From NCBI GenBank assembly GCA_945867815.1, contig CAMBIX010000007.1:1-64000 (forward strand): a DNA stretch of 64,000 nucleotides, given 5' to 3'. The notes under the pieces were generated by a model. It saw nothing but the letters and a program-made list of their open reading frames with translations, did not search any database and was not told where the DNA came from. A program made the translations under genes and the position numbers. Below, piece after piece: positions 1-64,000 of this stretch (position 1 is its first letter; each line of letters opens with the position of its first letter). This DNA comes from an uncultured Veillonellaceae bacterium (GTDB lineage: Bacteria; Bacillota; Negativicutes; Veillonellales; Veillonellaceae).

Positions 1-62
<62 letters not shown>

Positions 63-165
63 CCGATTATATATTTCATTTATTATAAATCAATAGTTAC
101 TCTTACTTATTTTATGACCCTATGAGCCTTTTCCGATTGATGAGCTTAGTATATATGATTTAACA

Positions 166-201
166 ATACCATGTATGTAGCTATAGCTACATACATGGTA
201 T
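166..201. repeat. 36-bp perfect palindrome
   Basis: Two 18-nt arms, beginning ATACCATGTATGTAG, are exact reverse complements with no spacer. It could act as a bidirectional terminator, although the T-run that follows is short (TTTATT), or as a protein-binding site. It lies upstream of sfsA in an otherwise featureless gap. Confidence 0.7.
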
Positions 202-549
202 TTATTCACTCTTTCCCCAAGAAATTTCGCCCTTTTGACAGTTACTAATAGCTTAACCTCTTAGCAAGGCAACTCTATATCATTAAGAGTCTATCCCCTA
301 CTCTTACAAATAGTTCCCGTCCCTTTTTAGCAACAGAAAAACAATCGAAACTGTCTTTTTTACTATGCTATACTTATACCATATAATTCAGCACTAAACT
401 GGCTCATACAGTAAGTAAAATAACTCTATTACAAATAAAGCCTGTCAATGGCTGACTCAATAAAAAATAGAGTTAGCTACCTAGTAAATTTTTCAATACA
501 AAAGCTTATATACCGTGCGCACACGAATACATTAAACCAAGGAGTACTC

Positions 550-1698
550 ATGAAAGTCTTATACGACACTGTCCTTACCGCTACCTATATAAAACGTCCC
601 AATCGTTTCGTTATTGAAGTTTCTCTTAATGGCAAGACAGAACTAGCTCATCTGCCTAACCCTGGCCGCATGTGGGAATTACTCTTTCCAGGCGTTCCCC
701 TCTACCTCGTACCACACACAGCACCTTCTGCTAAGACTAAGTACCGCATCATCGGCATTGAACGCCAGCAAACACCAATTATGCTAGACACTAATTATAG
801 TAACGACGTAGCTGACTATTTAATTAATACCAAGCAAATACCAGGCTGGGAAGACTGGCACGTCTTACGCCGTGAATACACCGTAGGCCACAGCCGCTTT
901 GATTTACTTTTGTCTAACGCTAAAAAAGAGCAATTTTTAGTTGAAGTTAAATCCTGTACCTTATTTAGCCAAAGAGGCGCCATGTTCCCTGATGCTATTA
1001 CCGAACGTGGCCGTAAACACTTACTTCACCTAGCCGCTCTGCAAGAACAAGGCTATAAAACAGGCCTTCTCCTTCTCGTCCAATGGGATAAAGCCCAATG
1101 GTTCCTACCTGACTACCATACAGACTTAGCCTTTGCCCAAACCTTTCAAAACGTTGCGCCTAAACTTGACTGGAAAGCGCTGGCCCTTACTTGGACCAAA
1201 GACTTTACCATGCCAAATGTCTCTCACCTTTGTACCTATCCTAAGCAAATACTAAACCATGAAGCTCACAACGCTGGTGATTATCTTTTTATTATGAAAT
1301 TAGCTAATGATAAAAATCTATCTATCGGGCACAAAGGCCTTATGCACTTTCCTTCTGGCTACTATATCTATATAGGCTCTGCTAAGGCTAACCTAGATAA
1401 ACGCTTAGACCACCATAAACGCAAACGTAAAAATAAGCATTGGCACCTAGACTACTTACGCAATGAATGCCAAGTCATTGCCGGCCTCCCTATCCGCACC
1501 GCCGATGACCTTGAATGCAGCTTAGCTCAATCTGTCAAAAAAATAGCTGATTGGGAAATCAAAGGCTTCGGCTGCACCGATTGCCATTGCTCATCCCATT
1601 TATTCGGTATGAGCAATAATCCCATTCACGATAAAAACTTTATGCAAGTCGTAGAAGACTACCGTATGAATCGGCTAGATAGGTTAATAGGCATATAA
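550..1698 (+). CDS. sfsA: SfsA-DUF123 fusion protein
   Basis: The first ~230 residues are an SfsA family protein (sugar fermentation stimulation protein, a nuclease-fold DNA-binding protein). The signature HLPNPGRM is near residues 34-41 and the nuclease-like pattern RFDLLL followed by FLVEVKSCT lies around residues 117-137. The last ~135 residues match DUF123, a GIY-YIG-like domain, with YYIYIGSA and HWHLDYL. The frame is open back to 448, but ATG 550 is preceded by GGAGTACTC, a good ribosome binding site, so I start there (382 residues). The two domains also occur as separate proteins, and their joint substrate is unknown. It converges on the restriction locus. Confidence 0.88.
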   Translation: MKVLYDTVLTATYIKRPNRFVIEVSLNGKTELAHLPNPGRMWELLFPGVPLYLVPHTAPSAKTKYRIIGIERQQTPIMLDTNYSNDVADYLINTKQIPGWEDWHVLRREYTVGHSRFDLLLSNAKKEQFLVEVKSCTLFSQRGAMFPDAITERGRKHLLHLAALQEQGYKTGLLLLVQWDKAQWFLPDYHTDLAFAQTFQNVAPKLDWKALALTWTKDFTMPNVSHLCTYPKQILNHEAHNAGDYLFIMKLANDKNLSIGHKGLMHFPSGYYIYIGSAKANLDKRLDHHKRKRKNKHWHLDYLRNECQVIAGLPIRTADDLECSLAQSVKKIADWEIKGFGCTDCHCSSHLFGMSNNPIHDKNFMQVVEDYRMNRLDRLIGI

Positions 1699-1871
1699 AA
1701 AACTAATACCCAATCATGCTCAACTCTAATAGCATACTTCTCTTGTCCTACACTAGGTATAGATCTATCAACACTCATTTTCGTAAATAAAAGCTTATCT
1801 GCTATCTCTGATGGATACCTTGCCTTTATATCAGCCGCTTTAATATCTGCTACCTTAACAGATAATGTCAA
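1659..1871 (-). CDS. small ORF downstream of hsdM, unrecognised
   Basis: A 70-codon ORF begins with TTG 1871, shortly after the hsdM stop and on the same strand. AGGGAG is placed about seven bases upstream of the TTG. Its last 13 codons overlap the 3' end of the convergent sfsA gene. The predicted product has no motif that I recognise. The ribosome binding site argues for translation, while the short length, TTG start and overlap argue against it. It could be the remnant of a longer restriction-locus gene. Confidence 0.25.
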   Translation of the reverse strand: MTLSVKVADIKAADIKARYPSEIADKLLFTKMSVDRSIPSVGQEKYAIRVEHDWVLVFYMPINLSSRFIR

Positions 1872-1891
1872 AAAATTACTCCCTAATTTCC

Positions 1892-3499
1892 CTATTCTTT
1901 AATCCCCAACAAAGCCATCTGTTCAGCCACTTCTTTTTCTAACTTAGCAATTTCTGCCTCATCCTCTTTTAACATACGATTAACAGCCACCAAATCTATT
2001 TCTTCTTCCTCTTCAAACGTATCTACATAACGAGGAATATTTAAGTTATAATCATTATCCTTAATCTCATCTAAAGAGGCAACATGAGCATACTTGTCTA
2101 CATCCTGTCGTTGCTTATACGTTTCTATAATTTTATCAATATGTTCCTGACCAAGATTATTCTGATTTTTGCTCTTGATAAATTCTCGACTCGCATCAAT
2201 GAACAAAATATCCCTACGAAGACGATTCTTCTTAAAAACTAAAATTGTTGTCGGAATACTTGTACCATAAAACAAATTAGCCGGCAATCCAATAACTGCA
2301 TCTAAATAATTCTTATCAATTAGAGCTTTACGAATCACACCTTCAGCAGCACCACGGAATAAAACACCATGTGGCAACACAATAGCCATTGTTCCTTTGA
2401 CATTTAAATGATATAAACTATGAAGAATAAAAGCATAATCTGCCTTAGACGCCGGCGCTAATTTTCCATAATCACTAAAACGAGGATCTTTCATCCGATT
2501 ACTATTATTATCCCACTTAGCAGAATAAGGCGGATTGGCTACCACTGCATCAAACGAACGCGGCCGATCTATACCGCTAGCATCAGGTCCATCTGGCCAA
2601 TCTCTATCTAAAGTGTTCCCATTACGCAAGTCCATATTATTATACGTAACACCATGCATCATTAAATTCATACGAGCTAAATTATAGGTTACCGTATTAA
2701 GCTCCTGTCCATAAAAATGCACAACACCTTGCTTATCCCCATTAGGCACTTCATTACGAACTGTCAGCAATAAAGATCCTGACCCCATAGTTGGGTCATA
2801 TACAGTAAAAGATTCATCCTCTTTTCTTGATGGCAAATCAAAGGTAACTAACTTTGACAAAATGATACTAACTTCATGAGGCGTATAAAATTCGCCCCCC
2901 TTCTTACCTGCATTAGCTGCAAACATCTTAATCAAATACTCATAAATTTCCCCCAATATATCTCGTCCCGCATCATCCTTATACTCAATCTGATCCAACT
3001 TAGATACCACTGCATTTAAAGTCTTAATTCGTCCTGTTGTCGTTGTCCCTAACCCAGTATTTCCTAAATTAACACTATTAAAAATTCCTCTAAAATCACT
3101 AGCTGCTTCCTTATTAAGCTCAGCATTTTTATCAAAATTATCAATCAATCGTTGATAATCACTAGGTGCCACACGACCATTATGAATATTATCCGTTAAA
3201 GAAGCCCATGTATCTTCTGGATTAATGGCATAACCTAATTCATTTGTTATATCTTTAAGGCAATCAGCTAACCCAATATCCCCAACTAGTGCCTTATAAG
3301 CCTCATTAACACTTTGCCCTTCAACCGGATCTACTAAACCACCTTCCACTAAATAATCTTCCTGCCTTAATGATAAGTACTTATAAAACAAAAAAGGTAA
3401 AATATAGTCCTTAAACGAACTAGCATCCATAGTCCCCCGTAAATCATTGGCTATTGCCCATAACTGATCTGATATATTTTGTGCTTTTGACTGTGCCAT
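1892..3499 (-). CDS. hsdM: type I restriction-modification DNA methyltransferase HsdM
   Basis: This is the modification subunit that transfers methyl groups from SAM to adenine at the site chosen by HsdS. The helical HsdM N-terminal domain fills roughly residues 8-140. The SAM-binding motif I (DPTMGSGS) is near residue 235 and the catalytic NPPY motif near residue 322, followed by the usual C-terminal HsdS-contact helices. The length of 535 residues is normal. ATG 3499 has AAAGGAT upstream. It is the last large gene of the leftward hsdR-hsdS-hsdM locus, 102 nt after hsdS. M plus S alone could still methylate even though hsdR is broken. Confidence 0.95.
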   Translation of the reverse strand: MAQSKAQNISDQLWAIANDLRGTMDASSFKDYILPFLFYKYLSLRQEDYLVEGGLVDPVEGQSVNEAYKALVGDIGLADCLKDITNELGYAINPEDTWASLTDNIHNGRVAPSDYQRLIDNFDKNAELNKEAASDFRGIFNSVNLGNTGLGTTTTGRIKTLNAVVSKLDQIEYKDDAGRDILGEIYEYLIKMFAANAGKKGGEFYTPHEVSIILSKLVTFDLPSRKEDESFTVYDPTMGSGSLLLTVRNEVPNGDKQGVVHFYGQELNTVTYNLARMNLMMHGVTYNNMDLRNGNTLDRDWPDGPDASGIDRPRSFDAVVANPPYSAKWDNNSNRMKDPRFSDYGKLAPASKADYAFILHSLYHLNVKGTMAIVLPHGVLFRGAAEGVIRKALIDKNYLDAVIGLPANLFYGTSIPTTILVFKKNRLRRDILFIDASREFIKSKNQNNLGQEHIDKIIETYKQRQDVDKYAHVASLDEIKDNDYNLNIPRYVDTFEEEEEIDLVAVNRMLKEDEAEIAKLEKEVAEQMALLGIKE

Positions 3500-3601
3500 A
3501 TTCTATCCTTTCTACAGTTATAGTCACACCTATCCATAACTGCCTATCTATTACAAATCTATCCATGCCCATATTCAATAGATTCTACGAATACTAATTA
3601 C

Positions 3602-4849
3602 TTAAACAAACATCTGTTGTAACAAGGCTTTTTTCTGTAATTGTAAATGCTCTATTTTACGCTGCTGAAGACTAATATTTTGATTCATTATTTTAATTAA
3701 ATTAGCTATTTTTACTTGCTCAGCTAAATTAGGAACGATCAGCTCTAATTTATTAAAATCTTTCATATTATAATTTAATCGACCATCACCAGTTGACATT
3801 CTTATTGCATATTTCTTATGCTGCATTGTATTAAAATATGTCGCTAAAAATTGAGGATTCAATATTTTAGCATCAACTCTAGTATTTATAGTCGCAAAAC
3901 CAATCGCCCCTTCTTCCTTTTTAGTAACTACTGATGAAGTTCCTATGTCACCTGTATGTACTGTTACTACATCACCTATTTTTAATTTCCTACTTTTGTT
4001 TTTCTCTGCAAATTCTTCATCTAAATATATTGGCTTATCAGAAAATTTAAATTGATTATCCCTTATATCAGAATTTCGTATTAAAAGAATACCCTTATCT
4101 TTATAATTTTTTGTCATAGTCGTTACTAAGCCAATAAATGTAGTAGCAATATCTATCAATTTATATTTTTCCCATGATTCCGTAAATCCAGGAAAACGAA
4201 GTTCTGGGTACTTCTCTCCTTTTTTAGGAAAGAGTTTTTGCAATAACGCTTTCTTCTTTAATTGTAAGTGTTCTAACTTACGCTGATGAAGGGTTATATC
4301 TTTCTGCAATATATCTAAAATTTCTGAAATTTTCTGTTGTTCTTTATATTTAGGAAAAACTACCTCTCCAAGTAAAGCATTCTTATCTGAAACCTTCATA
4401 TCATTCTTAGCACCTTTATTAACTAAAGGTTTCAAATATCGATTCAGACGATTATTTAAGCAAAAGTAATATTCTATAAAACGACTATCTACATATTTCT
4501 TAGGTATATAAACTGCATACAAAGTAGAAACTATCCCTGGCACATCTCTATTACTTTTTATTATTCCATAAGGATTACTTTTTAATGGTGATTTAGTATA
4601 AACAATATCATTAGTATTAACAATTCCATAATTTAAAACGGAAGCTCCCGCAAAAGAACGCCCTTGAAATTTAATCTGATTAATAATCCCTTTTTCACCT
4701 GAAACAGATAATACATCTTTTTTAGAGAATTTATTCTCTAAATTTTTTTTAGTAGATACTTCAAGATAATAATTCAACTTTCGCTGTTCCCAATCGTCAG
4801 TAAATCCAGGGAATCGTAATTTCGGTACTTTACGTTTTTTTTCTTTCAT
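3602..4849 (-). CDS. hsdS: type I restriction specificity subunit HsdS
   Basis: HsdS recognises the bipartite target sequence. Its 415 residues show two target recognition domains, each introduced by a similar segment (KLRFPGFTDDWEQ near residue 11 and ELRFPGFTESWEK near residue 217). Each is followed by a conserved helical spacer (HQRKLEHLQLKKKALLQ and LQQRKIEHLQLQKKALLQ). This internal duplication is the classic HsdS plan and allows domain exchange by recombination. GGAGGGAT precedes ATG 4849, and the gene begins 16 nt after the end of the hsdR frame. The first domain is Lys/Asn-rich and AT-rich relative to hsdM, as is common for exchanged TRDs. Confidence 0.93.
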   Translation of the reverse strand: MKEKKRKVPKLRFPGFTDDWEQRKLNYYLEVSTKKNLENKFSKKDVLSVSGEKGIINQIKFQGRSFAGASVLNYGIVNTNDIVYTKSPLKSNPYGIIKSNRDVPGIVSTLYAVYIPKKYVDSRFIEYYFCLNNRLNRYLKPLVNKGAKNDMKVSDKNALLGEVVFPKYKEQQKISEILDILQKDITLHQRKLEHLQLKKKALLQKLFPKKGEKYPELRFPGFTESWEKYKLIDIATTFIGLVTTMTKNYKDKGILLIRNSDIRDNQFKFSDKPIYLDEEFAEKNKSRKLKIGDVVTVHTGDIGTSSVVTKKEEGAIGFATINTRVDAKILNPQFLATYFNTMQHKKYAIRMSTGDGRLNYNMKDFNKLELIVPNLAEQVKIANLIKIMNQNISLQQRKIEHLQLQKKALLQQMFV

Positions 4850-4864
4850 TATCTTATCCCTCCT

Positions 4865-7800
4865 TTACTGTTCATTTATATAAGCATCAGCTAAATTGTA
4901 TATGGCATCTACTAACTCATTACCATATTTAATTTTGTTAAAACCGGCAATATGCTTATCTTGTGCTTTTATCTGATACACAGCACGTGCTTCTCTCTTT
5001 AACTGACTAATACGGCCTGCATTATCTAAATCACGTCGCCCTTCTATGTGATAACTAAATAAGTGTACCAATTCCTCACTACTAATACTGTCAGCAATAC
5101 CCCATTTATTACGAAAGGCTGTAATCTTATCCTCTGCAACTTGTTTACTAATCTCTTCTACCAAGGCATTGCCAGATAAAATAGAAATTTTACCTTTTTG
5201 CCCCTTGTTTACCTGATAGTTTCCTGTATAAATTGCATCAGCCGCCTTATTAACTTTCTGTGCAAACCGTCGATTGAGCAAGGACAAGGCAAAATCATTA
5301 ATTTGTTTTTTTACCTGCTTTGCTTCTTGCATCCGTTCTTCATAAACAGCATTTACTAATTCTTCTAATAAATCAGTTAAATAATCATAATTTACATCTA
5401 TATCTTTTACATGCGTCATTTTTAACTCTATCTGTATGACCGGCACTTTCTTTTCTTCAGCCAATCGCTCTTTTAACTGATTATATAAAGTTGTCGTTAA
5501 TAGCCGTTCTTGGTCTGGTTCCATTCCTAATGCTCTAACTAAAGCATCTGGGTCATCATAATCAAAACCTATCGTATCACCATCAAGGATTGTACTGTCA
5601 TATTGCTTTAATTTAGCCATACCAGAACTATATTGCCTCATAAGATGTAGCATTTTTTCCTGCTTCCGTTCGTTAGGTGGCACTTCTGTAAAATTATCCG
5701 TAACATCTGCTAACTGCTTGACAATTTCTTTTACTTCATCTAATTGCTCTTTAAAAGGTTTTGCCAATATCTTATCCTCAACAAGTGTATCTATTAATTC
5801 CTGTTCATTGGCTGAATCTCGATTTGCATAAATAGCTAGCGCTTTATTCATTAATTCTTCATTATGCTTAGGCCAACGATAGTTGACAATGCGCCCCCAC
5901 GGCTTACTTAAATTGTCTGCAATTCGATTAGTGCGTGAATAAGCCTGTATTAATTGAGCATTTTGCAAGGTACGATCAACATACAAGGTATTTAACTGCG
6001 GTGCGTCAAACCCCGTCAAGAGTTGGTCTACAACAATAACTAGATCTAAATACTGTTTATCCTTAGCTGTACGATTTAATCGCATAATCACATCTTGCAT
6101 ATATCCTTCTGTATCATCAAGCCCAAACTGTGTCCCAAACAAATGATTATGGTGTTGCATCGCCCGCCAGAGCCCATTATTAGCCTCTAACTGATTATCG
6201 CTATTGTTAGTCAGCTTGCTAAAAGTAATCCCAACTTTTAAGGTTGGATTCCCTTCTTTAGCTCGTTCCTGATTCACTCGTTCAAATTCATCAAAATACA
6301 TCATAGCCATAGGAGTACTAGCAGCATTACCACCTACATGTGTCGTCAACATCGCATTATAAGCCCCTTGATTCGAGCGATTGCGCCAATGTTTAAAAAT
6401 ATCTTCGACAACTAATTTTACATGATCTAAATTATTATCATAAAAACTAGGCTCTATCGCATCATCCATATCTTGTGGCGTTAAATGGTTGATTTTTTCT
6501 TGTATATCCCCATCAGTCCAATTAGGGTGTTTTTGTTTATAAAAAGCTGGCAAATACGTATCTTTTATGGCCTCTTCTGGAATTGTTGTTTCAAAGTCAA
6601 CTTTAAAGCCTATACATTTTTATCAGCAATCGCCTCTCTAATCGTATAGGCATGTAATAAAGAACCAAAAATATCCTTAGTTAAATTCTTAGACACATTA
6701 CCTTTAGCATCAAACATAGGCGTCCCCGTATAGCCAACCCAAGCAGCCCCCGTAAAAGCTTCTTGTAATTTTTTAAAGCTATCTCCGCCCGTTGAACGAT
6801 GTGCTTCATCTACAATAAAAACAAAGTGCTTATTAGGTACCTTAAAATTTTTCTGCTTAACTAAATGAATTAGTTTCTGTACGGAAGTAACAATAATGCC
6901 ATTACCTTTTTCATTTAGCTTGCGACGCAATGCACGTGTATTTTCCGTACCACTAACAGCATTAATATAACGTCCTTCTACTTCAATGGACCCTTCTGGG
7001 TCATACGCTTTATAGCTTGATTCCGTTTGTTTTGTTAAAGCAATCCGGTCAACAACAAAAACAACTTTATCGACTTGAGGCAACCGACTAGCCAACCAGG
7101 CCGTCTTAAAACTCGTAATTGTTTTTCCTGATCCTGTTGTATGCCAAATATAGCCTAATTTATTAATAGGTAGTTCAAAATCCGCCTGTTTAACCGCTTC
7201 TAATACAGCATTTGTCGCATATACTTGATAAGGACGCATAACCTTTAACGATTGCCGATTTTTAGTTCCATCAAGAATCATATAACTCGTAGCCATCTTA
7301 TGAGCCATTGGAATAGTTAAGAAAAAATTAGCAAACTCTTCCCATCTATACACAGTCTTATTCGTTTTCGGATTTTGCCATTCAAAAGCAAAATCCGAAT
7401 TAAAATCTTCAGCTGTTGTATTAGCCATATATTTAATACAGTTAGGTGTCATAGCAACAAGTATTTGTAAGGTAGAAAAGATATCTGTATATTGTCGCTC
7501 TTCAATATATTGCTGCATTTGATTAAGCGCTTCATTTATCTTATCTCCATCTATTTTTTCTTCAATCTGTATAATCGGTAGTCCATTAATAAGTAAGGTT
7601 GTATCAAAACGTCGATTTTCTCTACCTGAAATTTTACTAGGTCGTTCGATTTGTGTTACCACCTGATAAACGGTATTGCCTGCCCCCACTTGTTTTTGGT
7701 CAAATACCGTTAAATACACATGACGCCCATTATCTAAATCAATTTCAACTTGAGAAATTCCATTTATGCCATATAAGAATTGCCCAGCCTCATACGGTGT

Positions 7801-8088
7801 ATGTAAGTCTTCTATAATGCGCTTAACCTGTGCAAACTCCATATCACTTAAAGGCTCTTTTAGTATATCCTGATTATGCTCATATAAAATTTGTCGAAAA
7901 TTATCCCATAAAGCCTTTGTTGTTTTTATTTTTTTCTCATAAATCCAACGGTGTCTTTCTACTAATATTTTACTTAATTCATTATCATTTGATCCAACAA
8001 ATTCACCTGAAGTAATAAAATTAATAAGATCTTTTTCAAATTCTAATTCCTTTTGCCTTTCTTTCGCTTCCTTCTGACTTTGACTCAT
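4865..8088 (-). pseudogene. hsdR: type I restriction endonuclease HsdR, frameshifted
   Basis: HsdR supplies the ATP-dependent translocase and nuclease of a type I system. The 5' part (8088 down to 6610) has the nuclease motif IQIEEK near residue 173, Walker A TTGSGKT near 320, DEAH near 424 and GYTGTP. It then meets TAG at 6610-6612 just after AIADKNV. Reading in another frame from about 6609 restores IGFKVDFETTIPEEAIKDTY, which joins the 3' part (motor domain 2 and helical C-terminus, 562 residues from 6553). One missing base near 6610-6620, for example GTATTAGGC reduced to GTATAGGC, explains the break. The intact length would be about 1070 residues. It may be a true mutation or an indel error in the sequence. 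The start overlaps the upstream S-like gene by 4 nt. Confidence 0.9.
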
Positions 8089-8663
8089 TTCCCTATCCTC
8101 TCTAATTTAGCTAACTGTACTCGATACCTATTATCTGCAACCCGATGACGCAAGGCTTGTATTTTATTTTCTTTCCTATATATGTCTCCTATACGTGCCT
8201 GTATTGACAAAGCTGGCAATTTAGGTAATCTTAATTGTTTAATTAACTGTGTACTATAACGTATTACTTGACTCCCCTGCTGACTCTGTCTAATCTGCTT
8301 GCGAATAAACGGATGTTCATTAAACAAATATGTCATATACCACTTATTAATTGAATTCGTCTTCTTAGCTATCAATTCTACATAATTCTGCGTCCATGCA
8401 TATTGACTATGTATACTATCAACAATGGCAGCCTTCCCAGAAATGGTACTAATTAAAATCTGTCCTTCATAAGTGAGCCGTATATCCATATCTGTACGAA
8501 TTTCCTTGCCATTCATCTCTTCATTCTCTATACCCATTAAATCTTCATTTAACTCTTTTTGCCCATATATCTTGTATATAGGAGAAGCCTTATCAAATGA
8601 TTCTTTAATCCGTGATTGAAGAAGGCCACTCGTACAAGTATATACATCACCAATTGTTTGCAT
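8085..8663 (-). CDS. single-domain HsdS-like protein at the head of the restriction operon
   Basis: This 192-residue protein resembles one half of a restriction specificity subunit. It has a target-recognition-like domain (GKAAIVDS, YMTYLFNEHPFIR, SQVIRYSTQLIKQLRLP) followed by a short helical tail of the type that closes an HsdS TRD (LSIQARIGDIYRKENKIQAL). AAGGAGCAGGT precedes ATG 8663, and its stop overlaps the hsdR start, so the two are translationally coupled. It could be an extra half-specificity subunit, a donor of recognition domains, or a diverged protein unrelated to target choice. The family assignment rests on recognisable segments only. Confidence 0.6.
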   Translation of the reverse strand: MQTIGDVYTCTSGLLQSRIKESFDKASPIYKIYGQKELNEDLMGIENEEMNGKEIRTDMDIRLTYEGQILISTISGKAAIVDSIHSQYAWTQNYVELIAKKTNSINKWYMTYLFNEHPFIRKQIRQSQQGSQVIRYSTQLIKQLRLPKLPALSIQARIGDIYRKENKIQALRHRVADNRYRVQLAKLERIGK

Positions 8664-8752
8664 ACCTGCTCCTTTCGCTTTCAGTACACCTTCATTTATG
8701 CAATTAAACTTTAACTACGTCCTACTCTAATAATTGTTTTTAATCATTTACC

Positions 8753-8782
8753 CATATAGCCTATATCTTAAAAATATGTCAA
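8753..8782 (-). promoter_or_regulatory. candidate promoter of the restriction operon
   Basis: On the minus strand TTGACA (8777-8782) is followed after 18 nt by TATATG (8753-8758), about 90 nt upstream of the S-like gene. The surrounding gap 8664-9018 is very AT-rich and otherwise holds only the terminator at 8919-8950. Confidence 0.5.
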
Positions 8783-8918
8783 AATATTTTTAGTAATTTT
8801 TATAAATTACATTTGCAATATAATGATAGAAAAACTTTCTTTTCTCGTCAAGTAGATATTTGTAATTTTTATAAATTTCAATATAAATATTACAGAATAA
8901 ACTATTAGTAACTATAAC

Positions 8919-8950
8919 AAAAGGCCACTACTCAAAGTAGCGGCCTTTTA
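8919..8950 (-). terminator. intrinsic terminator of the OmpH/Skp gene
   Basis: On the minus strand AAAGGCCGCTACT, a short loop and AGTAGTGGCCTTT form a 13-bp stem with one mismatch, ending in a T-run. It lies about 70 nt beyond the stop codon of the 9019-9471 gene. Confidence 0.85.
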
Positions 8951-9018
8951 TATACCCGATTAAGCTATATATCCATCATAATTTACATATAGGCTTATAA
9001 TCAATTAAAAGATATTCC

Positions 9019-9471
9019 TTATTTTACAGCATTAACAACATCGTTAGTAATATCTACTACTTGGCTATCTTGTGGTGCAGATACGATAACACGAGGGTCA
9101 TCAACAACGATATCTAATTTCTTCTGTTCGCGAATAGCATTAATTTTGTTACTGATTGTCGTCAACATGCCATCAAAAATCTTATTTTCTGCAGCATTTG
9201 CTTTTTCAACTAATGGTACTACATTAGCATTATAGGCGCTCTGCTGCTGTTCTTTATCATTCATCTTCTGAATCTTATTCATTTCTTTCTGAATCTGTGG
9301 TGTATATTCAGCTTCTACTTTTTTAGCCTGCATTTCTAAAGCGCCATAACCAGGATAAGCCTGTACAACCTGAGAAATATTAACAACACCGATATTTGTA
9401 GCACCAGCCAATGCTGTTACACCCATAGTACCAGCAATAGCCAACGTCATAACCTTTTCACGTAAATTCAT
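9019..9471 (-). CDS. OmpH/Skp family periplasmic chaperone
   Basis: The protein begins with a signal peptide (MNLREKVMTLAIAGTMGVTALAG), followed by an OmpH/Skp body. The body has a short beta segment (NIGVVNISQVVQAYPGY), a long charged helical arm and a closing beta segment (LDIVVDDPRVIVSAP). Skp chaperones carry outer-membrane proteins through the periplasm, which points to a diderm cell envelope. The frame extends upstream to 9537, but AGGAGGAAATTGGGA precedes ATG 9471, giving 150 residues, normal for the family. It stands alone, with its own terminator downstream. Confidence 0.88.
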   Translation of the reverse strand: MNLREKVMTLAIAGTMGVTALAGATNIGVVNISQVVQAYPGYGALEMQAKKVEAEYTPQIQKEMNKIQKMNDKEQQQSAYNANVVPLVEKANAAENKIFDGMLTTISNKINAIREQKKLDIVVDDPRVIVSAPQDSQVVDITNDVVNAVK

Positions 9472-9737
9472 TCCCAATTTCCTCCTTGTGGGTATAGATT
9501 TATAAATTACTATTATTATACCAAACTTTATCTCCATCTACAATAACAATAGTCTGTACGCTAGGCATCTTTTATGAGTATGCCCGTAATATACCTTCCA
9601 AATATGAACACATTATGAATCGCCACCCATTTAAGATACCCTCACCCTTACTTCGCTATAACGTAGATAAAGCCCCCTCTTCCCGTCAAAGAGCCTTGCC
9701 ATTTAAGATATCACATCCTCTTACATTTTATTAATCT

Positions 9738-9873
9738 AAAACGGCATACATATATCTACTAAGGGCTATATGTCAAGAAGCGTCAACCATTCCTGTAGGC
9801 GACCTGACGTAGGCTTGAGCCCTAAGGAATGCGTTGACGCTTCCGTCTTATAACACAGTATATATGCCGTTTT
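9738..9873 (-). repeat. structured 3' element, family A copy 1
   Basis: A 67-nt hairpin (9777-9843) has 11-bp outer arms GAAGCGTCAAC/GTTGACGCTTC and an inner ATTCCT/AGGAAT stem around a conserved core. It is nested inside a further 11-bp inverted repeat (9738-9748 and 9863-9873). Read on the minus strand it differs by about one base in the 67-nt unit from the copy at 41126-41192. It lies just downstream of the gerW gene in that gene's direction and ends TTTT, so it probably acts as its terminator. The rest of the gap 9472-9901 shows nothing else I can name. Confidence 0.85.
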
Positions 9874-9901
9874 CTAATTATAAAAGCAAGAAAACATCGT
9901 C

Positions 9902-10273
9902 TTACTTCATTTCTTCGTCATTAATATAGACGTACTTATCTTTTTTCAATTTGGAAATGATTTCAGGAACCATGCCAATCAAACGATCGAACCCACTATA
10001 TTTAGCTGAACCTTTAATATTGAACAATTCAACTCGTTCACCCTTAATAACAAGAACGGCACTTGGTTCTACCTTGGCACCGCCGCCACCACCACCGCAG
10101 TTACCTGTACCATTATGACCACCTGTACCAAAGCCCATAGTCACATCAACAAAAGGAACCAAAGTAGCGTCACCAATTTTAACAGCTTCACCAACAACCG
10201 TTTCTACTTTAATCATATCTTTGAATTTTTCAAAAATAGGTTCTAAATTTTCTTTTACAAAATTGCCTTCCAT
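9902..10273 (-). CDS. GerW/YtfJ family sporulation-type protein
   Basis: A 123-residue protein of the Spore_YtfJ (GerW) family. It has the typical opening KFKDMIKVETVVGEAVKIGDATLVPFVDVTMGFGTGG, shown here in part as TVVGEAVKIGDATLVP, then a glycine-rich loop (GNCGGGGGGAK). A beta-rich tail with AVLVIKGERVELFNIKG follows. In endospore formers the family affects germination, but here it is in a bacterium that shows no sporulation programme in this window. It directly follows a DUF2953 gene, the same pairing as ytfI-ytfJ in Bacillus, so the pair is an ancestral unit whose role here is unknown. Confidence 0.85.
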   Translation of the reverse strand: MEGNFVKENLEPIFEKFKDMIKVETVVGEAVKIGDATLVPFVDVTMGFGTGGHNGTGNCGGGGGGAKVEPSAVLVIKGERVELFNIKGSAKYSGFDRLIGMVPEIISKLKKDKYVYINDEEMK

Positions 10274-10293
10274 TTAAATTCCTCCTATGAGAT

Positions 10294-11199
10294 TTAAGCT
10301 ACATTCGCCTTACCTTTAGTCATTGCTTCCTTTTCGGCTTTCTTTTTGGCTCTATGCTTCTTTAACAACTCTTTAGCAAACTTAGCTGCATCACCAAGAA
10401 AAGCCCGCATTGGCTTAGTTATAATCAAACGTGTTCCTAAATAAGCCATAACAACAGGAATAATTTCACCGTTAACAGTCAAACTGCCTTCATACGTCTT
10501 TTCTGTATAAGATAATTCAACATCTTCCAAATAGTCTGGACACACACTATATAACAAGGCACTATATAACCCCATTTTATAAGGGTCTCCATTACCAAAC
10601 TTGCCTTCTACAAATACATGACTTGGTTTGGAATGATGTAAACATTTACTCATAAAGATTAATAAAACACGATACAAATCTTTATTCCGAAGATGCTTCA
10701 TCCACCATTGTCGTTTAAGTGCTTCTTTCTTAGCCTTAAAAGCTTCCTTCTTATCGTGAAGTCGTTCTTTTAAAGATTTATTAGGTTTAGATTTTTCAAT
10801 AACTTGACCGTCTAAGGTAAATTGAACAGGTTCTACACTGGACAGAGCTTCTTCTTTCTCGCCCTGCATAACTGTTTCCGTCTCATTATATGTGCCTGCT
10901 GTACTTTTCTTCTTATCCAGCGATTCATCCGCTTCTTTTTCTATACGCTTTGTCAGCCACTCTTCGTAATCAGCTATCTTACCCAAACGTGCTTTCCATA
11001 AAAGATATAACTCAGCCACAAAAGGCTCTCCCTCGATATATCCAATATGAAGGTAAAACAACTTCCCCATCCAACCAAGAGTAAACTCAACCTTTCTCGG
11101 ATGTCTTGTAATTATATTACATTCATACCGAATTGGCTGCAAAACAAACCATATAATAAACGCGATGATAATCAACAGCACAATGGCTATACCTATCAC
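10294..11199 (-). CDS. DUF2953 (YtfI-like) membrane-anchored protein
   Basis: An N-terminal membrane segment (IGIAIVLLIIIAFIIWFVL) is followed by a DUF2953 body with KFGNGDPYKMGLYSALLYSVCPDYLEDVEL. A highly charged Lys/Glu-rich linker lies around residues 85-170 and a basic tail (HRAKKKAEKEA) closes the protein. The start appears to be GTG 11199, with AGGATGGTG upstream. The gene ends 20 nt before gerW and the two very likely form an operon. The biochemical function is unknown, and the assignment rests on family resemblance and the conserved neighbour. Confidence 0.75.
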   Translation of the reverse strand: MIGIAIVLLIIIAFIIWFVLQPIRYECNIITRHPRKVEFTLGWMGKLFYLHIGYIEGEPFVAELYLLWKARLGKIADYEEWLTKRIEKEADESLDKKKSTAGTYNETETVMQGEKEEALSSVEPVQFTLDGQVIEKSKPNKSLKERLHDKKEAFKAKKEALKRQWWMKHLRNKDLYRVLLIFMSKCLHHSKPSHVFVEGKFGNGDPYKMGLYSALLYSVCPDYLEDVELSYTEKTYEGSLTVNGEIIPVVMAYLGTRLIITKPMRAFLGDAAKFAKELLKKHRAKKKAEKEAMTKGKANVA

Positions 11200-11441
11200 C
11201 CAACATCACCATCCTCTCGTAAGCGTACTAACGCCCTTCTCTGAAAGATCAGTTCTTATTTTTATTCTACACCAAAACCCTAAAATCCTGCATACTTATT
11301 TCAAAAAAAACTTTTATTTTCTCTTCTACGCCCTAAATTGCTCTCTTTCCCCACACACCGCCTTCAACAAATTAATATTGCTCATATTAAAGAAAAGGAG
11401 GACTTACTGCCCGTTTAAAATCCTCCTAGACACAATGTCAA

Positions 11442-11515
11442 GAAGCAGTCTATGTTTCTCGTAGGGAGCCTTTACCGAAGATAACCAGCTCCCGAGAGAA
11501 TATATAGACCGCTTC
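11442..11515 (-). repeat. structured 3' element, family B copy 1
   Basis: Outer arms begin GGAAGC and end GCTTC. The inner module, read on the minus strand, contains TTCTCTCGGGAGCTGG, then CTTCGGT, then GGCTCC and ACGAGAA. It lies just past the stop of the M23 peptidase gene in that gene's direction. A further small inverted repeat (AGGAGGA/TCCTCCT, 11396-11427) follows. The rest of the gap 11200-11542 shows nothing I recognise. Confidence 0.8.
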
Positions 11516-11542
11516 CATACTCTGTGTATAACCGTAAAACTA

Positions 11543-12553
11543 TTAATTTGTTAAAGGCAAGAACACCATAGGATCCGTCGCCTGCCCATTAACATCCACT
11601 TCATAATGAACATGACTCCCCGTACTCTTACCCGTACTACCCATAAGAGCAATCGTTTCCCCTTGGTTAACATGCTGCCCTGCATGAACCAAAATAACCG
11701 ATGTATGACCATACCGAGTTACAATACCATTACCATGGTCAATTTCAACCAAATTACCATAGCCACCACTAGTAGGCCCAGCAAAACTAACCACACCCGA
11801 AGCAGTAGCCACAATAGGCGTACCCATATCATTAGCAATATCGACACCTTCATGGAAGGCACCCCCACCATAAACAGGGTCTGTCCGATAACCAAAAGGT
11901 GATGTGATTTCACCCTTAGCTGGCCAAATCGAAGGTACTGTAGAATTGGCGGCATTCGGATTGCCTGCAGAAAACACAGCAGACTGCATATTTTGTATAC
12001 TTTGACTCATGCCATCTTGTAACATAGCCCGCCACATATAAAACTGTATAAGCTCTGTCTGTGCCCGTCTATCCAAAACAGAGAAAAAAGCCGATAACTG
12101 TGTAGGCGTGACAGGGTCAGCTTCATCGCTATTACTAGCGGAAGATGTAGACGAACCTTTATCCTTAGCCTGACTGCCTGATTCATTAGGCAGGTTACCC
12201 GACTCGGCGCCCTTTATCATCTGTTTAACCTGTTGACCTAATTGATCAAGGGTCTTTAACTTCTTATCTAATATATTAGCCTTTTGATCTAATAACTTCA
12301 ATTGTTCTGACTGTAACTGTGTTTGTCTTTGCAACTGAATCAATTCAGATTCACGCATAATCCCCCATACCCCGAGAGATAAAGCTAAAATAATAATAAT
12401 AGCAAATACAATAATACAAATACGCAGACTCTTCTTTGTTAATCGAAGAGTATACGTATCTCCTTCTTTTACAACTAATCCTTTAAAGAAATTTCGTCCT
12501 GGGCATTTCGCAAAAAGATTCGTTATCAAAGCAGGTTTCTTCCACTGTCTCAC
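11543..12553 (-). CDS. M23 family metallopeptidase (LytM/peptidoglycan endopeptidase or EnvC-like)
   Basis: After a basic cytoplasmic start, one membrane segment (residues ~45-68) is followed by a coiled coil (RQTQLQSEQLKLLDQK) and a Ser/Asp-rich linker. A C-terminal M23 domain of about 130 residues follows. The zinc site is complete: HEGVD (His, Asp) and HVHYE, with GHTS between them. These enzymes cut peptide cross-links of the cell wall or activate amidases at division. The gene starts 4 nt after the DUF4446 stop, so both are co-transcribed with the hydF/parAB side. It ends at a structured 3' element. Confidence 0.88.
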   Translation of the reverse strand: MRQWKKPALITNLFAKCPGRNFFKGLVVKEGDTYTLRLTKKSLRICIIVFAIIIILALSLGVWGIMRESELIQLQRQTQLQSEQLKLLDQKANILDKKLKTLDQLGQQVKQMIKGAESGNLPNESGSQAKDKGSSTSSASNSDEADPVTPTQLSAFFSVLDRRAQTELIQFYMWRAMLQDGMSQSIQNMQSAVFSAGNPNAANSTVPSIWPAKGEITSPFGYRTDPVYGGGAFHEGVDIANDMGTPIVATASGVVSFAGPTSGGYGNLVEIDHGNGIVTRYGHTSVILVHAGQHVNQGETIALMGSTGKSTGSHVHYEVDVNGQATDPMVFLPLTN

Positions 12554-12556
12554 GAA

Positions 12557-13078
12557 TTATTTCATCCCCGATACTGTAATCAATGACTCTTTATTGGACT
12601 TATCCCGAATAGCCCGTTCAATACTTTCCATTTCTTCTTGCGATACACTTTGCGTACATTTACCTTCAATAATCGGTTTGCCAAAAATACGTGATTCATT
12701 ACGTCCATAAACACTAGAAATAACAAGTCCATTGTTTTCTCCGTCTAATAAAGTTAAGGAGAAAGACAATTCATTACCAATATTTTCAAACGCATTATAT
12801 TTAACAAAGCCTATTTTTTGAAAAGAACTATGCTGTACCTTTTCTAACTCTTTCTGTGTAGTAAACAAGGATTCAAGCGATTCCGCAGTATCCCGTATTT
12901 CCTTCACTTCGACAGCTAATTTACGATCTAAGGAAATACCCTTTTCACCTTGCATAAAATAATTATATTTTTTAGATAAACTAACTAATTTAACATTCAA
13001 AAGAATACAATATAAAAATAAAACAATAAATAAAATCGCGCCGATAATCGACATCCACGGGTAAATGGCTTCTAACAT
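12557..13078 (-). CDS. DUF4446 family membrane protein
   Basis: One N-terminal membrane segment (ISIIGAILFIVLFLYCILL region) is followed by a helical stretch and the DUF4446 core with VKYNAFENIGNELSFSLTLL and SSVYGRNESRIFGKPI. The 173-residue length is usual. In many Firmicutes the family is encoded next to parB, as here with hydF inserted, but its role is not known. It is packed closely between hydF (8 nt) and the M23 gene (4 nt), which implies one transcript. Confidence 0.85.
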   Translation of the reverse strand: MLEAIYPWMSIIGAILFIVLFLYCILLNVKLVSLSKKYNYFMQGEKGISLDRKLAVEVKEIRDTAESLESLFTTQKELEKVQHSSFQKIGFVKYNAFENIGNELSFSLTLLDGENNGLVISSVYGRNESRIFGKPIIEGKCTQSVSQEEMESIERAIRDKSNKESLITVSGMK

Positions 13079-13085
13079 AATTATC

Positions 13086-14318
13086 TTATAGCTCCTGTTG
13101 AAATGGGCTTAATGCACGATCTAATATACCATGCAAAACCGCAATTAATACACCATAATTAACAATAGGTACCCCATTCTGAAGGGTTATATCAATTCGT
13201 CGCAGTACCTCTCGCCGCGTTAACATACACGCTCCACAATGAATCACTAAATCATAAGCGCTTACATCGTCTGGAAAAGCACCACCGCTAGTCCAAGTTA
13301 GGTCTAAATCCGTATACCCAGCTTGCGCCAGCCAACGAGGAATTTTTACCGTTCCAATATCATCACATTGTCTATGATGTGTACAGCCTTCACTAATTAA
13401 AACCTTAGAGCCAGAATGCAGACCCTTTATAGCCTGTGCTCCAGCAACTAGAGCTTTTAATTTTCCTTTAAAGCGAGCCATAATAATAGAAAAGGAAGTT
13501 AAAGGTATAGCATCAGGTACCATCTGACTAACAGGACCAAAAGCCTGGGAATCAGTAATGACTAATTCTGGTTTAAACGTTCGTAAGGCTTCTGGCACTT
13601 CCTCTGTTTGTACGACTAAACTTAAGCCACGATGATCCAATATATCTCGAATCATTTGTACCTGTGGTAAGATTAACCGCCCCTTAGGGGCTGCTGAATC
13701 AATAGGGCAAACCAGTAAAATCCGCTTATTTGGTTTAACTAAACCTTCTAATAGAGTTCGTTCCTCTTCGCTATCTTTAACAGATAGACGACTTAGGGCT
13801 TTCAATATTTTTTTCTGTTCAAAAGATTTTGATGCATCTACACCAATATAAGTCATACCTTCTCTAGGAAAGGTAACGGTCTGCTGTGCCATATAAGCAT
13901 CCGCTTTATACCCCTTTACTTCATTAATTACTAAAAGTAAAGGAAGACCCGCCTTCTGAAGCCGCTCAATCCATTCTTGGTCTATTTTATCAATGAGCTT
14001 ATCGCTCCGAAGTACATACACAGCTATGTTGATTTTCGGAATCATAGTCTTAGTCTTCTCAATACGCAAGTGGCCTAACTGAGACCTATCATCTACACCA
14101 GCTGTATCAATCAATAAAACAGGCCCTAAGGGAAGAATTTCCATGGACTTACTAACTGGATCTGTCGTCGTACCTGCTACTTCAGACACTAAGGCAATGG
14201 GTTGTCCTGTAATCATATTAATTAAGGTTGATTTACCAGCATTGCAACGACCAAAAAATCCAATATGTATTCGATTGGCTTTTGCTGTTTGCATTTGTTC
14301 ATTCATATTATCATACAC
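13086..14318 (-). CDS. hydF: [FeFe]-hydrogenase maturation GTPase HydF
   Basis: HydF is the GTPase scaffold on which HydE and HydG products assemble the two-iron H-cluster precursor before transfer to the hydrogenase. A TrmE-type GTPase domain carries GRCNAGKST (residues ~23-31), GTTTDP and DTAGVDD. The C-terminal cluster domain carries the expected ligands, EGCTHHRQCDDIG and HCGACM. The length of 410 residues is normal. Either ATG 14318 or ATG 14306 could be the start, since neither has a strong ribosome binding site. hydE, hydG and hydrogenase genes are not in this window, so the maturation set is dispersed. Confidence 0.93.
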   Translation of the reverse strand: MYDNMNEQMQTAKANRIHIGFFGRCNAGKSTLINMITGQPIALVSEVAGTTTDPVSKSMEILPLGPVLLIDTAGVDDRSQLGHLRIEKTKTMIPKINIAVYVLRSDKLIDKIDQEWIERLQKAGLPLLLVINEVKGYKADAYMAQQTVTFPREGMTYIGVDASKSFEQKKILKALSRLSVKDSEEERTLLEGLVKPNKRILLVCPIDSAAPKGRLILPQVQMIRDILDHRGLSLVVQTEEVPEALRTFKPELVITDSQAFGPVSQMVPDAIPLTSFSIIMARFKGKLKALVAGAQAIKGLHSGSKVLISEGCTHHRQCDDIGTVKIPRWLAQAGYTDLDLTWTSGGAFPDDVSAYDLVIHCGACMLTRREVLRRIDITLQNGVPIVNYGVLIAVLHGILDRALSPFQQEL

Positions 14319-14339
14319 AATCGCTTATTCTATGTATAG

Positions 14340-14378
14340 ATATCCACTAGTTATACATGCCGTATAACTAGTGGATAT
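14340..14378. repeat. 39-bp near-perfect inverted repeat between parB and hydF
   Basis: Two perfectly complementary 17-nt arms (ATATCCACTAGTTATAC and its reverse complement) flank a 5-nt loop. No T-run follows on the minus strand, so it is not a classic terminator. It could be an RNA processing stem or a protein-binding site between parB and hydF. Confidence 0.75.
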
Positions 14379-14451
14379 ACTTAGCACTTATTATATATAA
14401 GCAACTGGTCCTATTAAAATATAAAAGCTTACTTAATTATAATCAACCGAC

Positions 14452-15405
14452 TTAAACAGTAAATGAAGACGGTACCGATTCTTCGCTTTTATTATCTCTA
14501 TACCCTTCTTCTTGCTGCATATAAGCTAATACATGTTCCAATTCATCTTGGCTTTTAAAAGTAATTTCTACCTTGCCCCTTACCTTCTTACCAGCTTGAA
14601 ACTTAATAGCTACCGGCACACCTAAGTTCGCCTTTACTTGATCCGTTATGGCTCGCAATTCAGCAGTAACTACCGGCTTAACTGACGCCTTACGTTTCCC
14701 TTTTTTTAATTGGGCTACTAATTGTTCTACCTGCCGTGCACTAAGTTCTCGTTCCTTAATCTGTTGCCAAGCTTCTTTCTGTAATTCTTCTGGCAAGGTT
14801 AATAAGGGACGAACTTGTCCAACAGTAAGTTCCCCACTCGATACATCATTACGAATATATTCTGGCAACTTTAATAGACGAACCATATTAGCTACATGTG
14901 ATCGACTACGTCCTAATCGAAAAGCAATTTTATCGTGAGATAATTTAAATACATCTACCAAACGTTGATAAGCATAAGCTTCTTCAATAGGATCTAGATT
15001 TTGCCTTTGTAGATTTTCAACTAAAGCAATTTCTGTAATTTCTTCTGTACTATAATTTTTAATAACAACAGGCAGTTCTTCTAATCCTGCCTCTTTAGCA
15101 GCCCGCCAACGACGTTCACCAGCTACTAATTGATAGCCATCCTCTGTTTTAGTAACCACTAAAGGCTGGATCAACCCATGTTGTTTAATTGATTCAACTA
15201 GGGTCGCTAATTCATCTGGAGCAAAATGTTTACGTGGCTGATTTGGATTGGCCTTAATCTTATGAATTGATACTGTTTGAATGCCTGTATTTTCTTTCTT
15301 TTTTACAACCATTCCTGATTCATTCGTTGTTAATGCCTCTTTACCCATTAAGGTAACTAGTCCATTTTTTGTATTTAAGCCACCTTTTTTCTTATTTCTT
15401 GGCAC
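14452..15405 (-). CDS. parB: chromosome partitioning protein ParB (Spo0J)
   Basis: ParB is the CTPase clamp that loads at parS sites and organises the origin for segregation. The N-terminal ParB box has NPNQPRKHF, then LVAGERRWRA, then TEIALVENLQRQNLDPIEEA. An HTH region follows (KLSHDKIAFRLGRSRSHVANMVRLL), and the C-terminal dimerisation domain is present. The start is GTG 15405, with AGGAGGTATTACGGC upstream, and the gene overlaps the end of parA by 14 nt. Two matching parS sites lie in this window (16249 and 20714), consistent with a local ParABS system near oriC. Confidence 0.95.
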   Translation of the reverse strand: MPRNKKKGGLNTKNGLVTLMGKEALTTNESGMVVKKKENTGIQTVSIHKIKANPNQPRKHFAPDELATLVESIKQHGLIQPLVVTKTEDGYQLVAGERRWRAAKEAGLEELPVVIKNYSTEEITEIALVENLQRQNLDPIEEAYAYQRLVDVFKLSHDKIAFRLGRSRSHVANMVRLLKLPEYIRNDVSSGELTVGQVRPLLTLPEELQKEAWQQIKERELSARQVEQLVAQLKKGKRKASVKPVVTAELRAITDQVKANLGVPVAIKFQAGKKVRGKVEITFKSQDELEHVLAYMQQEEGYRDNKSEESVPSSFTV

Positions 15406-16159
15406 GCCGTAATACCTCCTTAGCTAATGCCTTATATACATCAGCACCTTTAGACTTAGGATCATATACAATAATCGGCTCTCCATAACTTGGTGCCTCA
15501 CTTAAACGTACCGTACGCGGAATAATGGTTTTATATACATTTGCTCCAAAGAATTTTTTTACCTCTTCCGCTACCTGTAAAGATAAATTCGTCCGCCCAT
15601 CAAACATCGTTAATAAGACGCCTTCTATAACTAGATCTTTATTAAGTGATTGCTGCACAATAGAAATCGTTTTAATTAGTTGACTAACCCCTTCTAAGGC
15701 ATAAAATTCACATTGAATAGGAATAAGAACACTGTTCGATGCTACAAGTGCATTTAAGGTTAATAACCCTAAAGATGGTGGACAGTCAATAATTATAAAA
15801 TCGTATTTCTTCTTAATACTCTTAATGGCTTTACGAAGAATATATTCCCTTTTATCTAAAGCTACTAAATCAACAGTAGCACCAGCTAACTGAATGGTGG
15901 CAGGCACAACATCTAACTGCTTAAGACTTGTTGGTACAATGACTTTTTCTATATCAACACCATTAATTAATACATTATATATGCATTGTTTTAAAGTGTC
16001 CTTATCTATGCCTAATCCACTCGTTCCATTTCCTTGTGGATCCAAATCAACGAGTAATACTTTCTTTCCACTCATGGTCAAACAAGCACTTAAATTCACT
16101 GCTGTTGTAGTCTTACCGACGCCGCCTTTTTGGTTAGAAATGGCAATTACTTTACCCAT
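15392..16159 (-). CDS. parA: chromosome partitioning ATPase ParA (Soj)
   Basis: ParA is a Walker-type ATPase that positions ParB-bound origins. The deviant Walker A (KGGVGKTTT, residues ~9-17) and DLDPQGN are at the N-terminus, with DCPPSLG in the middle. The frame reaches 16168, but GAGGTG precedes ATG 16159 at the right spacing, so I use that start (255 residues). It is the first gene of a parA-parB operon with overlapping ends. A parS site lies about 90 nt upstream of the start, where ParB binding could influence the promoter. Confidence 0.95.
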   Translation of the reverse strand: MGKVIAISNQKGGVGKTTTAVNLSACLTMSGKKVLLVDLDPQGNGTSGLGIDKDTLKQCIYNVLINGVDIEKVIVPTSLKQLDVVPATIQLAGATVDLVALDKREYILRKAIKSIKKKYDFIIIDCPPSLGLLTLNALVASNSVLIPIQCEFYALEGVSQLIKTISIVQQSLNKDLVIEGVLLTMFDGRTNLSLQVAEEVKKFFGANVYKTIIPRTVRLSEAPSYGEPIIVYDPKSKGADVYKALAKEVLRRAKK

Positions 16160-16248
16160 CCAGTTCACCTCATTTCATCTATAAATACTAAGATATTATA
16201 CCACAGTTATTCTTATGATTGGGGTAAATTTAGAGGATTTATGAAAAA

Positions 16249-16264
16249 TGTTTCACGTGAAACG
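16249..16264. promoter_or_regulatory. parS site 1 (ParB binding)
   Basis: TGTTTCACGTGAAACG matches the palindromic parS consensus TGTTTCACGTGAAACA at 15 of 16 positions. It lies between metF and parA, close to oriC. Confidence 0.93.
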
Positions 16265-16273
16265 AAAAAGGTG

Positions 16274-17137
16274 TTATCGCACTTGATTCACCAAGTACAC
16301 AGCTGTTTCAAAGTCATTAACTGGCATAATATGTACGCCATCTGCTATAGTAGTAAGTCCTTCTAACAATTCGCAAGCGATTTCACGACCAGCCTCTTTT
16401 CCGCCTTTTTCCATACGAGTCAAAATTGTATCTGATAAAGTAATACCTGGTACATGATTATGTAAATACAAGGCCATCTTATAGCTTTTTAAAGGAATTA
16501 AGCCTAACATTATGGGCTTACCAAACTGACTAGCCATATCCATATACCGCTTAGCTAGTTCCAAATCATACACAGGCTGTGTTTGTACAAAATCAGCGCC
16601 TGCCTCTATTTTTGCTTTTAGCTTAGCTGCTTCCACACTATAATCATCAGCACCTGGATTACCTGTTGTACCTACATAAAAATGCGTCGGTACATCTAAA
16701 GCATTACCTGCTAAATCCTTACCACTATTTAAGGTCTTAGCTAGATGAATCAACTTCATAGAATCTAATTCAAATACAGAAGTTGCAAAGGGATGATCCC
16801 CATGATCTGGTTTATCACCACCTAAGGTTAATATATTCTCTACACCTAAAGCAGCTGCCCCCAATAGTTCGGATTGTATACCTATACTATTTCTATCACG
16901 ACAAGTAAAATGAAAAATCGTATCTGTATTTGTCTGATTTTTAACAATAGATGCGATCGCAATCGAGCTCATCCTCATATTAGACATAGGGCAATCAGCA
17001 ATATTAATAGCATCCACTTTACCAGCTAATTCCTTAGCCTGATTAACAGCTTTATCTGGTGATGCACTTTTAGGCGGATTGATTTCCACTGTTATAGTAA
17101 ATTGCTTCTTAGCCTGTTTCTCACGTAATGTCTCCAT
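16274..17137 (-). CDS. metF: methylenetetrahydrofolate reductase MetF
   Basis: MetF reduces 5,10-methylene-THF to 5-methyl-THF, the methyl donor for methionine synthase. The 287-residue FAD-dependent TIM barrel shows TVEINPPKS near the start, FHFTCRDRN, NILTLGGDKP and DFVQTQPVYD, all typical of the family. Length is normal. GGAGG precedes ATG 17137. It lies downstream of metH but is separated by 233 nt containing a strong hairpin, so it probably has its own promoter. With metH and the activation-domain gene it forms a methionine/folate cluster. Confidence 0.93.
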   Translation of the reverse strand: METLREKQAKKQFTITVEINPPKSASPDKAVNQAKELAGKVDAINIADCPMSNMRMSSIAIASIVKNQTNTDTIFHFTCRDRNSIGIQSELLGAAALGVENILTLGGDKPDHGDHPFATSVFELDSMKLIHLAKTLNSGKDLAGNALDVPTHFYVGTTGNPGADDYSVEAAKLKAKIEAGADFVQTQPVYDLELAKRYMDMASQFGKPIMLGLIPLKSYKMALYLHNHVPGITLSDTILTRMEKGGKEAGREIACELLEGLTTIADGVHIMPVNDFETAVYLVNQVR

Positions 17138-17260
17138 ATGGTTCCTCCCTTTTACCTCTACTGTTTTTACTGTCTTGCTTATTAGTATACCGTATCCCTT
17201 ACAGCTAGGCTATACCTATTTTTACCTATCTAAGCATGAATAGAATATTACCTATTGCAT

Positions 17261-17310
17261 AAAAAGAGACTTATTGGATTCTCTATATTCCAATAAGTTT
17301 CTTTCTTTTT
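17261..17310 (-). terminator. intrinsic terminator after metH
   Basis: AAAGAGACTTATTGGA and TTCCAATAAGTTTCTTT form a long stem with a short loop. A/T runs on both sides make it potentially bidirectional. It lies about 60 nt past the metH stop, in the otherwise empty 233-nt metH-metF gap. Confidence 0.88.
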
Positions 17311-17370
17311 ATCGCTACCTTATAGCAATACTCACTAATAATTTATAAGTAACCCCTATGAATAAACTAA

Positions 17371-19788
17371 CTATTCACCTAATAATTTTTTTACCACATT
17401 GACCGCACTAATACCATCCTTAGCATAGGAATCAGCGCCCGCCTTATCAGCATACTCTTGTGAAAGTACAGCACCACCAACTAATACTTTAGATGACAAA
17501 CCAGACTGACGAACCGCTTTAATTGTTTCATCAATCATAGGCATCGTCGTCGTCATCAAAGATGCAATCCCTATGACAGATGCCTTATTATCCTTAGCGG
17601 CCTTAACAATTTCTTCTGGTGATACATCTTTACCCAAGTCAACAATACGGTAGCCATTATTTTCAAGCAAGGCTGATACAATATTTTTACCTAGGTCATG
17701 AATATCACCCTTAACAGTGGCTAAGACAATGGTATCCTTTTGCACGTCCCCACTATCAGGTAAAACTTCTTTTATAGTCTGGAAGGCCCCCTGCATAGCT
17801 TCAGCTGCTAACATAACCTGTGGCAGGAAGACTTTACCTGCACCAAACTTAACCCCCACTTCACTCATGGCATCCGATAAAGCTTTCTTGGTAATCAACA
17901 TAGGATCTGTACCATCAGCTAAGGCCTTTTTAACAAGATCAACGACAATTTCTTTTTCCCCTTGTTCCACGGCGTGCTTAATATTTTCTAGCGGATCATC
18001 ACTAGAAAAAGCATCCCCTTGTGGACCTTTTTTCTTAACCGTTTTTACTTCTTCATCATAACCATAGTCATTAATAAATTCAGCAACCCCTGGATCAAAA
18101 CCAAGTAAAGTACAGCCAGATACGAAAGCCTTCTTAACCGTATCATTTAAAGGATTCATAATTGGTGTTGTTAAACCAGCTTCTAAAGCCATAGTCAAGA
18201 ACTGCGCATTCAAATACGGCCGCTGAGGTAGACCAAATGAAATATTAGATAAACCCATAACTGTTGGAAAACCAAACTCTTTCTTATACAAGCGAAGAGT
18301 GCGCAAGGTTTCTCTCGCACTTTGGTCACCACTGGCCAAGGTTAATACTAATGGATCTAATAACAAATCTTGTGGCCGAAGGCCTTCCTTATAAGCGGCT
18401 TCTACAATGGTCTTAGCCACGGCCACTCTATCCTCTGCCTTTTCTGGTAAATTACCACTATTTAATGGAAGACACAAGAGAGCCGCCCCATATCGCTTAG
18501 CTAACGGAATCACCTTTTCCATCTGTTCCGGCTCTGCATTAACCGAATTAATCAAAGGACGACCTGGATAAGCCTGTAAGCCGACTTCTAAAGCTTCTGG
18601 GTCAAGTGTATCAATAGATAAAGGCGTTTCTACTAACATAGATAATTCCATGACAGCCTTTTCCATAAGTGGTACCTGACTCATGCCAGCAACACCCATA
18701 TTAACATCTAAAATCTGAGCACCAGCTTCCACTTGTTGCAAGGCATCACGCTTAACCATAACAAAACTACCACCTTTAATTTCAGCAGCTAATTTTTTAC
18801 GGCCTGTTGGATTAATACGTTCACCAATAATAAGTGGTTTTTCTGTATGTCCTAATTTAACTACTTTTGTCCGACTAGTAATAGCTGTAAACGGCGCTAT
18901 TTCTTGACGAACTTTTGGCTCATGAACCTGAGCAGCCTTAGCAATAGCTTCAATATGAGCTGGCGTACTCCCACAGCAAGCGCCCAAGTAAGATGCGCCC
19001 GCATCCATTAGTTCTGGAACAAACTTAGCCATATCATCTGGTTTTAAGGGGAAAATAGTTTCTTTACCTACCAATACAGGCATACCAGCATTTGGTTGCG
19101 CTGAAATTGGTAAATTAGTGACAGATGCAATCTTTGCAATCAAAGGTACTAACTGTTCAGGTCCTAATGAGCAATTAATACCAACTATATCTGCACCCAT
19201 AGCTTCTAATAAAATAGCTCCTACTTCTGGTGGCGTCCCAGTAATTGTACGACCATCTTCACTAAAAGAAAATTGGCAGATAATTTTAACATCGTCCTTA
19301 GTCTTACCTAATTCCTGACGTGCATCCTTAGCCGCTAACAAAGCTGCCCGCATTTCCTGAATATCTATAATCGTTTCAATAATTAAATAATTAACACCAG
19401 CTTCTACCAAAGCTAAGGCCTGTTCCTTATACGTGTCATAAATATCTTTAAAAGGCACATTACCTAAGGGAGCAATAAACTTACCTGTAGGTCCCATATC
19501 GCCAGCTACCTTAGCAGAAGGTTTTACAGCCGCTATAGCTGCTTTTGCTACCTTTACAGCCGCTGTATTTATTTCTTTTACCCTATCCGATAACCCATAA
19601 TCTTCTAACTTTAGACCAGACGCACCAAATGTATTTGTCGTTATAATCGTGCTACCAGCCTGTAAATAAGATTCATGAATTTTTTGTACTACATCTGCAT
19701 GCTCAATAGTAAATAACTCTGGGCAATCCCCTTCTTTTAACCCAGCCTGTTGTAACATTGTGCCCATAGCACCATCAAATATCTGCAT
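17371..19788 (-). CDS. metH: cobalamin-dependent methionine synthase lacking the activation domain
   Basis: MetH moves the methyl group from methyl-THF through cobalamin to homocysteine. Domains in order are: homocysteine-binding barrel (residues ~1-290, zinc ligands in GINCSLGP and GACCGSTP); pterin-binding barrel (~315-560, GERINPTGRKK); cobalamin cap (~600-680); and Rossmann cobalamin domain (~685-805). The last carries DIHDLGKN, which contains the cobalt-ligating His. At 805 residues it lacks the ~330-residue SAM-binding activation domain of the long enzymes. That function is encoded separately at 20028-20699, immediately upstream. The start is ATG 19788, with GGGAGCGAG before it. Confidence 0.95.
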   Translation of the reverse strand: MQIFDGAMGTMLQQAGLKEGDCPELFTIEHADVVQKIHESYLQAGSTIITTNTFGASGLKLEDYGLSDRVKEINTAAVKVAKAAIAAVKPSAKVAGDMGPTGKFIAPLGNVPFKDIYDTYKEQALALVEAGVNYLIIETIIDIQEMRAALLAAKDARQELGKTKDDVKIICQFSFSEDGRTITGTPPEVGAILLEAMGADIVGINCSLGPEQLVPLIAKIASVTNLPISAQPNAGMPVLVGKETIFPLKPDDMAKFVPELMDAGASYLGACCGSTPAHIEAIAKAAQVHEPKVRQEIAPFTAITSRTKVVKLGHTEKPLIIGERINPTGRKKLAAEIKGGSFVMVKRDALQQVEAGAQILDVNMGVAGMSQVPLMEKAVMELSMLVETPLSIDTLDPEALEVGLQAYPGRPLINSVNAEPEQMEKVIPLAKRYGAALLCLPLNSGNLPEKAEDRVAVAKTIVEAAYKEGLRPQDLLLDPLVLTLASGDQSARETLRTLRLYKKEFGFPTVMGLSNISFGLPQRPYLNAQFLTMALEAGLTTPIMNPLNDTVKKAFVSGCTLLGFDPGVAEFINDYGYDEEVKTVKKKGPQGDAFSSDDPLENIKHAVEQGEKEIVVDLVKKALADGTDPMLITKKALSDAMSEVGVKFGAGKVFLPQVMLAAEAMQGAFQTIKEVLPDSGDVQKDTIVLATVKGDIHDLGKNIVSALLENNGYRIVDLGKDVSPEEIVKAAKDNKASVIGIASLMTTTMPMIDETIKAVRQSGLSSKVLVGGAVLSQEYADKAGADSYAKDGISAVNVVKKLLGE

Positions 19789-19904
19789 AACTCGCTCCCT
19801 TTATACTTACTAACCTATTATTAAACACACAATTAAATTTATATATCCTAGCAGGTCTATATTATAAGGTACCTACTATATTTTATAAATTTGTTTATTA
19901 ATCC

Positions 19905-20005
19905 CTAATGCTCCATATTATAAAGCACATAATAGCTCTTACGAGCGACTTATGGAGCACGAAGTGCATAATACGGAGTCTCGGAAGACCATTAGATGCT
20001 TCCGT
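19905..20005 (-). repeat. multi-branched structured element upstream of metH
   Basis: Read on the minus strand, the element starts with ACGGAAGC, like the other 3' elements. It contains an outer CTAATG/CATTAG pairing, a GTCTTCCGAGAC hairpin and a stem of CTCC-TATTAT with ATAATA-GGAG. Inside are GCACTTCGTGC and GCTCGTAAGAGC hairpins. It lies between the activation-domain gene and metH. It could be the 3' end structure of the former or a leader structure of metH. No strong T-run follows, and it does not match a riboswitch class I know. Confidence 0.6.
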
Positions 20006-20027
20006 ACCTTGAGCAAAAAGAACTAAT

Positions 20028-20699
20028 TTAATTATTACGCGACGGACAATCCAACTTACCACAAGACGAACAACCTCGTTTTGTCCCTATGGCTCCATTT
20101 TCTGGCATCAATCCAATAATAGCCGTTACCGACTTTCTTGGAAACAACATACTCGTCTCTGTTACCGACAATCCAATTTCATCTGTATGAATAATAGCTG
20201 CCAAATCCTTTTGTACTTCTATAGGCCAATTTCCATACCCAGGACTAAATCGCCATGTAGTCTGATAACCTAATTTATGCGCTTCCTTATTAACCAAGGC
20301 ATTTACTTGGTCAGCTACCTGTTCCACAGCCGTTGTTGCTGCTGAATCCACTAACATACCTACCGTATAATTACCTTCTTTAAAGAGTTGGCTACTTCGC
20401 TGTTCCACTCCTTCACCAATTGTTACACCTAGAACACAGACACGAGTCGATTTTTCCAAATGCTTTTGAATACTCGTCCCCTCTAAGGTTAGTGGCGGAT
20501 TAGATAACACCGTATGACAAGCAGCATCATAATCATACCATTGATAAATGCCCTTAGGCACAGCGGCTAATTGCACCTCCATACAAGCTTCCTTTACATA
20601 GGATTCAGGAAATTCCTGTTCGCCCCCCTTGCGAATGCCTGCATAGCGTTTGACCTCTGATTGATCAATTTGTGATAGTCGTCCATTATAAATTGCCAT
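20028..20699 (-). CDS. free-standing methionine synthase activation-domain protein
   Basis: This ~223-residue protein resembles the reactivation domain of cobalamin-dependent methionine synthase. The key segment RFSPGYGNWPI matches the SAM-binding region of that domain, and VCVLGVTIGEGVE and MLVDSAATTAVEQVAD are also typical. It presumably supports reductive methylation of inactive cob(II)alamin on the short MetH encoded just downstream. A cysteine-rich tail (CSSCGKLDCPS) may bind a metal or cluster. ATG 20699 with GAGAGGTG upstream is preferred over GTG 20705. The start abuts the rsmG stop. Confidence 0.85.
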   Translation of the reverse strand: MAIYNGRLSQIDQSEVKRYAGIRKGGEQEFPESYVKEACMEVQLAAVPKGIYQWYDYDAACHTVLSNPPLTLEGTSIQKHLEKSTRVCVLGVTIGEGVEQRSSQLFKEGNYTVGMLVDSAATTAVEQVADQVNALVNKEAHKLGYQTTWRFSPGYGNWPIEVQKDLAAIIHTDEIGLSVTETSMLFPRKSVTAIIGLMPENGAIGTKRGCSSCGKLDCPSRNN

Positions 20700-20701
20700 G
20701 C

Positions 20702-21481
20702 TCACACCTCTCTCGTTTCACGTGAAACACCTAATGGATGTTCCTTAATTTCTTTTACCTTTCGTGGATAGGATTTTGGTGTTGCCTTTACCTTCTTTAT
20801 ATAAATAACAGCTCGTTTATCCATAAGGCCTGGTAATTGAACAGGTCTGACTTCTTCTACTTGACCACCTAATAAAGAAAGCGCCTTCTGACTATCTCTT
20901 AATTCGTCTTCATAGGCGGCTCCTTTTAAAGAAATAAAATAACCACCAACGGCTACATAAGGTAAAGCCCATTCCAATAAAACAGGTAAGCGAGCTACAG
21001 CACGGCTCGTTACGATTGCATATCCTTCACGATACTTCTTATTATGCGCCAATTCTTCCGCTCGACCATGGAGAAATGTCACATTTTGTAAATTAATTTG
21101 CTGACTTACCTCTTCTAAAAAGCGTAATCGTTTTTGCAAAGAATCAAATAAGGTTATCTGTAAGCTCTTATCATAGATAGCTAAGGGAATACCTGGAAAT
21201 CCAGCCCCTGTACCTAAATCAAGTACTTTTTTACCAGCAAAATGCATTTCGTCATAACAAGATAGAGAGTCAATTATGTGCTTTGTTACTATCTCATCAG
21301 GTAAAGTAATAGCTGTTAAATTCATCGTACGATTAACAGTCACTAATTGTTCATAATAATCGGTTAGCTGCTTTTTTTGCTCTTCTGTAAGTGATAATCC
21401 ATCTATCTGTCCCTTCTTATCTAATTCCTCGTAAAAAACATCCCTCTCTATAGGAACGGTTCGTTTATCTACACCTACCAT
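20702..21481 (-). CDS. rsmG: 16S rRNA (guanine527-N7)-methyltransferase RsmG
   Basis: RsmG methylates G527 (E. coli numbering) of 16S rRNA using SAM. Motif I VLDLGTGAGFPGIPLAI is near residue 85, with NLTAI before it, and the Rossmann methyltransferase continues through TSRAVARLPVLLEW. The 259-residue length includes a basic C-terminal tail ending GVSRETREV, whose codons form parS site 2. The gene follows mnmG by one base and precedes the activation-domain gene without a gap, so it is in the same operon. Confidence 0.95.
   Translation of the reverse strand: MVGVDKRTVPIERDVFYEELDKKGQIDGLSLTEEQKKQLTDYYEQLVTVNRTMNLTAITLPDEIVTKHIIDSLSCYDEMHFAGKKVLDLGTGAGFPGIPLAIYDKSLQITLFDSLQKRLRFLEEVSQQINLQNVTFLHGRAEELAHNKKYREGYAIVTSRAVARLPVLLEWALPYVAVGGYFISLKGAAYEDELRDSQKALSLLGGQVEEVRPVQLPGLMDKRAVIYIKKVKATPKSYPRKVKEIKEHPLGVSRETREV
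20714..20729. promoter_or_regulatory. parS site 2, inside rsmG
   Basis: CGTTTCACGTGAAACA matches parS at 15 of 16 positions. It is embedded in the last codons of rsmG, where it encodes part of VSRET, the same arrangement known for parS in the rsmG (gidB) gene of other bacteria. Confidence 0.93.
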
Positions 21482-21482
21482 A

Positions 21483-23366
21483 TTATTTTACTTGTCCTTG
21501 ACTTCGTCTATATTGTTCTAATTGAATGAGTAAAACAGAAATATCTGCTGGTGATACACCAGAGATACGACTAGCCTGTCCTATTGAATGAGGCCGAATT
21601 TTTGTTAATTTCTGTTGGGCTTCTAAAGAAATTCCCTTCATAGCCATATAATCCCATTCCTTAGGAATAATCTTTTCTTCTAATTTACGAACTTTCTCTA
21701 CTTGGTCCATTTGCTTTTTAATATAGCCTTCATAGGTAATGGACGTATTTAACTCTTCTTCTACGGCTGGGCTATACCGAGGCAAATCAAAGGCATCAGC
21801 TACCATACCGTAATCTAATTCTGTTCGTTTAACTAAATCATAAGCTGTTACACCAGTCTTTGTCCCAGCCGTTCCCATAGCTTGCAATTTAGCTTGTACT
21901 TCTTTTGTTGGATTAATTTGCTTTTCTTTTAATACATGTAAGCCTTCTTCAATTTGTTCTTTTTTCTTCAAGAAACGAGCATATCGTTCATCGGATACTA
22001 AGCCAATTTGACGACCTTTTTCTGTTAACCGTAAATCCGCATTATCTTGCCTTAATAATAAACGGTATTCACTGCGGCTAGTCATCATTCGATAAGGTTC
22101 CTTAGTTCCCTTCGTAACTAAATCATCAATTAAGACGCCAATATAAGCTTCCGACCGTGATAAAATAAAAGGATTTCGTCCTTCAATATATAAAGCTGCA
22201 TTGATACCAGCCATTAAACCTTGAGCAGCCGCTTCTTCATAACCAGACGTGCCATTTGCCTGACCTGCCGAATATAAGCCCTTTATGGATTTTACAGCTA
22301 AAGCTGGCGTTAACTGCAGCGGATTTAAACAATCATATTCAATGGCATAAGCTGGCCGCATAATTTCTACATCTTCTAACCCAGGAATAGTCCGTAAAAA
22401 AGCATACTGCACATCAATAGGCAAACTCGTACTCATCCCCTGTACATACATTTCCTGCGTATGATTACCTTCTGGTTCAATAAAGAGTTGGTGCCGTTTT
22501 TTATCTTTAAAACGAACCACCTTATCTTCAATGGATGGACAATAGCGAGGGCCTGTACCTTCAATAAGACCTGAATACATAGGAGCCCGACTCAAATTAT
22601 CCCGAATAATTTGATGGGTTGTTTCATTTGTATAAGTAAGCCAGCACATCTGCTCATTACGGTCTATCCAATCATCCATAAAGGAAAAGGCATGATACTG
22701 CGTATCCCCTAGCTGTTCTGCCATTTCATCCATATGAAGAGTTCGTTTATCTACGCGAGCTGGTGTTCCTGTCTTAAAACGCATAAGCTCAATACCACAC
22801 TGACGCAAGGATTCCGATAAATGTTCAGCCGCCCGCTGTCCATTAGGACCACCTGTATAGGTTAATTCACCAGTAATAATCTTTCCTCTTAGGTAAGTAC
22901 CTGTACAAAGAATAACGGCTTTAGCACTATAAAACTCACCAAGTTCACTAACAATCCCCTTTACCTGGCCTTCTTCTACTACAAGGTCAGTTACCATAAT
23001 CTGTTTTATATTCAAATTATCTGTCTTTTCTAAGGTTTCCTTCATTAATTTCTGATAAGCTACCTTATCTGATTGAGCCCTGAGAGCATGAACAGCTGGT
23101 CCCTTACCCCGGTTCAACATTCGCATCTGTACAGCTGTCTTATCCGCATTAATAGCCATCTGACCGCCTAAGGCATCTAATTCAAAAACTAAATGACTTT
23201 TACCCGGCCCACCAACAGCTGGATTACAAGGCATTAAGGCAATATTATCTAAATTTAAGGTGGCTAATAAGGTCTTATGACCCTTTCGAGCACAAGCAAG
23301 GGATGCTTCCGCTCCTGCATGGCCACCACCAATAACAATGACATCATATGAATCTACTGTATACAT
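21483..23366 (-). CDS. mnmG: tRNA uridine-5-carboxymethylaminomethyl synthesis protein MnmG (GidA)
   Basis: MnmG binds FAD and, with MnmE, installs the cmnm5 group at the wobble uridine of several tRNAs. The N-terminal FAD motif GGGHAGAEASLACA is at residues ~13-26, with PCNPAVGGPGKSH next, the GTYLRGKI segment and GQANGTSGYEEAAAQG further on. The 627-residue length is standard. It lies between mnmE and rsmG, in the usual order, and overlaps neither. Confidence 0.97.
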   Translation of the reverse strand: MYTVDSYDVIVIGGGHAGAEASLACARKGHKTLLATLNLDNIALMPCNPAVGGPGKSHLVFELDALGGQMAINADKTAVQMRMLNRGKGPAVHALRAQSDKVAYQKLMKETLEKTDNLNIKQIMVTDLVVEEGQVKGIVSELGEFYSAKAVILCTGTYLRGKIITGELTYTGGPNGQRAAEHLSESLRQCGIELMRFKTGTPARVDKRTLHMDEMAEQLGDTQYHAFSFMDDWIDRNEQMCWLTYTNETTHQIIRDNLSRAPMYSGLIEGTGPRYCPSIEDKVVRFKDKKRHQLFIEPEGNHTQEMYVQGMSTSLPIDVQYAFLRTIPGLEDVEIMRPAYAIEYDCLNPLQLTPALAVKSIKGLYSAGQANGTSGYEEAAAQGLMAGINAALYIEGRNPFILSRSEAYIGVLIDDLVTKGTKEPYRMMTSRSEYRLLLRQDNADLRLTEKGRQIGLVSDERYARFLKKKEQIEEGLHVLKEKQINPTKEVQAKLQAMGTAGTKTGVTAYDLVKRTELDYGMVADAFDLPRYSPAVEEELNTSITYEGYIKKQMDQVEKVRKLEEKIIPKEWDYMAMKGISLEAQQKLTKIRPHSIGQASRISGVSPADISVLLIQLEQYRRSQGQVK

Positions 23367-23398
23367 ATCTTATCCTTATCTTTCTGATTCACGTATGA

Positions 23399-24787
23399 TT
23401 ATTTTCCTAAACAAAAACGAGAAAATAATTCATCTACAATTGACTGTCCCACTGATTGACCTGTAATCTCTCCTAAGGATTCCCAAGCGCCTCGTATATC
23501 TGTTACTACACAATCAATAAGCATATGTTGATCCATCGTCTCTAAGGACTGTTGGAGTTGTTTATAGGCTGTCTCCATTAAGGTAATTTGTCTTGTATTA
23601 GTAAGTAAAGCCTGGTAGGTCGGTATGACTTGCCCCCCATATACGAGCTCTTTAACCAATTCTCTTAAAGGTGTCAATCCTTCTCCTTGGGCCGCACTAA
23701 TAGGAGCTATTTTACTAAATTGACCTATTGCTTCTATATCCTTAGCTGTCACACAAACTCCCTTATCTTCTTTATTTAAACAAATTAACGTTGCCTTACC
23801 AGATATAGCCTGTAAAATATCCTTTTCTTCAGCTGTAAGTGGCGTCGATGCATCAACAACAGCTATAATTAGGTCAGCATCATTAATATACTCTTTAGCT
23901 TTTTCTACACCAAATTGCTCAACTTCATCCTCTGTTTCTCTAAGACCTGCCGTATCGACTAAACGAAGAGCTATACCATCCACATTAATAATTTCTTCAA
24001 TACTATCTCTTGTCGTTCCAGGTATATCTGTCACAATGGCCCGATTTTTTCTAAGTAATGCATTTAATAAACTCGACTTACCTGCATTAGGACGACCTAT
24101 AATAACAGCCATGAGACCATCCCGAATGAGTTGCCCTGATTGCGCTGTTTCTAAGAGCTCTTTCATATCTTTTACCATTGGTTGAATCGTCTCTCGTGCT
24201 TCATTAATAGAGACCTCTTCAATATCCTCTTCTGGATAATCAATAGTAACTTCTAAACGAGCAATTAAGGTAATTAGTGCCTCTCTTAAAGCACCTACTT
24301 TTTTAGAAAGAGCGCCACCTAATTGATTGACCGCCAACTGAAGTGATTTATCTGTTTTTGCATCAATAATATCGGCAATTGCTTCTGCCTCTGTTAAATC
24401 GATGCGTCCATTCAAAAAAGCTCGTTTTGTAAATTCACCTGGCTCAGCCATGCGTGCACCTTGGGCTATAACGACTTTTAATATTTCTTGTACGGCTGTA
24501 TACCCGCCATGGCATTGTATTTCTACTACATCTTCAGCTGTATACGAATGAGGGCCTTTCATGAGCAAAAGCAAAACTTCATCTATAGGACTCTCTTCTT
24601 CTTCTGGGTTTACAATGTGACCATACTGAATGGTCCGATTTTGTCTTTTAGATAAGGGCTCTTGCTTTTGATCACGAAAGCAAGCATTAGCAATAGTAAA
24701 ACTATCCTTGCCACTAAGACGTATAATACTTACACCGCCAACACCTGGTGGTGTCGTGATGGCAGCTATCGTGTCTTCTGTATACAT
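23399..24787 (-). CDS. mnmE: tRNA modification GTPase MnmE (TrmE)
   Basis: MnmE is the GTPase partner of MnmG. The N-terminal folate-binding domain starts MYTEDTIAAITTPPG. The inserted G domain shows GRPNAGKSS, DIPGTTRD, DTAGLRETED and NKED, and the protein ends in the conserved cysteine motif CLGK. The frame extends to 24826, but AGAGGTAAGT precedes ATG 24787 and the family starts there, giving 463 residues. A terminator-like hairpin lies immediately upstream (24805-24840). Confidence 0.96.
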   Translation of the reverse strand: MYTEDTIAAITTPPGVGGVSIIRLSGKDSFTIANACFRDQKQEPLSKRQNRTIQYGHIVNPEEEESPIDEVLLLLMKGPHSYTAEDVVEIQCHGGYTAVQEILKVVIAQGARMAEPGEFTKRAFLNGRIDLTEAEAIADIIDAKTDKSLQLAVNQLGGALSKKVGALREALITLIARLEVTIDYPEEDIEEVSINEARETIQPMVKDMKELLETAQSGQLIRDGLMAVIIGRPNAGKSSLLNALLRKNRAIVTDIPGTTRDSIEEIINVDGIALRLVDTAGLRETEDEVEQFGVEKAKEYINDADLIIAVVDASTPLTAEEKDILQAISGKATLICLNKEDKGVCVTAKDIEAIGQFSKIAPISAAQGEGLTPLRELVKELVYGGQVIPTYQALLTNTRQITLMETAYKQLQQSLETMDQHMLIDCVVTDIRGAWESLGEITGQSVGQSIVDELFSRFCLGK

Positions 24788-24804
24788 ACTTACCTCTTTA
24801 TGGA

Positions 24805-24840
24805 AAAATAGAACCCAATCAAGCAATGATTAGGTTCTAT
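24805..24840 (-). terminator. intrinsic terminator between jag and mnmE
   Basis: On the minus strand AGAACCTAATCA, a TTGC-containing loop and TGATTGGGTTCT form a stem followed by ATTTTT. It ends the rpmH-to-jag transcript or attenuates read-through into mnmE. Confidence 0.82.
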
Positions 24841-24854
24841 ACGACTCTTAGTTA

Positions 24855-25637
24855 TTACTCTTTATAAGAAATAACAACATGACGGTAAGGGCCATCCCCT
24901 TCACTATCCGTTACAATATGTGGTTCTTCTTGTAAAGCTAAATGAATGATTTTACGTTCATATCCATTCATCGGTTCTAATACAACCTTATGATGTGTTT
25001 TCTCTACCTTATGGGCTAATCGATGGGCTAAACTAATCAAAGTGTCTCTTCGACGAGAACGATAGCCTTCCACATCGACAACAATCTGTACTCGATAAGA
25101 CAAACCTTTATTAGCTACTAAATTTGTTAAATACTGAATAGCATCCAAGGTCTGTCCATGTTTACCAATCAATAAACCTAAATTATCACCATGTACCTGA
25201 AAGGTTAGCTTATCATCTACCGTAAGACGTTCAATCATAACCCTTAGGCCCATAGAAGTAAACATATCGCTTAAAAATTGCTTTCCTTTGTCAGCAATAA
25301 TTACCCGTTCTTCTGGTGTTGGATGAACTTCTTCCGGCTCTACTGAAGTCTTCTCTACCGTATCTACAAGAACTTCGTCAGTCACTGCCAATTGGTCTTT
25401 AGTATCTTCTATAGACGTTTTATTTATAAGTGACTCGTCTTCCGTAGCCATAGGTTCTTTTTCTATAGCTTCATAAAAGAAACGCACAACAGCTGGTTTA
25501 CGACCAATACCTAAAATTCCACTTCTTGGTTCTTCTAATACTTTTGTATCTACAATACGGATGGCTTCTCCATGAGACGTTCTACCTTGTTCCAGTGCCT
25601 CTTCTACCGTTTTAGCAGTGAAATCAAAATATCCCAT
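24855..25637 (-). CDS. jag: Jag/KhpB RNA-binding protein (SpoIIIJ-associated)
   Basis: The protein has a Jag N-terminal domain (FTAKTVEEALEQG, GILGIGRKPAVVRF) and an acidic linker (residues ~75-120). A KH domain follows (LLIGKHGQTLDAIQYL), then an R3H domain (RRDTLISLAHRLAHKV, EGDGPYRHVVI). KhpB proteins bind RNA and influence cell elongation and division. The 260-residue length with a longer linker is within the normal range. It follows yidC with one base between them, the standard arrangement. Confidence 0.94.
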   Translation of the reverse strand: MGYFDFTAKTVEEALEQGRTSHGEAIRIVDTKVLEEPRSGILGIGRKPAVVRFFYEAIEKEPMATEDESLINKTSIEDTKDQLAVTDEVLVDTVEKTSVEPEEVHPTPEERVIIADKGKQFLSDMFTSMGLRVMIERLTVDDKLTFQVHGDNLGLLIGKHGQTLDAIQYLTNLVANKGLSYRVQIVVDVEGYRSRRRDTLISLAHRLAHKVEKTHHKVVLEPMNGYERKIIHLALQEEPHIVTDSEGDGPYRHVVISYKE

Positions 25638-25638
25638 C

Positions 25639-26292
25639 TTATGCCTCCTCTTTATCCATATGACGATAAATAAAAGACTGCTGAACTAATTGGAATAAGT
25701 TAGATACAACCCAGTAAATAACTAGGCCACTTGGGAATTGCAAACTAATATAACCTATAAATAAAGGCATAAAAATTTGCATAATCTTTTGCTGACCACC
25801 CATACCGCCATCAACTGCTGTTTGCTTACTCATAAAATAAGTAGAAATAGCACTTAAGATAGGCAATATATACCATGGGTCAGTCGCACTTAAACTTGGT
25901 AACCATAAGAAATGTTCATAAGCTGGATTATAAGCATAATCACGCAAGGCATAGAACATAGCTATTAAAAATGGCATCTGTACGATAAGTGGCAAGCAGC
26001 CAGATAAAGGATTTACACCCATTTCTTTATATAGCTTACCCATTTCCATTTGTAATTTCTTAGGGTCTTTTTTATATTTTTCTTGTAATTCTTTCATACG
26101 AGGCTGCAATTTCTGCATACCGCGCATAGATTTTATCTGCTTAACAGTTAAAGGTGATAAAACAGCCTTAATTATAATCGTCAAAATAATAATGGCGATT
26201 CCATAACTTGGGAATCCTAACGTCTGCGTAAAATCAAAGCAATACGTTAACAACTGTGCCATGAATTGAACAAAATAGTTCCAAATTTCCAA
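25639..26292 (-). CDS. yidC: membrane protein insertase YidC (Oxa1 family, short form)
   Basis: YidC inserts proteins into the inner membrane, alone or with SecYEG. The 217-residue short form has the conserved five-helix core: TM with SYGIAIIILTIIIKAVLSP, the cytoplasmic hairpin (KYKKDPKKLQMEM), NPLSGCLPLIVQMPFLIAMF, and two C-terminal TMs ending FPSGLVIYWVVSNLFQL. A cytoplasmic-side basic segment (VKQIKSMRGMQK) carries the groove Arg region. The start is TTG 26292, preceded by AAGGAGAAACCA. No large periplasmic P1 domain is present, as in Gram-positive relatives. Confidence 0.95.
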   Translation of the reverse strand: MEIWNYFVQFMAQLLTYCFDFTQTLGFPSYGIAIIILTIIIKAVLSPLTVKQIKSMRGMQKLQPRMKELQEKYKKDPKKLQMEMGKLYKEMGVNPLSGCLPLIVQMPFLIAMFYALRDYAYNPAYEHFLWLPSLSATDPWYILPILSAISTYFMSKQTAVDGGMGGQQKIMQIFMPLFIGYISLQFPSGLVIYWVVSNLFQLVQQSFIYRHMDKEEA

Positions 26293-26390
26293 TGGTTTCT
26301 CCTTATACTTTGCGCGGTCTGACGCATTTATATACGTTATGGTCTATATTTCATCCATATAAATGCTCGGGCATTTCCATAGTTGTGCCA

Positions 26391-26645
26391 TTAAGGCAGT
26401 GGATCGTAACCTCCCTTATGAAAAGGATGGCATTTCAGTATCCTTTTAATGCCTAAATAGCTGCCCTTCACAGGACCATATTTACGCAAGGCTTCTAACA
26501 TATAGGTTGAACAAGTCGGATAAAATCGGCACGTTCTTGGCTTTAATGGGGAAATACCATAGCGATACACTTGTACAAGAAAAATAAGAAGCCAAGTTAA
26601 TACCTTAGCTAATATATGTATTATCTTTCCTGCCCATTTCATCAT
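26391..26645 (-). CDS. yidD: membrane protein insertion efficiency factor YidD
   Basis: A small basic protein of the YidD family, with the signature [21 protein letters not shown] near residues 26-46 (quoted here as [15 protein letters not shown]), [10 protein letters not shown] and [17 protein letters not shown]. It is thought to help YidC-dependent insertion at the inner membrane. It lies in the canonical position between rnpA and yidC. Length (84 residues) is normal, and GAGAGGC precedes ATG 26645. Confidence 0.95.
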
Positions 26646-26652
26646 ATGCCTC

Positions 26653-27009
26653 TCATTTTAATAATTTACTACGTTTTAATACGTATAAAATTTCTTTTTC
26701 AGCTTCTTTATAGGTAGCACCAGATAACTTAGCTCGGCCTACAATAACAATATGATGACCTTCACGTATTTCATGTTGATGCAGACGATAGACTTCTTTC
26801 ATCAACCGTCGTGCTCGATTACGCACAACAGCGCCGCCTACCTTTTTACCTGTTACAAAACCAATCCGATGTGGCTGTTTTGCAACGGGCATGTGATACA
26901 CGACAACCATACGCCCGACAACATAGGAACCATGCTTATAAACAAGGCGATATTCTTTATTTTTACAAATTCTTCTCGCTTTATCTAAGCTATACATTCC
27001 ATATCCCAT
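26653..27009 (-). CDS. rnpA: ribonuclease P protein component RnpA
   Basis: RnpA binds the RNase P RNA and aids 5' maturation of tRNAs. The RNR motif appears as [15 protein letters not shown] near residue 60, with [15 protein letters not shown] at the start and [10 protein letters not shown] near the C-terminus. Translation may start at ATG 27009 or four codons later at ATG 26997 (MYSLDKARR), which is closer to the usual family start. It follows rpmH but a hairpin separates them. Confidence 0.95.
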
Positions 27010-27020
27010 CCCAGAGAATA

Positions 27021-27050
27021 GAAAAACTTGGCAGCAGCGCCAAGTTTTTC
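27021..27050 (-). terminator. intrinsic terminator/attenuator between rpmH and rnpA
   Basis: GAAAAACTTGGC, a short loop and GCCAAGTTTTTC form a strong 11-bp stem with T-runs on either strand. It probably tunes the excess of rpmH transcripts over rnpA-yidD-yidC transcripts. Confidence 0.88.
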
Positions 27051-27071
27051 TCCTGCCTAACAGCTATTATA

Positions 27072-27206
27072 TTATGCAGATAATTTCTTTCTGCCTTTAG
27101 CGCGTCTACGTTTTAAAACAAGACGACCACCAATCGTTTTCATACGTTCACGGAAACCGTGCGTACGTTTTCTCCAAAGTGTGTTTGGTTGATAAGTACG
27201 TTTCAT
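27072..27206 (-). CDS. rpmH: 50S ribosomal protein L34
   Basis: The 44-residue product begins [20 protein letters not shown] and ends [10 protein letters not shown], a complete bacterial L34. GGAGGTG lies 8 nt before ATG 27204-27206. It is in the classic position next to the dnaA origin, divergent from dnaA, and is driven by a near-perfect sigma-70-type promoter at 27263-27291. Confidence 0.98.
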
Positions 27207-27262
27207 GCTGGAACACCTCCTTCAATAGCATTCGATTCTTTCACGTATACCATAACAGTATA

Positions 27263-27291
27263 ATTATATGTATAAGATAAAAGTCTGTCAA
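27263..27291 (-). promoter_or_regulatory. rpmH promoter, consensus sigma-70 type
   Basis: On the minus strand TTGACA (27286-27291) and TATAAT (27263-27268) are separated by exactly 17 nt, a perfect consensus. It lies about 57 nt upstream of the rpmH start, as expected for a highly expressed ribosomal protein operon. Confidence 0.92.
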
Positions 27292-27636
27292 TGAAAAAGC
27301 CTATTTCTCTTAGTTTGCCCCATCTGCTCGTCTAGTCAAAGACTAGTATCAATGATACAATATAAGCAATATACATATACTTTTATAAAAGACAAAATAG
27401 GCATAACCAAGAAAGACAACTTTATAGTTATGTACAGGTTATAAACAAGTAATCCACTCTATATACAGACTTATACACAGAGTTATAAACAACCACTTAA
27501 CCTTAGTTATTACTTGTTATTGTAGCCTTTTTCTTTTTCTCTTTTTAAGAGTTATCCACAGGTTATTCTCTATTTTCTATCCACTTATTCACTTTTTTAT
27601 TTTTTATCACATTCGTTTTCACAGAAAGGACTAATC
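27292..27636. other. oriC, left part (upstream of dnaA)
   Basis: The rpmH-dnaA gap contains several DnaA-box-like 9-mers: TTATCCACA at 27552-27560 (perfect), TTATACACA at 27471-27479, TTATAAACA at 27439-27447 and 27483-27491, and TTATGTACA at 27428-27436. T-rich stretches (27520-27550, 27585-27605) could serve as unwinding sequence. The dnaA promoter must also lie here. Confidence 0.85.
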
Positions 27637-29340
27637 ATGGAATCGATTCCCGTTTTTGAATTTTGGGACCGTGTACAAAGCGAATTAAAAACAAAATTAC
27701 CGCCGGTTATTTATAATAAAATTATACCAAATATTTTTCCTGTCGACTTAGAATCGAATGTATTAACCTTAATGGTTATGGATCCCTACCTTCGCAGCTC
27801 CATAGAAAACAACACGATTATATCCAATGCCTTTACCCATGCAGTGAGCACGATTTCTAATCAAATGCATGTAGGTCCTGTTCGTGTTACTTTTAACTCC
27901 ATGGAGGCAGCGTCACCAGCTGATACAAGCACACCGTCATCTTCAAGTCAAGACCAACAAGCACCTGTAAACGATCCACCAACGCCTCTTATCTATCCAT
28001 CAACAACGACAGAAACACAAATAGTCAATGAAACGGAGCCACTGTCACCCGGTAAGACAGCTACAGCTGAACCCTTACCAGAGCATTTACATAGGCCTAT
28101 CTATACAGATGATGTCTATGTTATGACAGACAAGAAGCCCAATGTACTAACCAATGCCAACTTACCTGAAGAAGATTCCCTCTTTTCAGAATCGACCCCT
28201 ACAGCTCCTAGTCCATCTGAACCTACTAACAGCACAGCCATCCATCTCCAAGAACCGATAGAGTCTATCAAAGAATCTAAGTTAAATCATAATTATACTT
28301 TTGAAACTTTTATCCATGATTATTCCAACCGCATTGCTTATAATGCAGCTGAACGAGTCGCCGATAATCCAGGTGGCATTGCTACCTATAATCCTTTATT
28401 TATTTATGGTGAATCAGGACTTGGTAAAACCCACTTAATGCACGCTATAGGCAATCGTATTCTCCAATTACACCCAACCATGAAGGTTATGTGTATTACA
28501 AGTGAAAATTTCTTAAATGTCTTTATTTCTTATATCCGTTCAAATAAAGGCGAAGCCTTCCGAAATATTTTTCGCAGTGTAGATGTTCTAATGATTGATG
28601 ATATTCAATTCATTACAGACAAGCGCTACAGCACAACTCAACGGGAATTTTTCCATAATTTTAATGATTTAATTAGTGATAATAAGCAGATTGTCCTAAC
28701 TAGTGATACCATCCCTGATAACTTTGAGCAAATTGAAGACCGCCTTCGTACGCGGTTTAAATCTGGTCTTGTTACACATATTGATCCACCAGGTCAGGAA
28801 ACCTTGGAAGCTATCTTATTATCTTATATTGACTCTCAAAAAGAGATTTTTCACAATTTACATGTAGCCCGTGAAGTCATTACTTATATGGCCAGCCTCT
28901 ACAATAAGCGAAGCATTCGTGAACTAAAAGGCGGTGCCAATCAGCTTCTTACTAGCGCCGACCTCGAAAATCGTCTAGACAGCATCGACATTGAATTTGC
29001 CCGCAAGGCCTTATCTGATGTTATCGTCGATGATAATCGGCCTGTCTTATCTATTAGCTATATACAAGAGTTTATTTCTGATTATTTTAAAATAAAAAAA
29101 GAAATGCTCCTCAGCCAAAAACGTAACAAACAGTATGCCTTTCCTAGACAACTAGCTATGTACCTCTGTCGTGAACTCGTCAATGAAAGTTATCCAGACA
29201 TAGCAAAAGCCTTTGGTAAAAAAGATCACACAACGTCTCTTCATGCTTATGAAAAGATTAGCCGTGAATATAATGACCCAACAAGTGAGACTCATCGTTT
29301 GTTAACCGAAATTATTAATCAAATTAAGGAAAGTGTTTAA
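27637..29340 (+). CDS. dnaA: chromosomal replication initiator protein DnaA
   Basis: DnaA binds DnaA boxes and opens oriC. Domain I (residues ~1-85) starts IPVFEFWDRVQSELK. Domain II is long (~90-220), Pro/Ser/Thr-rich and of low complexity. The AAA+ domain has Walker A GESGLGKTH (~260) and Walker B MIDDIQF (~321). The C-terminal DNA-binding domain carries KKDHTTSLHAYEKI (~528). At 567 residues it is longer than the usual ~450 because of domain II. AAAGGACTAATC precedes ATG 27637. DnaA-box clusters flank the gene on both sides. Confidence 0.97.
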   Translation: MESIPVFEFWDRVQSELKTKLPPVIYNKIIPNIFPVDLESNVLTLMVMDPYLRSSIENNTIISNAFTHAVSTISNQMHVGPVRVTFNSMEAASPADTSTPSSSSQDQQAPVNDPPTPLIYPSTTTETQIVNETEPLSPGKTATAEPLPEHLHRPIYTDDVYVMTDKKPNVLTNANLPEEDSLFSESTPTAPSPSEPTNSTAIHLQEPIESIKESKLNHNYTFETFIHDYSNRIAYNAAERVADNPGGIATYNPLFIYGESGLGKTHLMHAIGNRILQLHPTMKVMCITSENFLNVFISYIRSNKGEAFRNIFRSVDVLMIDDIQFITDKRYSTTQREFFHNFNDLISDNKQIVLTSDTIPDNFEQIEDRLRTRFKSGLVTHIDPPGQETLEAILLSYIDSQKEIFHNLHVAREVITYMASLYNKRSIRELKGGANQLLTSADLENRLDSIDIEFARKALSDVIVDDNRPVLSISYIQEFISDYFKIKKEMLLSQKRNKQYAFPRQLAMYLCRELVNESYPDIAKAFGKKDHTTSLHAYEKISREYNDPTSETHRLLTEIINQIKESV

Positions 29341-29579
29341 AACTGGGTATAATCTGTGGATAAGTAGTGGATAAGTCTTAGTTTATCCACAAAAAAATCA
29401 AATTTCGTGAATATGTGGATAACTTTAACGAACGAATCACCTAATTATTAACATGTGAATAACTAGCTATTATCTAATCTTTTTCCACTTATGCACTTAT
29501 ACACCCAGCCTACTACTACGTCTACTAATTAATACAATCACAATTATTTACGTCTAAGTAGTTTATACAGGAGATTCTT
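29341..29579. other. oriC, right part (dnaA-dnaN gap)
   Basis: DnaA boxes are TGTGGATAA at 29355-29363, AGTGGATAA at 29366-29374, TTATCCACA at 29383-29391, TGTGGATAA at 29414-29422 and TGTGAATAA at 29454-29462. A weaker TTATACACC lies at 29498-29506. The density exceeds that of the left part, so this is probably the main part of a bipartite origin. Confidence 0.85.
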
Positions 29580-30689
29580 ATGAAATTAACATTTAACAAG
29601 GAAAACTTACAATATGCCATTAATGTTTTACAAAAAGTAGTACAAAATAAAGTCAATTCAAATACACCAGGTGCTTTTTATATAACAACAAAAAATAATC
29701 AAATTAAAATGCAAGGTAATAATTTTGAATTGGGCATTAAATTAACGGTGGATGCAACGATTGAAGAAGAAGGTACTCTTGTTGTGGCATCAAAATACTT
29801 TCAAGAATTAATTCGTAAAATGCCTGGTGAAACCATAACGTTAACGAAACCAGAAGACAGCAATAAATTAACGATTCAATCAGGGGCTTCTGTATTTAAT
29901 CTATTAACTCTTCGCATTGAAGATTTTGTTCAAGTAGAACAGATTCATGAGGAAAATGCCATTACTATTGATGGGGATCAATTAAAAGAGTTAATTAATT
30001 TGACTAACTATGCAGCAGCTACAGAAGATGATCGCCCTATTTTTTCAGGAGCTTTATTAGAAAGTAAAAATAATATGTTAACAATGGTAGCTACTGATAC
30101 ACACCGCATGGCTGTTAAATCCTTTCCTTTAGAAGAAGCCATTCAAACACCTATGCGGATTGTTATACCAACAAAGACCTTAAGTGAAGTGTATCGTTTA
30201 TTGCCTAGTGATAATCCAACAGCCGTCAAAATGGTATGGAATCGGTCACAAGTTGTTTTTGAATTTGGTAGTATTTATATGATTTCGCGCTTAATTGATG
30301 GGTCGTATCCTGATTATGAAAAGGTTATTCCTTCTCAATTTGATAGCAGTGCTATTTTGAATATTCATGATTTTAAAGGGGCTGTTGACCGTGTGTCCTT
30401 ATTAGCTAAGGATATTAGTTATAATGTTATTCGTTATGATTGGAATGAAACAGAAGTTACCTTATCCAGTCAGAATGCAGAAATTGGTATGGCAAAAGAA
30501 GTACTCATGTGTGAATTAAAGGGCACACCTTTTACTATTTCCTTTAATGGCCGTTATATTAGTGATATTCTTCGTCATAGTACAGGTGATCGTATACACT
30601 TATATTTAAAGCAAAATGGGCCCGTTGTGATTCGTCAAGATGATTCATCAAATTATACTTATGTAGTAACGCCAGTTCGTACCAATTAG
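29580..30689 (+). CDS. dnaN: DNA polymerase III subunit beta (sliding clamp)
   Basis: DnaN is the dimeric ring clamp for polymerase III. The 369-residue protein has the three-repeat architecture, with FSGALLESKNNMLTMVATDTHRMA at the second-repeat signature (cited here as MVATDTHRMA), DGSYPDYEKVIP and a C-terminal TYVVTPVR. CAGGAGATTCTT precedes ATG 29580. It begins the dnaN-S4-recF-DUF721 run with very short spacings. Confidence 0.97.
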   Translation: MKLTFNKENLQYAINVLQKVVQNKVNSNTPGAFYITTKNNQIKMQGNNFELGIKLTVDATIEEEGTLVVASKYFQELIRKMPGETITLTKPEDSNKLTIQSGASVFNLLTLRIEDFVQVEQIHEENAITIDGDQLKELINLTNYAAATEDDRPIFSGALLESKNNMLTMVATDTHRMAVKSFPLEEAIQTPMRIVIPTKTLSEVYRLLPSDNPTAVKMVWNRSQVVFEFGSIYMISRLIDGSYPDYEKVIPSQFDSSAILNIHDFKGAVDRVSLLAKDISYNVIRYDWNETEVTLSSQNAEIGMAKEVLMCELKGTPFTISFNGRYISDILRHSTGDRIHLYLKQNGPVVIRQDDSSNYTYVVTPVRTN

Positions 30690-30700
30690 AAGGTGATTAT

Positions 30701-30928
30701 ATGCAAGAAGAACAAGTACAGATTCATACAGATTATATTCAATTAGATCAGTTATTAAAATTAGCTAATGTTATTCAAACTGGTGGGCAGATTCGTCCCT
30801 TATTAGATGAGGAAGCTATTCAAGTGGATAATCAGATTTGTAGAGAAAAGCGTAAAAAAATACGTCCAGGACAAGTTGTTGTTGTTAATGATCAAATAGC
30901 TATTCTTGTTAAAGCACAGGAGGTTTAA
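30701..30928 (+). CDS. S4-domain RNA-binding protein (YaaA/RlbA type)
   Basis: A 75-residue S4 domain protein (IQLDQLLKLANVIQTGGQ, then IQVDNQICREKRKKIRPGQVV). Such proteins are nearly always found between dnaN and recF in Firmicutes, as here. They are thought to bind structured RNA, but the target is not settled. It starts 11 nt after dnaN with AGAAGGTGAT upstream and abuts recF. Confidence 0.92.
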   Translation: MQEEQVQIHTDYIQLDQLLKLANVIQTGGQIRPLLDEEAIQVDNQICREKRKKIRPGQVVVVNDQIAILVKAQEV

Positions 30929-32017
30929 GTGCGTATTAACGCGCTCACACTACTGCATTATCGAAATTATAAGGAGCAGTCGTGGCAGTTTGATAAAGAT
31001 TGTATTGTCTTATATGGTCCTAATGGAAGCGGAAAGACAAATCTCTTAGAGGCCTTACATGTAGGTACACTGGGTAAGAGTCATCGTACAAATGATACAG
31101 TTGATTTAATTCAATTTGATGCAGATAAGGCTGGTATTATTGTTGATTTTGAAAAGAAAGACATTCCTCAAAAAATCAATATTGTCTTAGCACGTAAGGG
31201 TAAAAAAGATATACGTTTAAATAGTGATAAAGTCTCTCAGAAAGAATTAATTGGTACTTTAAATACGGTTATTTTTTCTCCAGAAGATTTGCTTTTAATT
31301 AAGGGGAGTCCTTCCTTACGACGGCGTTTTTTAGATATGGAAATAGCTCAGACAAGCCCTCTTTATTATCAGCAGTTAAGTCTTTACTATAGGGCCTTGC
31401 AGCAACGTAATCGTATACTAAAAGAATATAAGGGGCGACAGAATCTTCCTTTAGATGAATGGGATATACAATTAGCTGATTTAGCTAGTTTTTTAGTGAG
31501 CAAACGATTAGAAAGTCTGAAAAAATTAAACTTACTTATCGATTTGATGAATCGTCGGCTAACAGATGGTCGGGAAGACTTATCTCTTACCTATGAGCAG
31601 CCATATAGTCAAGATGGCTATATGTATCAGAAAGAGGCTTTTAGAGAGGCTCTTTCTAAGGCGTTACCTATCGATAGAATGCGACTCACTACGTCGGTAG
31701 GTCCTCATAGAGATGATTTGCGTTTTTACTCCGGTCCTTTGGATTTAAGGAAATATGGATCGCAGGGGCAGCAGCGGACGGCTATTTTATCGGTTAAACT
31801 TAGTGAATTAGAATTTATTAAGTCAGAAGTTGGTGAATATCCTGTCTTGCTTTTAGATGATGTATTAAGCGAATTAGATAAGGAGCGTCGGCAGAATTTA
31901 TTAGGGTTTGTTCATAAGCAGCATATACAGACCTTTATTACAACAACAGACTTGCAAGAAACAGCCCAAATAGGGGATGCGCAATGTATATATTGTGGAG
32001 AAAGTAAGCATGGATAA
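30929..32017 (+). CDS. recF: DNA replication and repair protein RecF
   Basis: RecF is an SMC-like ATPase that loads RecA at gaps. It has Walker A YGPNGSGKTNLLEA (~residue 29), the ABC-type signature KYGSQGQQRTAILSVKL (~280) and Walker B VLLLDDVLSELD. The 362-residue length is normal. The start is GTG 30929 after GGAGGTTTAA. The stop overlaps the start of the DUF721 gene. Confidence 0.96.
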   Translation: MRINALTLLHYRNYKEQSWQFDKDCIVLYGPNGSGKTNLLEALHVGTLGKSHRTNDTVDLIQFDADKAGIIVDFEKKDIPQKINIVLARKGKKDIRLNSDKVSQKELIGTLNTVIFSPEDLLLIKGSPSLRRRFLDMEIAQTSPLYYQQLSLYYRALQQRNRILKEYKGRQNLPLDEWDIQLADLASFLVSKRLESLKKLNLLIDLMNRRLTDGREDLSLTYEQPYSQDGYMYQKEAFREALSKALPIDRMRLTTSVGPHRDDLRFYSGPLDLRKYGSQGQQRTAILSVKLSELEFIKSEVGEYPVLLLDDVLSELDKERRQNLLGFVHKQHIQTFITTTDLQETAQIGDAQCIYCGESKHG

Positions 32018-32963
32018 GAGAGAATTTTCATCCATAGAATCATGTTTAGTAGAGCATTTACAAAGAAGTGGTCAGTTACGGCAATTGTCTATTATGCGTT
32101 TATTTATGCATTGGAAAGATGTTGTGGGTATCTTAGTGGCAAAAAATACAAAATTAGTCTCTATCGAACCGCCACTTATTATGGTCTATGCTTATACATC
32201 GGCTTGGATGCAGCAATTACAAATGCAGAAGCGGCAGATTCTAAAACGGATTAATGATTTCTATGGGCAAGAGCTTATTAAGGATATTCGTGTTCGTATG
32301 TATAGGCAGAGCCTTATAAAAGAAGAGAAGCCGCAGCAGGTAGAAGGTTTGCTTGATAGATTACAAGCTAAGGAGCCAAGTTATCGGTTAGTTGAGCGGG
32401 AAAAATATCCTTTAACTGAAGCCGAAGAAAGGGCAATTATTACCTCTTTAGTTTGTATTACTGATGACGATTTACGGCAAAGACTTTATCGGACACGTGT
32501 TCATCAGCTGCAAAAAGAAAAGCAGCTAGTTTCACACCATTATATACGCTGCCAACAGTGTGGGCAATGGATGGAGCCGCCTAAGCTAAATGGGCCAATT
32601 ATTTGTAGTGCCTGTATAAATAAAGATAAACGGCGACGGATTATAAAATTAAAAGAAATGTTAAAGCGGCGTCCTTATTGGCAATTGAATGATATACGAA
32701 ATTTTATGTCTAACTGTAGCTTAGATGAGTATAGTACGGCTAAGAGGGAGTTAATTTATTTTTATATTAGTCGTATTCATAGTGGGTCTATGAACAAAAA
32801 TGATATGATACGGGTCGCTATGTTAATAACGGGTAAGAATGGACAAAAATTAACGGAACGCTTTGTTGTGAATTTGATAAATAAATATCGCTTACCTGAT
32901 GAGAAATTACCCGTTCCTAAAGGGGACGTCTTATTGCAAGATAAGGAAAACTTGAATAATTAA
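32010..32963 (+). CDS. DUF721 (DciA-like) protein with zinc ribbon
   Basis: The N-terminal ~100 residues are a DUF721/DciA-type domain (MRLFMHWKDVVGILVAKNT, cited in part, and PLIMVYAYTSAWMQQLQM). A helical middle and a CxxC-type zinc ribbon follow (CQQCGQWMEPP with ICSACINKDKRRR, residues ~184-208). An ~110-residue C-terminal helical region ends the protein. DciA proteins help load the replicative helicase, and the origin-proximal position fits, but the added zinc ribbon and tail are unusual. ATG 32010 has TGGAGAAAG upstream and overlaps the recF end by 8 nt. Confidence 0.75.
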   Translation: MDKREFSSIESCLVEHLQRSGQLRQLSIMRLFMHWKDVVGILVAKNTKLVSIEPPLIMVYAYTSAWMQQLQMQKRQILKRINDFYGQELIKDIRVRMYRQSLIKEEKPQQVEGLLDRLQAKEPSYRLVEREKYPLTEAEERAIITSLVCITDDDLRQRLYRTRVHQLQKEKQLVSHHYIRCQQCGQWMEPPKLNGPIICSACINKDKRRRIIKLKEMLKRRPYWQLNDIRNFMSNCSLDEYSTAKRELIYFYISRIHSGSMNKNDMIRVAMLITGKNGQKLTERFVVNLINKYRLPDEKLPVPKGDVLLQDKENLNN

Positions 32964-33085
32964 AAGAAATATTAGTATAATAAATAGATATGAGTCATCA
33001 GTTAGTTTATATAATGTATGAAAATAAATTGTAGTTACTTATAGATATAATCTTGTATAGTCATTCAGATGGAGTGAATGTATAG

Positions 33086-35020
<1,935 letters not shown>

Positions 35021-35035
35021 GACAGGGGTGGTTAT

Positions 35036-36493
35036 ATGGCAGAGAGACAAGAACATGGACGTCATTTGAAACGGAGTCTAAAGTCAAGACATATGAGTAT
35101 GATTGCCTTAGGGGGCGCTATTGGTACAGGCCTATTCGTTGCTGGCGGTGAAGTAGTCAGCACGGCAGGTCCTGGTGGAGCCTTAGTTGCTTACGCCTTA
35201 ATTGGGATTATGGTTTTCTTTTTAATGACCAGTTTATGTGAAATGGCTACTTATCTTCCCGTACCTGGTTCTTTTGGGACGTATGCGACGCGGTTTGTTG
35301 ATCCCGCTTTTGGCTTCGCTTTAGGTTGGAATTATTGGTTTAACTGGGCCATAACTATTGCTGCTGAGCTCATCGCAGGTGCCCTTATTATGCAGTATTG
35401 GTTTCCTAATGTGCCTTCCATTTATTGGTCAGCTTTATTTTTAGCCGCCTTATTTTTACTTAATTATTTATCTGCTAGGTCTTTTGGTGAAAGTGAATAT
35501 GTGTTTTCACTGGTTAAGGTGGTGACCGTTTTTGTTTTCTTATTCTTTGGTACCTTACTCATTATTGGCGTGGGCGGTGATTCGCCAGGTGTAACCAATT
35601 GGACAGTAGGAGATGCACCCTTCCCTGGCGGATTTGGATCTATTTTAGCTATCTTCATGATTGCCGGATTTTCCTTTCAAGGAACGGAATTAATTGGTAT
35701 AGCCGCTGGTGAATCGGAAAATCCAGAAAAGAATATTCCAAAGGCGATTCATTCTATTTTTTGGCGGATTCTTTTGTTCTATATTGGTTCATTCATTGTT
35801 ATTGGCTTTTTGATTCCTTATAACAGTCCTAATTTGTTAAATTCCAGTGTAGAAAATGTATCGATTAGTCCTTTTACCTTAGTCTTTGACCGTTTTGGTT
35901 TTGCTATGGCAGCTAGTTTTATTAATGCAGTTATCTTAACAGCTGTTTTATCAGCTGGTAATTCTGGTTTATATTCGTCTACACGAATGTTATATGCACT
36001 CGCACAAAATGGACATGCACCAAAGGTATTTGGTAAGGTTAATAAACGAGGTGTACCGGTTCCTGCCTTGTTTTTAACAGCGGCTATTGGCTTATTTGCT
36101 TTTTCAACTTCTTTTATTGGTAATGGTGCTGCCTATACATGGATTGTCAATATTAGTGGTATGAGTGGTTTTATTGCTTGGTTTGGTATTGCCGTATCGC
36201 ATTATCGTTTCCGCCGAGCTATGAAGGCACAAGGAAAAGATATTAAAAAGGTCTTGCCTTATAGGGCTTCTTTGTTTCCATTAGGTCCTATTTTGGCTAT
36301 GATTATGTGTATTATTATTATTTGTGGGCAGAACTATTCGGCCTTTATGGGGGATAGTATTGATTGGTATGATGTGATTGTTGCCTATATTGGGATACCG
36401 GTCTTTTTGGCTGCATTCTTTGGATATAAGTATAAATATCATACAAAGATGGTGCCTTTAAAAGAAGTGAATTTAGAAAGAGATTTTGAATAA
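35036..36493 (+). CDS. amino-acid permease, LysP-like (APC superfamily)
   Basis: A 485-residue, twelve-TM permease of the AAT family. It has the TM1 motif MIALGGAIGTGLFVAGG, then PGGALVAYALIG, FVDPAFGFALGWNYW and the TM6 region FSFQGTELIGIAAGESENP. These segments resemble lysine-specific permeases, but the substrate cannot be fixed from sequence alone. AGGGGTGG precedes ATG 35036, 15 nt after gyrB, so it may be co-transcribed. A family A structured element follows the stop. Confidence 0.88.
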   Translation: MAERQEHGRHLKRSLKSRHMSMIALGGAIGTGLFVAGGEVVSTAGPGGALVAYALIGIMVFFLMTSLCEMATYLPVPGSFGTYATRFVDPAFGFALGWNYWFNWAITIAAELIAGALIMQYWFPNVPSIYWSALFLAALFLLNYLSARSFGESEYVFSLVKVVTVFVFLFFGTLLIIGVGGDSPGVTNWTVGDAPFPGGFGSILAIFMIAGFSFQGTELIGIAAGESENPEKNIPKAIHSIFWRILLFYIGSFIVIGFLIPYNSPNLLNSSVENVSISPFTLVFDRFGFAMAASFINAVILTAVLSAGNSGLYSSTRMLYALAQNGHAPKVFGKVNKRGVPVPALFLTAAIGLFAFSTSFIGNGAAYTWIVNISGMSGFIAWFGIAVSHYRFRRAMKAQGKDIKKVLPYRASLFPLGPILAMIMCIIIICGQNYSAFMGDSIDWYDVIVAYIGIPVFLAAFFGYKYKYHTKMVPLKEVNLERDFE

Positions 36494-36505
36494 TTCTAAT
36501 ATACG

Positions 36506-36572
36506 GAAGCGTCAACGTATTCCTTAAGGCTCAGTCTTGCGTCAGGTCGCCTACAGGAATAGTAGACGCTTC
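36506..36572 (+). repeat. structured 3' element, family A copy 2
   Basis: A 67-nt hairpin with arms GAAGCGTCAAC/GTAGACGCTTC and inner ATTCCT/AGGAAT. The core contains GTCAGGTCGCCTACAGGAAT, identical to that in the other two A copies. It starts 13 nt after the permease stop, in the gene's direction. Confidence 0.88.
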
Positions 36573-36592
36573 TTGATTTAGAGCTAAAATGA

Positions 36593-36664
36593 AAAAAGGA
36601 GAAATACTTCTCGTTAAAGAGCTTTATGAAGTATCAGCTCGCGAGAGAAGTATTTCTCCTTTTT
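36593..36664 (-). terminator. structured 3' element, family B copy 4, ending the merR transcript
   Basis: A long stem (AAAAAGGAGAAATACTTCTC with its complement) encloses a reduced family B inner module (CTCTCGCGAGCTG ... CTTCATAAAGCTC ... ACGAGAAG on the minus strand). It ends in a T-run about 40 nt past the merR stop. Confidence 0.85.
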
Positions 36665-36701
36665 ATTACTAGATAATTACTAGATGAGATTAAGATTATA
36701 T

Positions 36702-37151
36702 TTATTTATGGCCTTTGTTATACAGTTCTTGTATGGTTATCGGTAATCCGTCGGGAAGCATTTGTTGAAGGCGGTCTTCGTTACCGTCTTTGATGGCTGT
36801 ATCATAGTACCAGCATTTAAATTCCAGTACATTGTGAATTTTTTGCAGACGCTCCATTTCTTTTTCAATGATTTTTTTCCTTGTTTCGAAGAGCTGTTTT
36901 CTTTGTTCGTAGGTCGATGGTCCTTTTAATGTCCAATCAATAAATTGTTTAATGTCTTTAATTTCAAGGCCGGAGGCTTTTAGGCATTCGATAAGGCGAA
37001 GGGTTTCTATTTCGTTTTTACTAAAGCGACGAATGCCTGATTGACGTTTCATATTAGGAAAGAGGCCTTCTTTGTCATAGTAGCGAAGGGTAGAGATTGA
37101 TAAGTTAAATTTATCAGCGATTTGACCGATAGTATAAGTTGGTTGTGACAT
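36702..37151 (-). CDS. MerR family transcriptional regulator
   Basis: The winged helix-turn-helix starts YTIGQIADKFNLSISTLRYYDKEGLFP and continues RRFSKNEIETLRLIECLKASGLEIKDIKQF (cited only in part). A coiled-coil dimerisation helix (EQRKQLFETRKKIIEKEMERL) and a short effector region complete the protein. It resembles the subgroup that responds to aldehydes or electrophiles. It lacks an obvious metal-binding cysteine cluster, with one Cys at about residue 117. It diverges from the DXS-like gene, whose promoter carries a typical MerR operator in its spacer, so that gene is the likely target. Confidence 0.9.
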   Translation of the reverse strand: MSQPTYTIGQIADKFNLSISTLRYYDKEGLFPNMKRQSGIRRFSKNEIETLRLIECLKASGLEIKDIKQFIDWTLKGPSTYEQRKQLFETRKKIIEKEMERLQKIHNVLEFKCWYYDTAIKDGNEDRLQQMLPDGLPITIQELYNKGHK

Positions 37152-37213
37152 AATAGAGCTCCTATGCTTTATACTCGTTTATATAACTTTTATAAAAAGA
37201 TAAATAATAAAGG

Positions 37214-37244
37214 TTGACCTAAAGTTAGCTTTAGGTATTATTGT
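37214..37244 (+). promoter_or_regulatory. MerR-type operator/promoter of the DXS-like gene
   Basis: TTGACC (37214-37219) and TATTGT (37239-37244) are separated by 19 nt, the long spacer typical of MerR-activated promoters. The spacer region holds a perfect inverted repeat, ACCTAAAG-TTAG-CTTTAGGT (37217-37236). It points toward the DXS-like gene, with a 5' leader of about 150 nt before its ATG. Confidence 0.85.
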
Positions 37245-37404
37245 ATAAATCGTAGCATAGACAGACAGTAAAGGCAATAGCTAAGAGAATATTTGATAAA
37301 CATAGATTTTATAAGCATTTAGTTTATTTATGAATACTTGTAGAGATAGAAAAAGAGAGTTTTTGTCTATGTACTGTCATCTAAGAAGTAAAGGAGACGT
37401 AAGA

Positions 37405-39144
37405 ATGAAACAATTACAAAAGGTAAATAGTCCTGCTGATATAAAAAAGATGTCAGTTAGTAAATTAAAAGAATTAGCGCAGGACATGCGTGATGCCATT
37501 ATTAAAGGTGTACATACTCATGGTGGTCATTATGGTCCAGATTTAGGGATTGTAGAAACGACTATTGCTCTTCATTATGTATTTAATTCGCCAAGTGATA
37601 AGTTTATCTTTGACGTATCTCATCAGTGCTATCCGCATAAGATGATTACAGGGCGTAAAGATAAGTTCTTAACAGAAGAAGGCAGTAAGAAATATACTGG
37701 TTATACTAATCCAGATGAAAGTGAACACGATTTCTTTACTGTAGGTCACACATCAACGTCTATTAGCCTAGCCACAGGTCTTGCTAAAGCTCGTGATTTA
37801 CAGGGGCAAAAAGGAAATGTTATTGCTATTATTGGTGATGGGTCTATGTCTGGTGGTGAAGCCTTTGAAGGTTTAAATAATGCGGCCGAATTAGGTACGA
37901 ATTTTATTGTTATTTTTAACGATAATGATCAATCCATTGCTGAAAATCATGGTGGTATGTATCTCAAGTTTAAAGAATTGCGTGAAACTAATGGTCAGGC
38001 TGAAGATAATTTCTTTAGAGCCATGGGACTTGATTATCGTTTTGTTGCTGATGGCAATGATGTAGAAGCTATGATTAAGGCCTTAGAAGATATTAAGGAT
38101 ATTGATCATCCTATTGTTTTACATGTGGTTACGCAAAAGGGTAAGGGCGATAAAGCAGCAGAAATAAATAAAGAAGCTTATCATTGGATTTTGCCTGACT
38201 CCGTTGATACATCAACTTGGGGTGAAAGCTATGAACAGATGGCGGCTAATTATATGTTAGAAGAAATGAAGCATGACCCATCTTTAATTGCTATTTGCCC
38301 AGCCGTACCAGGTGGTCTTGGTTGGACTAAGGAAAATCGTGATAAGGCAGGAAAACAGTATTGGGATCCAGGTATTGCAGAAGAACAGGCTGTGGCTATG
38401 GCTGCTGGTCTGGCTAAGGGTGGTGCTAAACCAGTTATTTTTGATATTGGTACCTTTTTACAGCGGACTTATGACCAGTTGATTCAAGACTTATGTATCA
38501 ATAGTAATCCAGCAACGATTATTTCGGCATCCTTAAATGGTGGTATTTCTGATGCTGACGTAACGCATTCTGGTGCTTTTGATATGGCTATGATGGGTAG
38601 CATTCCAAATCTATTGGTCTTATCGCCAGCTTCTAAAGATGAATTTATGGATATGTTCAAATGGTCTATTAAACAGACTAAACAACCTGTTGTTATTCGT
38701 ACAGGTCCTGTAGTTCGTGAAATAAATACAGGTGCTACTTTTGATGGTGATTTGTCTTATCAGATTATAGAAAAAGGTAATCAGGTTGCTGTACTAGGTC
38801 TTGGTAATTTCTATGATTTAGCTGTGCAGGTAAAAGATGAGTTAGCTAAGAAGTTAGGTATTAAGGCTACGCTTATTAATCCACGTTTCTCCTCTGGTAT
38901 TGATGAAAAGATCTTACAGGCTTTGGCTAAGAATCATCAGCTGGTTGTTACCTTGGAAGATGGTATCTTAGATGGTGGTTTTGGTGAAAAGGTGGCTCGT
39001 TTCTATGGACCAAGTGCTATGAAGACATTGGCTATTGGACAGCGTCGTGAAAATACGGACCGTGTGCCTTATGAAGAATTAGTTCAGCGCTATCATTTAT
39101 CGCCAGAATTGATTGTGAGGGATATTAAGAATATCTTGGAATAA
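37405..39144 (+). CDS. DXS-like transketolase-family enzyme (divergent 1-deoxy-D-xylulose-5-phosphate synthase)
   Basis: A TPP enzyme of the DXS/transketolase group. It has DVSHQCYPHKMITGR, GHTSTSISLATGLAKARDL, the TPP motif GDGSMSGGEAFEGLNNA, DPGIAEEQAVAMAAGLA and TFLQRTYDQLIQDL. At 579 residues it is shorter than usual DXS (about 620), and the canonical GPxDGHD segment reads VADGNDV. It may therefore use another ketose or aldehyde substrate. The frame is open from 37330, but AAAGGAGACGTAAGA precedes ATG 37405. The divergent merR and the MerR-type promoter suggest inducible expression, unlike a housekeeping dxs. Confidence 0.8.
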   Translation: MKQLQKVNSPADIKKMSVSKLKELAQDMRDAIIKGVHTHGGHYGPDLGIVETTIALHYVFNSPSDKFIFDVSHQCYPHKMITGRKDKFLTEEGSKKYTGYTNPDESEHDFFTVGHTSTSISLATGLAKARDLQGQKGNVIAIIGDGSMSGGEAFEGLNNAAELGTNFIVIFNDNDQSIAENHGGMYLKFKELRETNGQAEDNFFRAMGLDYRFVADGNDVEAMIKALEDIKDIDHPIVLHVVTQKGKGDKAAEINKEAYHWILPDSVDTSTWGESYEQMAANYMLEEMKHDPSLIAICPAVPGGLGWTKENRDKAGKQYWDPGIAEEQAVAMAAGLAKGGAKPVIFDIGTFLQRTYDQLIQDLCINSNPATIISASLNGGISDADVTHSGAFDMAMMGSIPNLLVLSPASKDEFMDMFKWSIKQTKQPVVIRTGPVVREINTGATFDGDLSYQIIEKGNQVAVLGLGNFYDLAVQVKDELAKKLGIKATLINPRFSSGIDEKILQALAKNHQLVVTLEDGILDGGFGEKVARFYGPSAMKTLAIGQRRENTDRVPYEELVQRYHLSPELIVRDIKNILE

Positions 39145-39174
39145 TTAGATAAAATTTGGATAAACCAGAGTATG

Positions 39175-39246
39175 GAAGCACTCTGTATCTTCTCTCGAGA
39201 GCTGGTTCCCTTCGGTGAAGGCTCTCTGCGAGAAGAACAGAGCGCT
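39175..39246 (+). repeat. structured 3' element, family B copy 2
   Basis: Outer arms AAGCACTCTGT/ACAGAGCGCTT enclose the family B module CTTCTCTCGAGAGCTGG, CTTCGGTGAAGGCTC and GCGAGAAG. It starts 30 nt past the DXS-like gene in the same direction. The gap 39145-39728 also holds a long hairpin (39426-39472) and the fumC promoter. Confidence 0.85.
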
Positions 39247-39425
39247 TTGTGATTTAGTGCTAAGACTGTAAGAACGTAGATTTAATAATTCTGTTCTTCG
39301 TTGTATTTCACAAGTTACCTTGAGAAACACGATGCGTTATAAAGAGATGGAAGATATTTTTTGACGTTAATCAGCAAGAAATATAAAAGTGCTTCCTGTT
39401 TTAGAATCGTATATAATTTGCTTTT

Positions 39426-39472
39426 GAACACTAGTCTTCGATAAAAATGTATTTTATCGAAGACTAGTGTTC
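39426..39472 (+). terminator. perfect 21-bp hairpin, probable terminator
   Basis: Two 21-nt arms, beginning GAACACTAGTCTTCGATAAA, are perfectly complementary around a 5-nt loop. They are followed by ATTTGTTTTT on the plus strand. It separates the DXS-like transcript from the fumC promoter. Confidence 0.8.
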
Positions 39473-39577
39473 ATTTGTTTTTAAGAAAAGTCCTGCATCT
39501 TGATTTATAATTAGTATAAAATATTTATAAAATAATAATAAATTTCAATAAAATCGTAATTTAATTATTGAAAACTA

Positions 39578-39672
39578 TTTACATTTAAAAATAATTAGCT
39601 ATAATAAACCTGTAAGTAAGAGAGATGGTTAGAAAGTAGGTGGTGATACTTTCTAATATAGGTATCATCTCT
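39578..39672 (+). promoter_or_regulatory. fumC promoter and leader stem-loop
   Basis: TTTACA (39578-39583) and TATAAT (39600-39605) are 16 nt apart. The leader then folds into AGAGATG (39621-39627) with CATCTCT (39666-39672), enclosing TAGAAAGTA/TACTTTCTA (39630-39638 and 39647-39655). The stem-loop sits 57 nt before the fumC ATG and could affect mRNA stability or regulation. Confidence 0.75.
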
Positions 39673-39728
39673 TATATGATAATATTCTCTATTAGTGAAT
39701 AGGTAGTTGTTATTGGGAGGTCTTTCTC

Positions 39729-41084
39729 ATGGAAACAAGAACTGAATATGATTCCTTAGGTCCTGTAGAAGTTGATGCTAGTCGTATTTATGGTCCACAG
39801 ACGCAGCGGTCTTTTAATAATTTTAAGATTGGTACGCATAAGATGCCTCTTGAACAGGTAAAGGCTTTGGCTTTGGTTAAGAAGGCTTGTGCTATTACAA
39901 ATGCTAAGTGTGGTGTTATTTCTCAGGAAAAGGCTGATTTAATCAGTAAGATTGTTGATGAAATTGAAGCTGGTAAGTGGGATGCAGAATTTCCTCTTTG
40001 TGTATTCCAGACAGGTTCTGGTACACAGACAAATATGAATGTGAATGAAGTTATCGCCCATCGGGCTAAACAGATTAATCCGGATTTGCCATTACATCCA
40101 AATGATGATGTTAACCGGTCACAGAGTACTAATGATACCTTCCCAACAGCTATGCATATTTGTGGCTATCGTGAAATCCACAATCGTGTATTACCGGCTC
40201 TTGACCGTTTGATTGCTTCCTTTGAAAAAGTACAAAAGAAGGGCGAAGGCTTGCAGAAGGTTGGACGTACGCATTTACAAGATGCGACTTTCATTAAGGT
40301 TGACCAAGAAGTCAGTGCTTTTGTAGCTGGTTTAAAACGAGCTAAAAAGATGATTGAAAATAATTCCCAGTACTTACTTGATGTAGCCTTAGGTGGTACA
40401 GCTGTTGGTACGGGTTTAAATACACCAGATGGGTATTTAGATACAATGGAAAAGGTATTGCCAGAAGTTACGGGCATTCCATTTCGTGTTAAAAATAACA
40501 AGTTCCATGGTTTATCTTTAAAAGATAATTTCATGATGGCTTTTAGTTCTTTGAATACCTTAGCAACGACTTTGTTCAAGATTGCTAATGATGTACGTTT
40601 CTTAGCATCTGGTCCTCGTTGTGGTTATGGTGAATGGAAGATTCCAGCTAATGAACCAGGTTCTTCTATTATGCCAGGTAAGGTTAACCCAACACAGTGC
40701 GAAGCTATGACTATGGTTTGTATGCAGGTCTTTGGTATTAATACGACTTTAACTTTCTGTACAGGCAGTGGTAACTTCCAGTTGAATGTATATATGCCAA
40801 TTATGATTTACAACTTCGTTGAAGCTTGTCGCTTGTTAGGTGATGTTATGGATTCCTTCACTAAGAACTGTGTAGATGGCATTGAATTTATTCCTAAAAA
40901 ATTAAAATTCTTCGTTGAACAGTCCTTGATGGTAGCTACGGCTTTGACTCCTTACATTGGTTATGATAAGGCTTCCCAAGTTGTTCATGAAGCCTATGAT
41001 AAGGATTGCTCCATTAAAGAAATTATTTTGGAACAGAAGTTGATGACAGCTGAACAATTTGATGAAGCGGTAAAAATGAAATAA
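39729..41084 (+). CDS. fumC: class II fumarate hydratase FumC
   Basis: FumC interconverts fumarate and malate. It has the family signature GSSIMPGKVNPTQCEA (~residue 315), FQTGSGTQTNMNVNEV, SQSTNDTFPTAMH and the GRTHLQDAT region, and no iron-sulfur cysteines. The 451-residue length is near the family norm. GGGAGGTCTTTCTC precedes ATG 39729. With malate dehydrogenase (50574-51533) it fits a malate-fumarate-succinate route typical of lactate-fermenting Veillonella. Confidence 0.96.
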   Translation: METRTEYDSLGPVEVDASRIYGPQTQRSFNNFKIGTHKMPLEQVKALALVKKACAITNAKCGVISQEKADLISKIVDEIEAGKWDAEFPLCVFQTGSGTQTNMNVNEVIAHRAKQINPDLPLHPNDDVNRSQSTNDTFPTAMHICGYREIHNRVLPALDRLIASFEKVQKKGEGLQKVGRTHLQDATFIKVDQEVSAFVAGLKRAKKMIENNSQYLLDVALGGTAVGTGLNTPDGYLDTMEKVLPEVTGIPFRVKNNKFHGLSLKDNFMMAFSSLNTLATTLFKIANDVRFLASGPRCGYGEWKIPANEPGSSIMPGKVNPTQCEAMTMVCMQVFGINTTLTFCTGSGNFQLNVYMPIMIYNFVEACRLLGDVMDSFTKNCVDGIEFIPKKLKFFVEQSLMVATALTPYIGYDKASQVVHEAYDKDCSIKEIILEQKLMTAEQFDEAVKMK

Positions 41085-41087
41085 GGG

Positions 41088-41244
41088 TATAGCATAGTGT
41101 GAATGAGCACAACGTGCTAGGTATGGAAGCGTCAACGCATTCCTTAGGGCTCAGGCCTACGTCAGGTCGCCTACAGGAATGGTTGACGCTTCTTTACTTA
41201 TAGATATAAGTTTTGGGTGAATTGCTCATTCACATTATGCTATA
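41088..41244 (+). repeat. structured 3' element, family A copy 3, nested in a 22-bp inverted repeat
   Basis: The 67-nt family A hairpin (41126-41192) is enclosed by 22-nt arms. These are TATAGCATAGTGTGAATGAG... at 41088-41109 and its complement at 41223-41244, with one wobble. It starts 3 nt after the fumC stop. Confidence 0.88.
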
Positions 41245-41450
41245 GGGATGGGAGAGAAAAGGATGATGTGATTTAGGTGCTAGAGGGTTGACACTTCTTT
41301 ATTTATAGCGATAGGTTTTGTGTACATTGCTCATTCATCTTGTGCTATAAGTGTGAGAAGGAGAATAGAGAGGCTATTTAGGTGCTTAAGGGTAGACGTT
41401 TTTTTATATAGATAGAGGATTAGCATTATATAGTTAGAGAGAAAAGAGGG
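41182..41450. repeat. degenerate 105-bp tandem repeat
   Basis: Units begin GTTGACGCTTC (41182), GTTGACACTTC (41287) and GTAGACG (41392), an exact 105-nt period. They share TTGCTCATTCA, TGCTATA and ATTTAGGTGCT in register. Unit 2 is moderately and unit 3 strongly decayed. The first unit is the 3' arm and flank of the family A element. No ORF is present. The rest of the gap to 41563 shows only the leader of the next gene. Confidence 0.8.
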
Positions 41451-41563
41451 ACGTATTGTAAGGTGTAATTAGAAGTTTTAAGGCTTTCGTTTTATCTGTT
41501 ATAGATATGGGAGGAAAGGGGGAGATATGGTATACTTACGAGTAAAAGGAGTGTGATTAGTCC

Positions 41564-42958
41564 GTGGACGGAGATCTTTGGATACAGTTTATTATTATCT
41601 TAGTATTGATTATATTAAATGGCGTTTTTTCTATGACGGAGATTGCCATTGTTAATGCTCGTAAGGGCTTATTAGAGGAACGGGCAGAGAACGGCGATAA
41701 GGGTGCCAAAAAGGCTATGGAGTTGGCTGAGGATCCTAGTCGGATGTTTTCTATTATTCAGATTGGGATTACTTTAATTAGTATCGTTACCGGTCTATAT
41801 TCAGGGGCGACCTTTTCTATGCCTTTAGACCGCTTTTTAAAGGCAAATGTACCTTGGTTGGCGCCTTATGCGGATGTTATTAGTCCGATTATTATCGTTG
41901 CCTTTATTACCTACTTATCTCTAGTTATTGGGGAGTTAGTACCTAAGCGATTGGCTTATAATGCACCGGAAAAGATAGCGACAGCTATTTCTGTGCCTAT
42001 GTATTACTTTTCTGTTATTGCTAGCCCTGTTATTAAGCTTTTAAGCTTATCTACGAATGTCTTGATTCATTTGTTAGGGGTGCGTGAAAAGGCAGAAGAA
42101 CCGGTTACAGAGTCAGAGATTAATAAGATGCTAACGCAGGGCGTGGAGTTAGGTGCCTATACAGAGGAAGAGCCTAAGTTAGTTGATAACATTTTCCGCC
42201 TTGGTGACTTAAGTGCCGAAGATGTGATGACGCCGCGTACACAGTTAACGTGGATTGATTTAAATGGTGATGATAGTGAAATAGAAGAAGTGCTTTGTCA
42301 TTCTCAGCATTATCGGGTACCGGTCGCTGAAGATTCTTTGGATGATTTACTAGGCCTTGTAACGATAGCCGATGTTTTTGCAGAGCAAGTAAAAACAAAG
42401 GGGAAGTTGCCTTTTAGAACCTTGGTAAGGCACTGCATTAAGCAGCCATTAATGGTGCCTGAGTCGATTTCTTTAATGAAGGTGTTATCCTTGTTCCGTT
42501 CAGAAGGGGTTCATGAAACAGTTGTTCTTGATGAGTATGGCGGTTTTAGTGGCCTTGTCACCTTGCGGGATATTATGGAAGAAATTGTTGGTTTATTACC
42601 ATCAGGGGAAGAAGAGTTAAAAGAGGAAGAACGACGTATTGTTAAACGGTCGGCCCACTCTTGGTTAGTTGATGGCATGTTAGGCATTGATGAATTTAAA
42701 GAGTATTTTGAAATTGATAAGGCTATGCCTGGCGAAGATGACGATTTGTATAAAACCTTAGCTGGTTTCCTTATGTATCGGTTTGGACATATTCCTCATG
42801 AAACAGAAAAATGCTTATGGGATGCCTATACCTTTGAAGTCATAGATATGGATAATGTACGTATCGATAAGGTTTTAGTTACGCGTGACCCTAAGGTGCC
42901 AAGTTCGACACCAGGTGTTATGGATACGGAATTATCTGGTGACGCAGGAGATATGTAA
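41564..42958 (+). CDS. CNNM/CBS-domain membrane protein (hemolysin C/CorC family)
   Basis: An N-terminal CNNM (DUF21) membrane domain of four helices (residues ~1-195) contains EIAIVNARKGLLEERAENG and GELVPKRLAYNAPEKIA. It is followed by two CBS domains (DVMTPRTQLTWIDL; HETVVLDEYGGFSGLVTLRDIMEE, cited in part) and a C-terminal CorC_HlyC domain. The family is linked to Mg/Co ion handling rather than true hemolysis. The start is probably GTG 41564, although AAAAGGAG is rather far upstream. It stands alone and ends at a hairpin. Confidence 0.9.
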   Translation: MDGDLWIQFIIILVLIILNGVFSMTEIAIVNARKGLLEERAENGDKGAKKAMELAEDPSRMFSIIQIGITLISIVTGLYSGATFSMPLDRFLKANVPWLAPYADVISPIIIVAFITYLSLVIGELVPKRLAYNAPEKIATAISVPMYYFSVIASPVIKLLSLSTNVLIHLLGVREKAEEPVTESEINKMLTQGVELGAYTEEEPKLVDNIFRLGDLSAEDVMTPRTQLTWIDLNGDDSEIEEVLCHSQHYRVPVAEDSLDDLLGLVTIADVFAEQVKTKGKLPFRTLVRHCIKQPLMVPESISLMKVLSLFRSEGVHETVVLDEYGGFSGLVTLRDIMEEIVGLLPSGEEELKEEERRIVKRSAHSWLVDGMLGIDEFKEYFEIDKAMPGEDDDLYKTLAGFLMYRFGHIPHETEKCLWDAYTFEVIDMDNVRIDKVLVTRDPKVPSSTPGVMDTELSGDAGDM

Positions 42959-43015
42959 GTTATAGGTATATAACTTATAATCTTTGTATAAGTATGTAAA
43001 AGACTTGTATTGGTG

Positions 43016-43048
43016 CAAATGACTACCTTAGGATGAGGTAGTCATTTG
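43016..43048 (+). terminator. hairpin after the CNNM/CBS gene
   Basis: CAAATGACTACCT and AGGTAGTCATTTG form a perfect 13-bp stem with a 7-nt loop, 57 nt past the stop. The T-run is weak (GTTTAAAA). Confidence 0.7.
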
Positions 43049-43212
43049 GTTTAAAATATTAGGTAGAAATCAGTTAGTTAGTAAGAATATATATGGATTC
43101 GATTAAATTAGGAAAAGGAGTATAATCTTGACAGCGGACAGGTAGTCGCTGGTTAACTTATTTTAGTAAGTTTAATAAGCAGTGGTTTAATAAAGAATTC
43201 TTTCATAGCTTT

Positions 43213-45176
43213 TTGTATGTTGTAAAACGAGTCTTTACAGATGACTGGAAGAGACGGTTAATTTCTAGTTTTCTTGTCACTCTTTTATTATATATCGTTT
43301 GGTTTGTTAGTCTTAGTTTGGCTTGGTTGCCTGGGCATTTTATCACTGATATGGTGCGGGCTATGCTTGGCTGTTTTTTAATTGTCTATTTGTTGACTTA
43401 TATAGAGCCGATTACTTGGCGGTCTTGGCGTTTATGGTCAGGTTTTATACCTGGCGTGGTAGGGCTGGCTTTTTATACCTATGTATATGTAGCCTTACTC
43501 GGTAACAGTCAAACGGCTGAACTGTATACGACCTACTATAAATTGGCGGTTTATTTGGCGCTCTTTACTTATAGCTTAAAGATTCTTAATTCTTGTTGGT
43601 CCTTGTCATCTTGGCTTATACGCTTATCTAAGGTCTTTTTATCGCTTGTTTCTTTTATTTATATGGTCACGTCAGCTAGCTATGCTGTTTATGTGATGAT
43701 ATATCATGATGTGTTTTCCGAAGTGGCTTTCTTGTCTATCGCCTTAACGACACTGGAAGAAGCGGCTGGTTATATGAAGTCTATGTTTACGCCTCTTATG
43801 TTGTTAGGTTTAGCTCTAGCTATTATCTTTTTCGCTGCTCTTAGCTGGCTAGTGGCTTGGGTCTATCCGAAAACTTATCTAGGCAGAGAGAGTAAGACTA
43901 ATTATATTGAGGCCGCATGTACTGATACTAATGATTCCTTAATAGGTGAGAAAAGATTAAGAAGGAAAGAAGGCGCAGTGGCTAGTCCTAAGAAAGTGAC
44001 GGTTAAACGGGTTTTAGCCATTTTTCTTTTTATCGCTATGATACTTATACTAAGGGGTAAGTTTATAAAATTCTTTCCTGTTCATGAGTATTATATGTGC
44101 TTTATCGAAGCGAATGGGCAAATGCAGGTTTTTGAACGGATTAATAAAACCATACCTGTTAATGCAGCGACGATTCATATTACATCAAAAGAAACGTTGG
44201 CTCAGACTTTACCAGGAACAGTTATCGTTGTTGTCGGTGAAAGTGCAGCTAGAGACCATATGTCGGCTTTTACACCATCGTATCCTTTCCAGACTACGCC
44301 TTGGCAGAGTCAAATTGAAAAGTCATCATCTTTTATTTTCTTTCCAAAGGCTTATTCTAATTATCCTAATACGGTTATGGCCCTTACGCAGGCTTTAACT
44401 AGTGCTAATCAATACAATAAAGAAGCCTTAGAGCATAGTAGCATAGTGTAGATATTATGAGTCTAGCTAAAAAGGCAGGGTATCATACCTACTGGTTTTC
44501 TACACAGGGAAAGAATGGTATGTATGATGCTGGCGTAACTACGATTGCTAAGCAGGCAACGATAACTAAGTGGATTGATGCTAATAAAGTGTTAGATGGT
44601 GATATATTGGCTCAGTTAAAGACTGTGCCTAAGGGACAAACGAATTTTATTGTTATTCATCTTATGGGTAGTCATGCTGAATATGAAAGACGTACATCTG
44701 ATGCCTTTAAAAAAGCTCACCCATTGGCGGAAGATAAGACAGCAGCTGAATATGACCAGTCCATTTTATATACGGACACGGTGTTACAAGAGATTTATAC
44801 CTATGCTCGCCAAAACTTAGATTTACAGGCTATGGTGTATTTTTCAGACCATGGAGAAGATTTACAATATAAGCATACAACAGGGCCTTTTAAATATGAC
44901 ATGGTTCGGATTCCTTTCTGGATTTATTTGTCAACGGCTTATCAGAAAACCTATCCTCAGTATGTAAGTGAATTACGTGCTAATAGGATGGATATTTTTA
45001 CTAATGATTTAATCTTTGATATGGTATCTGGTTTATTGCAGGCGCCGAATAATTATTATTCGCCTGTATATGATATTGGCCGAAAACAATATAGTCTGAC
45101 CTTACAGAATGCAAAGACTATAAGAGGGAGTCGTTGGATTAAGGATGATCCTTTGTTAAATCATAGTCAATATTAG
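43213..45176 (+). pseudogene. phosphoethanolamine-transferase-like sulfatase-fold protein, disrupted
   Basis: The N-terminal half has about five TMs (LVTLLLYIVWFVSLSLAW and others). The catalytic part follows: VVGESAARDHMS, SNYPNTVMALTQAL, LMGSHAEYERR and YFSDHGED, as in EptA/CptA-type lipid A or glycan transferases. The frame breaks at TAG 44449. AGCATAGT occurs twice in tandem (44432-44439 and 44440-44447); removing one copy joins EALEHS to VDIMSLAKKAGYHTYWF in frame. The 5' end is also doubtful. Coding-like codons continue upstream of TTG 43213 to 43132 without a start. TTG 43128, which has AAAGGAGTATAATC before it, is out of frame by one base. Confidence 0.82.
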
Positions 45177-45184
45177 ATTTAAAG

Positions 45185-45322
45185 GTGCGTGTTTTTTCAA
45201 AGTTGTCATCAGTTCCGCAATCGACTATTGCTCGTATTGAACGTGGAGATAATAAAAGTATGGAGACTTTAAGTAAATTAGCTTATGCTATGAATAAAAC
45301 ATTACGCGTTAGCTTTAATTAA
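45185..45322 (+). pseudogene. remnant of an XRE-type helix-turn-helix protein
   Basis: A 45-codon stretch encodes the C-terminal part of a XRE/antitoxin-type HTH: SSVPQSTIARIERGDNKSMETLSKLAYAMNKTL, of which QSTIARIERGDNKSMETL is the recognition-helix region. The first HTH helices are missing. GTG 45185 could start it but no good ribosome binding site is present. It lies 9 nt after the broken transferase gene and is followed by a terminator. It is probably the tail of a lost toxin-antitoxin or regulator gene. Confidence 0.7.
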
Positions 45323-45334
45323 TGTTGGATAATG

Positions 45335-45395
45335 ATGAGTATATGCAGGTGGTACTAACCTTTAAAGAGTTAGTAAATGCGTATACTCATTTTTT
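45335..45395 (+). terminator. intrinsic terminator
   Basis: ATGAGTATATGCA and TGCGTATACTCAT pair around an inner TAAC.../GTTA segment and are followed by TTTTT. It terminates transcripts from the transferase/HTH remnant. Confidence 0.85.
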
Positions 45396-45454
45396 ACGTG
45401 TTCAATTTCATTATATAATCAACTTTTATAAGATATAGGTGTAGGTGTAAGAGT

Positions 45455-47032
45455 ATGGCAAAACAATTAAAAAATAAGATAGTAGTTACTTTGTTAACCG
45501 GTGTGTTTTTAGGTGTGTTTGGTTCATATGCTTTCGTAGGTGCTGAAGGGATAAGTCAGCCTTTATTGGAACAAAGTAAAGTGGATGGATTAGGAGAAGC
45601 TAATAAAGGATTTATTACAAAATCAAAGCAAGTAAAAAGTGAAACTGACGTTTTAGGCAGTAAAAATATAGCGGATAATTATGAAAATCCTCTTGAAAAA
45701 GAGGTAGGTTATTTAGTTAAGACAAATCCAGATACACCCTTTAAAGCCGTAGCCAATCCAGCTTATGATGAAACAAAGTATGTTGAATTGCCTTATACTA
45801 TCGTTGATGATAATAGCCGGCAGCTTATATATTCAGATAGTCCTGAGTATGTAACTAAGGATGGTGTGATTGCTGGTGGTACAATTGGTAGAACCGCTTC
45901 ATTACAGCACATAGTAGCGGAGAATACGAATGTATTAACTGACATTAATAAAAAAGCCTTGAGAGGAGCTACGGTCAATACAGCTATTAATGAATTAGTA
46001 AAAAAAGAGCTTCAAAAGGCAGATAAAAAAGAGAAGGATAATACAAGTAAAGATATTTCATTTCAGCAGACGGTGGATAGAAATAGTCTAGATATAAAAA
46101 ATAAAAAGCAGCAAAATGATTTGCCTGTCACTGAATCAAAGGGCCTAGTAAATGTTTATTATTATCATGTAAATAGTATGAATCGGCTGAAGAAAATAGT
46201 TATTTTTGGAGAAAATACAACAAATACAGTGAAAACAGGGCTTTTAGAAAAAGTGGTGACTGTGCCAGCTACGCCGGCCTATTTTACGCTAGGTCGAGGA
46301 TTAGCAGTAAAATTATTGGAACCGAATACTCCTATTAATCAATCGTTTAGTATAGCTCCGTATAATAAGCAAGTAATTTATGAAAGTCAGGAAGCGATTG
46401 CACCAGAAGCACTTACCTCAGGTATAGCCTATATTAAGACGGAGATACCATTGGCTATACGAGTTGCTATGATTGACGCAGATGCTAAAGCGGATGAGGT
46501 TATACAGGATTTACCAGTAATACCAGAAGATGAGCATGCTTTGCGAGGCTTATTTCCAGCCGCTCTTCGTCAAATTAATGTAAAAACTGTTTATAACAGT
46601 GATATTGGCAGTGCCTATGTGGCATTGGCTAATAACACAAGTGATCCATTTGAAATGGGTATTGATGAGTTAGAACAAAATAAAAAGACCGTTGATTTTG
46701 GTAATTATGGTGTCATGTATCAAACGCATATACATACGCAGGGGCAAGAGCCATTTAATTTGTATGTAAATCCTCGTGGTGGTGCCTATGCAGGTGGTTT
46801 TAAAGTAAAGGCAGTAAGGACCAATCAAGAGGGACAAAAAATAGTAACGAGTGAAAAAATCTATGAAGTACCTACAGGTGATTTACCTTATATAGGAAAT
46901 GGAACGAGTAAAGAAGCCTGGTTCTTAGGTACCTATGCAGGAGGAAGCGATATAACCATTACTTGGATGCCAGCTGGCGCTTCTAATTTACCTATTCGAT
47001 TTGTGTTGGTACCTAAAGGCATGAATAAGTAA
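45455..47032 (+). CDS. secreted protein of unknown function
   Basis: A 525-residue protein with a clear signal peptide (KNKIVVTLLTGVFLGVFG, cleavage likely near residue 31). The region around residues 180-225 is Lys/Asn-rich and of low complexity. The C-terminal ~140 residues are more conserved-looking, with YNSDIGSAYVALANNTSD, FGNYGVMYQTHIHTQG, LYVNPRGGAYAGGFKV and MPAGASNLPIRFVLVPKG. I have a weak recollection of similar tails in secreted copper-amine-oxidase-N-type proteins of Firmicutes. No enzymatic motif is visible. It sits alone in an accessory region. Confidence 0.6.
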   Translation: MAKQLKNKIVVTLLTGVFLGVFGSYAFVGAEGISQPLLEQSKVDGLGEANKGFITKSKQVKSETDVLGSKNIADNYENPLEKEVGYLVKTNPDTPFKAVANPAYDETKYVELPYTIVDDNSRQLIYSDSPEYVTKDGVIAGGTIGRTASLQHIVAENTNVLTDINKKALRGATVNTAINELVKKELQKADKKEKDNTSKDISFQQTVDRNSLDIKNKKQQNDLPVTESKGLVNVYYYHVNSMNRLKKIVIFGENTTNTVKTGLLEKVVTVPATPAYFTLGRGLAVKLLEPNTPINQSFSIAPYNKQVIYESQEAIAPEALTSGIAYIKTEIPLAIRVAMIDADAKADEVIQDLPVIPEDEHALRGLFPAALRQINVKTVYNSDIGSAYVALANNTSDPFEMGIDELEQNKKTVDFGNYGVMYQTHIHTQGQEPFNLYVNPRGGAYAGGFKVKAVRTNQEGQKIVTSEKIYEVPTGDLPYIGNGTSKEAWFLGTYAGGSDITITWMPAGASNLPIRFVLVPKGMNK

Positions 47033-47085
47033 CATGATTTATTTTTACTGAATTAGAAAAATATGAATAAATTTTAATAAATAAA

Positions 47086-47136
47086 TCTTGAATTGTGTCA
47101 TATATCACTAAAAAGTATAAGAAATAGAATTATTAT
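47086..47136 (+). promoter_or_regulatory. 23-nt motif promoter, site 1 (ncRNA)
   Basis: The 23-nt motif (47086-47108) reads TCTTGAATTG, then TGTC, then ATATATCAC. A -10 box TATTAT (47131-47136) begins 23 nt after the motif starts its downstream gap, with no clear -35. The motif core is centred near -42, the position of class II CRP/FNR-type activators. Confidence 0.7.
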
Positions 47137-47142
47137 ATATAT

Positions 47143-47504
47143 ATAGGAAGGATAAGGAACGATAAAAGAATTCGTAGACTCCTATTTATAGAATCAGCTG
47201 CCCGATGAAGTGCTGAGACAGATCTGATTAATACATTCATTTTCGATGAGGATACTCACAATTCGTGGGGGAGTACCAATTTTACATTAGTTTAGGGCTT
47301 TTGTAGAGAGTACTTTTTTCCTCATCGGAAGATAGACGCCTTATGCTTCCCTTAGTACCAAGATAGGCTGTATCCTAGCTCAGGTAGTATACAGTGGAAG
47401 CAAGGATTATAGCTCACTTGAAGAAGGCTCTTGGCCTTAGGTGATACCCATGTATAAATGAATACTAAACATGGAAAAAGGAGCCCCTTTAAGGGGCTCC
47501 TTTT
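47143..47504 (+). ncRNA. candidate structured non-coding RNA, about 360 nt
   Basis: No supported ORF exists here, yet the region is rich in local stems between a promoter and a terminator. Stems are ATAGGA/TCCTAT (47143/47180) with inner ACGA/TCGT, AATCAG/CTGATT (47192/47224), CGATGAGG/CCTCATCG (47244/47320) enclosing TACTCAC/GTG..GAGTA, TGCTTCC/GGAAGCA (47344/47396) enclosing CTGTAT/ATACAG, AAGGC/GCCTT (47424/47434), and the terminator stem. It lacks the conserved segments of RNase P RNA, tmRNA, SRP RNA or a cobalamin riboswitch as I know them. No gene follows on the plus strand, so a stand-alone RNA is more likely than a leader. Confidence 0.6.
47475..47504 (+). terminator. intrinsic terminator of the candidate ncRNA
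   Basis: AAAAAGGAGCCCC, TTTAA loop and GGGGCTCCTTTT form a perfect GC-rich stem with flanking A/T runs. Confidence 0.93.
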
Positions 47505-47602
47505 AATGCAAGTAAAGCAGTGTATAAGATAAAAAGTAAACTTAAGAAAAGAGCTTATCTTTTGTTAAAATAAGTACAAAGCCGAATATAAGAGAAATTT
47601 GA

Positions 47603-47670
47603 AAAAAGCCCTCTTTCTCGCAAGGAGCCTTCACCGAAGGTGATCAGCTCCGAGAGAGATTGGGCTTTTT
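47603..47670 (-). terminator. structured 3' element, family B copy 3, ending the AmiS/UreI transcript
   Basis: On the minus strand AAAAAGCCC, the family B module (CTCTCTCGGAGCTG, CACCTTCGGTGAAGGCTCC, GCGAGAA) and GGGCTTTTT form a long hairpin ending in a T-run, about 95 nt past the AmiS/UreI stop. Confidence 0.88.
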
Positions 47671-47763
47671 GTTTTATGTAATACACAGTTGTATATAACC
47701 GAATAGTATACTTGATATATAATGCACTTATTGATTGGTTATATACATTTACAACGAGGTAAA

Positions 47764-48309
47764 TTAGGATAACAAATGAATCGAGAACGGCATCCAGTCG
47801 TGCATAAGCATTAACCAAGCTGGTAACCATACAGTGATAAGACCAACGAGGATAGCAGCCCAGGCACAAGGTTTTCCTAAATCTATGTGAAGATTGTTTT
47901 CGATGAACATAGTCAACCATAACAAACCCCAAATAAACCAGAAGATACCAAACAAAGCATCGCCACCTAAGTTGAAGAAACAAAGGATGCCTGCTGGGAT
48001 GGTATTACAAGCAACCCATAGTGCATATAGCCCTAAGAGTCGGCCATCAAGATGCCAAACGGTATTACAGCCAATAATGATGTAGGTGAAAGCAAACATT
48101 AATCCTGTGGCACTGTTATAGAACCAAATGGACGATTGATGCGTAACGATACCATAAGCCATAGATACGATATTCATAATAAGTGAAAGACCACCGGCAA
48201 TAAACATAATAACGGCTAAGGATTTATCGTCGATTTTATATAGACGATTGGAACCAATAGCAACTAATGCAAAGCCGATAAAGCAGAATAATACACCTGT
48301 AAGTCCCAT
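47764..48309 (-). CDS. AmiS/UreI family channel (urea or short-chain amide transporter)
   Basis: A 181-residue integral membrane protein with six predicted TMs (GLTGVLFCFIGFALVAIGSN, LAVIMFIAGGLSLIMNIVSM and so on). It carries family segments WFYNSATGLMFAFTYIIIG, ALWVACNTIPAG and FWFIWGLLWLTMFIE. UreI homologues are proton-gated urea channels; AmiS homologues sit by amidases. ATG 48309 has AAGGAATTACT upstream, whereas the open frame back to 48375 lacks one. No urease gene is in the window, so the physiological substrate is open, but it fits the acid-related theme of nearby genes. Confidence 0.85.
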   Translation of the reverse strand: MGLTGVLFCFIGFALVAIGSNRLYKIDDKSLAVIMFIAGGLSLIMNIVSMAYGIVTHQSSIWFYNSATGLMFAFTYIIIGCNTVWHLDGRLLGLYALWVACNTIPAGILCFFNLGGDALFGIFWFIWGLLWLTMFIENNLHIDLGKPCAWAAILVGLITVWLPAWLMLMHDWMPFSIHLLS

Positions 48310-48600
48310 AGTAATTCCTTCTTTCAAGGAAAGATATGCACTATATAGGATGACTTCACGTCCGGTTATATACATCTGTCTATTACATAAAAAATAATTA
48401 GGAAATCAATTATTTTATCTAATTACAGTACTAGTATAGCAACAATCAAGTGCATAATCAACATATATTTGATTTAAAATAGTGATAAAAATAAGGCGTA
48501 GTTTGATTAGTATTAACTATTTAAGATAAGTCATTTACTTGTAAATCAAATAAAATTACTGGAATTTAAAAGAGCTCATTTTATAGCGGATAAAATAAAA

Positions 48601-48651
48601 TCTTGAATTGCGTAATATATCACATAAATAAATATAAATTATTAGTATTAT
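48601..48651 (+). promoter_or_regulatory. 23-nt motif promoter, site 2 (radical SAM gene)
   Basis: The motif (48601-48623) reads TCTTGAATTG, CGTA, ATATATCAC, and TATTAT (48646-48651) is 22 nt downstream, the same geometry as sites 1 and 3. The leader to the radical SAM gene is about 340 nt and AT-rich. Confidence 0.7.
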
Positions 48652-48752
48652 ATGTATTAGGTAAAAAAGGTGTAAATGGGGATTTAAGAACTTGCTTTTT
48701 TTACTGCATTTAAGGGGTTCTATCTTACTTTTTACTTAGGAGAATAGATAAT

Positions 48753-48794
48753 ATGAGGAGGGAGAATAATAAATAAGACATGTGTCTTTTATTA
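48753..48794 (+). promoter_or_regulatory. possible leader mini-ORF overlapping a hairpin
   Basis: In the radical SAM leader, ATG 48753 opens a 7-codon ORF (MRRENNK, stop 48774-48776) with AGGAG about 11 nt upstream. The stop lies in the 5' arm of a hairpin, TAATAA-AT-AAGACA / TGTCTTTTATTA (48767-48794). The arrangement resembles the stronger cases at 52104 and 60437, but the T-run is weak. The rest of the gap 48310-48996 shows nothing else I recognise. Confidence 0.35.
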
Positions 48795-48996
48795 ATAAAA
48801 ATATTATAAGTAAAACCCCTTGCATTTCTAATCACAAAGTATTAATATTTCTTTAGTGAGGCATTAATAACCTAGCAATTACCTATTTATTAAGAGGTAA
48901 TACATATTATCAATTTTATTTATTTTATTTGGATTTATACAGCTAGGTATTAGTGATGACTCTTTATTCACATCATTATTACTAGAGGTGACAACA

Positions 48997-50409
48997 ATGG
49001 GATTGGATTTAAAACACAAAGCAGGTCGTTTGGCATTTGAAACGGCATTAAAAGCAGCGTATTCACAAGTTGGTAAAGACCGTATCAAAACGGTTAGCCG
49101 CATGTTCCATTTGATGGATCAGTTTAAAGAAACTAACAAAGATGCTGATAATGCTACATTAGAAGCTATCATGGAACCAGATAGTGCCTTAGGGAAATTC
49201 GTTGACAAAGTTATCGCTGAAGTTGACCCTGGCATTGTTATTCGTGCCCTATTGAACTTTGGTTACGAATCTATGACGTATGGCTGGGAAAAATCCCAGA
49301 AGAATGTTGAAAAATATCATTGCAACATTCCTTTTGGTATCTTGATTGACCCAACAACAGCTTGTAACTTGCGTTGCACAGGCTGCTGGGCTGCTGAATA
49401 TGGTAATGCTTTAAGTCTTTCTTATGATGAAATCGATTCTGTTATTACACAGGGGAAAGAATTAGGTACTTATACTTACCTATTCACTGGTGGTGAACCA
49501 TTAACTCGTAAAGCAGATATCATTAAATTGGCAGAAAAACATTATGATTGCTCCTTTATCGTATTCACTAATGGTACATTAGTTGATGAAAAATTCTGCG
49601 AAGACTTATTACGTGTTAAGAACGTATATCCAGCATTGAGCTTGGAAGGTTATGAAGAAAAGAACGACCAGCGTCGTGGCCAGGGCGTATTTGAAAAAGT
49701 TATGCACGCTATGGACTTAATGCGTGAACATAAATTGTTGTTCGGTAACTCCATTTGCTACACAAGTGCTAACATGGAAGTTGTTACATCCGATAAGTTT
49801 ATTGACATGATTTTGGAAAAAGGTTCCAAGTTCGGTATGTACTTCCACTATATGCCAGTTGGTACAGATGCGGCTGTTGAATTGTTGCCTACAAAAGAAC
49901 AACGTGAATACATGTTACACCGCATTCACCAAGTTCGTGACCCTAAAGATGGCAAAGGCTTCTTCTGCTTTGACTTCCAGAATGATGGCGAATTAGTTAA
50001 CGGTTGTATTGCTGGTGGTCGTCGTTACTTCCACATTAATGCAAACGGCGATGCAGAACCATGCGTATTTATTCACTACTCCAACATGAATATTCGTGAA
50101 CATTCCATCTTGGAAATTTTACAGTCTCCAATCTTCATGGAATACTATCGCAATCAGCCGTTCAACAAGAACTTGTTGAAACCATGTCCTATGTTGGAAA
50201 ACCCAGAAATTTTACCTCAGATGGTAAAACGTGCGGGTGCTAAATCCACTGACTTACAGTCTCCAGAAACAGCAGAACAGTTATGTGCTAAATGCGTACA
50301 ATACGCTAAAAACTGGGCTCCAGAAGCGGAAGAATTAAATACGGTTAAGGCAGATATGACTCGTAAAGAAGAAATTAACCGTGAATATCAAGCACAACAA
50401 GCTAAATAA
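48997..50409 (+). CDS. radical SAM/SPASM domain protein
   Basis: The cluster motif CNLRCTGCW (CX3CX2C, residues ~122-130) and FTGGEPL identify a radical SAM enzyme. A C-terminal SPASM-like region has cysteines in NGCIAGG, AEPCVF, LKPCPML and LCAKCVQY for auxiliary clusters. An N-terminal helical extension of about 110 residues precedes the barrel. The substrate is unknown, and no RiPP precursor gene or partner is adjacent. GAGGTGACAACA precedes ATG 48997, and the upstream GTG 48988 overlaps that site. A long motif-driven leader precedes it. Confidence 0.88.
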   Translation: MGLDLKHKAGRLAFETALKAAYSQVGKDRIKTVSRMFHLMDQFKETNKDADNATLEAIMEPDSALGKFVDKVIAEVDPGIVIRALLNFGYESMTYGWEKSQKNVEKYHCNIPFGILIDPTTACNLRCTGCWAAEYGNALSLSYDEIDSVITQGKELGTYTYLFTGGEPLTRKADIIKLAEKHYDCSFIVFTNGTLVDEKFCEDLLRVKNVYPALSLEGYEEKNDQRRGQGVFEKVMHAMDLMREHKLLFGNSICYTSANMEVVTSDKFIDMILEKGSKFGMYFHYMPVGTDAAVELLPTKEQREYMLHRIHQVRDPKDGKGFFCFDFQNDGELVNGCIAGGRRYFHINANGDAEPCVFIHYSNMNIREHSILEILQSPIFMEYYRNQPFNKNLLKPCPMLENPEILPQMVKRAGAKSTDLQSPETAEQLCAKCVQYAKNWAPEAEELNTVKADMTRKEEINREYQAQQAK

Positions 50410-50423
50410 TCGAATGATTAACT

Positions 50424-50455
50424 AAAAAAGACAGCTGAGAGGCTGTCTTTTTTTT
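50424..50455. terminator. bidirectional intrinsic terminator
   Basis: AAAAAAGACAGC, TGAGAG and GCTGTCTTTTTTTT serve the radical SAM gene on the plus strand and mdh on the minus strand. Confidence 0.92.
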
Positions 50456-50573
50456 ATAGCTTATTATAGATATTTTTAAAACATATGTCTCTAGTAAATA
50501 AGAGGTAGCAAGTGAGCTGGGCCATCTTTTAGGTGGTGATGATTATGAGCGTATATTGGCTTATGTTAGAGAT

Positions 50574-51533
50574 TTATAGCTTTAATTTACTATTGGTTTC
50601 ACGAGCATTGGCGACGCTGTCGGCAAAGGCCGTTTTTTCATCACCAGATAGGTCGTAGTGGATGATTTTTTCAACGCCATTTTTACCTAAGATGACAGGG
50701 ACACCAATGCAGAGGTCTTTTTCATCGTATTCACCATCGAGGTAAACACAGCTAGGAATTAATTTTTTAGCATCTAAAGCGATGGCTTCTACCATGGCCG
50801 CGGCGGCAGCGCCAGGTGCATACCAAGCAGAAGTGCCAATTAATTGGGTTAGGGTGGCACCACCAATTTTTGTTTGGGCTACGGCACGATCGAGTTGTTC
50901 TTTACTTAATAGTTGGTTAACTGGTATGCTGCGGTAGGTAGCGATGCTGGCAAGAGGTACCATAGTCTTATCATTGTGACCGCCAATAACAATACCATCT
51001 ACATCGGTTGGTGTGGCTGGATAACCAGCGGCTTGTAATTCTTGGGCTAGAAAATAGCAGAAACGGCTACTGTCTAACATACCACCTTGGCCAATGACGC
51101 GGTTACGAGGCAGATGAGTCCTTTTTAGGGCAAGATAGGTCATGGCATCCATAGGGTTCGAGATGATAATGAAGATGGCATTTGGTGAGTACTGTAAGGC
51201 TTGATACATAACACCTGTTACAATTTTGGCATTTGTATCAATTAAATCTTCTCGGCTCATACCAGGTTTACGTGGAATCCCGCTAGTGATAACGATAACG
51301 TCAGAATTAGCTGTTGGCAGGTAACCCTTTAAGTCGTTAGGTTCAGCGGTAACACCTGTTACGGTGGTATCAAAGCTTAGTAGTTGAGCTGTCTGCATAA
51401 TATCCATGGCCTTGCCTTCAGACATGCCTTTTTTAATATCTAGGATAACGACTTCGCTGCAGAAATTTTTAGTAGCGAGTACATTGGCAATAGTGGCTCC
51501 TACATTGCCGGCGCCGATAATGGAAACTTTCAT
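50574..51533 (-). CDS. mdh: malate dehydrogenase (LDH/MDH family)
   Basis: NAD-dependent oxidation of malate to oxaloacetate or the reverse. The nucleotide-binding start MKVSIIGAGNVGATIANVLA, the substrate loop IPRKPGMSREDL, SNPMDAMTYLALK and the catalytic GGHNDKTMVPL are visible. The Arg in the position RKPGMSR favours malate over lactate. The 319-residue length is normal. GGAGGGTATTTC precedes ATG 51533. It pairs functionally with fumC. Confidence 0.92.
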   Translation of the reverse strand: MKVSIIGAGNVGATIANVLATKNFCSEVVILDIKKGMSEGKAMDIMQTAQLLSFDTTVTGVTAEPNDLKGYLPTANSDVIVITSGIPRKPGMSREDLIDTNAKIVTGVMYQALQYSPNAIFIIISNPMDAMTYLALKRTHLPRNRVIGQGGMLDSSRFCYFLAQELQAAGYPATPTDVDGIVIGGHNDKTMVPLASIATYRSIPVNQLLSKEQLDRAVAQTKIGGATLTQLIGTSAWYAPGAAAAAMVEAIALDAKKLIPSCVYLDGEYDEKDLCIGVPVILGKNGVEKIIHYDLSGDEKTAFADSVANARETNSKLKL

Positions 51534-51817
51534 GAAATACCCTCCTTTTATTAATTGAAATATATTATTTTATGTGAAACGTTGAAATGCTATATATATT
51601 ACTTAAAAATAGTATAGCAAGCCGTTTTAGAAAGCATTAAAATTTCTCCTAGAGCGAGTTGTAGACTTATTTTAAGGCAGTTAATTTATTCTATAAATAT
51701 TAATGGGTCTTAAAAAATCCCACAGGGCAAATATCAGCTTATACTTGTATTATAGGGGATTTTAGGTTTACTTGCAATAAAAGCTTAGTAAAAGTAGCCA
51801 AAGTTACTGATAAAAAA

Positions 51818-51952
51818 ATGCGTGGAAAGAATGAGGCTTATCAGGCTATAGCTGAGTGGTTATCTGAAGATTTCGATGTGTTTGGTTATACCCATGGAGG
51901 TTCTGTTTCATGGGGTGGTAAGGAAGATATTATTTTTAGTAAGACTAGGTAA
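51818..51952 (+). pseudogene. short coding remnant, unrecognised
   Basis: A 44-codon frame encodes MRGKNEAYQAIAEWLSED, then FDVFGYTHGGSVSWGGKED and a short end. The open frame extends further upstream without a start or ribosome binding site. The composition looks protein-like rather than random, so I read it as the 3' tail of a lost gene. I do not recognise the family. Confidence 0.35.
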
Positions 51953-51997
51953 ATTATATCAATTATAACATAATTATGAACGAATAAATAAAAAATA

Positions 51998-52047
51998 TCT
52001 TGATTTGTATCATATATCACTATAATTAGCTATAGATATCATATAAT
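51998..52047 (+). promoter_or_regulatory. 23-nt motif promoter, site 3 (agmatine cluster)
   Basis: The motif (51998-52020) reads TCTTGATTTG, TATC, ATATATCAC, and TATAAT (52042-52047) begins 22 nt after it. The core is centred near -41.5 from the predicted start. The transcript would begin about 50 nt before the leader ORF at 52104. Confidence 0.75.
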
Positions 52048-52103
52048 AAAATAAAGAGGGCGAGATTCATTGGAAGATACTTCTGGTAAGGGAGGTCTTG
52101 GTT

Positions 52104-52184
52104 ATGAGTAAGCAAATACAGGTATATATGGCAAGGCAGGTTAGCACAATAGTAAACAAATTCCTATTGATTGGGTTTGTTTAG
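52104..52184 (+). CDS. leader peptide ORF, 26 codons, overlapping a terminator
   Basis: ATG 52104 is preceded by GGGAGGTCTTGGTT, a strong ribosome binding site. The product starts MSKQIQVYMARQVSTIVNK and ends GFV. Its last 14 codons run through the intrinsic terminator at 52143-52200, and the stop (52182-52184) is inside the 3' arm. A ribosome reaching or pausing at the end would prevent the hairpin, so this looks like a regulatory leader peptide. It shares VYxA and TIxNK with the leader at 60437. Confidence 0.6.
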   Translation: MSKQIQVYMARQVSTIVNKFLLIGFV

Positions 52185-52200
52185 TATTGTGCTTTTTTTA
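52143..52200 (+). terminator. intrinsic terminator/attenuator of the agmatine cluster leader
   Basis: AGCACAATAGTAAACAAA and TTTGTTTAGTATTGTGCT form an 18-bp stem with one mismatch around a 15-nt loop, followed by seven T. It lies upstream of the decarboxylase remnant and inside the leader ORF. The stretch 52201-52345 shows no gene. Confidence 0.9.
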
Positions 52201-52345
52201 TAGTTACTTGTAGTGGCTAGGTCATATGTGAGGCTTAGGTATTTAACTAGACATAATCGTAGGGAGAAAGAAAGTGGTGACTTATAGAAAATGCTGGAGT
52301 CGGTCGTTAGTTTGTAGTCGAATGGTTACTTTTTAAAAAGTATAA

Positions 52346-53203
52346 GCCTTAGGAGGCGTATTCGTATGGCAGCCACGTAAGGTATCAATTAATGGGGAAT
52401 GGAAAGATTTATTGGACGCTACAGATAAGGAATTAGACCATATGCAAAAGGCTTGGATTTTAAACAATGAAGATACATGGCATGGTTTTAGTCATATCGA
52501 AGATGACTACGTTATGCTTGATCCAATTAAGATTACGATTCAGACACCTGGCCTTAAGGGTGATGGAACCTATAAGAAGGAAGGCATTCCAGCAGCTATT
52601 GTAACAGACTACTTGATAAAACAAGGGGTTGTTGTAGAAAAGACAGATACGTATTCCTTCTTATTGTTACATTCCTTTGGTACGACAGAAGGTAAACACG
52701 GTGACTTATTAGCAGGGCTCTTAGCCTTTAAGAGAGATTATGATAATAATACCTTGCTTATGGAACTCTTCCTTGATGTTGTTAAGAATAATCCTCGCTT
52801 TGAAGGTAAGGGATTATATGATTTGTGCCATGAAATGAACGAATTTTATAAAAAGACGGATTTCTTACACACCATGCAGGATGCTTTTGATATTTTGCCG
52901 AAACAAGTTATGACACCAGCTGAAGCCTATGAAAAAGTTGTACATCGGGATATAGAATATGTCTACTTAGATGATATGATGGGTCGTATACCAGCGGTTA
53001 TGGTTGTACCTTATCCTCCAGGAATTCCTGTTATTATGGGTGGTGAAAAGTTAGATAAAGAAGCACAGCCTATTTTTAAGTACTTGCAATTATTGCAGAC
53101 CTATGAAAATACCTTTAAAGGTTATGAAAAGGATATCCATGGGGTAGAACGCGATGTTGTAGATGGGAAAATTAAGTATAAGACCTATTGTATTAAGAAA
53201 TAA
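52346..53203 (+). pseudogene. Orn/Lys/Arg decarboxylase, C-terminal remnant
   Basis: The frame encodes the end of a biodegradative PLP decarboxylase: FVWQPRKVSINGEW, NNEDTWHGFSHIEDDYVMLDPIK (in part), GIPAAIVTDYLIKQGVVVEKTDTYSF and SFGTTEGKHGDLLAGL. The whole PLP domain, including the catalytic Lys region (about 450 residues), is absent, so it cannot decarboxylate. The frame has no ATG. AGGAGGCGTATTCGT precedes ATG 52366, but that ATG is out of frame and stops after four codons. Either the 5' end was lost and frameshifted, or a non-standard start (TTG 52412) is used for a 263-residue product. Context suggests it was an arginine or ornithine decarboxylase. Confidence 0.8.
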
Positions 53204-53273
53204 GGTATTACTAATCTATACGTGCAGTTTAGTAGACTTGTTGGTAGGGTATTGTTCAATTAGTTATAAGTAT

Positions 53274-53310
53274 CTCCTCATGGATGAACATGATAACCAT
53301 TCATGAGGAG
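53274..53310 (+). terminator. hairpin between decarboxylase remnant and antiporter
   Basis: CTCCTCATGGATGA and CCATTCATGAGGAG form a ~13-bp stem. The T-run is poor, so it may be a processing or attenuation stem within the cluster. Confidence 0.6.
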
Positions 53311-53344
53311 CTTACTTACTTAGTTAAGACAGGAGTTGAATGCT

Positions 53345-54775
53345 ATGTCTGATGAAACAAATAAAAAAATAGGCCTATGGGGTCTAGTCGGCATGGTTAT
53401 TGGGTCAATTATTGGTGGGGCTATTTTTGATATTCCTCAGAATATGGCTGCTTCATCAGCCTTAGGCCCTGTTATTATTGCTTGGGTTATTACCGCTATT
53501 GGTATGCTTATGTTGGCGTATACCTTTAAAAGTTTATCGGATGAGCGACCAGATTTGTATATTGGGATTTATTCTTATGCGAGAGAGGGCTTTGGTAAGT
53601 ATATTGGTTTTAACTCAGCCTGGGGCTACTGGATATCGGCAGCTACGGGGAATGTGGCCTTTGCAGTTATGTTAAATGATGCTTTTGGTTATTGGTTCCC
53701 TGTTATGCTTAAGCATAGTTGGCCAACCATTATTTTTGGTCTTTTCCTCATTTGGTTCTATAATTTCTTAGTTATGCGGGGTATTAAACAGGCGTCGAGT
53801 ATTAATACGGTCACTGTTGTTATTAAGTTTATTGGTTTGCTTGGTATTTTGGCTGCTATGTGTGCCTTCTTTAATTGGGATACAGCTACTGCAGATATGT
53901 GGGGACAAAGTTATCATTTAGGTAGCATTACTAGTCAGGTAGAAGCACCTATGCTTGTTACTTTATGGGCCTTCATTGGTATTGAAGGGGCTGTTGTTAT
54001 TTCTAACCATGCAAAGAAATCGTCTGATGTAGGTAAGGCTACTGTTATTGGTTTCTTAATTGCTTTGGCAGCGTATTTCTTATTAAGTGTATTAGCTTTT
54101 GGTATTTATCAACAGCCAGAACTCGCTAACTTAACGGATCCATCAACGGGTTATATTTTAGCGACCAAGTTTAGTCCTCATTTTGTAGATTTTGTTAATA
54201 TTTGCCTATTAGTATCCGTTGGTGGTGCTTGGGTTGCTTGGACTATTTTGGCGGCACAGCTCCCTTATGCAGCTGCTAAGGGCAAGGTATTGCCTAAGGT
54301 ATTTGCTCATGAAAATAGTAAGAATGTACCTGATGTAGCCTTAATTGTATCGAGTATTATTATGAGTATTTTCATGGTTCTTGTGTGTACGGCTAAAAAT
54401 GTATATATGGCAGCCATAGATATTACGGGCGTTATTATCTTACCGTCGTACTTACTTAGCTCCTTATATCTTTTACAGGCAGGGGCTCGGTCTGAAATTA
54501 TTAAGGACAAGAAGGGTAAACGTATTCGGGCGACTATTATTGGTTTCTTATCTACTATTTATTGTTTATGGCTTTTATATGCAGCTAACTTAAGTTATTT
54601 ACTCGTAGCAACGATTGTGTATGCTGTAGGCATTCTCTTCTACATGCGGGCTCGTCGTGATGACCATGATGGAAAACCATCCTTTACTGGTTGGGAAGCC
54701 TTGTTAGCTATTATTATTACTTTATTAGCTATCTATGCGATTTATCTCTTATGTATTGGACAGATTGCATTCTAA
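53345..54775 (+). CDS. basic amino acid/polyamine antiporter (ArcD/AguD-like, APC superfamily)
   Basis: A 476-residue, ~12-TM transporter. It has GLVGMVIGSIIGGAIFDIPQNMA (in part), YSYAREGFGKYIGFNSAWGYW and FIGIEGAVVISNHAKKSSDVGKAT, close to arginine/ornithine and agmatine/putrescine exchangers. AGGAG is 9 nt before ATG 53345, so the upstream TTG 53336 is less likely. It is encoded between the decarboxylase remnant and aguA, so agmatine/putrescine or arginine/agmatine exchange is the likely role. Confidence 0.85.
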   Translation: MSDETNKKIGLWGLVGMVIGSIIGGAIFDIPQNMAASSALGPVIIAWVITAIGMLMLAYTFKSLSDERPDLYIGIYSYAREGFGKYIGFNSAWGYWISAATGNVAFAVMLNDAFGYWFPVMLKHSWPTIIFGLFLIWFYNFLVMRGIKQASSINTVTVVIKFIGLLGILAAMCAFFNWDTATADMWGQSYHLGSITSQVEAPMLVTLWAFIGIEGAVVISNHAKKSSDVGKATVIGFLIALAAYFLLSVLAFGIYQQPELANLTDPSTGYILATKFSPHFVDFVNICLLVSVGGAWVAWTILAAQLPYAAAKGKVLPKVFAHENSKNVPDVALIVSSIIMSIFMVLVCTAKNVYMAAIDITGVIILPSYLLSSLYLLQAGARSEIIKDKKGKRIRATIIGFLSTIYCLWLLYAANLSYLLVATIVYAVGILFYMRARRDDHDGKPSFTGWEALLAIIITLLAIYAIYLLCIGQIAF

Positions 54776-54804
54776 GAGGTTATTTATAAAAGAGGTGGTA
54801 AGAT

Positions 54805-55908
54805 ATGGCTAGACAGATTAGGCAGACAACACCTAAAGAAGATGGCTATCGTATGCCTGCCGAATATGAACCACAAAAACAGGTATGGATGATCTGGCCT
54901 CAGCGACCAGATGTATGGCGGGATGGGGCTAAGCCAGCGCAGAAACAATATAAAAATGTAGCCATTGCTATTAGTGAATTTACACCTGTAACGGTAGTTG
55001 TTAATGGAGACCAGTATATTAACTGTCGGGCCCAATTGCCAGAATCCATTCGTGTCATTGAAGTCAGCAATAATGACGCGTGGGCACGAGATAGTGGTCC
55101 TACCTTTTTGGTTAATGATAAGGGTGGATTAAGAGCCAATAGTTGGCAATTTAATGCGTATGGTGGCTTAGTCGATGGCTTGTATTATCCATGGGATAAG
55201 GATAATTTACTGGCTGATAAGATTTGCGAAGTGGAAGGTGTCGATTACTACAAGCAAGAGTCCTTTGTTTTAGAAGGCGGCTCTATACATGTGGATGGTG
55301 AAGGCACGGTGCTGACTACTGAAATGTGTCTTTTGAGTAAGGGGCGTAATCCGAATCTGTCTAAAGGGCAAATTGAGCAGACCTTAAAAGATTATTTGAA
55401 TGTAGAAAAGGTCATTTGGATTAAAGATGGTATTGACCCAGAAGAAACAAATGGGCATGTAGATGATGTGGCTTGCTTTGCTCGGCCAGGAGAAGTTATC
55501 TGCATCTATACAGAAGATAAAAATCATCCATTCTACGAAGCCTCTCAAGCTGCCTATAAAACCTTATGTCAGTCAACAGATGCTAAAGGACGGCCCTTAA
55601 AAGTTTATAAATTATGCTTAACAAAAGAGCCAGTTTATTCGATTCCTAATGCGCATATAGATTATGGTTATGGCAGTAAACCTAGACAGGATAAGGAATT
55701 AGTTATTGCTTCCTATTTGAACTTTTTAATTACTAATCAGGGTGTTATTGTGCCTCAATATGATGATGAAAATGATGCACTAGCAATTAAACAACTACAG
55801 TCTATTTTCCCAGATAAAGAGGTTGTTGGTGTACGAACAAAGGAAATCGTTTATGGAGGCGGTAATATTCATTGTATTACCCAGCAAGAACCCTTAGTTA
55901 AGAAATAG
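54805..55908 (+). CDS. aguA: agmatine deiminase AguA
   Basis: AguA hydrolyses agmatine to N-carbamoylputrescine and ammonia. The guanidino-modifying fold shows YRMPAEYEPQKQVWMIWPQRPD (in part), NDAWARDSGPTFL, FVLEGGSIHVDGEGT, the catalytic His in NGHVDDVACF and the catalytic Cys in YGGGNIHCIT near the C-terminus. The 367-residue length is normal. AAGAGGTGG precedes ATG 54805, and aguB follows 11 nt after the stop. Confidence 0.96.
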   Translation: MARQIRQTTPKEDGYRMPAEYEPQKQVWMIWPQRPDVWRDGAKPAQKQYKNVAIAISEFTPVTVVVNGDQYINCRAQLPESIRVIEVSNNDAWARDSGPTFLVNDKGGLRANSWQFNAYGGLVDGLYYPWDKDNLLADKICEVEGVDYYKQESFVLEGGSIHVDGEGTVLTTEMCLLSKGRNPNLSKGQIEQTLKDYLNVEKVIWIKDGIDPEETNGHVDDVACFARPGEVICIYTEDKNHPFYEASQAAYKTLCQSTDAKGRPLKVYKLCLTKEPVYSIPNAHIDYGYGSKPRQDKELVIASYLNFLITNQGVIVPQYDDENDALAIKQLQSIFPDKEVVGVRTKEIVYGGGNIHCITQQEPLVKK

Positions 55909-55919
55909 AAGGTGAACCT

Positions 55920-56780
55920 ATGAGAAAGGTAACAGTAGCAGCTACACAGATGGCTTGTTCTTGGGATAGGCAGGCTACCTTAGATAAGGCAGAAAGTCTG
56001 GTAAGAAAGGCAGCCGGACAAGGGGCTAATATTATTCTTTTGCAGGAATTGTTTGAAACGCCTTATTTTCCACAGCAGCAGGATTTTAAGTACTATGATT
56101 TAGCTAAAAAATTAGAAGATGATCCAGCGATACAACGGTTTACAAAAGTAGCTAAGGAATTGCAAGTTGTTTTGCCTATTAGTTTTTATGAAAAAACAGA
56201 CACAACACAGTTTAACTCCATTGCTATTATTGATGCGGACGGACAAATCTTAGGTGTCTATCGGAAGACACATATTCCGGATGGGCTTCCTTATGCAGAA
56301 AAATTTTATTTTACACCAGGGGATACAGGTTTTAAGGTATGGCAGACTAAGTATGGACGCATTGGTGTTGGGATTTGTTGGGATCAGTGGTTTCCAGAAG
56401 CAGCTCGGGCTATGGCCTTATTAGGGGCTGAACTACTCTTCTATCCAACAGCTATTGGTAATGAACCAACTCTTAAGATTGATTCTAGTATTCATTGGCG
56501 TAATACCATTGCTGGTCATGCCGCAGCCAATATGGTGCCTGTTGTTATATCCAACCGTATAGGCAAGGAAGCCGAAGGTGGTACTGAAATGAGCTTTTAT
56601 GGGCAGTCTTTTATTGCTGATAATAATGGGGTTATAGTAGAACGTTTGGATGACCATACAGAAGGTGTGGTCTTGCATACTTTTGACCTAGATCAGTTAG
56701 ATAAAGAACGGCGTGATTGGGGAATTTATCGTGACCGCCGGCCAGATATGTATAAGGTCTTGACTACACGAGGAATATAG
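55920..56780 (+). CDS. aguB: N-carbamoylputrescine amidase AguB
   Basis: AguB, a nitrilase-superfamily enzyme, converts N-carbamoylputrescine to putrescine, CO2 and ammonia. The catalytic triad is visible: Glu in LLQELFETPYF, Lys in YRKTHIPDG and Cys in GVGICWDQWFPEAAR. The 286-residue length is normal. GAAGGTGAACCT precedes ATG 55920. With aguA it completes agmatine to putrescine conversion. Confidence 0.95.
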   Translation: MRKVTVAATQMACSWDRQATLDKAESLVRKAAGQGANIILLQELFETPYFPQQQDFKYYDLAKKLEDDPAIQRFTKVAKELQVVLPISFYEKTDTTQFNSIAIIDADGQILGVYRKTHIPDGLPYAEKFYFTPGDTGFKVWQTKYGRIGVGICWDQWFPEAARAMALLGAELLFYPTAIGNEPTLKIDSSIHWRNTIAGHAAANMVPVVISNRIGKEAEGGTEMSFYGQSFIADNNGVIVERLDDHTEGVVLHTFDLDQLDKERRDWGIYRDRRPDMYKVLTTRGI

Positions 56781-56795
56781 GGAGGAGGAATTTCT

Positions 56796-58082
56796 ATGAA
56801 AAAGAAAGTACCCTATAAGGTTGGTAAATGGTTACCAAGTGACCAAGAGTTCTTTGATGATTGGATGAAAAGCGTTATTGAACGATGTGAAAAAGAAGAA
56901 GAGAACCACCTGTATCCACCGGTTCATGCTTTAAAAGAATTGATTGAAGGGGATAGAGAGCTTTTTCGCTTATTTCAGCTAATGTTTGATGAAGTGCCGG
57001 AAAAGTATAAGGAAACACCAGACAAGCACCCACAAGTACGAGACTATCATCATATGTTGAAATTGATTAATCATATTATTCATCGGCCACCAGAATTTAA
57101 TACAACAGGCCTAGTAGGTTGTCCTATTAATGCGGTTCTTGATTGGCCTATGGCAACTAAGGCGGGCTATGTCGCATTTATGAACCATCGAGTTAATGAT
57201 AAGATTCGAGATATTCTTAACTATTGGGGTAAATATTTAATGTCTGCTGATTCGGCTAAGATTTTAAATACTAAGTCGAATGGTTGGTTGAATCCTTTAG
57301 CTTTGGAAAGTATGTGTAAGGCGGCTTATGGATCTAATTTCTTAGATATATTTAAGGCGAGGAGTAACGACATTAACAATCATTATGGATTTACTTCTTG
57401 GGATGATTTCTTTACACGGGAATTTAAGGAAGGTATTCGACCAGTAGAAGCACCTGATAATGATGATGTTATTGCTAATGCTTGTGAATCCGCACCGTAC
57501 CGTATTGCTAGGGACTTACCACTTAGAGCAAAATATTGGATGAAGGGGCAGCCTTATTCCATTCAAGATTTATTGCATAATGACTTATTAACACAGGAAT
57601 TTGTTGGTGGTACTTTGTATCAAGCCTTCTTAAGTGCCTTAAGTTATCATCGGTGGCATAGTCCAGTTAGTGGGACGATTGTTAAGGCCTACAATGTATA
57701 TGGTACCTATTATTCGGAGGATTTATATGAAGGCTTCTGGGATAATGAACAAGTAGACCCAGCCGCACCAGATACGTCACAGGCTTATATTACGGAAGTG
57801 GCTTCACGGGCGATTATCTTTATTAAGGCAGATAATCCGAAGATTGGTTTGATGGCTTTTGTAGCGGTAGGCATGGCAGAAGTATCGTCTAACGAAATTA
57901 CGGTAAAAATTGGTCAGCATGTGAATAAGGGTGACCAATTAGGCATGTTCCATTTTGGTGGATCGACCCATTGCCTCTTGTTTAGACCAGGCGTAAATGT
58001 AGAATTTGACTTGCGTGGACAGACACCAGGACTGGATACCCATAATATTAAGATTAATGAACGGATTGCTGTTGTGAAGTAG
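56796..58082 (+). CDS. phosphatidylserine decarboxylase-family (PsiD-like) pyruvoyl decarboxylase
   Basis: The C-terminal ~200 residues are a PSD-type self-processing decarboxylase (SYHRWHSPVSGTIV, FVAVGMAEVSSNEI, MFHFGGSTHCLLF). GGST marks the site where Ser becomes the pyruvoyl group. The first ~200 residues match the helical PSDC-type extension found in amino-acid decarboxylases such as fungal tryptophan decarboxylase PsiD. At 428 residues with no membrane anchor it is unlike housekeeping Psd. GGGAGGAGGAATTTCT precedes ATG 56796, 15 nt after aguB. An amino-acid substrate is likely, but which one is unknown. Confidence 0.82.
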   Translation: MKKKVPYKVGKWLPSDQEFFDDWMKSVIERCEKEEENHLYPPVHALKELIEGDRELFRLFQLMFDEVPEKYKETPDKHPQVRDYHHMLKLINHIIHRPPEFNTTGLVGCPINAVLDWPMATKAGYVAFMNHRVNDKIRDILNYWGKYLMSADSAKILNTKSNGWLNPLALESMCKAAYGSNFLDIFKARSNDINNHYGFTSWDDFFTREFKEGIRPVEAPDNDDVIANACESAPYRIARDLPLRAKYWMKGQPYSIQDLLHNDLLTQEFVGGTLYQAFLSALSYHRWHSPVSGTIVKAYNVYGTYYSEDLYEGFWDNEQVDPAAPDTSQAYITEVASRAIIFIKADNPKIGLMAFVAVGMAEVSSNEITVKIGQHVNKGDQLGMFHFGGSTHCLLFRPGVNVEFDLRGQTPGLDTHNIKINERIAVVK

Positions 58083-58104
58083 AGGATAGGTAATATATAA
58101 GCAG

Positions 58105-58217
58105 TATAAGAGCAGCGTATACGAATAGACCTGTAATTTGGTTTCTAAGGTGATTTGAAGTAAGTAGTTGCCTTAGCGAACGATGAGCATAGTCTTATGT
58201 ATGCGCTGCTTTTATAC
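58105..58217 (+). terminator. large hairpin ending the agmatine cluster
   Basis: TATAAGAGCAGCGTATAC and GTATGCGCTGCTTTTATA pair across ~75 nt, with inner TAGAC/GTCT and CTAAGG/CCTTAG stems, 22 nt past the PSD-like gene. It resembles the other complex 3' elements in layout but not in sequence. Confidence 0.78.
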
Positions 58218-58331
58218 TTAGGGCATATAGGTTGGTTGAAATCTTTCTAATAATAGGACCTTTCGTATGGACATATAATTATTAATTATGTATACTTAAT
58301 CGTGTTTTATTTTTAGAAAGGGGTATATACG

Positions 58332-58895
58332 ATGAAAGTAGGTTTTTCATACGTAACAAAACCAGAACGACGGCATGTGGCCTTGTCTGTATTAATTGGT
58401 ATTATTGTTGGTATTATTGGTGCTTTTGCTAAGTGGGGCTGGGAAGTACCTTTTCCTCCGCGTGATCCAAATGTATTTTGGCCTCTTGATGCGGCTTCTC
58501 GCGTAACACCACCACAGGTATTATTAAATATGCTTCATTTGCCAGATATTACTTTCCATTTTTCTGGTGTGAATTTACCATTAAGTGTATTTATGGTGCA
58601 TGTAGGTTTTTCTATTGTGTTCGGTTTAATGTACTGTATTATTGCTGAATATTGGCCTCGCATTAAAATGTGGCAAGGGATTGTATTTGGGTTCTTTGTC
58701 TATTTATTTGCTCATTGCTTGGTTATGCCTTTGATGGGGCTTGTACCACCATTACCACAAATTTCATTTGATGAACAATTTTCTGAATTGTTTGGTCATA
58801 TGTGGTGGCTGTGGATTATGGAAATTGCTCGTCGAGATTTACGTAACCGTATGACTGGTGAACCAGATCCAGAAAAAGAATATCGTAATGCATAA
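58332..58895 (+). CDS. YagU family inner-membrane protein (DUF1440)
   Basis: A 187-residue protein with four TMs (VLIGIIVGIIGAFAKWGWE, FMVHVGFSIVFGLMYCII, IVFGFFVYLFAHCLVMP, then the C-terminal helix). It carries family segments EVPFPPRDPN and DEQFSELFGHMWWLWIMEI. E. coli YagU contributes to acid resistance. AAAGGGG precedes ATG 58332. It is monocistronic, between two hairpins, near amine and UreI-type genes. Confidence 0.85.
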   Translation: MKVGFSYVTKPERRHVALSVLIGIIVGIIGAFAKWGWEVPFPPRDPNVFWPLDAASRVTPPQVLLNMLHLPDITFHFSGVNLPLSVFMVHVGFSIVFGLMYCIIAEYWPRIKMWQGIVFGFFVYLFAHCLVMPLMGLVPPLPQISFDEQFSELFGHMWWLWIMEIARRDLRNRMTGEPDPEKEYRNA

Positions 58896-58906
58896 GTAAT
58901 TTAGTA

Positions 58907-58943
58907 GAAGCTCCAAGGAAGAGGTATTCCTTTGGAGCTTCTA
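58907..58943 (+). terminator. hairpin after the YagU gene
   Basis: AGAAGCTCCAAGGAA and TTCCTTTGGAGCTTCT form a ~14-bp stem just past the stop. Confidence 0.8.
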
Positions 58944-59121
58944 TTAAGTAGTTGCCTTAAATGGTATTTATTGAACAGACGGGCACTATTAGCTGTATAA
59001 TCGTGTTTATCAGAATAGTCTGTTGAACTATTAATAAAATTTGATATACTATATTTGTAAGGAAAAGCAAGTTGTTACAGGAGAATCTTGTAATGACTAA
59101 TCCTTGAAATATAAACAGTAG

Positions 59122-59160
59122 AAAGCTCCATGGAGGGATTGTCCTTTAGGAGCTTTTCTT
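59122..59160 (+). terminator. second AAGCTCC hairpin in the YagU-CDF gap
   Basis: AAAGCTCC and GGAGCTTT enclose a loop and are followed by TTTCTT. A promoter-like TTGATATACTAT and AGGAGAATCTTGTAATG lie 50-80 nt upstream, but the ORF there has only four codons. It may end a small transcript. Nothing else is seen in 58896-59348. Confidence 0.5.
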
Positions 59161-59348
59161 GTATGAATAGGATTATAAAGTTGTATCCGAGAATTATAGG
59201 ATTGTAGATTGTATGTGGATTAGGTGTTAGTGATTAATAATTGCTAATTAATTGGTGGTTAATAATTGGTAACTAGGTAATAGTTGGGTATTAACTTATC
59301 TGGCATTTGCTATTAGGTGTTTTTACTATATAGAAGGTGGGGCTGCGT

Positions 59349-60290
59349 ATGGTTACAGAAAAGATGATTGAACAGCGCATGCTCCTGCGCTCAGCAGCCT
59401 TAATGGCTTTTGTCGCTGTTAGTGGCACCATCATGGGGATTGTTAGTAATTCAGATGCTATCTTGTTGGATGGTATTTGTTCCTTTCTTGATGTTATTAT
59501 TAAGGGCATGATGATTTTAACCTCTCATCTGGTAGCGCAGGAAACCAGTCAACGCTTCCAATTTGGTTACTGGCAGTTTGAGCCCTTAGTGCTTTTCTTG
59601 GAAGGTAGTTTTATCTTACTGATTGTTATTTACTCTTTAGTCTCTGGGATTATGGAAGTCCTCAGTGGTGGCCGTGCTGTTGAAATGGGGTCAGCCATTG
59701 GGTATGCTATAGGGATTACGATTTTAGAATGCATCTATTGGGTTTATGCTAAACGAGTAAATAAGCGGTTAAAATCGAATTTAGTACAGTACGATACCAT
59801 TAGTTGGACCGTAGATATTCAATTAGAGGCGGGTATCTTTTTAAGCTTCGTTATTGGCTATTGTTTAAAATTTACGAGTTGGCATAGTTACGCTGTCTAT
59901 GTAGACCCGATTGTTCTTATTATTTTATCCCTACAGTTGGTGCCGAGTACGGTGCAAATTCTTTTACCAGCGACGCGGCAGATTTTGGGTATGGCGCCAC
60001 AGGGAACCCATAGGCGGGTACAAGAGATAATGGATCGTTTTATGGAAACATATCATTTTGCTGATTATGTGTCCAGCGTACAAGCCTATGGCCATGCGAA
60101 GATAATTGAAATTGACATTCTCTTGCCTAAGGACTATCCTATCCAATCGGTACGGGACTTTGATAGGATTCGTGATGAAATCAACGAAGAAATTGGAGGT
60201 CAACCCTTAGAAAAATGGGTGACTATTACCTTCACAACAACGCGGCGGTGGATGGCGCGAGACTACACGCTAGATGATGATGATGAGTAA
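59349..60290 (+). CDS. cation diffusion facilitator family transporter
   Basis: A 313-residue CDF protein with six TMs and a cytoplasmic C-terminal domain. The TM2 metal-site segment SNSDAILLDGICSFLDVI and a TM5-region pair YDTISWTVDIQLEAG supply acidic ligands. The C-terminal part (VSSVQAYGHAKIIEIDI) has the ferredoxin-like CDF fold. The metal cannot be named from sequence. GAAGGTGGGG precedes ATG 59349; GTG 59337 is less likely. It stands alone. Confidence 0.87.
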   Translation: MVTEKMIEQRMLLRSAALMAFVAVSGTIMGIVSNSDAILLDGICSFLDVIIKGMMILTSHLVAQETSQRFQFGYWQFEPLVLFLEGSFILLIVIYSLVSGIMEVLSGGRAVEMGSAIGYAIGITILECIYWVYAKRVNKRLKSNLVQYDTISWTVDIQLEAGIFLSFVIGYCLKFTSWHSYAVYVDPIVLIILSLQLVPSTVQILLPATRQILGMAPQGTHRRVQEIMDRFMETYHFADYVSSVQAYGHAKIIEIDILLPKDYPIQSVRDFDRIRDEINEEIGGQPLEKWVTITFTTTRRWMARDYTLDDDDE

Positions 60291-60325
60291 TTGATATAGC
60301 AAAAACAAATAGAAATGATGACTTT

Positions 60326-60376
60326 TGATAAATAATAGATATTTATCACGGTATAAAAATAAAAAGATATTATAAT
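60326..60376 (+). promoter_or_regulatory. palindromic operator and promoter, site 4 (permease cluster)
   Basis: TGATAAATA-ATAGA-TATTTATCA (60326-60348) is a perfect 9-bp inverted repeat. The following C completes TATCAC as in sites 1-3, and TATAAT (60371-60376) begins 22 nt after that, the same spacing. The sequence left of TATCAC differs from the other three sites, so membership in the same regulon is tentative. Confidence 0.6.
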
Positions 60377-60436
60377 AATTATATAAGTAATCAACATATA
60401 TTATGTATAGGACTTTTTATAAAAGGGGTGATATGT

Positions 60437-60517
60437 ATGAGGGTATATAAAGCACAAGCTAAATGTATAGTAAGGACTATAGATAATAAACGGCCTAAAA
60501 GCGTAGAGATGGACTAA
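60437..60517 (+). CDS. leader peptide ORF, 26 codons, ending inside a terminator
   Basis: ATG 60437 has GGGGTGAT upstream. The product begins MRVYKAQAKCIVRTIDNK and ends SVEMD. Codons for VEMD and the stop (60515-60517) form the 5' arm and loop of the terminator at 60502-60541, so translation would interfere with termination. Length and partial sequence (VYxA, TIxNK) parallel the leader at 52104. The gap 60291-60646 holds only this leader unit and its promoter. Confidence 0.6.
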   Translation: MRVYKAQAKCIVRTIDNKRPKSVEMD

Positions 60518-60541
60518 GTTGTCTATTTTTACGTTTTTTTT
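60502..60541 (+). terminator. intrinsic terminator/attenuator of the permease cluster leader
   Basis: CGTAGAGATGGAC and GTCTATTTTTACG form a 13-bp stem including three G-T pairs around loop TAAGTT, followed by a run of T. It lies about 105 nt upstream of the permease start. Confidence 0.8.
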
Positions 60542-60646
60542 TGCATTCGTGTGGGTTATCAAGAGGATTATATAAGCAGGATGAGGGACTTTACTTATTA
60601 GGTATAGTGTGAACGTTTTATTCGTTAGGCTAGGAGGATGGTTAGT

Positions 60647-61990
60647 ATGGATGAGAAAGTAAAAAGCAAGGCTGCTAAGCTAGGCTTTTGGAGCATCGTA
60701 CTCTTAGGGATTAACTCCATTATTGGGTCTGGTATTTTCTTACTACCAAATAAGGCCTATGCTATGGTAGGTACGGTTAGTATTGGAGTTATTATTTTTG
60801 ATGTGATTTTGGCTGGGTCTATTGCCTTGTGTTATGCAGAAGCATCAGGCTTGTTTACCCGTAATGGCGGGCCTTACTTGTACACTAAGTACTCGTTAGG
60901 TGATTTTGCAGGCTATGAAGTTGGTACGGCTAAGTGGCTAGTGATGTGTATCGTATGGGGGACGATTGCCGTTGGGTTTGCTACGGCCCTAGGGACTGTA
61001 ATACCAGTCTTATCAGATCCTTTGAGTATTAGCGTGGTAGCAACGGTAGTTATTATTGGTATGGCTATACTAAATATTGTTGGTGTTGGTGAAACGACGA
61101 TTTTAGATAATATTAGTACTCTATCCAAGATGGTGCCTTTAGTACTCTTTGTCGTTATTGGTATCTTCTTTATTAAGGGGGCTAACTTTTCTCCATTAGT
61201 ACCGCCAGAAGGGGTTAGTGGTGAAAGTTTTGCTAATGCCGCTGTGTTAATGTTCTTTGCTTTCACTGGATTTGAAGCCATCTCTATTAGTGCTGAAGAC
61301 ATGGAAAATCCAAAACGTAATTTGCCATGGGCAACTATTACGACCATGATTATTGTATCTATTTTCTATTTATTAATTATTGGGGTCTGCATTGGGATTA
61401 CAGGATCGAGCCTAGCAAATGATGTGGCGCCTTTGCAGGATGCTTTTGGTAATATTCTAGGTCCTGTCGGCATGTATTTTATCGTAGCAGGTACCTTGGT
61501 ATCTACTTTTGGTGCTACCTTAGCGGCTTCTTTCTATTCACCTCGTGTTTGTACGTCTATTGCCGAAGACCATATGTTGCCTCATGTATTGGCTAAACGG
61601 ACGAAGAAACAAGGCACGCCTTGGGTTGCTATTTGCTGTAGTGCTTTAGTAGCTATTGCCGTTACTTGGAGTGGTAGTTTTACAGAATTAGCAGCTATTA
61701 GTGCGATTTCTCGTTTTACAGAATACTTGCCAACGTGCTTGTGCATTATGATTTTCCGTAAAAAATGGCCGAATAAAGAACGTTCCTTTAAGATTCCTCT
61801 GGGTTGGACCATTCCTATTGTAGCTATTATTGCCAGTCTTTGGATTTTATCGCAAAGCACCTTGTATGACTTAGCCTTAGGTTTTGGTATTTTGCTTGTT
61901 GTTTTCCCGTTCTATTTCCCGTATTTAATTCATAAACGTCATTTGGCTAAACAATTTGATGCTATAAAGGAAAAAGAGAACAAAGAGTAA
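60647..61990 (+). CDS. APC family amino-acid permease
   Basis: A ~447-residue, twelve-TM permease. It has FWSIVLLGINSIIGSGIFLLPNKA (in part), YAEASGLFTRNGGPYLYTKYSLG, FFAFTGFEAISISAEDMENPKRNLP (in part) and SFYSPRVCTSIAEDHMLP. AGGAGG lies 9 nt before ATG 60647, so the upstream ATG 60638 is unlikely. The downstream aminotransferase and asparaginase suggest an aspartate/asparagine or related substrate, but the sequence does not prove it. Confidence 0.86.
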   Translation: MDEKVKSKAAKLGFWSIVLLGINSIIGSGIFLLPNKAYAMVGTVSIGVIIFDVILAGSIALCYAEASGLFTRNGGPYLYTKYSLGDFAGYEVGTAKWLVMCIVWGTIAVGFATALGTVIPVLSDPLSISVVATVVIIGMAILNIVGVGETTILDNISTLSKMVPLVLFVVIGIFFIKGANFSPLVPPEGVSGESFANAAVLMFFAFTGFEAISISAEDMENPKRNLPWATITTMIIVSIFYLLIIGVCIGITGSSLANDVAPLQDAFGNILGPVGMYFIVAGTLVSTFGATLAASFYSPRVCTSIAEDHMLPHVLAKRTKKQGTPWVAICCSALVAIAVTWSGSFTELAAISAISRFTEYLPTCLCIMIFRKKWPNKERSFKIPLGWTIPIVAIIASLWILSQSTLYDLALGFGILLVVFPFYFPYLIHKRHLAKQFDAIKEKENKE

Positions 61991-62088
61991 ATGATTTGGA
62001 TGTGCCCTAGTAAGATGTGTGACAAAAGCAATGAATCAGTATATACTTAGCAAGGATATAAAGATAGACAAATTAATGAGGTGATACT

Positions 62089-63333
62089 ATGGCAACAAGT
62101 ATGGTTGTTGATTTTGAAAAGGGACAAAAGGCCTTAGACTCTGTTTTTAAGACAAGTAATGAAGCGAAGGCTGAAATTGCTAAATATGGTAAAGATACGG
62201 TTATTGATGGTACGATTGGTACGATGATGGACGAAGAAGGGCAGATTATCTTTTTGCCGACAGTTAAAAAGGAATTTTTAAGTCTTTCTTCTACAGATTA
62301 TGTATCTTATGCACCGATTATTGGTAATGAAGCCTATCACAAGGCTGTTATTGCAGAATGTTTTGGTGACCATAAGCCAGCCACACCGATGCGTGTGGTG
62401 TCGACAGTAGGTGGTACAGGTGCTATTCACCACTTAATGCATAACTATGCGGAACAGGGAACGGAAGTCCTTATCTCGGATTGGCATTGGGGAGCTTATG
62501 ATCAGATTTGTGCCGAACAGAAGGTAAAACTACGTACGTTCTCTATGTTGACAGAGGATTGCACTTTTGATTTTGATTCTTTCAAGAAAGAAGTTACCTA
62601 TTTAGCAGATCATCAGGAACGGGTGGTTATCCTCTTAAATACACCAGGTAACAATCCAACAGGGTATACCATTACGACTGAAGAATGGCAGCAGATTATT
62701 GATTTCTTAAAGGCTATTGCGGATAATGGAGAAAATAAGGTTATCTTATCCGTTGATGTCGCTTATATTGATTATGCCGGCGATGGAGATAAGGTACGGG
62801 AATTTTTTGCCTTGTTTGAAAATTTACCACGTCATTTATTGGTAACAATTAACTATACTTTGTCTAAGGGATTTACTATGTATGGCTTGCGGGCTGGTGC
62901 TCTTATTGCCTTATCGTCTGATCAAGATGTATTAGATGAATTTACCACGATTGGTACCTTGGCTTCTCGTGGGACTTGGTCGAATGTTTGCCATCCAGCT
63001 ATGCAGACAGTGGTTAATATTATGAATGACCTAGCTAAGTTTAAGGTATATGAAGAAGAACGTAAGGCTAGCTACCAAATGATTGAAGAACGGGCGCATA
63101 TTTTTGAATCGGAAGCAAAGGCTTGTGGACTACATATATTACCGTATTGCGGTGGGTTCTTTATTACTATTCCGTGTCAAAATGCTAAGGCTATTGTCGC
63201 TGATTTAAAAGCAAAACATATCTTTGTTATTGCTATGGCTAATGGTATTCGGGTAGCCGTATGCAGTATGCCTAAACGGCATGTAAAAGGTTTGGCGACT
63301 AAGATTAAAGACGCTATGGATGTGCGGGCTTAG
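62089..63333 (+). CDS. class I/II pyridoxal-phosphate aminotransferase
   Basis: A 414-residue fold-type I aminotransferase. It has LLNTPGNNPTGYTIT (cofactor Asn), SVDVAYIDYAGDG (Asp, Tyr), the PLP lysine in NYTLSKGFTMYGLRAG and the substrate Arg in NGIRVAVCSMPK. It resembles the aspartate/aromatic aminotransferase group. AATGAGGTGATACT precedes ATG 62089. It lies 98 nt after the permease and 48 nt before asparaginase, consistent with conversion of amino-acid-derived aspartate to oxaloacetate. Confidence 0.88.
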   Translation: MATSMVVDFEKGQKALDSVFKTSNEAKAEIAKYGKDTVIDGTIGTMMDEEGQIIFLPTVKKEFLSLSSTDYVSYAPIIGNEAYHKAVIAECFGDHKPATPMRVVSTVGGTGAIHHLMHNYAEQGTEVLISDWHWGAYDQICAEQKVKLRTFSMLTEDCTFDFDSFKKEVTYLADHQERVVILLNTPGNNPTGYTITTEEWQQIIDFLKAIADNGENKVILSVDVAYIDYAGDGDKVREFFALFENLPRHLLVTINYTLSKGFTMYGLRAGALIALSSDQDVLDEFTTIGTLASRGTWSNVCHPAMQTVVNIMNDLAKFKVYEEERKASYQMIEERAHIFESEAKACGLHILPYCGGFFITIPCQNAKAIVADLKAKHIFVIAMANGIRVAVCSMPKRHVKGLATKIKDAMDVRA

Positions 63334-63381
63334 TGGTAGGTCATTTAGCTTACTTATTTGAATATAGAAAGTAGAGACGAG

Positions 63382-64000
63382 ATGGATATGGCAACGAGGG
63401 ATGAAAAGAAGAAAATTGTCATTATTGGTACAGGGGGAACCATAGCTGGACAAAGTGCTAGTGATGCGGATTTAACAGGTTATCAGGCAGGGGCCATTGG
63501 TGTCGATGATTTGCTCTCCTCCGTGCCAGAGCTAGGTGACTATGGTCCGTTAGAGTCTAAACAGTTATGTAATATAGACAGTTCGGATATGACGACAGAC
63601 TTGTGGCTGTCTTTGTCTCGTTTGGTGCAGAAAGAGGTCGCTAGAGAGGATGTAGCAGGTGTAGTGATTACCCATGGGACGGATACTATGGAAGAATCGG
63701 CGTATTTTCTTCATTTAACGGTCTCTACGGATAAGCCGATTGTCATGACTGGTTCTATGCGGCCTGCATCGGCGATTAGTGCCGATGGGCCTTTAAATCT
63801 ACTTAATGCTGTCTTAACAGCTCGCAGTCCAGAAGCTAGGGGTAAGGGTGTTATTGTGACCTTAAATAATTATTTGGATTGTGCTAGAGATGTAACTAAG
63901 CAGAACACAACGGATGTAGCTACATTTGCTAGCCCTTTATTTGGACACCAAGGCCTTATACAGGGAGGTCAGTCTCATTGGTATTATGTATCGACACGTA
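63382..64000 (+). CDS. L-asparaginase, truncated by window end
   Basis: The visible 206 residues show the two active-site motifs, IIGTGGTIAG and VVITHGTDTMEESAYFL, plus MTGSMRPASAISADGPLNL, so it is an L-asparaginase of the bacterial two-threonine type. No signal peptide precedes the catalytic start, which suggests a cytoplasmic enzyme. ATG 63382 or ATG 63388 may be the start. The gene runs off the window. It releases aspartate and ammonia, fitting the upstream permease and aminotransferase. Confidence 0.93.
   Translation, partial: MDMATRDEKKKIVIIGTGGTIAGQSASDADLTGYQAGAIGVDDLLSSVPELGDYGPLESKQLCNIDSSDMTTDLWLSLSRLVQKEVAREDVAGVVITHGTDTMEESAYFLHLTVSTDKPIVMTGSMRPASAISADGPLNLLNAVLTARSPEARGKGVIVTLNNYLDCARDVTKQNTTDVATFASPLFGHQGLIQGGQSHWYYVSTR

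Follow-up and report, generated by a model that had tools for sequence, protein, structure and literature searches.

The window analysed here is the stretch of DNA from position 1 to 64000 of contig 7 of a 1.97-Mb Veillonellaceae genome, which is the sole member of its genus in the collection that we searched, where the family is represented by 28 genomes. The candidate RNA sits in a 731-bp gap, ~19 kb away from dnaA (27637), between a gene for a 525-aa protein without a Pfam domain (45455–47032) and an AmiS/UreI-type channel gene that reaches 47764 and is convergent with it. The features given below for the candidate and for the units that share its promoter lie on the plus strand. Positions 47143–47504 had been described in the original prediction as a gene-free stretch with no plus-strand gene after it, and both statements hold: no ORF of at least 40 aa is present in the interval, and the next plus-strand gene starts at 48988 and is preceded by a separate copy of the promoter block described below, with no plus-strand gene between the candidate and that copy. 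The longest plus-strand reading frame in the interval is 24 aa and lacks a ribosome site, no credible ribosome sites were found for its short frames, and none of its three plus-strand frames, with stops read as X, has a Pfam match. In the absence of a convincing ORF, we treat the interval as a predicted untranslated RNA of ~362 nt.

Comparison of the window’s intergenic regions with one another by BLAST revealed a promoter block of ~70 bp (47079–47147) that is common to two other units. Copy 2 (48593–48661) lies ahead of a radical-SAM/SPASM gene (48988–50409) and copy 3 (51972–52025) ahead of a cluster that starts with a decarboxylase fragment, and both were also recovered by a scan for the core of the block. 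The candidate’s block is 80.6% identical to copy 2 over 72 bp (E 6e-9), and positions 47059–47113 are 80% identical to copy 3 over 56 bp. The block includes a conserved 23-bp core, TCTTGAATTGTGTCATATATCAC (47086–47108), with a CRP/FNR-like palindrome that points to a putative regulator of this type. Across the 1.97-Mb genome, the pattern of the common core, TCTTGAWTTGYRTMATATATCAC, matches at exactly three places with up to three mismatches allowed, all within 5 kb. Since the pattern was derived from these three copies, it is the BLAST result and the lack of any additional copy that carry the weight. The reversed pattern, used as a control, has no match in the genome, and the 27 other genomes of the family contain just scattered three-mismatch matches. 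A −10-like hexamer, which in the candidate’s block is TATTAT (47131–47136), starts 22–23 nt past the core in all three copies, and this fixed position puts the likely transcription start at ~47143, in agreement with the original prediction. In class II CRP/FNR promoters, the activator site is centred near −41.5. Each of the three copies has a TGTG-N6-TCAC-like palindrome near this distance from its likely start. That of the candidate, TGTGT-N6-TCACT (47094–47109), is centred at about −41.5 and its position fits the class II consensus TGTGA-N6-TCACA, with a right half, TCAC, that is invariant in the three copies and a left half that is degenerate (TGTGT, TGCGT and TGTAT). A scan of proteins encoded in the window and in nearby stretches turned up no CRP/FNR-type gene. 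These sequence comparisons amount to strong promoter evidence that the block is real and common to all three units, and bear out both the ‘own promoter signature’ that had been proposed and its occurrence at amine and radical SAM genes.

The third unit encodes an arginine-decarboxylase-type C-terminal fragment, a basic amino acid/polyamine (arginine/ornithine-type) antiporter, agmatine deiminase, N-carbamoylputrescine amidase and a phosphatidylserine-decarboxylase-family protein. At 52412–53203, just the C-terminal third of the arginine/lysine-type decarboxylase is left, and the agmatine cluster behind it is otherwise intact. All relatives of the radical-SAM/SPASM protein that were found in the genome collection are from Clostridia (46–60% identity), which suggests that its gene was likely gained horizontally. 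The agmatine genes and the adjacent AmiS/UreI gene, together with a urease-UreI-AmtB cluster on contig 3 of the same genome, suggest an ammonia/acid theme.

At its 3′ end, the candidate carries a terminator-like hairpin (47476–47504) that was found by an inverted-repeat search. The ‘near-perfect terminator’ of the original prediction stands as far as the hairpin is concerned, which is a perfect 14-bp stem, but not for the U tract, which is short and symmetrical, and a consensus terminator scan scored no terminator at the candidate. The U run comprises four U that are also paired with an A run inside the stem, and with this symmetry the hairpin may end transcripts of either strand. That the interval forms a transcription unit of its own, regulated and untranslated, is a well-supported prediction.

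The predicted folding energy of 47143–47504 is −112.3 kcal/mol, compared with −88.8 kcal/mol in shuffles (z −4.3; z −3.8 in a repeat shuffle test of the whole interval). Most of this above-shuffle stability is due to a 95-nt hairpin, together with the terminator and a long-range stem of 12 bp, and without the terminator the z falls to −2.3. The strongest structural signal is the 95-nt hairpin (47239–47333), which is long and branched, is closed by TTTCGATGAGGA and TCCTCATCGGAA, and has a z of −6.3, with 0 of 300 shuffles equally stable. The 5′ domain (47143–47352; z −3.1) is predicted to be closed by the long-range stem (47146–47350), in which GGAAGGATAAGG (47146–47157) pairs with CCTTATGCTTCC (47339–47350). 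The 3′ domain (47350–47475) is ordinary relative to shuffles (z −0.6), and its elements are predictions only: a helix between 47367–47376 and 47403–47413 with which a smaller hairpin, CTGTAT/ATACAG, competes (47366–47413), a hairpin of the form TCACTT..AAGGC..GCCTT..AGGTGA (47414–47444) and a hairpin CCATGT/ACATGG (47448–47474). As the 95-nt hairpin and the 5′ domain beat shuffles and the 3′ domain does not, the predicted 5′ stems are probably real whereas those of the 3′ domain are unproven, so that the ‘at least six strong local stems’ of the original prediction reduce to this hairpin and the 5′ domain. When scored in 120-nt windows, the candidate is not exceptional, with several of the window’s other intergenic regions equalling or beating its fold z, and the intergenic regions of this genome are hairpin-rich.

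Set beside the promoter copies and their spacing, the lack of an ORF, the better-than-chance 5′ fold and the terminator-like hairpin, the reading that we favour is that 47143–47504 is a stand-alone untranslated RNA gene, specifying an sRNA of ~360 nt from an activator-dependent promoter and ending at an intrinsic terminator; we put its probability at roughly one half. The main rival comes from the other two units, which would be transcribed with long leaders: copies 2 and 3 are followed by ~340 nt and ~350 nt ahead of the first ORF, and the third unit’s leader includes a strong terminator hairpin at 52143–52193, found as an inverted repeat (52055–52205; z −3.2). The candidate could accordingly be a terminated (attenuated) 5′ leader that has outlived, together with its promoter, the regulated gene that it once preceded; the RNA would then be functionless or a decaying riboregulator. 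The neighbourhood is a decaying one, with the truncated decarboxylase and a nearby sulfatase-type gene that is split in two. However, no trace of a plus-strand gene follows the terminator, the next feature being the convergent UreI gene, and the long-range stem and main hairpin are intact, leaving a lost-gene leader as a serious but unlikely explanation. The leader of the third unit also contains a possible 26-aa frame with a ribosome site, which runs into the terminator upstream of the truncated decarboxylase, and 52055–52205 is by its sequence a possible leader-peptide attenuator or decayed gene.

Decay could also have gone further, such that the candidate would be a pseudogene of a regulated gene, its folds arising by chance in addition to the terminator. 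The state of the neighbourhood, a 3′ third that is structured no more than chance and the several equally structured intergenic regions of the genome are in line with this view, but the lack of any Pfam trace in the plus-strand frames, the stability of the main hairpin and a z of about −4 for the whole argue against it, and we consider a pseudogene improbable.

Searches for relatives of the candidate were consistently negative. The original prediction had proposed an Rfam scan and had itself found no likeness to RNase P RNA, tmRNA, SRP RNA, 6S RNA or common riboswitches, and the results agree: the scan returned no match at the gathering threshold and none that was credible at E≤10, and a search of the candidate for a tmRNA, with its tRNA-like domain and tag reading frame, found none. 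Blastn detected no homologue in 379 other Negativicutes genomes, nor did two covariance models (R1 for the 3′ half, R2 for the 5′ half) in 60 other Veillonellales, the 27 other genomes of the family included, and plasmid, phage and viral-contig collections had none either; as each covariance model was built from one sequence, distant homologues may be missed. The best weak blastn matches in the family and class were short and mostly coding, including two pstA-like genes, and were taken as chance. Synteny through the 525-aa protein was set aside, its homologues being located elsewhere, and a structured region after one of these (G013) contains a PyrR leader and is no homologue of the candidate; a genome-collection scan with this protein gave no relative, and the loci of the clostridial radical-SAM relatives hold no copy of the candidate. 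Without a homologue in the searched genomes, the RNA itself shows no sign of selection.

That the candidate belongs, in diverged form, to a known class (6S, RNase P, tmRNA, SRP RNA, a riboswitch or the Veillonella potE and ilvD motifs) is very improbable on these results, even though its size and location are compatible with some of these. The 5′ domain resembles 6S RNA (RF00013) in its closing stem, internal loop region and long terminal hairpin, but its loop is very asymmetric and it has no cmscan match. We rejected this assignment, as the 6S model did not match and the genome’s true 6S RNA lies on another contig (C6:64143–64317; 72.9 bits). The potE (WRC-18-1) and ilvD motifs are cis elements that are widespread in Veillonella, and potE is tied there to polyamine/ornithine transport genes (PMC8632094). 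Like the candidate, the potE motif is an RNA candidate with a polyamine-gene link in the same family (PMC8632094), but it lies upstream of potE as a cis element whereas the candidate stands alone, setting them apart by description and position, and it is spread through Veillonella whereas the candidate’s models match nothing in the other family genomes.

Directly downstream of the candidate, at 47605–47670, is a copy of a dispersed intergenic hairpin repeat of ~80 nt with the core AGCTGRTYMYCTTCGGTRAAGGCTC, which occurs in 21 copies in this genome, including two others in the window (11443–11524 and 39166–39248), and is absent from the 27 other family genomes. The stem of this repeat has 61 cells changed on both sides, compared with 24.6 in shuffles, and its covariation score of 0.308, compared with 0.187, was reached by 0 of 500 shuffles, which do not keep the relatedness of the copies. 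Sliding the partner strand by 1–3 columns lowered the score to 0.13–0.20, and there is strong evidence that the stem is held by compensatory changes. The repeat matches no Rfam family, and a search of the genome for a Y1 (REP-type) transposase (PF01797) gave none. A second hairpin family (9765–9846, 36503–36589 and 41122–41209; copies 85–96% identical) has GGAAGC...GCTTC ends in common with the ~80-nt repeat and differs in its inner part. Adjoining a hairpin repeat is a G-rich intergenic, tandem-like duplication at 41181–41410 (~105-bp period, 75.6% identical), while a very stable long hairpin (39425–39473; z −8.5 in 120-nt windows) lies between DXS-type and fumarase genes, and a short tandem repeat, CTAAGTT, occupies positions 1–62 at the start of the window. 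For the candidate, the downstream copy bears on a cis action that we regard as remote, in which read-through of a weak terminator would yield antisense to the 3′ end of the AmiS/UreI gene: the convergent arrangement, the symmetrical terminator with its short U tract and the fit of UreI to the acid/ammonia theme would suit it, but this second terminator-like element lies between the two and no overlap is predicted.

Judging from its sequence features, the candidate is most likely an sRNA gene that is specific to its lineage and controlled by an activator. Bacteria have intergenic genes for trans-acting sRNAs that are under CRP/FNR-type control, and the candidate is like them in its activator-type promoter, lack of an ORF, terminator-like hairpin and catabolic co-regulation; it differs in being longer (~360 nt), lacking a homologue or target, and being known from sequence alone. 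We infer its transcription, the identity of the regulator, the condition and the mode of action as follows. An activator-dependent promoter of class II type would drive the RNA, whose transcription would finish at the intrinsic terminator. The activator, probably a protein of the CRP/FNR type, would turn on the radical-SAM gene and the agmatine-deiminase cluster as well. With one shared regulator, the RNA would accumulate under the condition that induces those genes, which may be amine/arginine supply, acid or ammonia balance. The weakly paired segment 47158–47239 and the long hairpin would most likely be the parts through which it acts in trans, on mRNAs or on a protein. In a crude scan for pairing with 46 start regions, the best z was −3.05, and no target stood clearly beyond the expectation for 46 tests. 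The more far-reaching proposal, that the candidate represents a class of structured regulatory RNA that is new and confined to its lineage, under joint control with amine/ammonia metabolism and with a 5′ domain that would be a functional binding or sensing structure, is a model that we hold to be improbable.

An open-literature search found no sRNA mapping in Negativicutes. At present, the candidate is a further plausible orphan sRNA. Should it be transcribed, Negativicutes would gain a regulated orphan RNA that offers the hypothesis of one activator acting at three promoters with an amine/ammonia theme.
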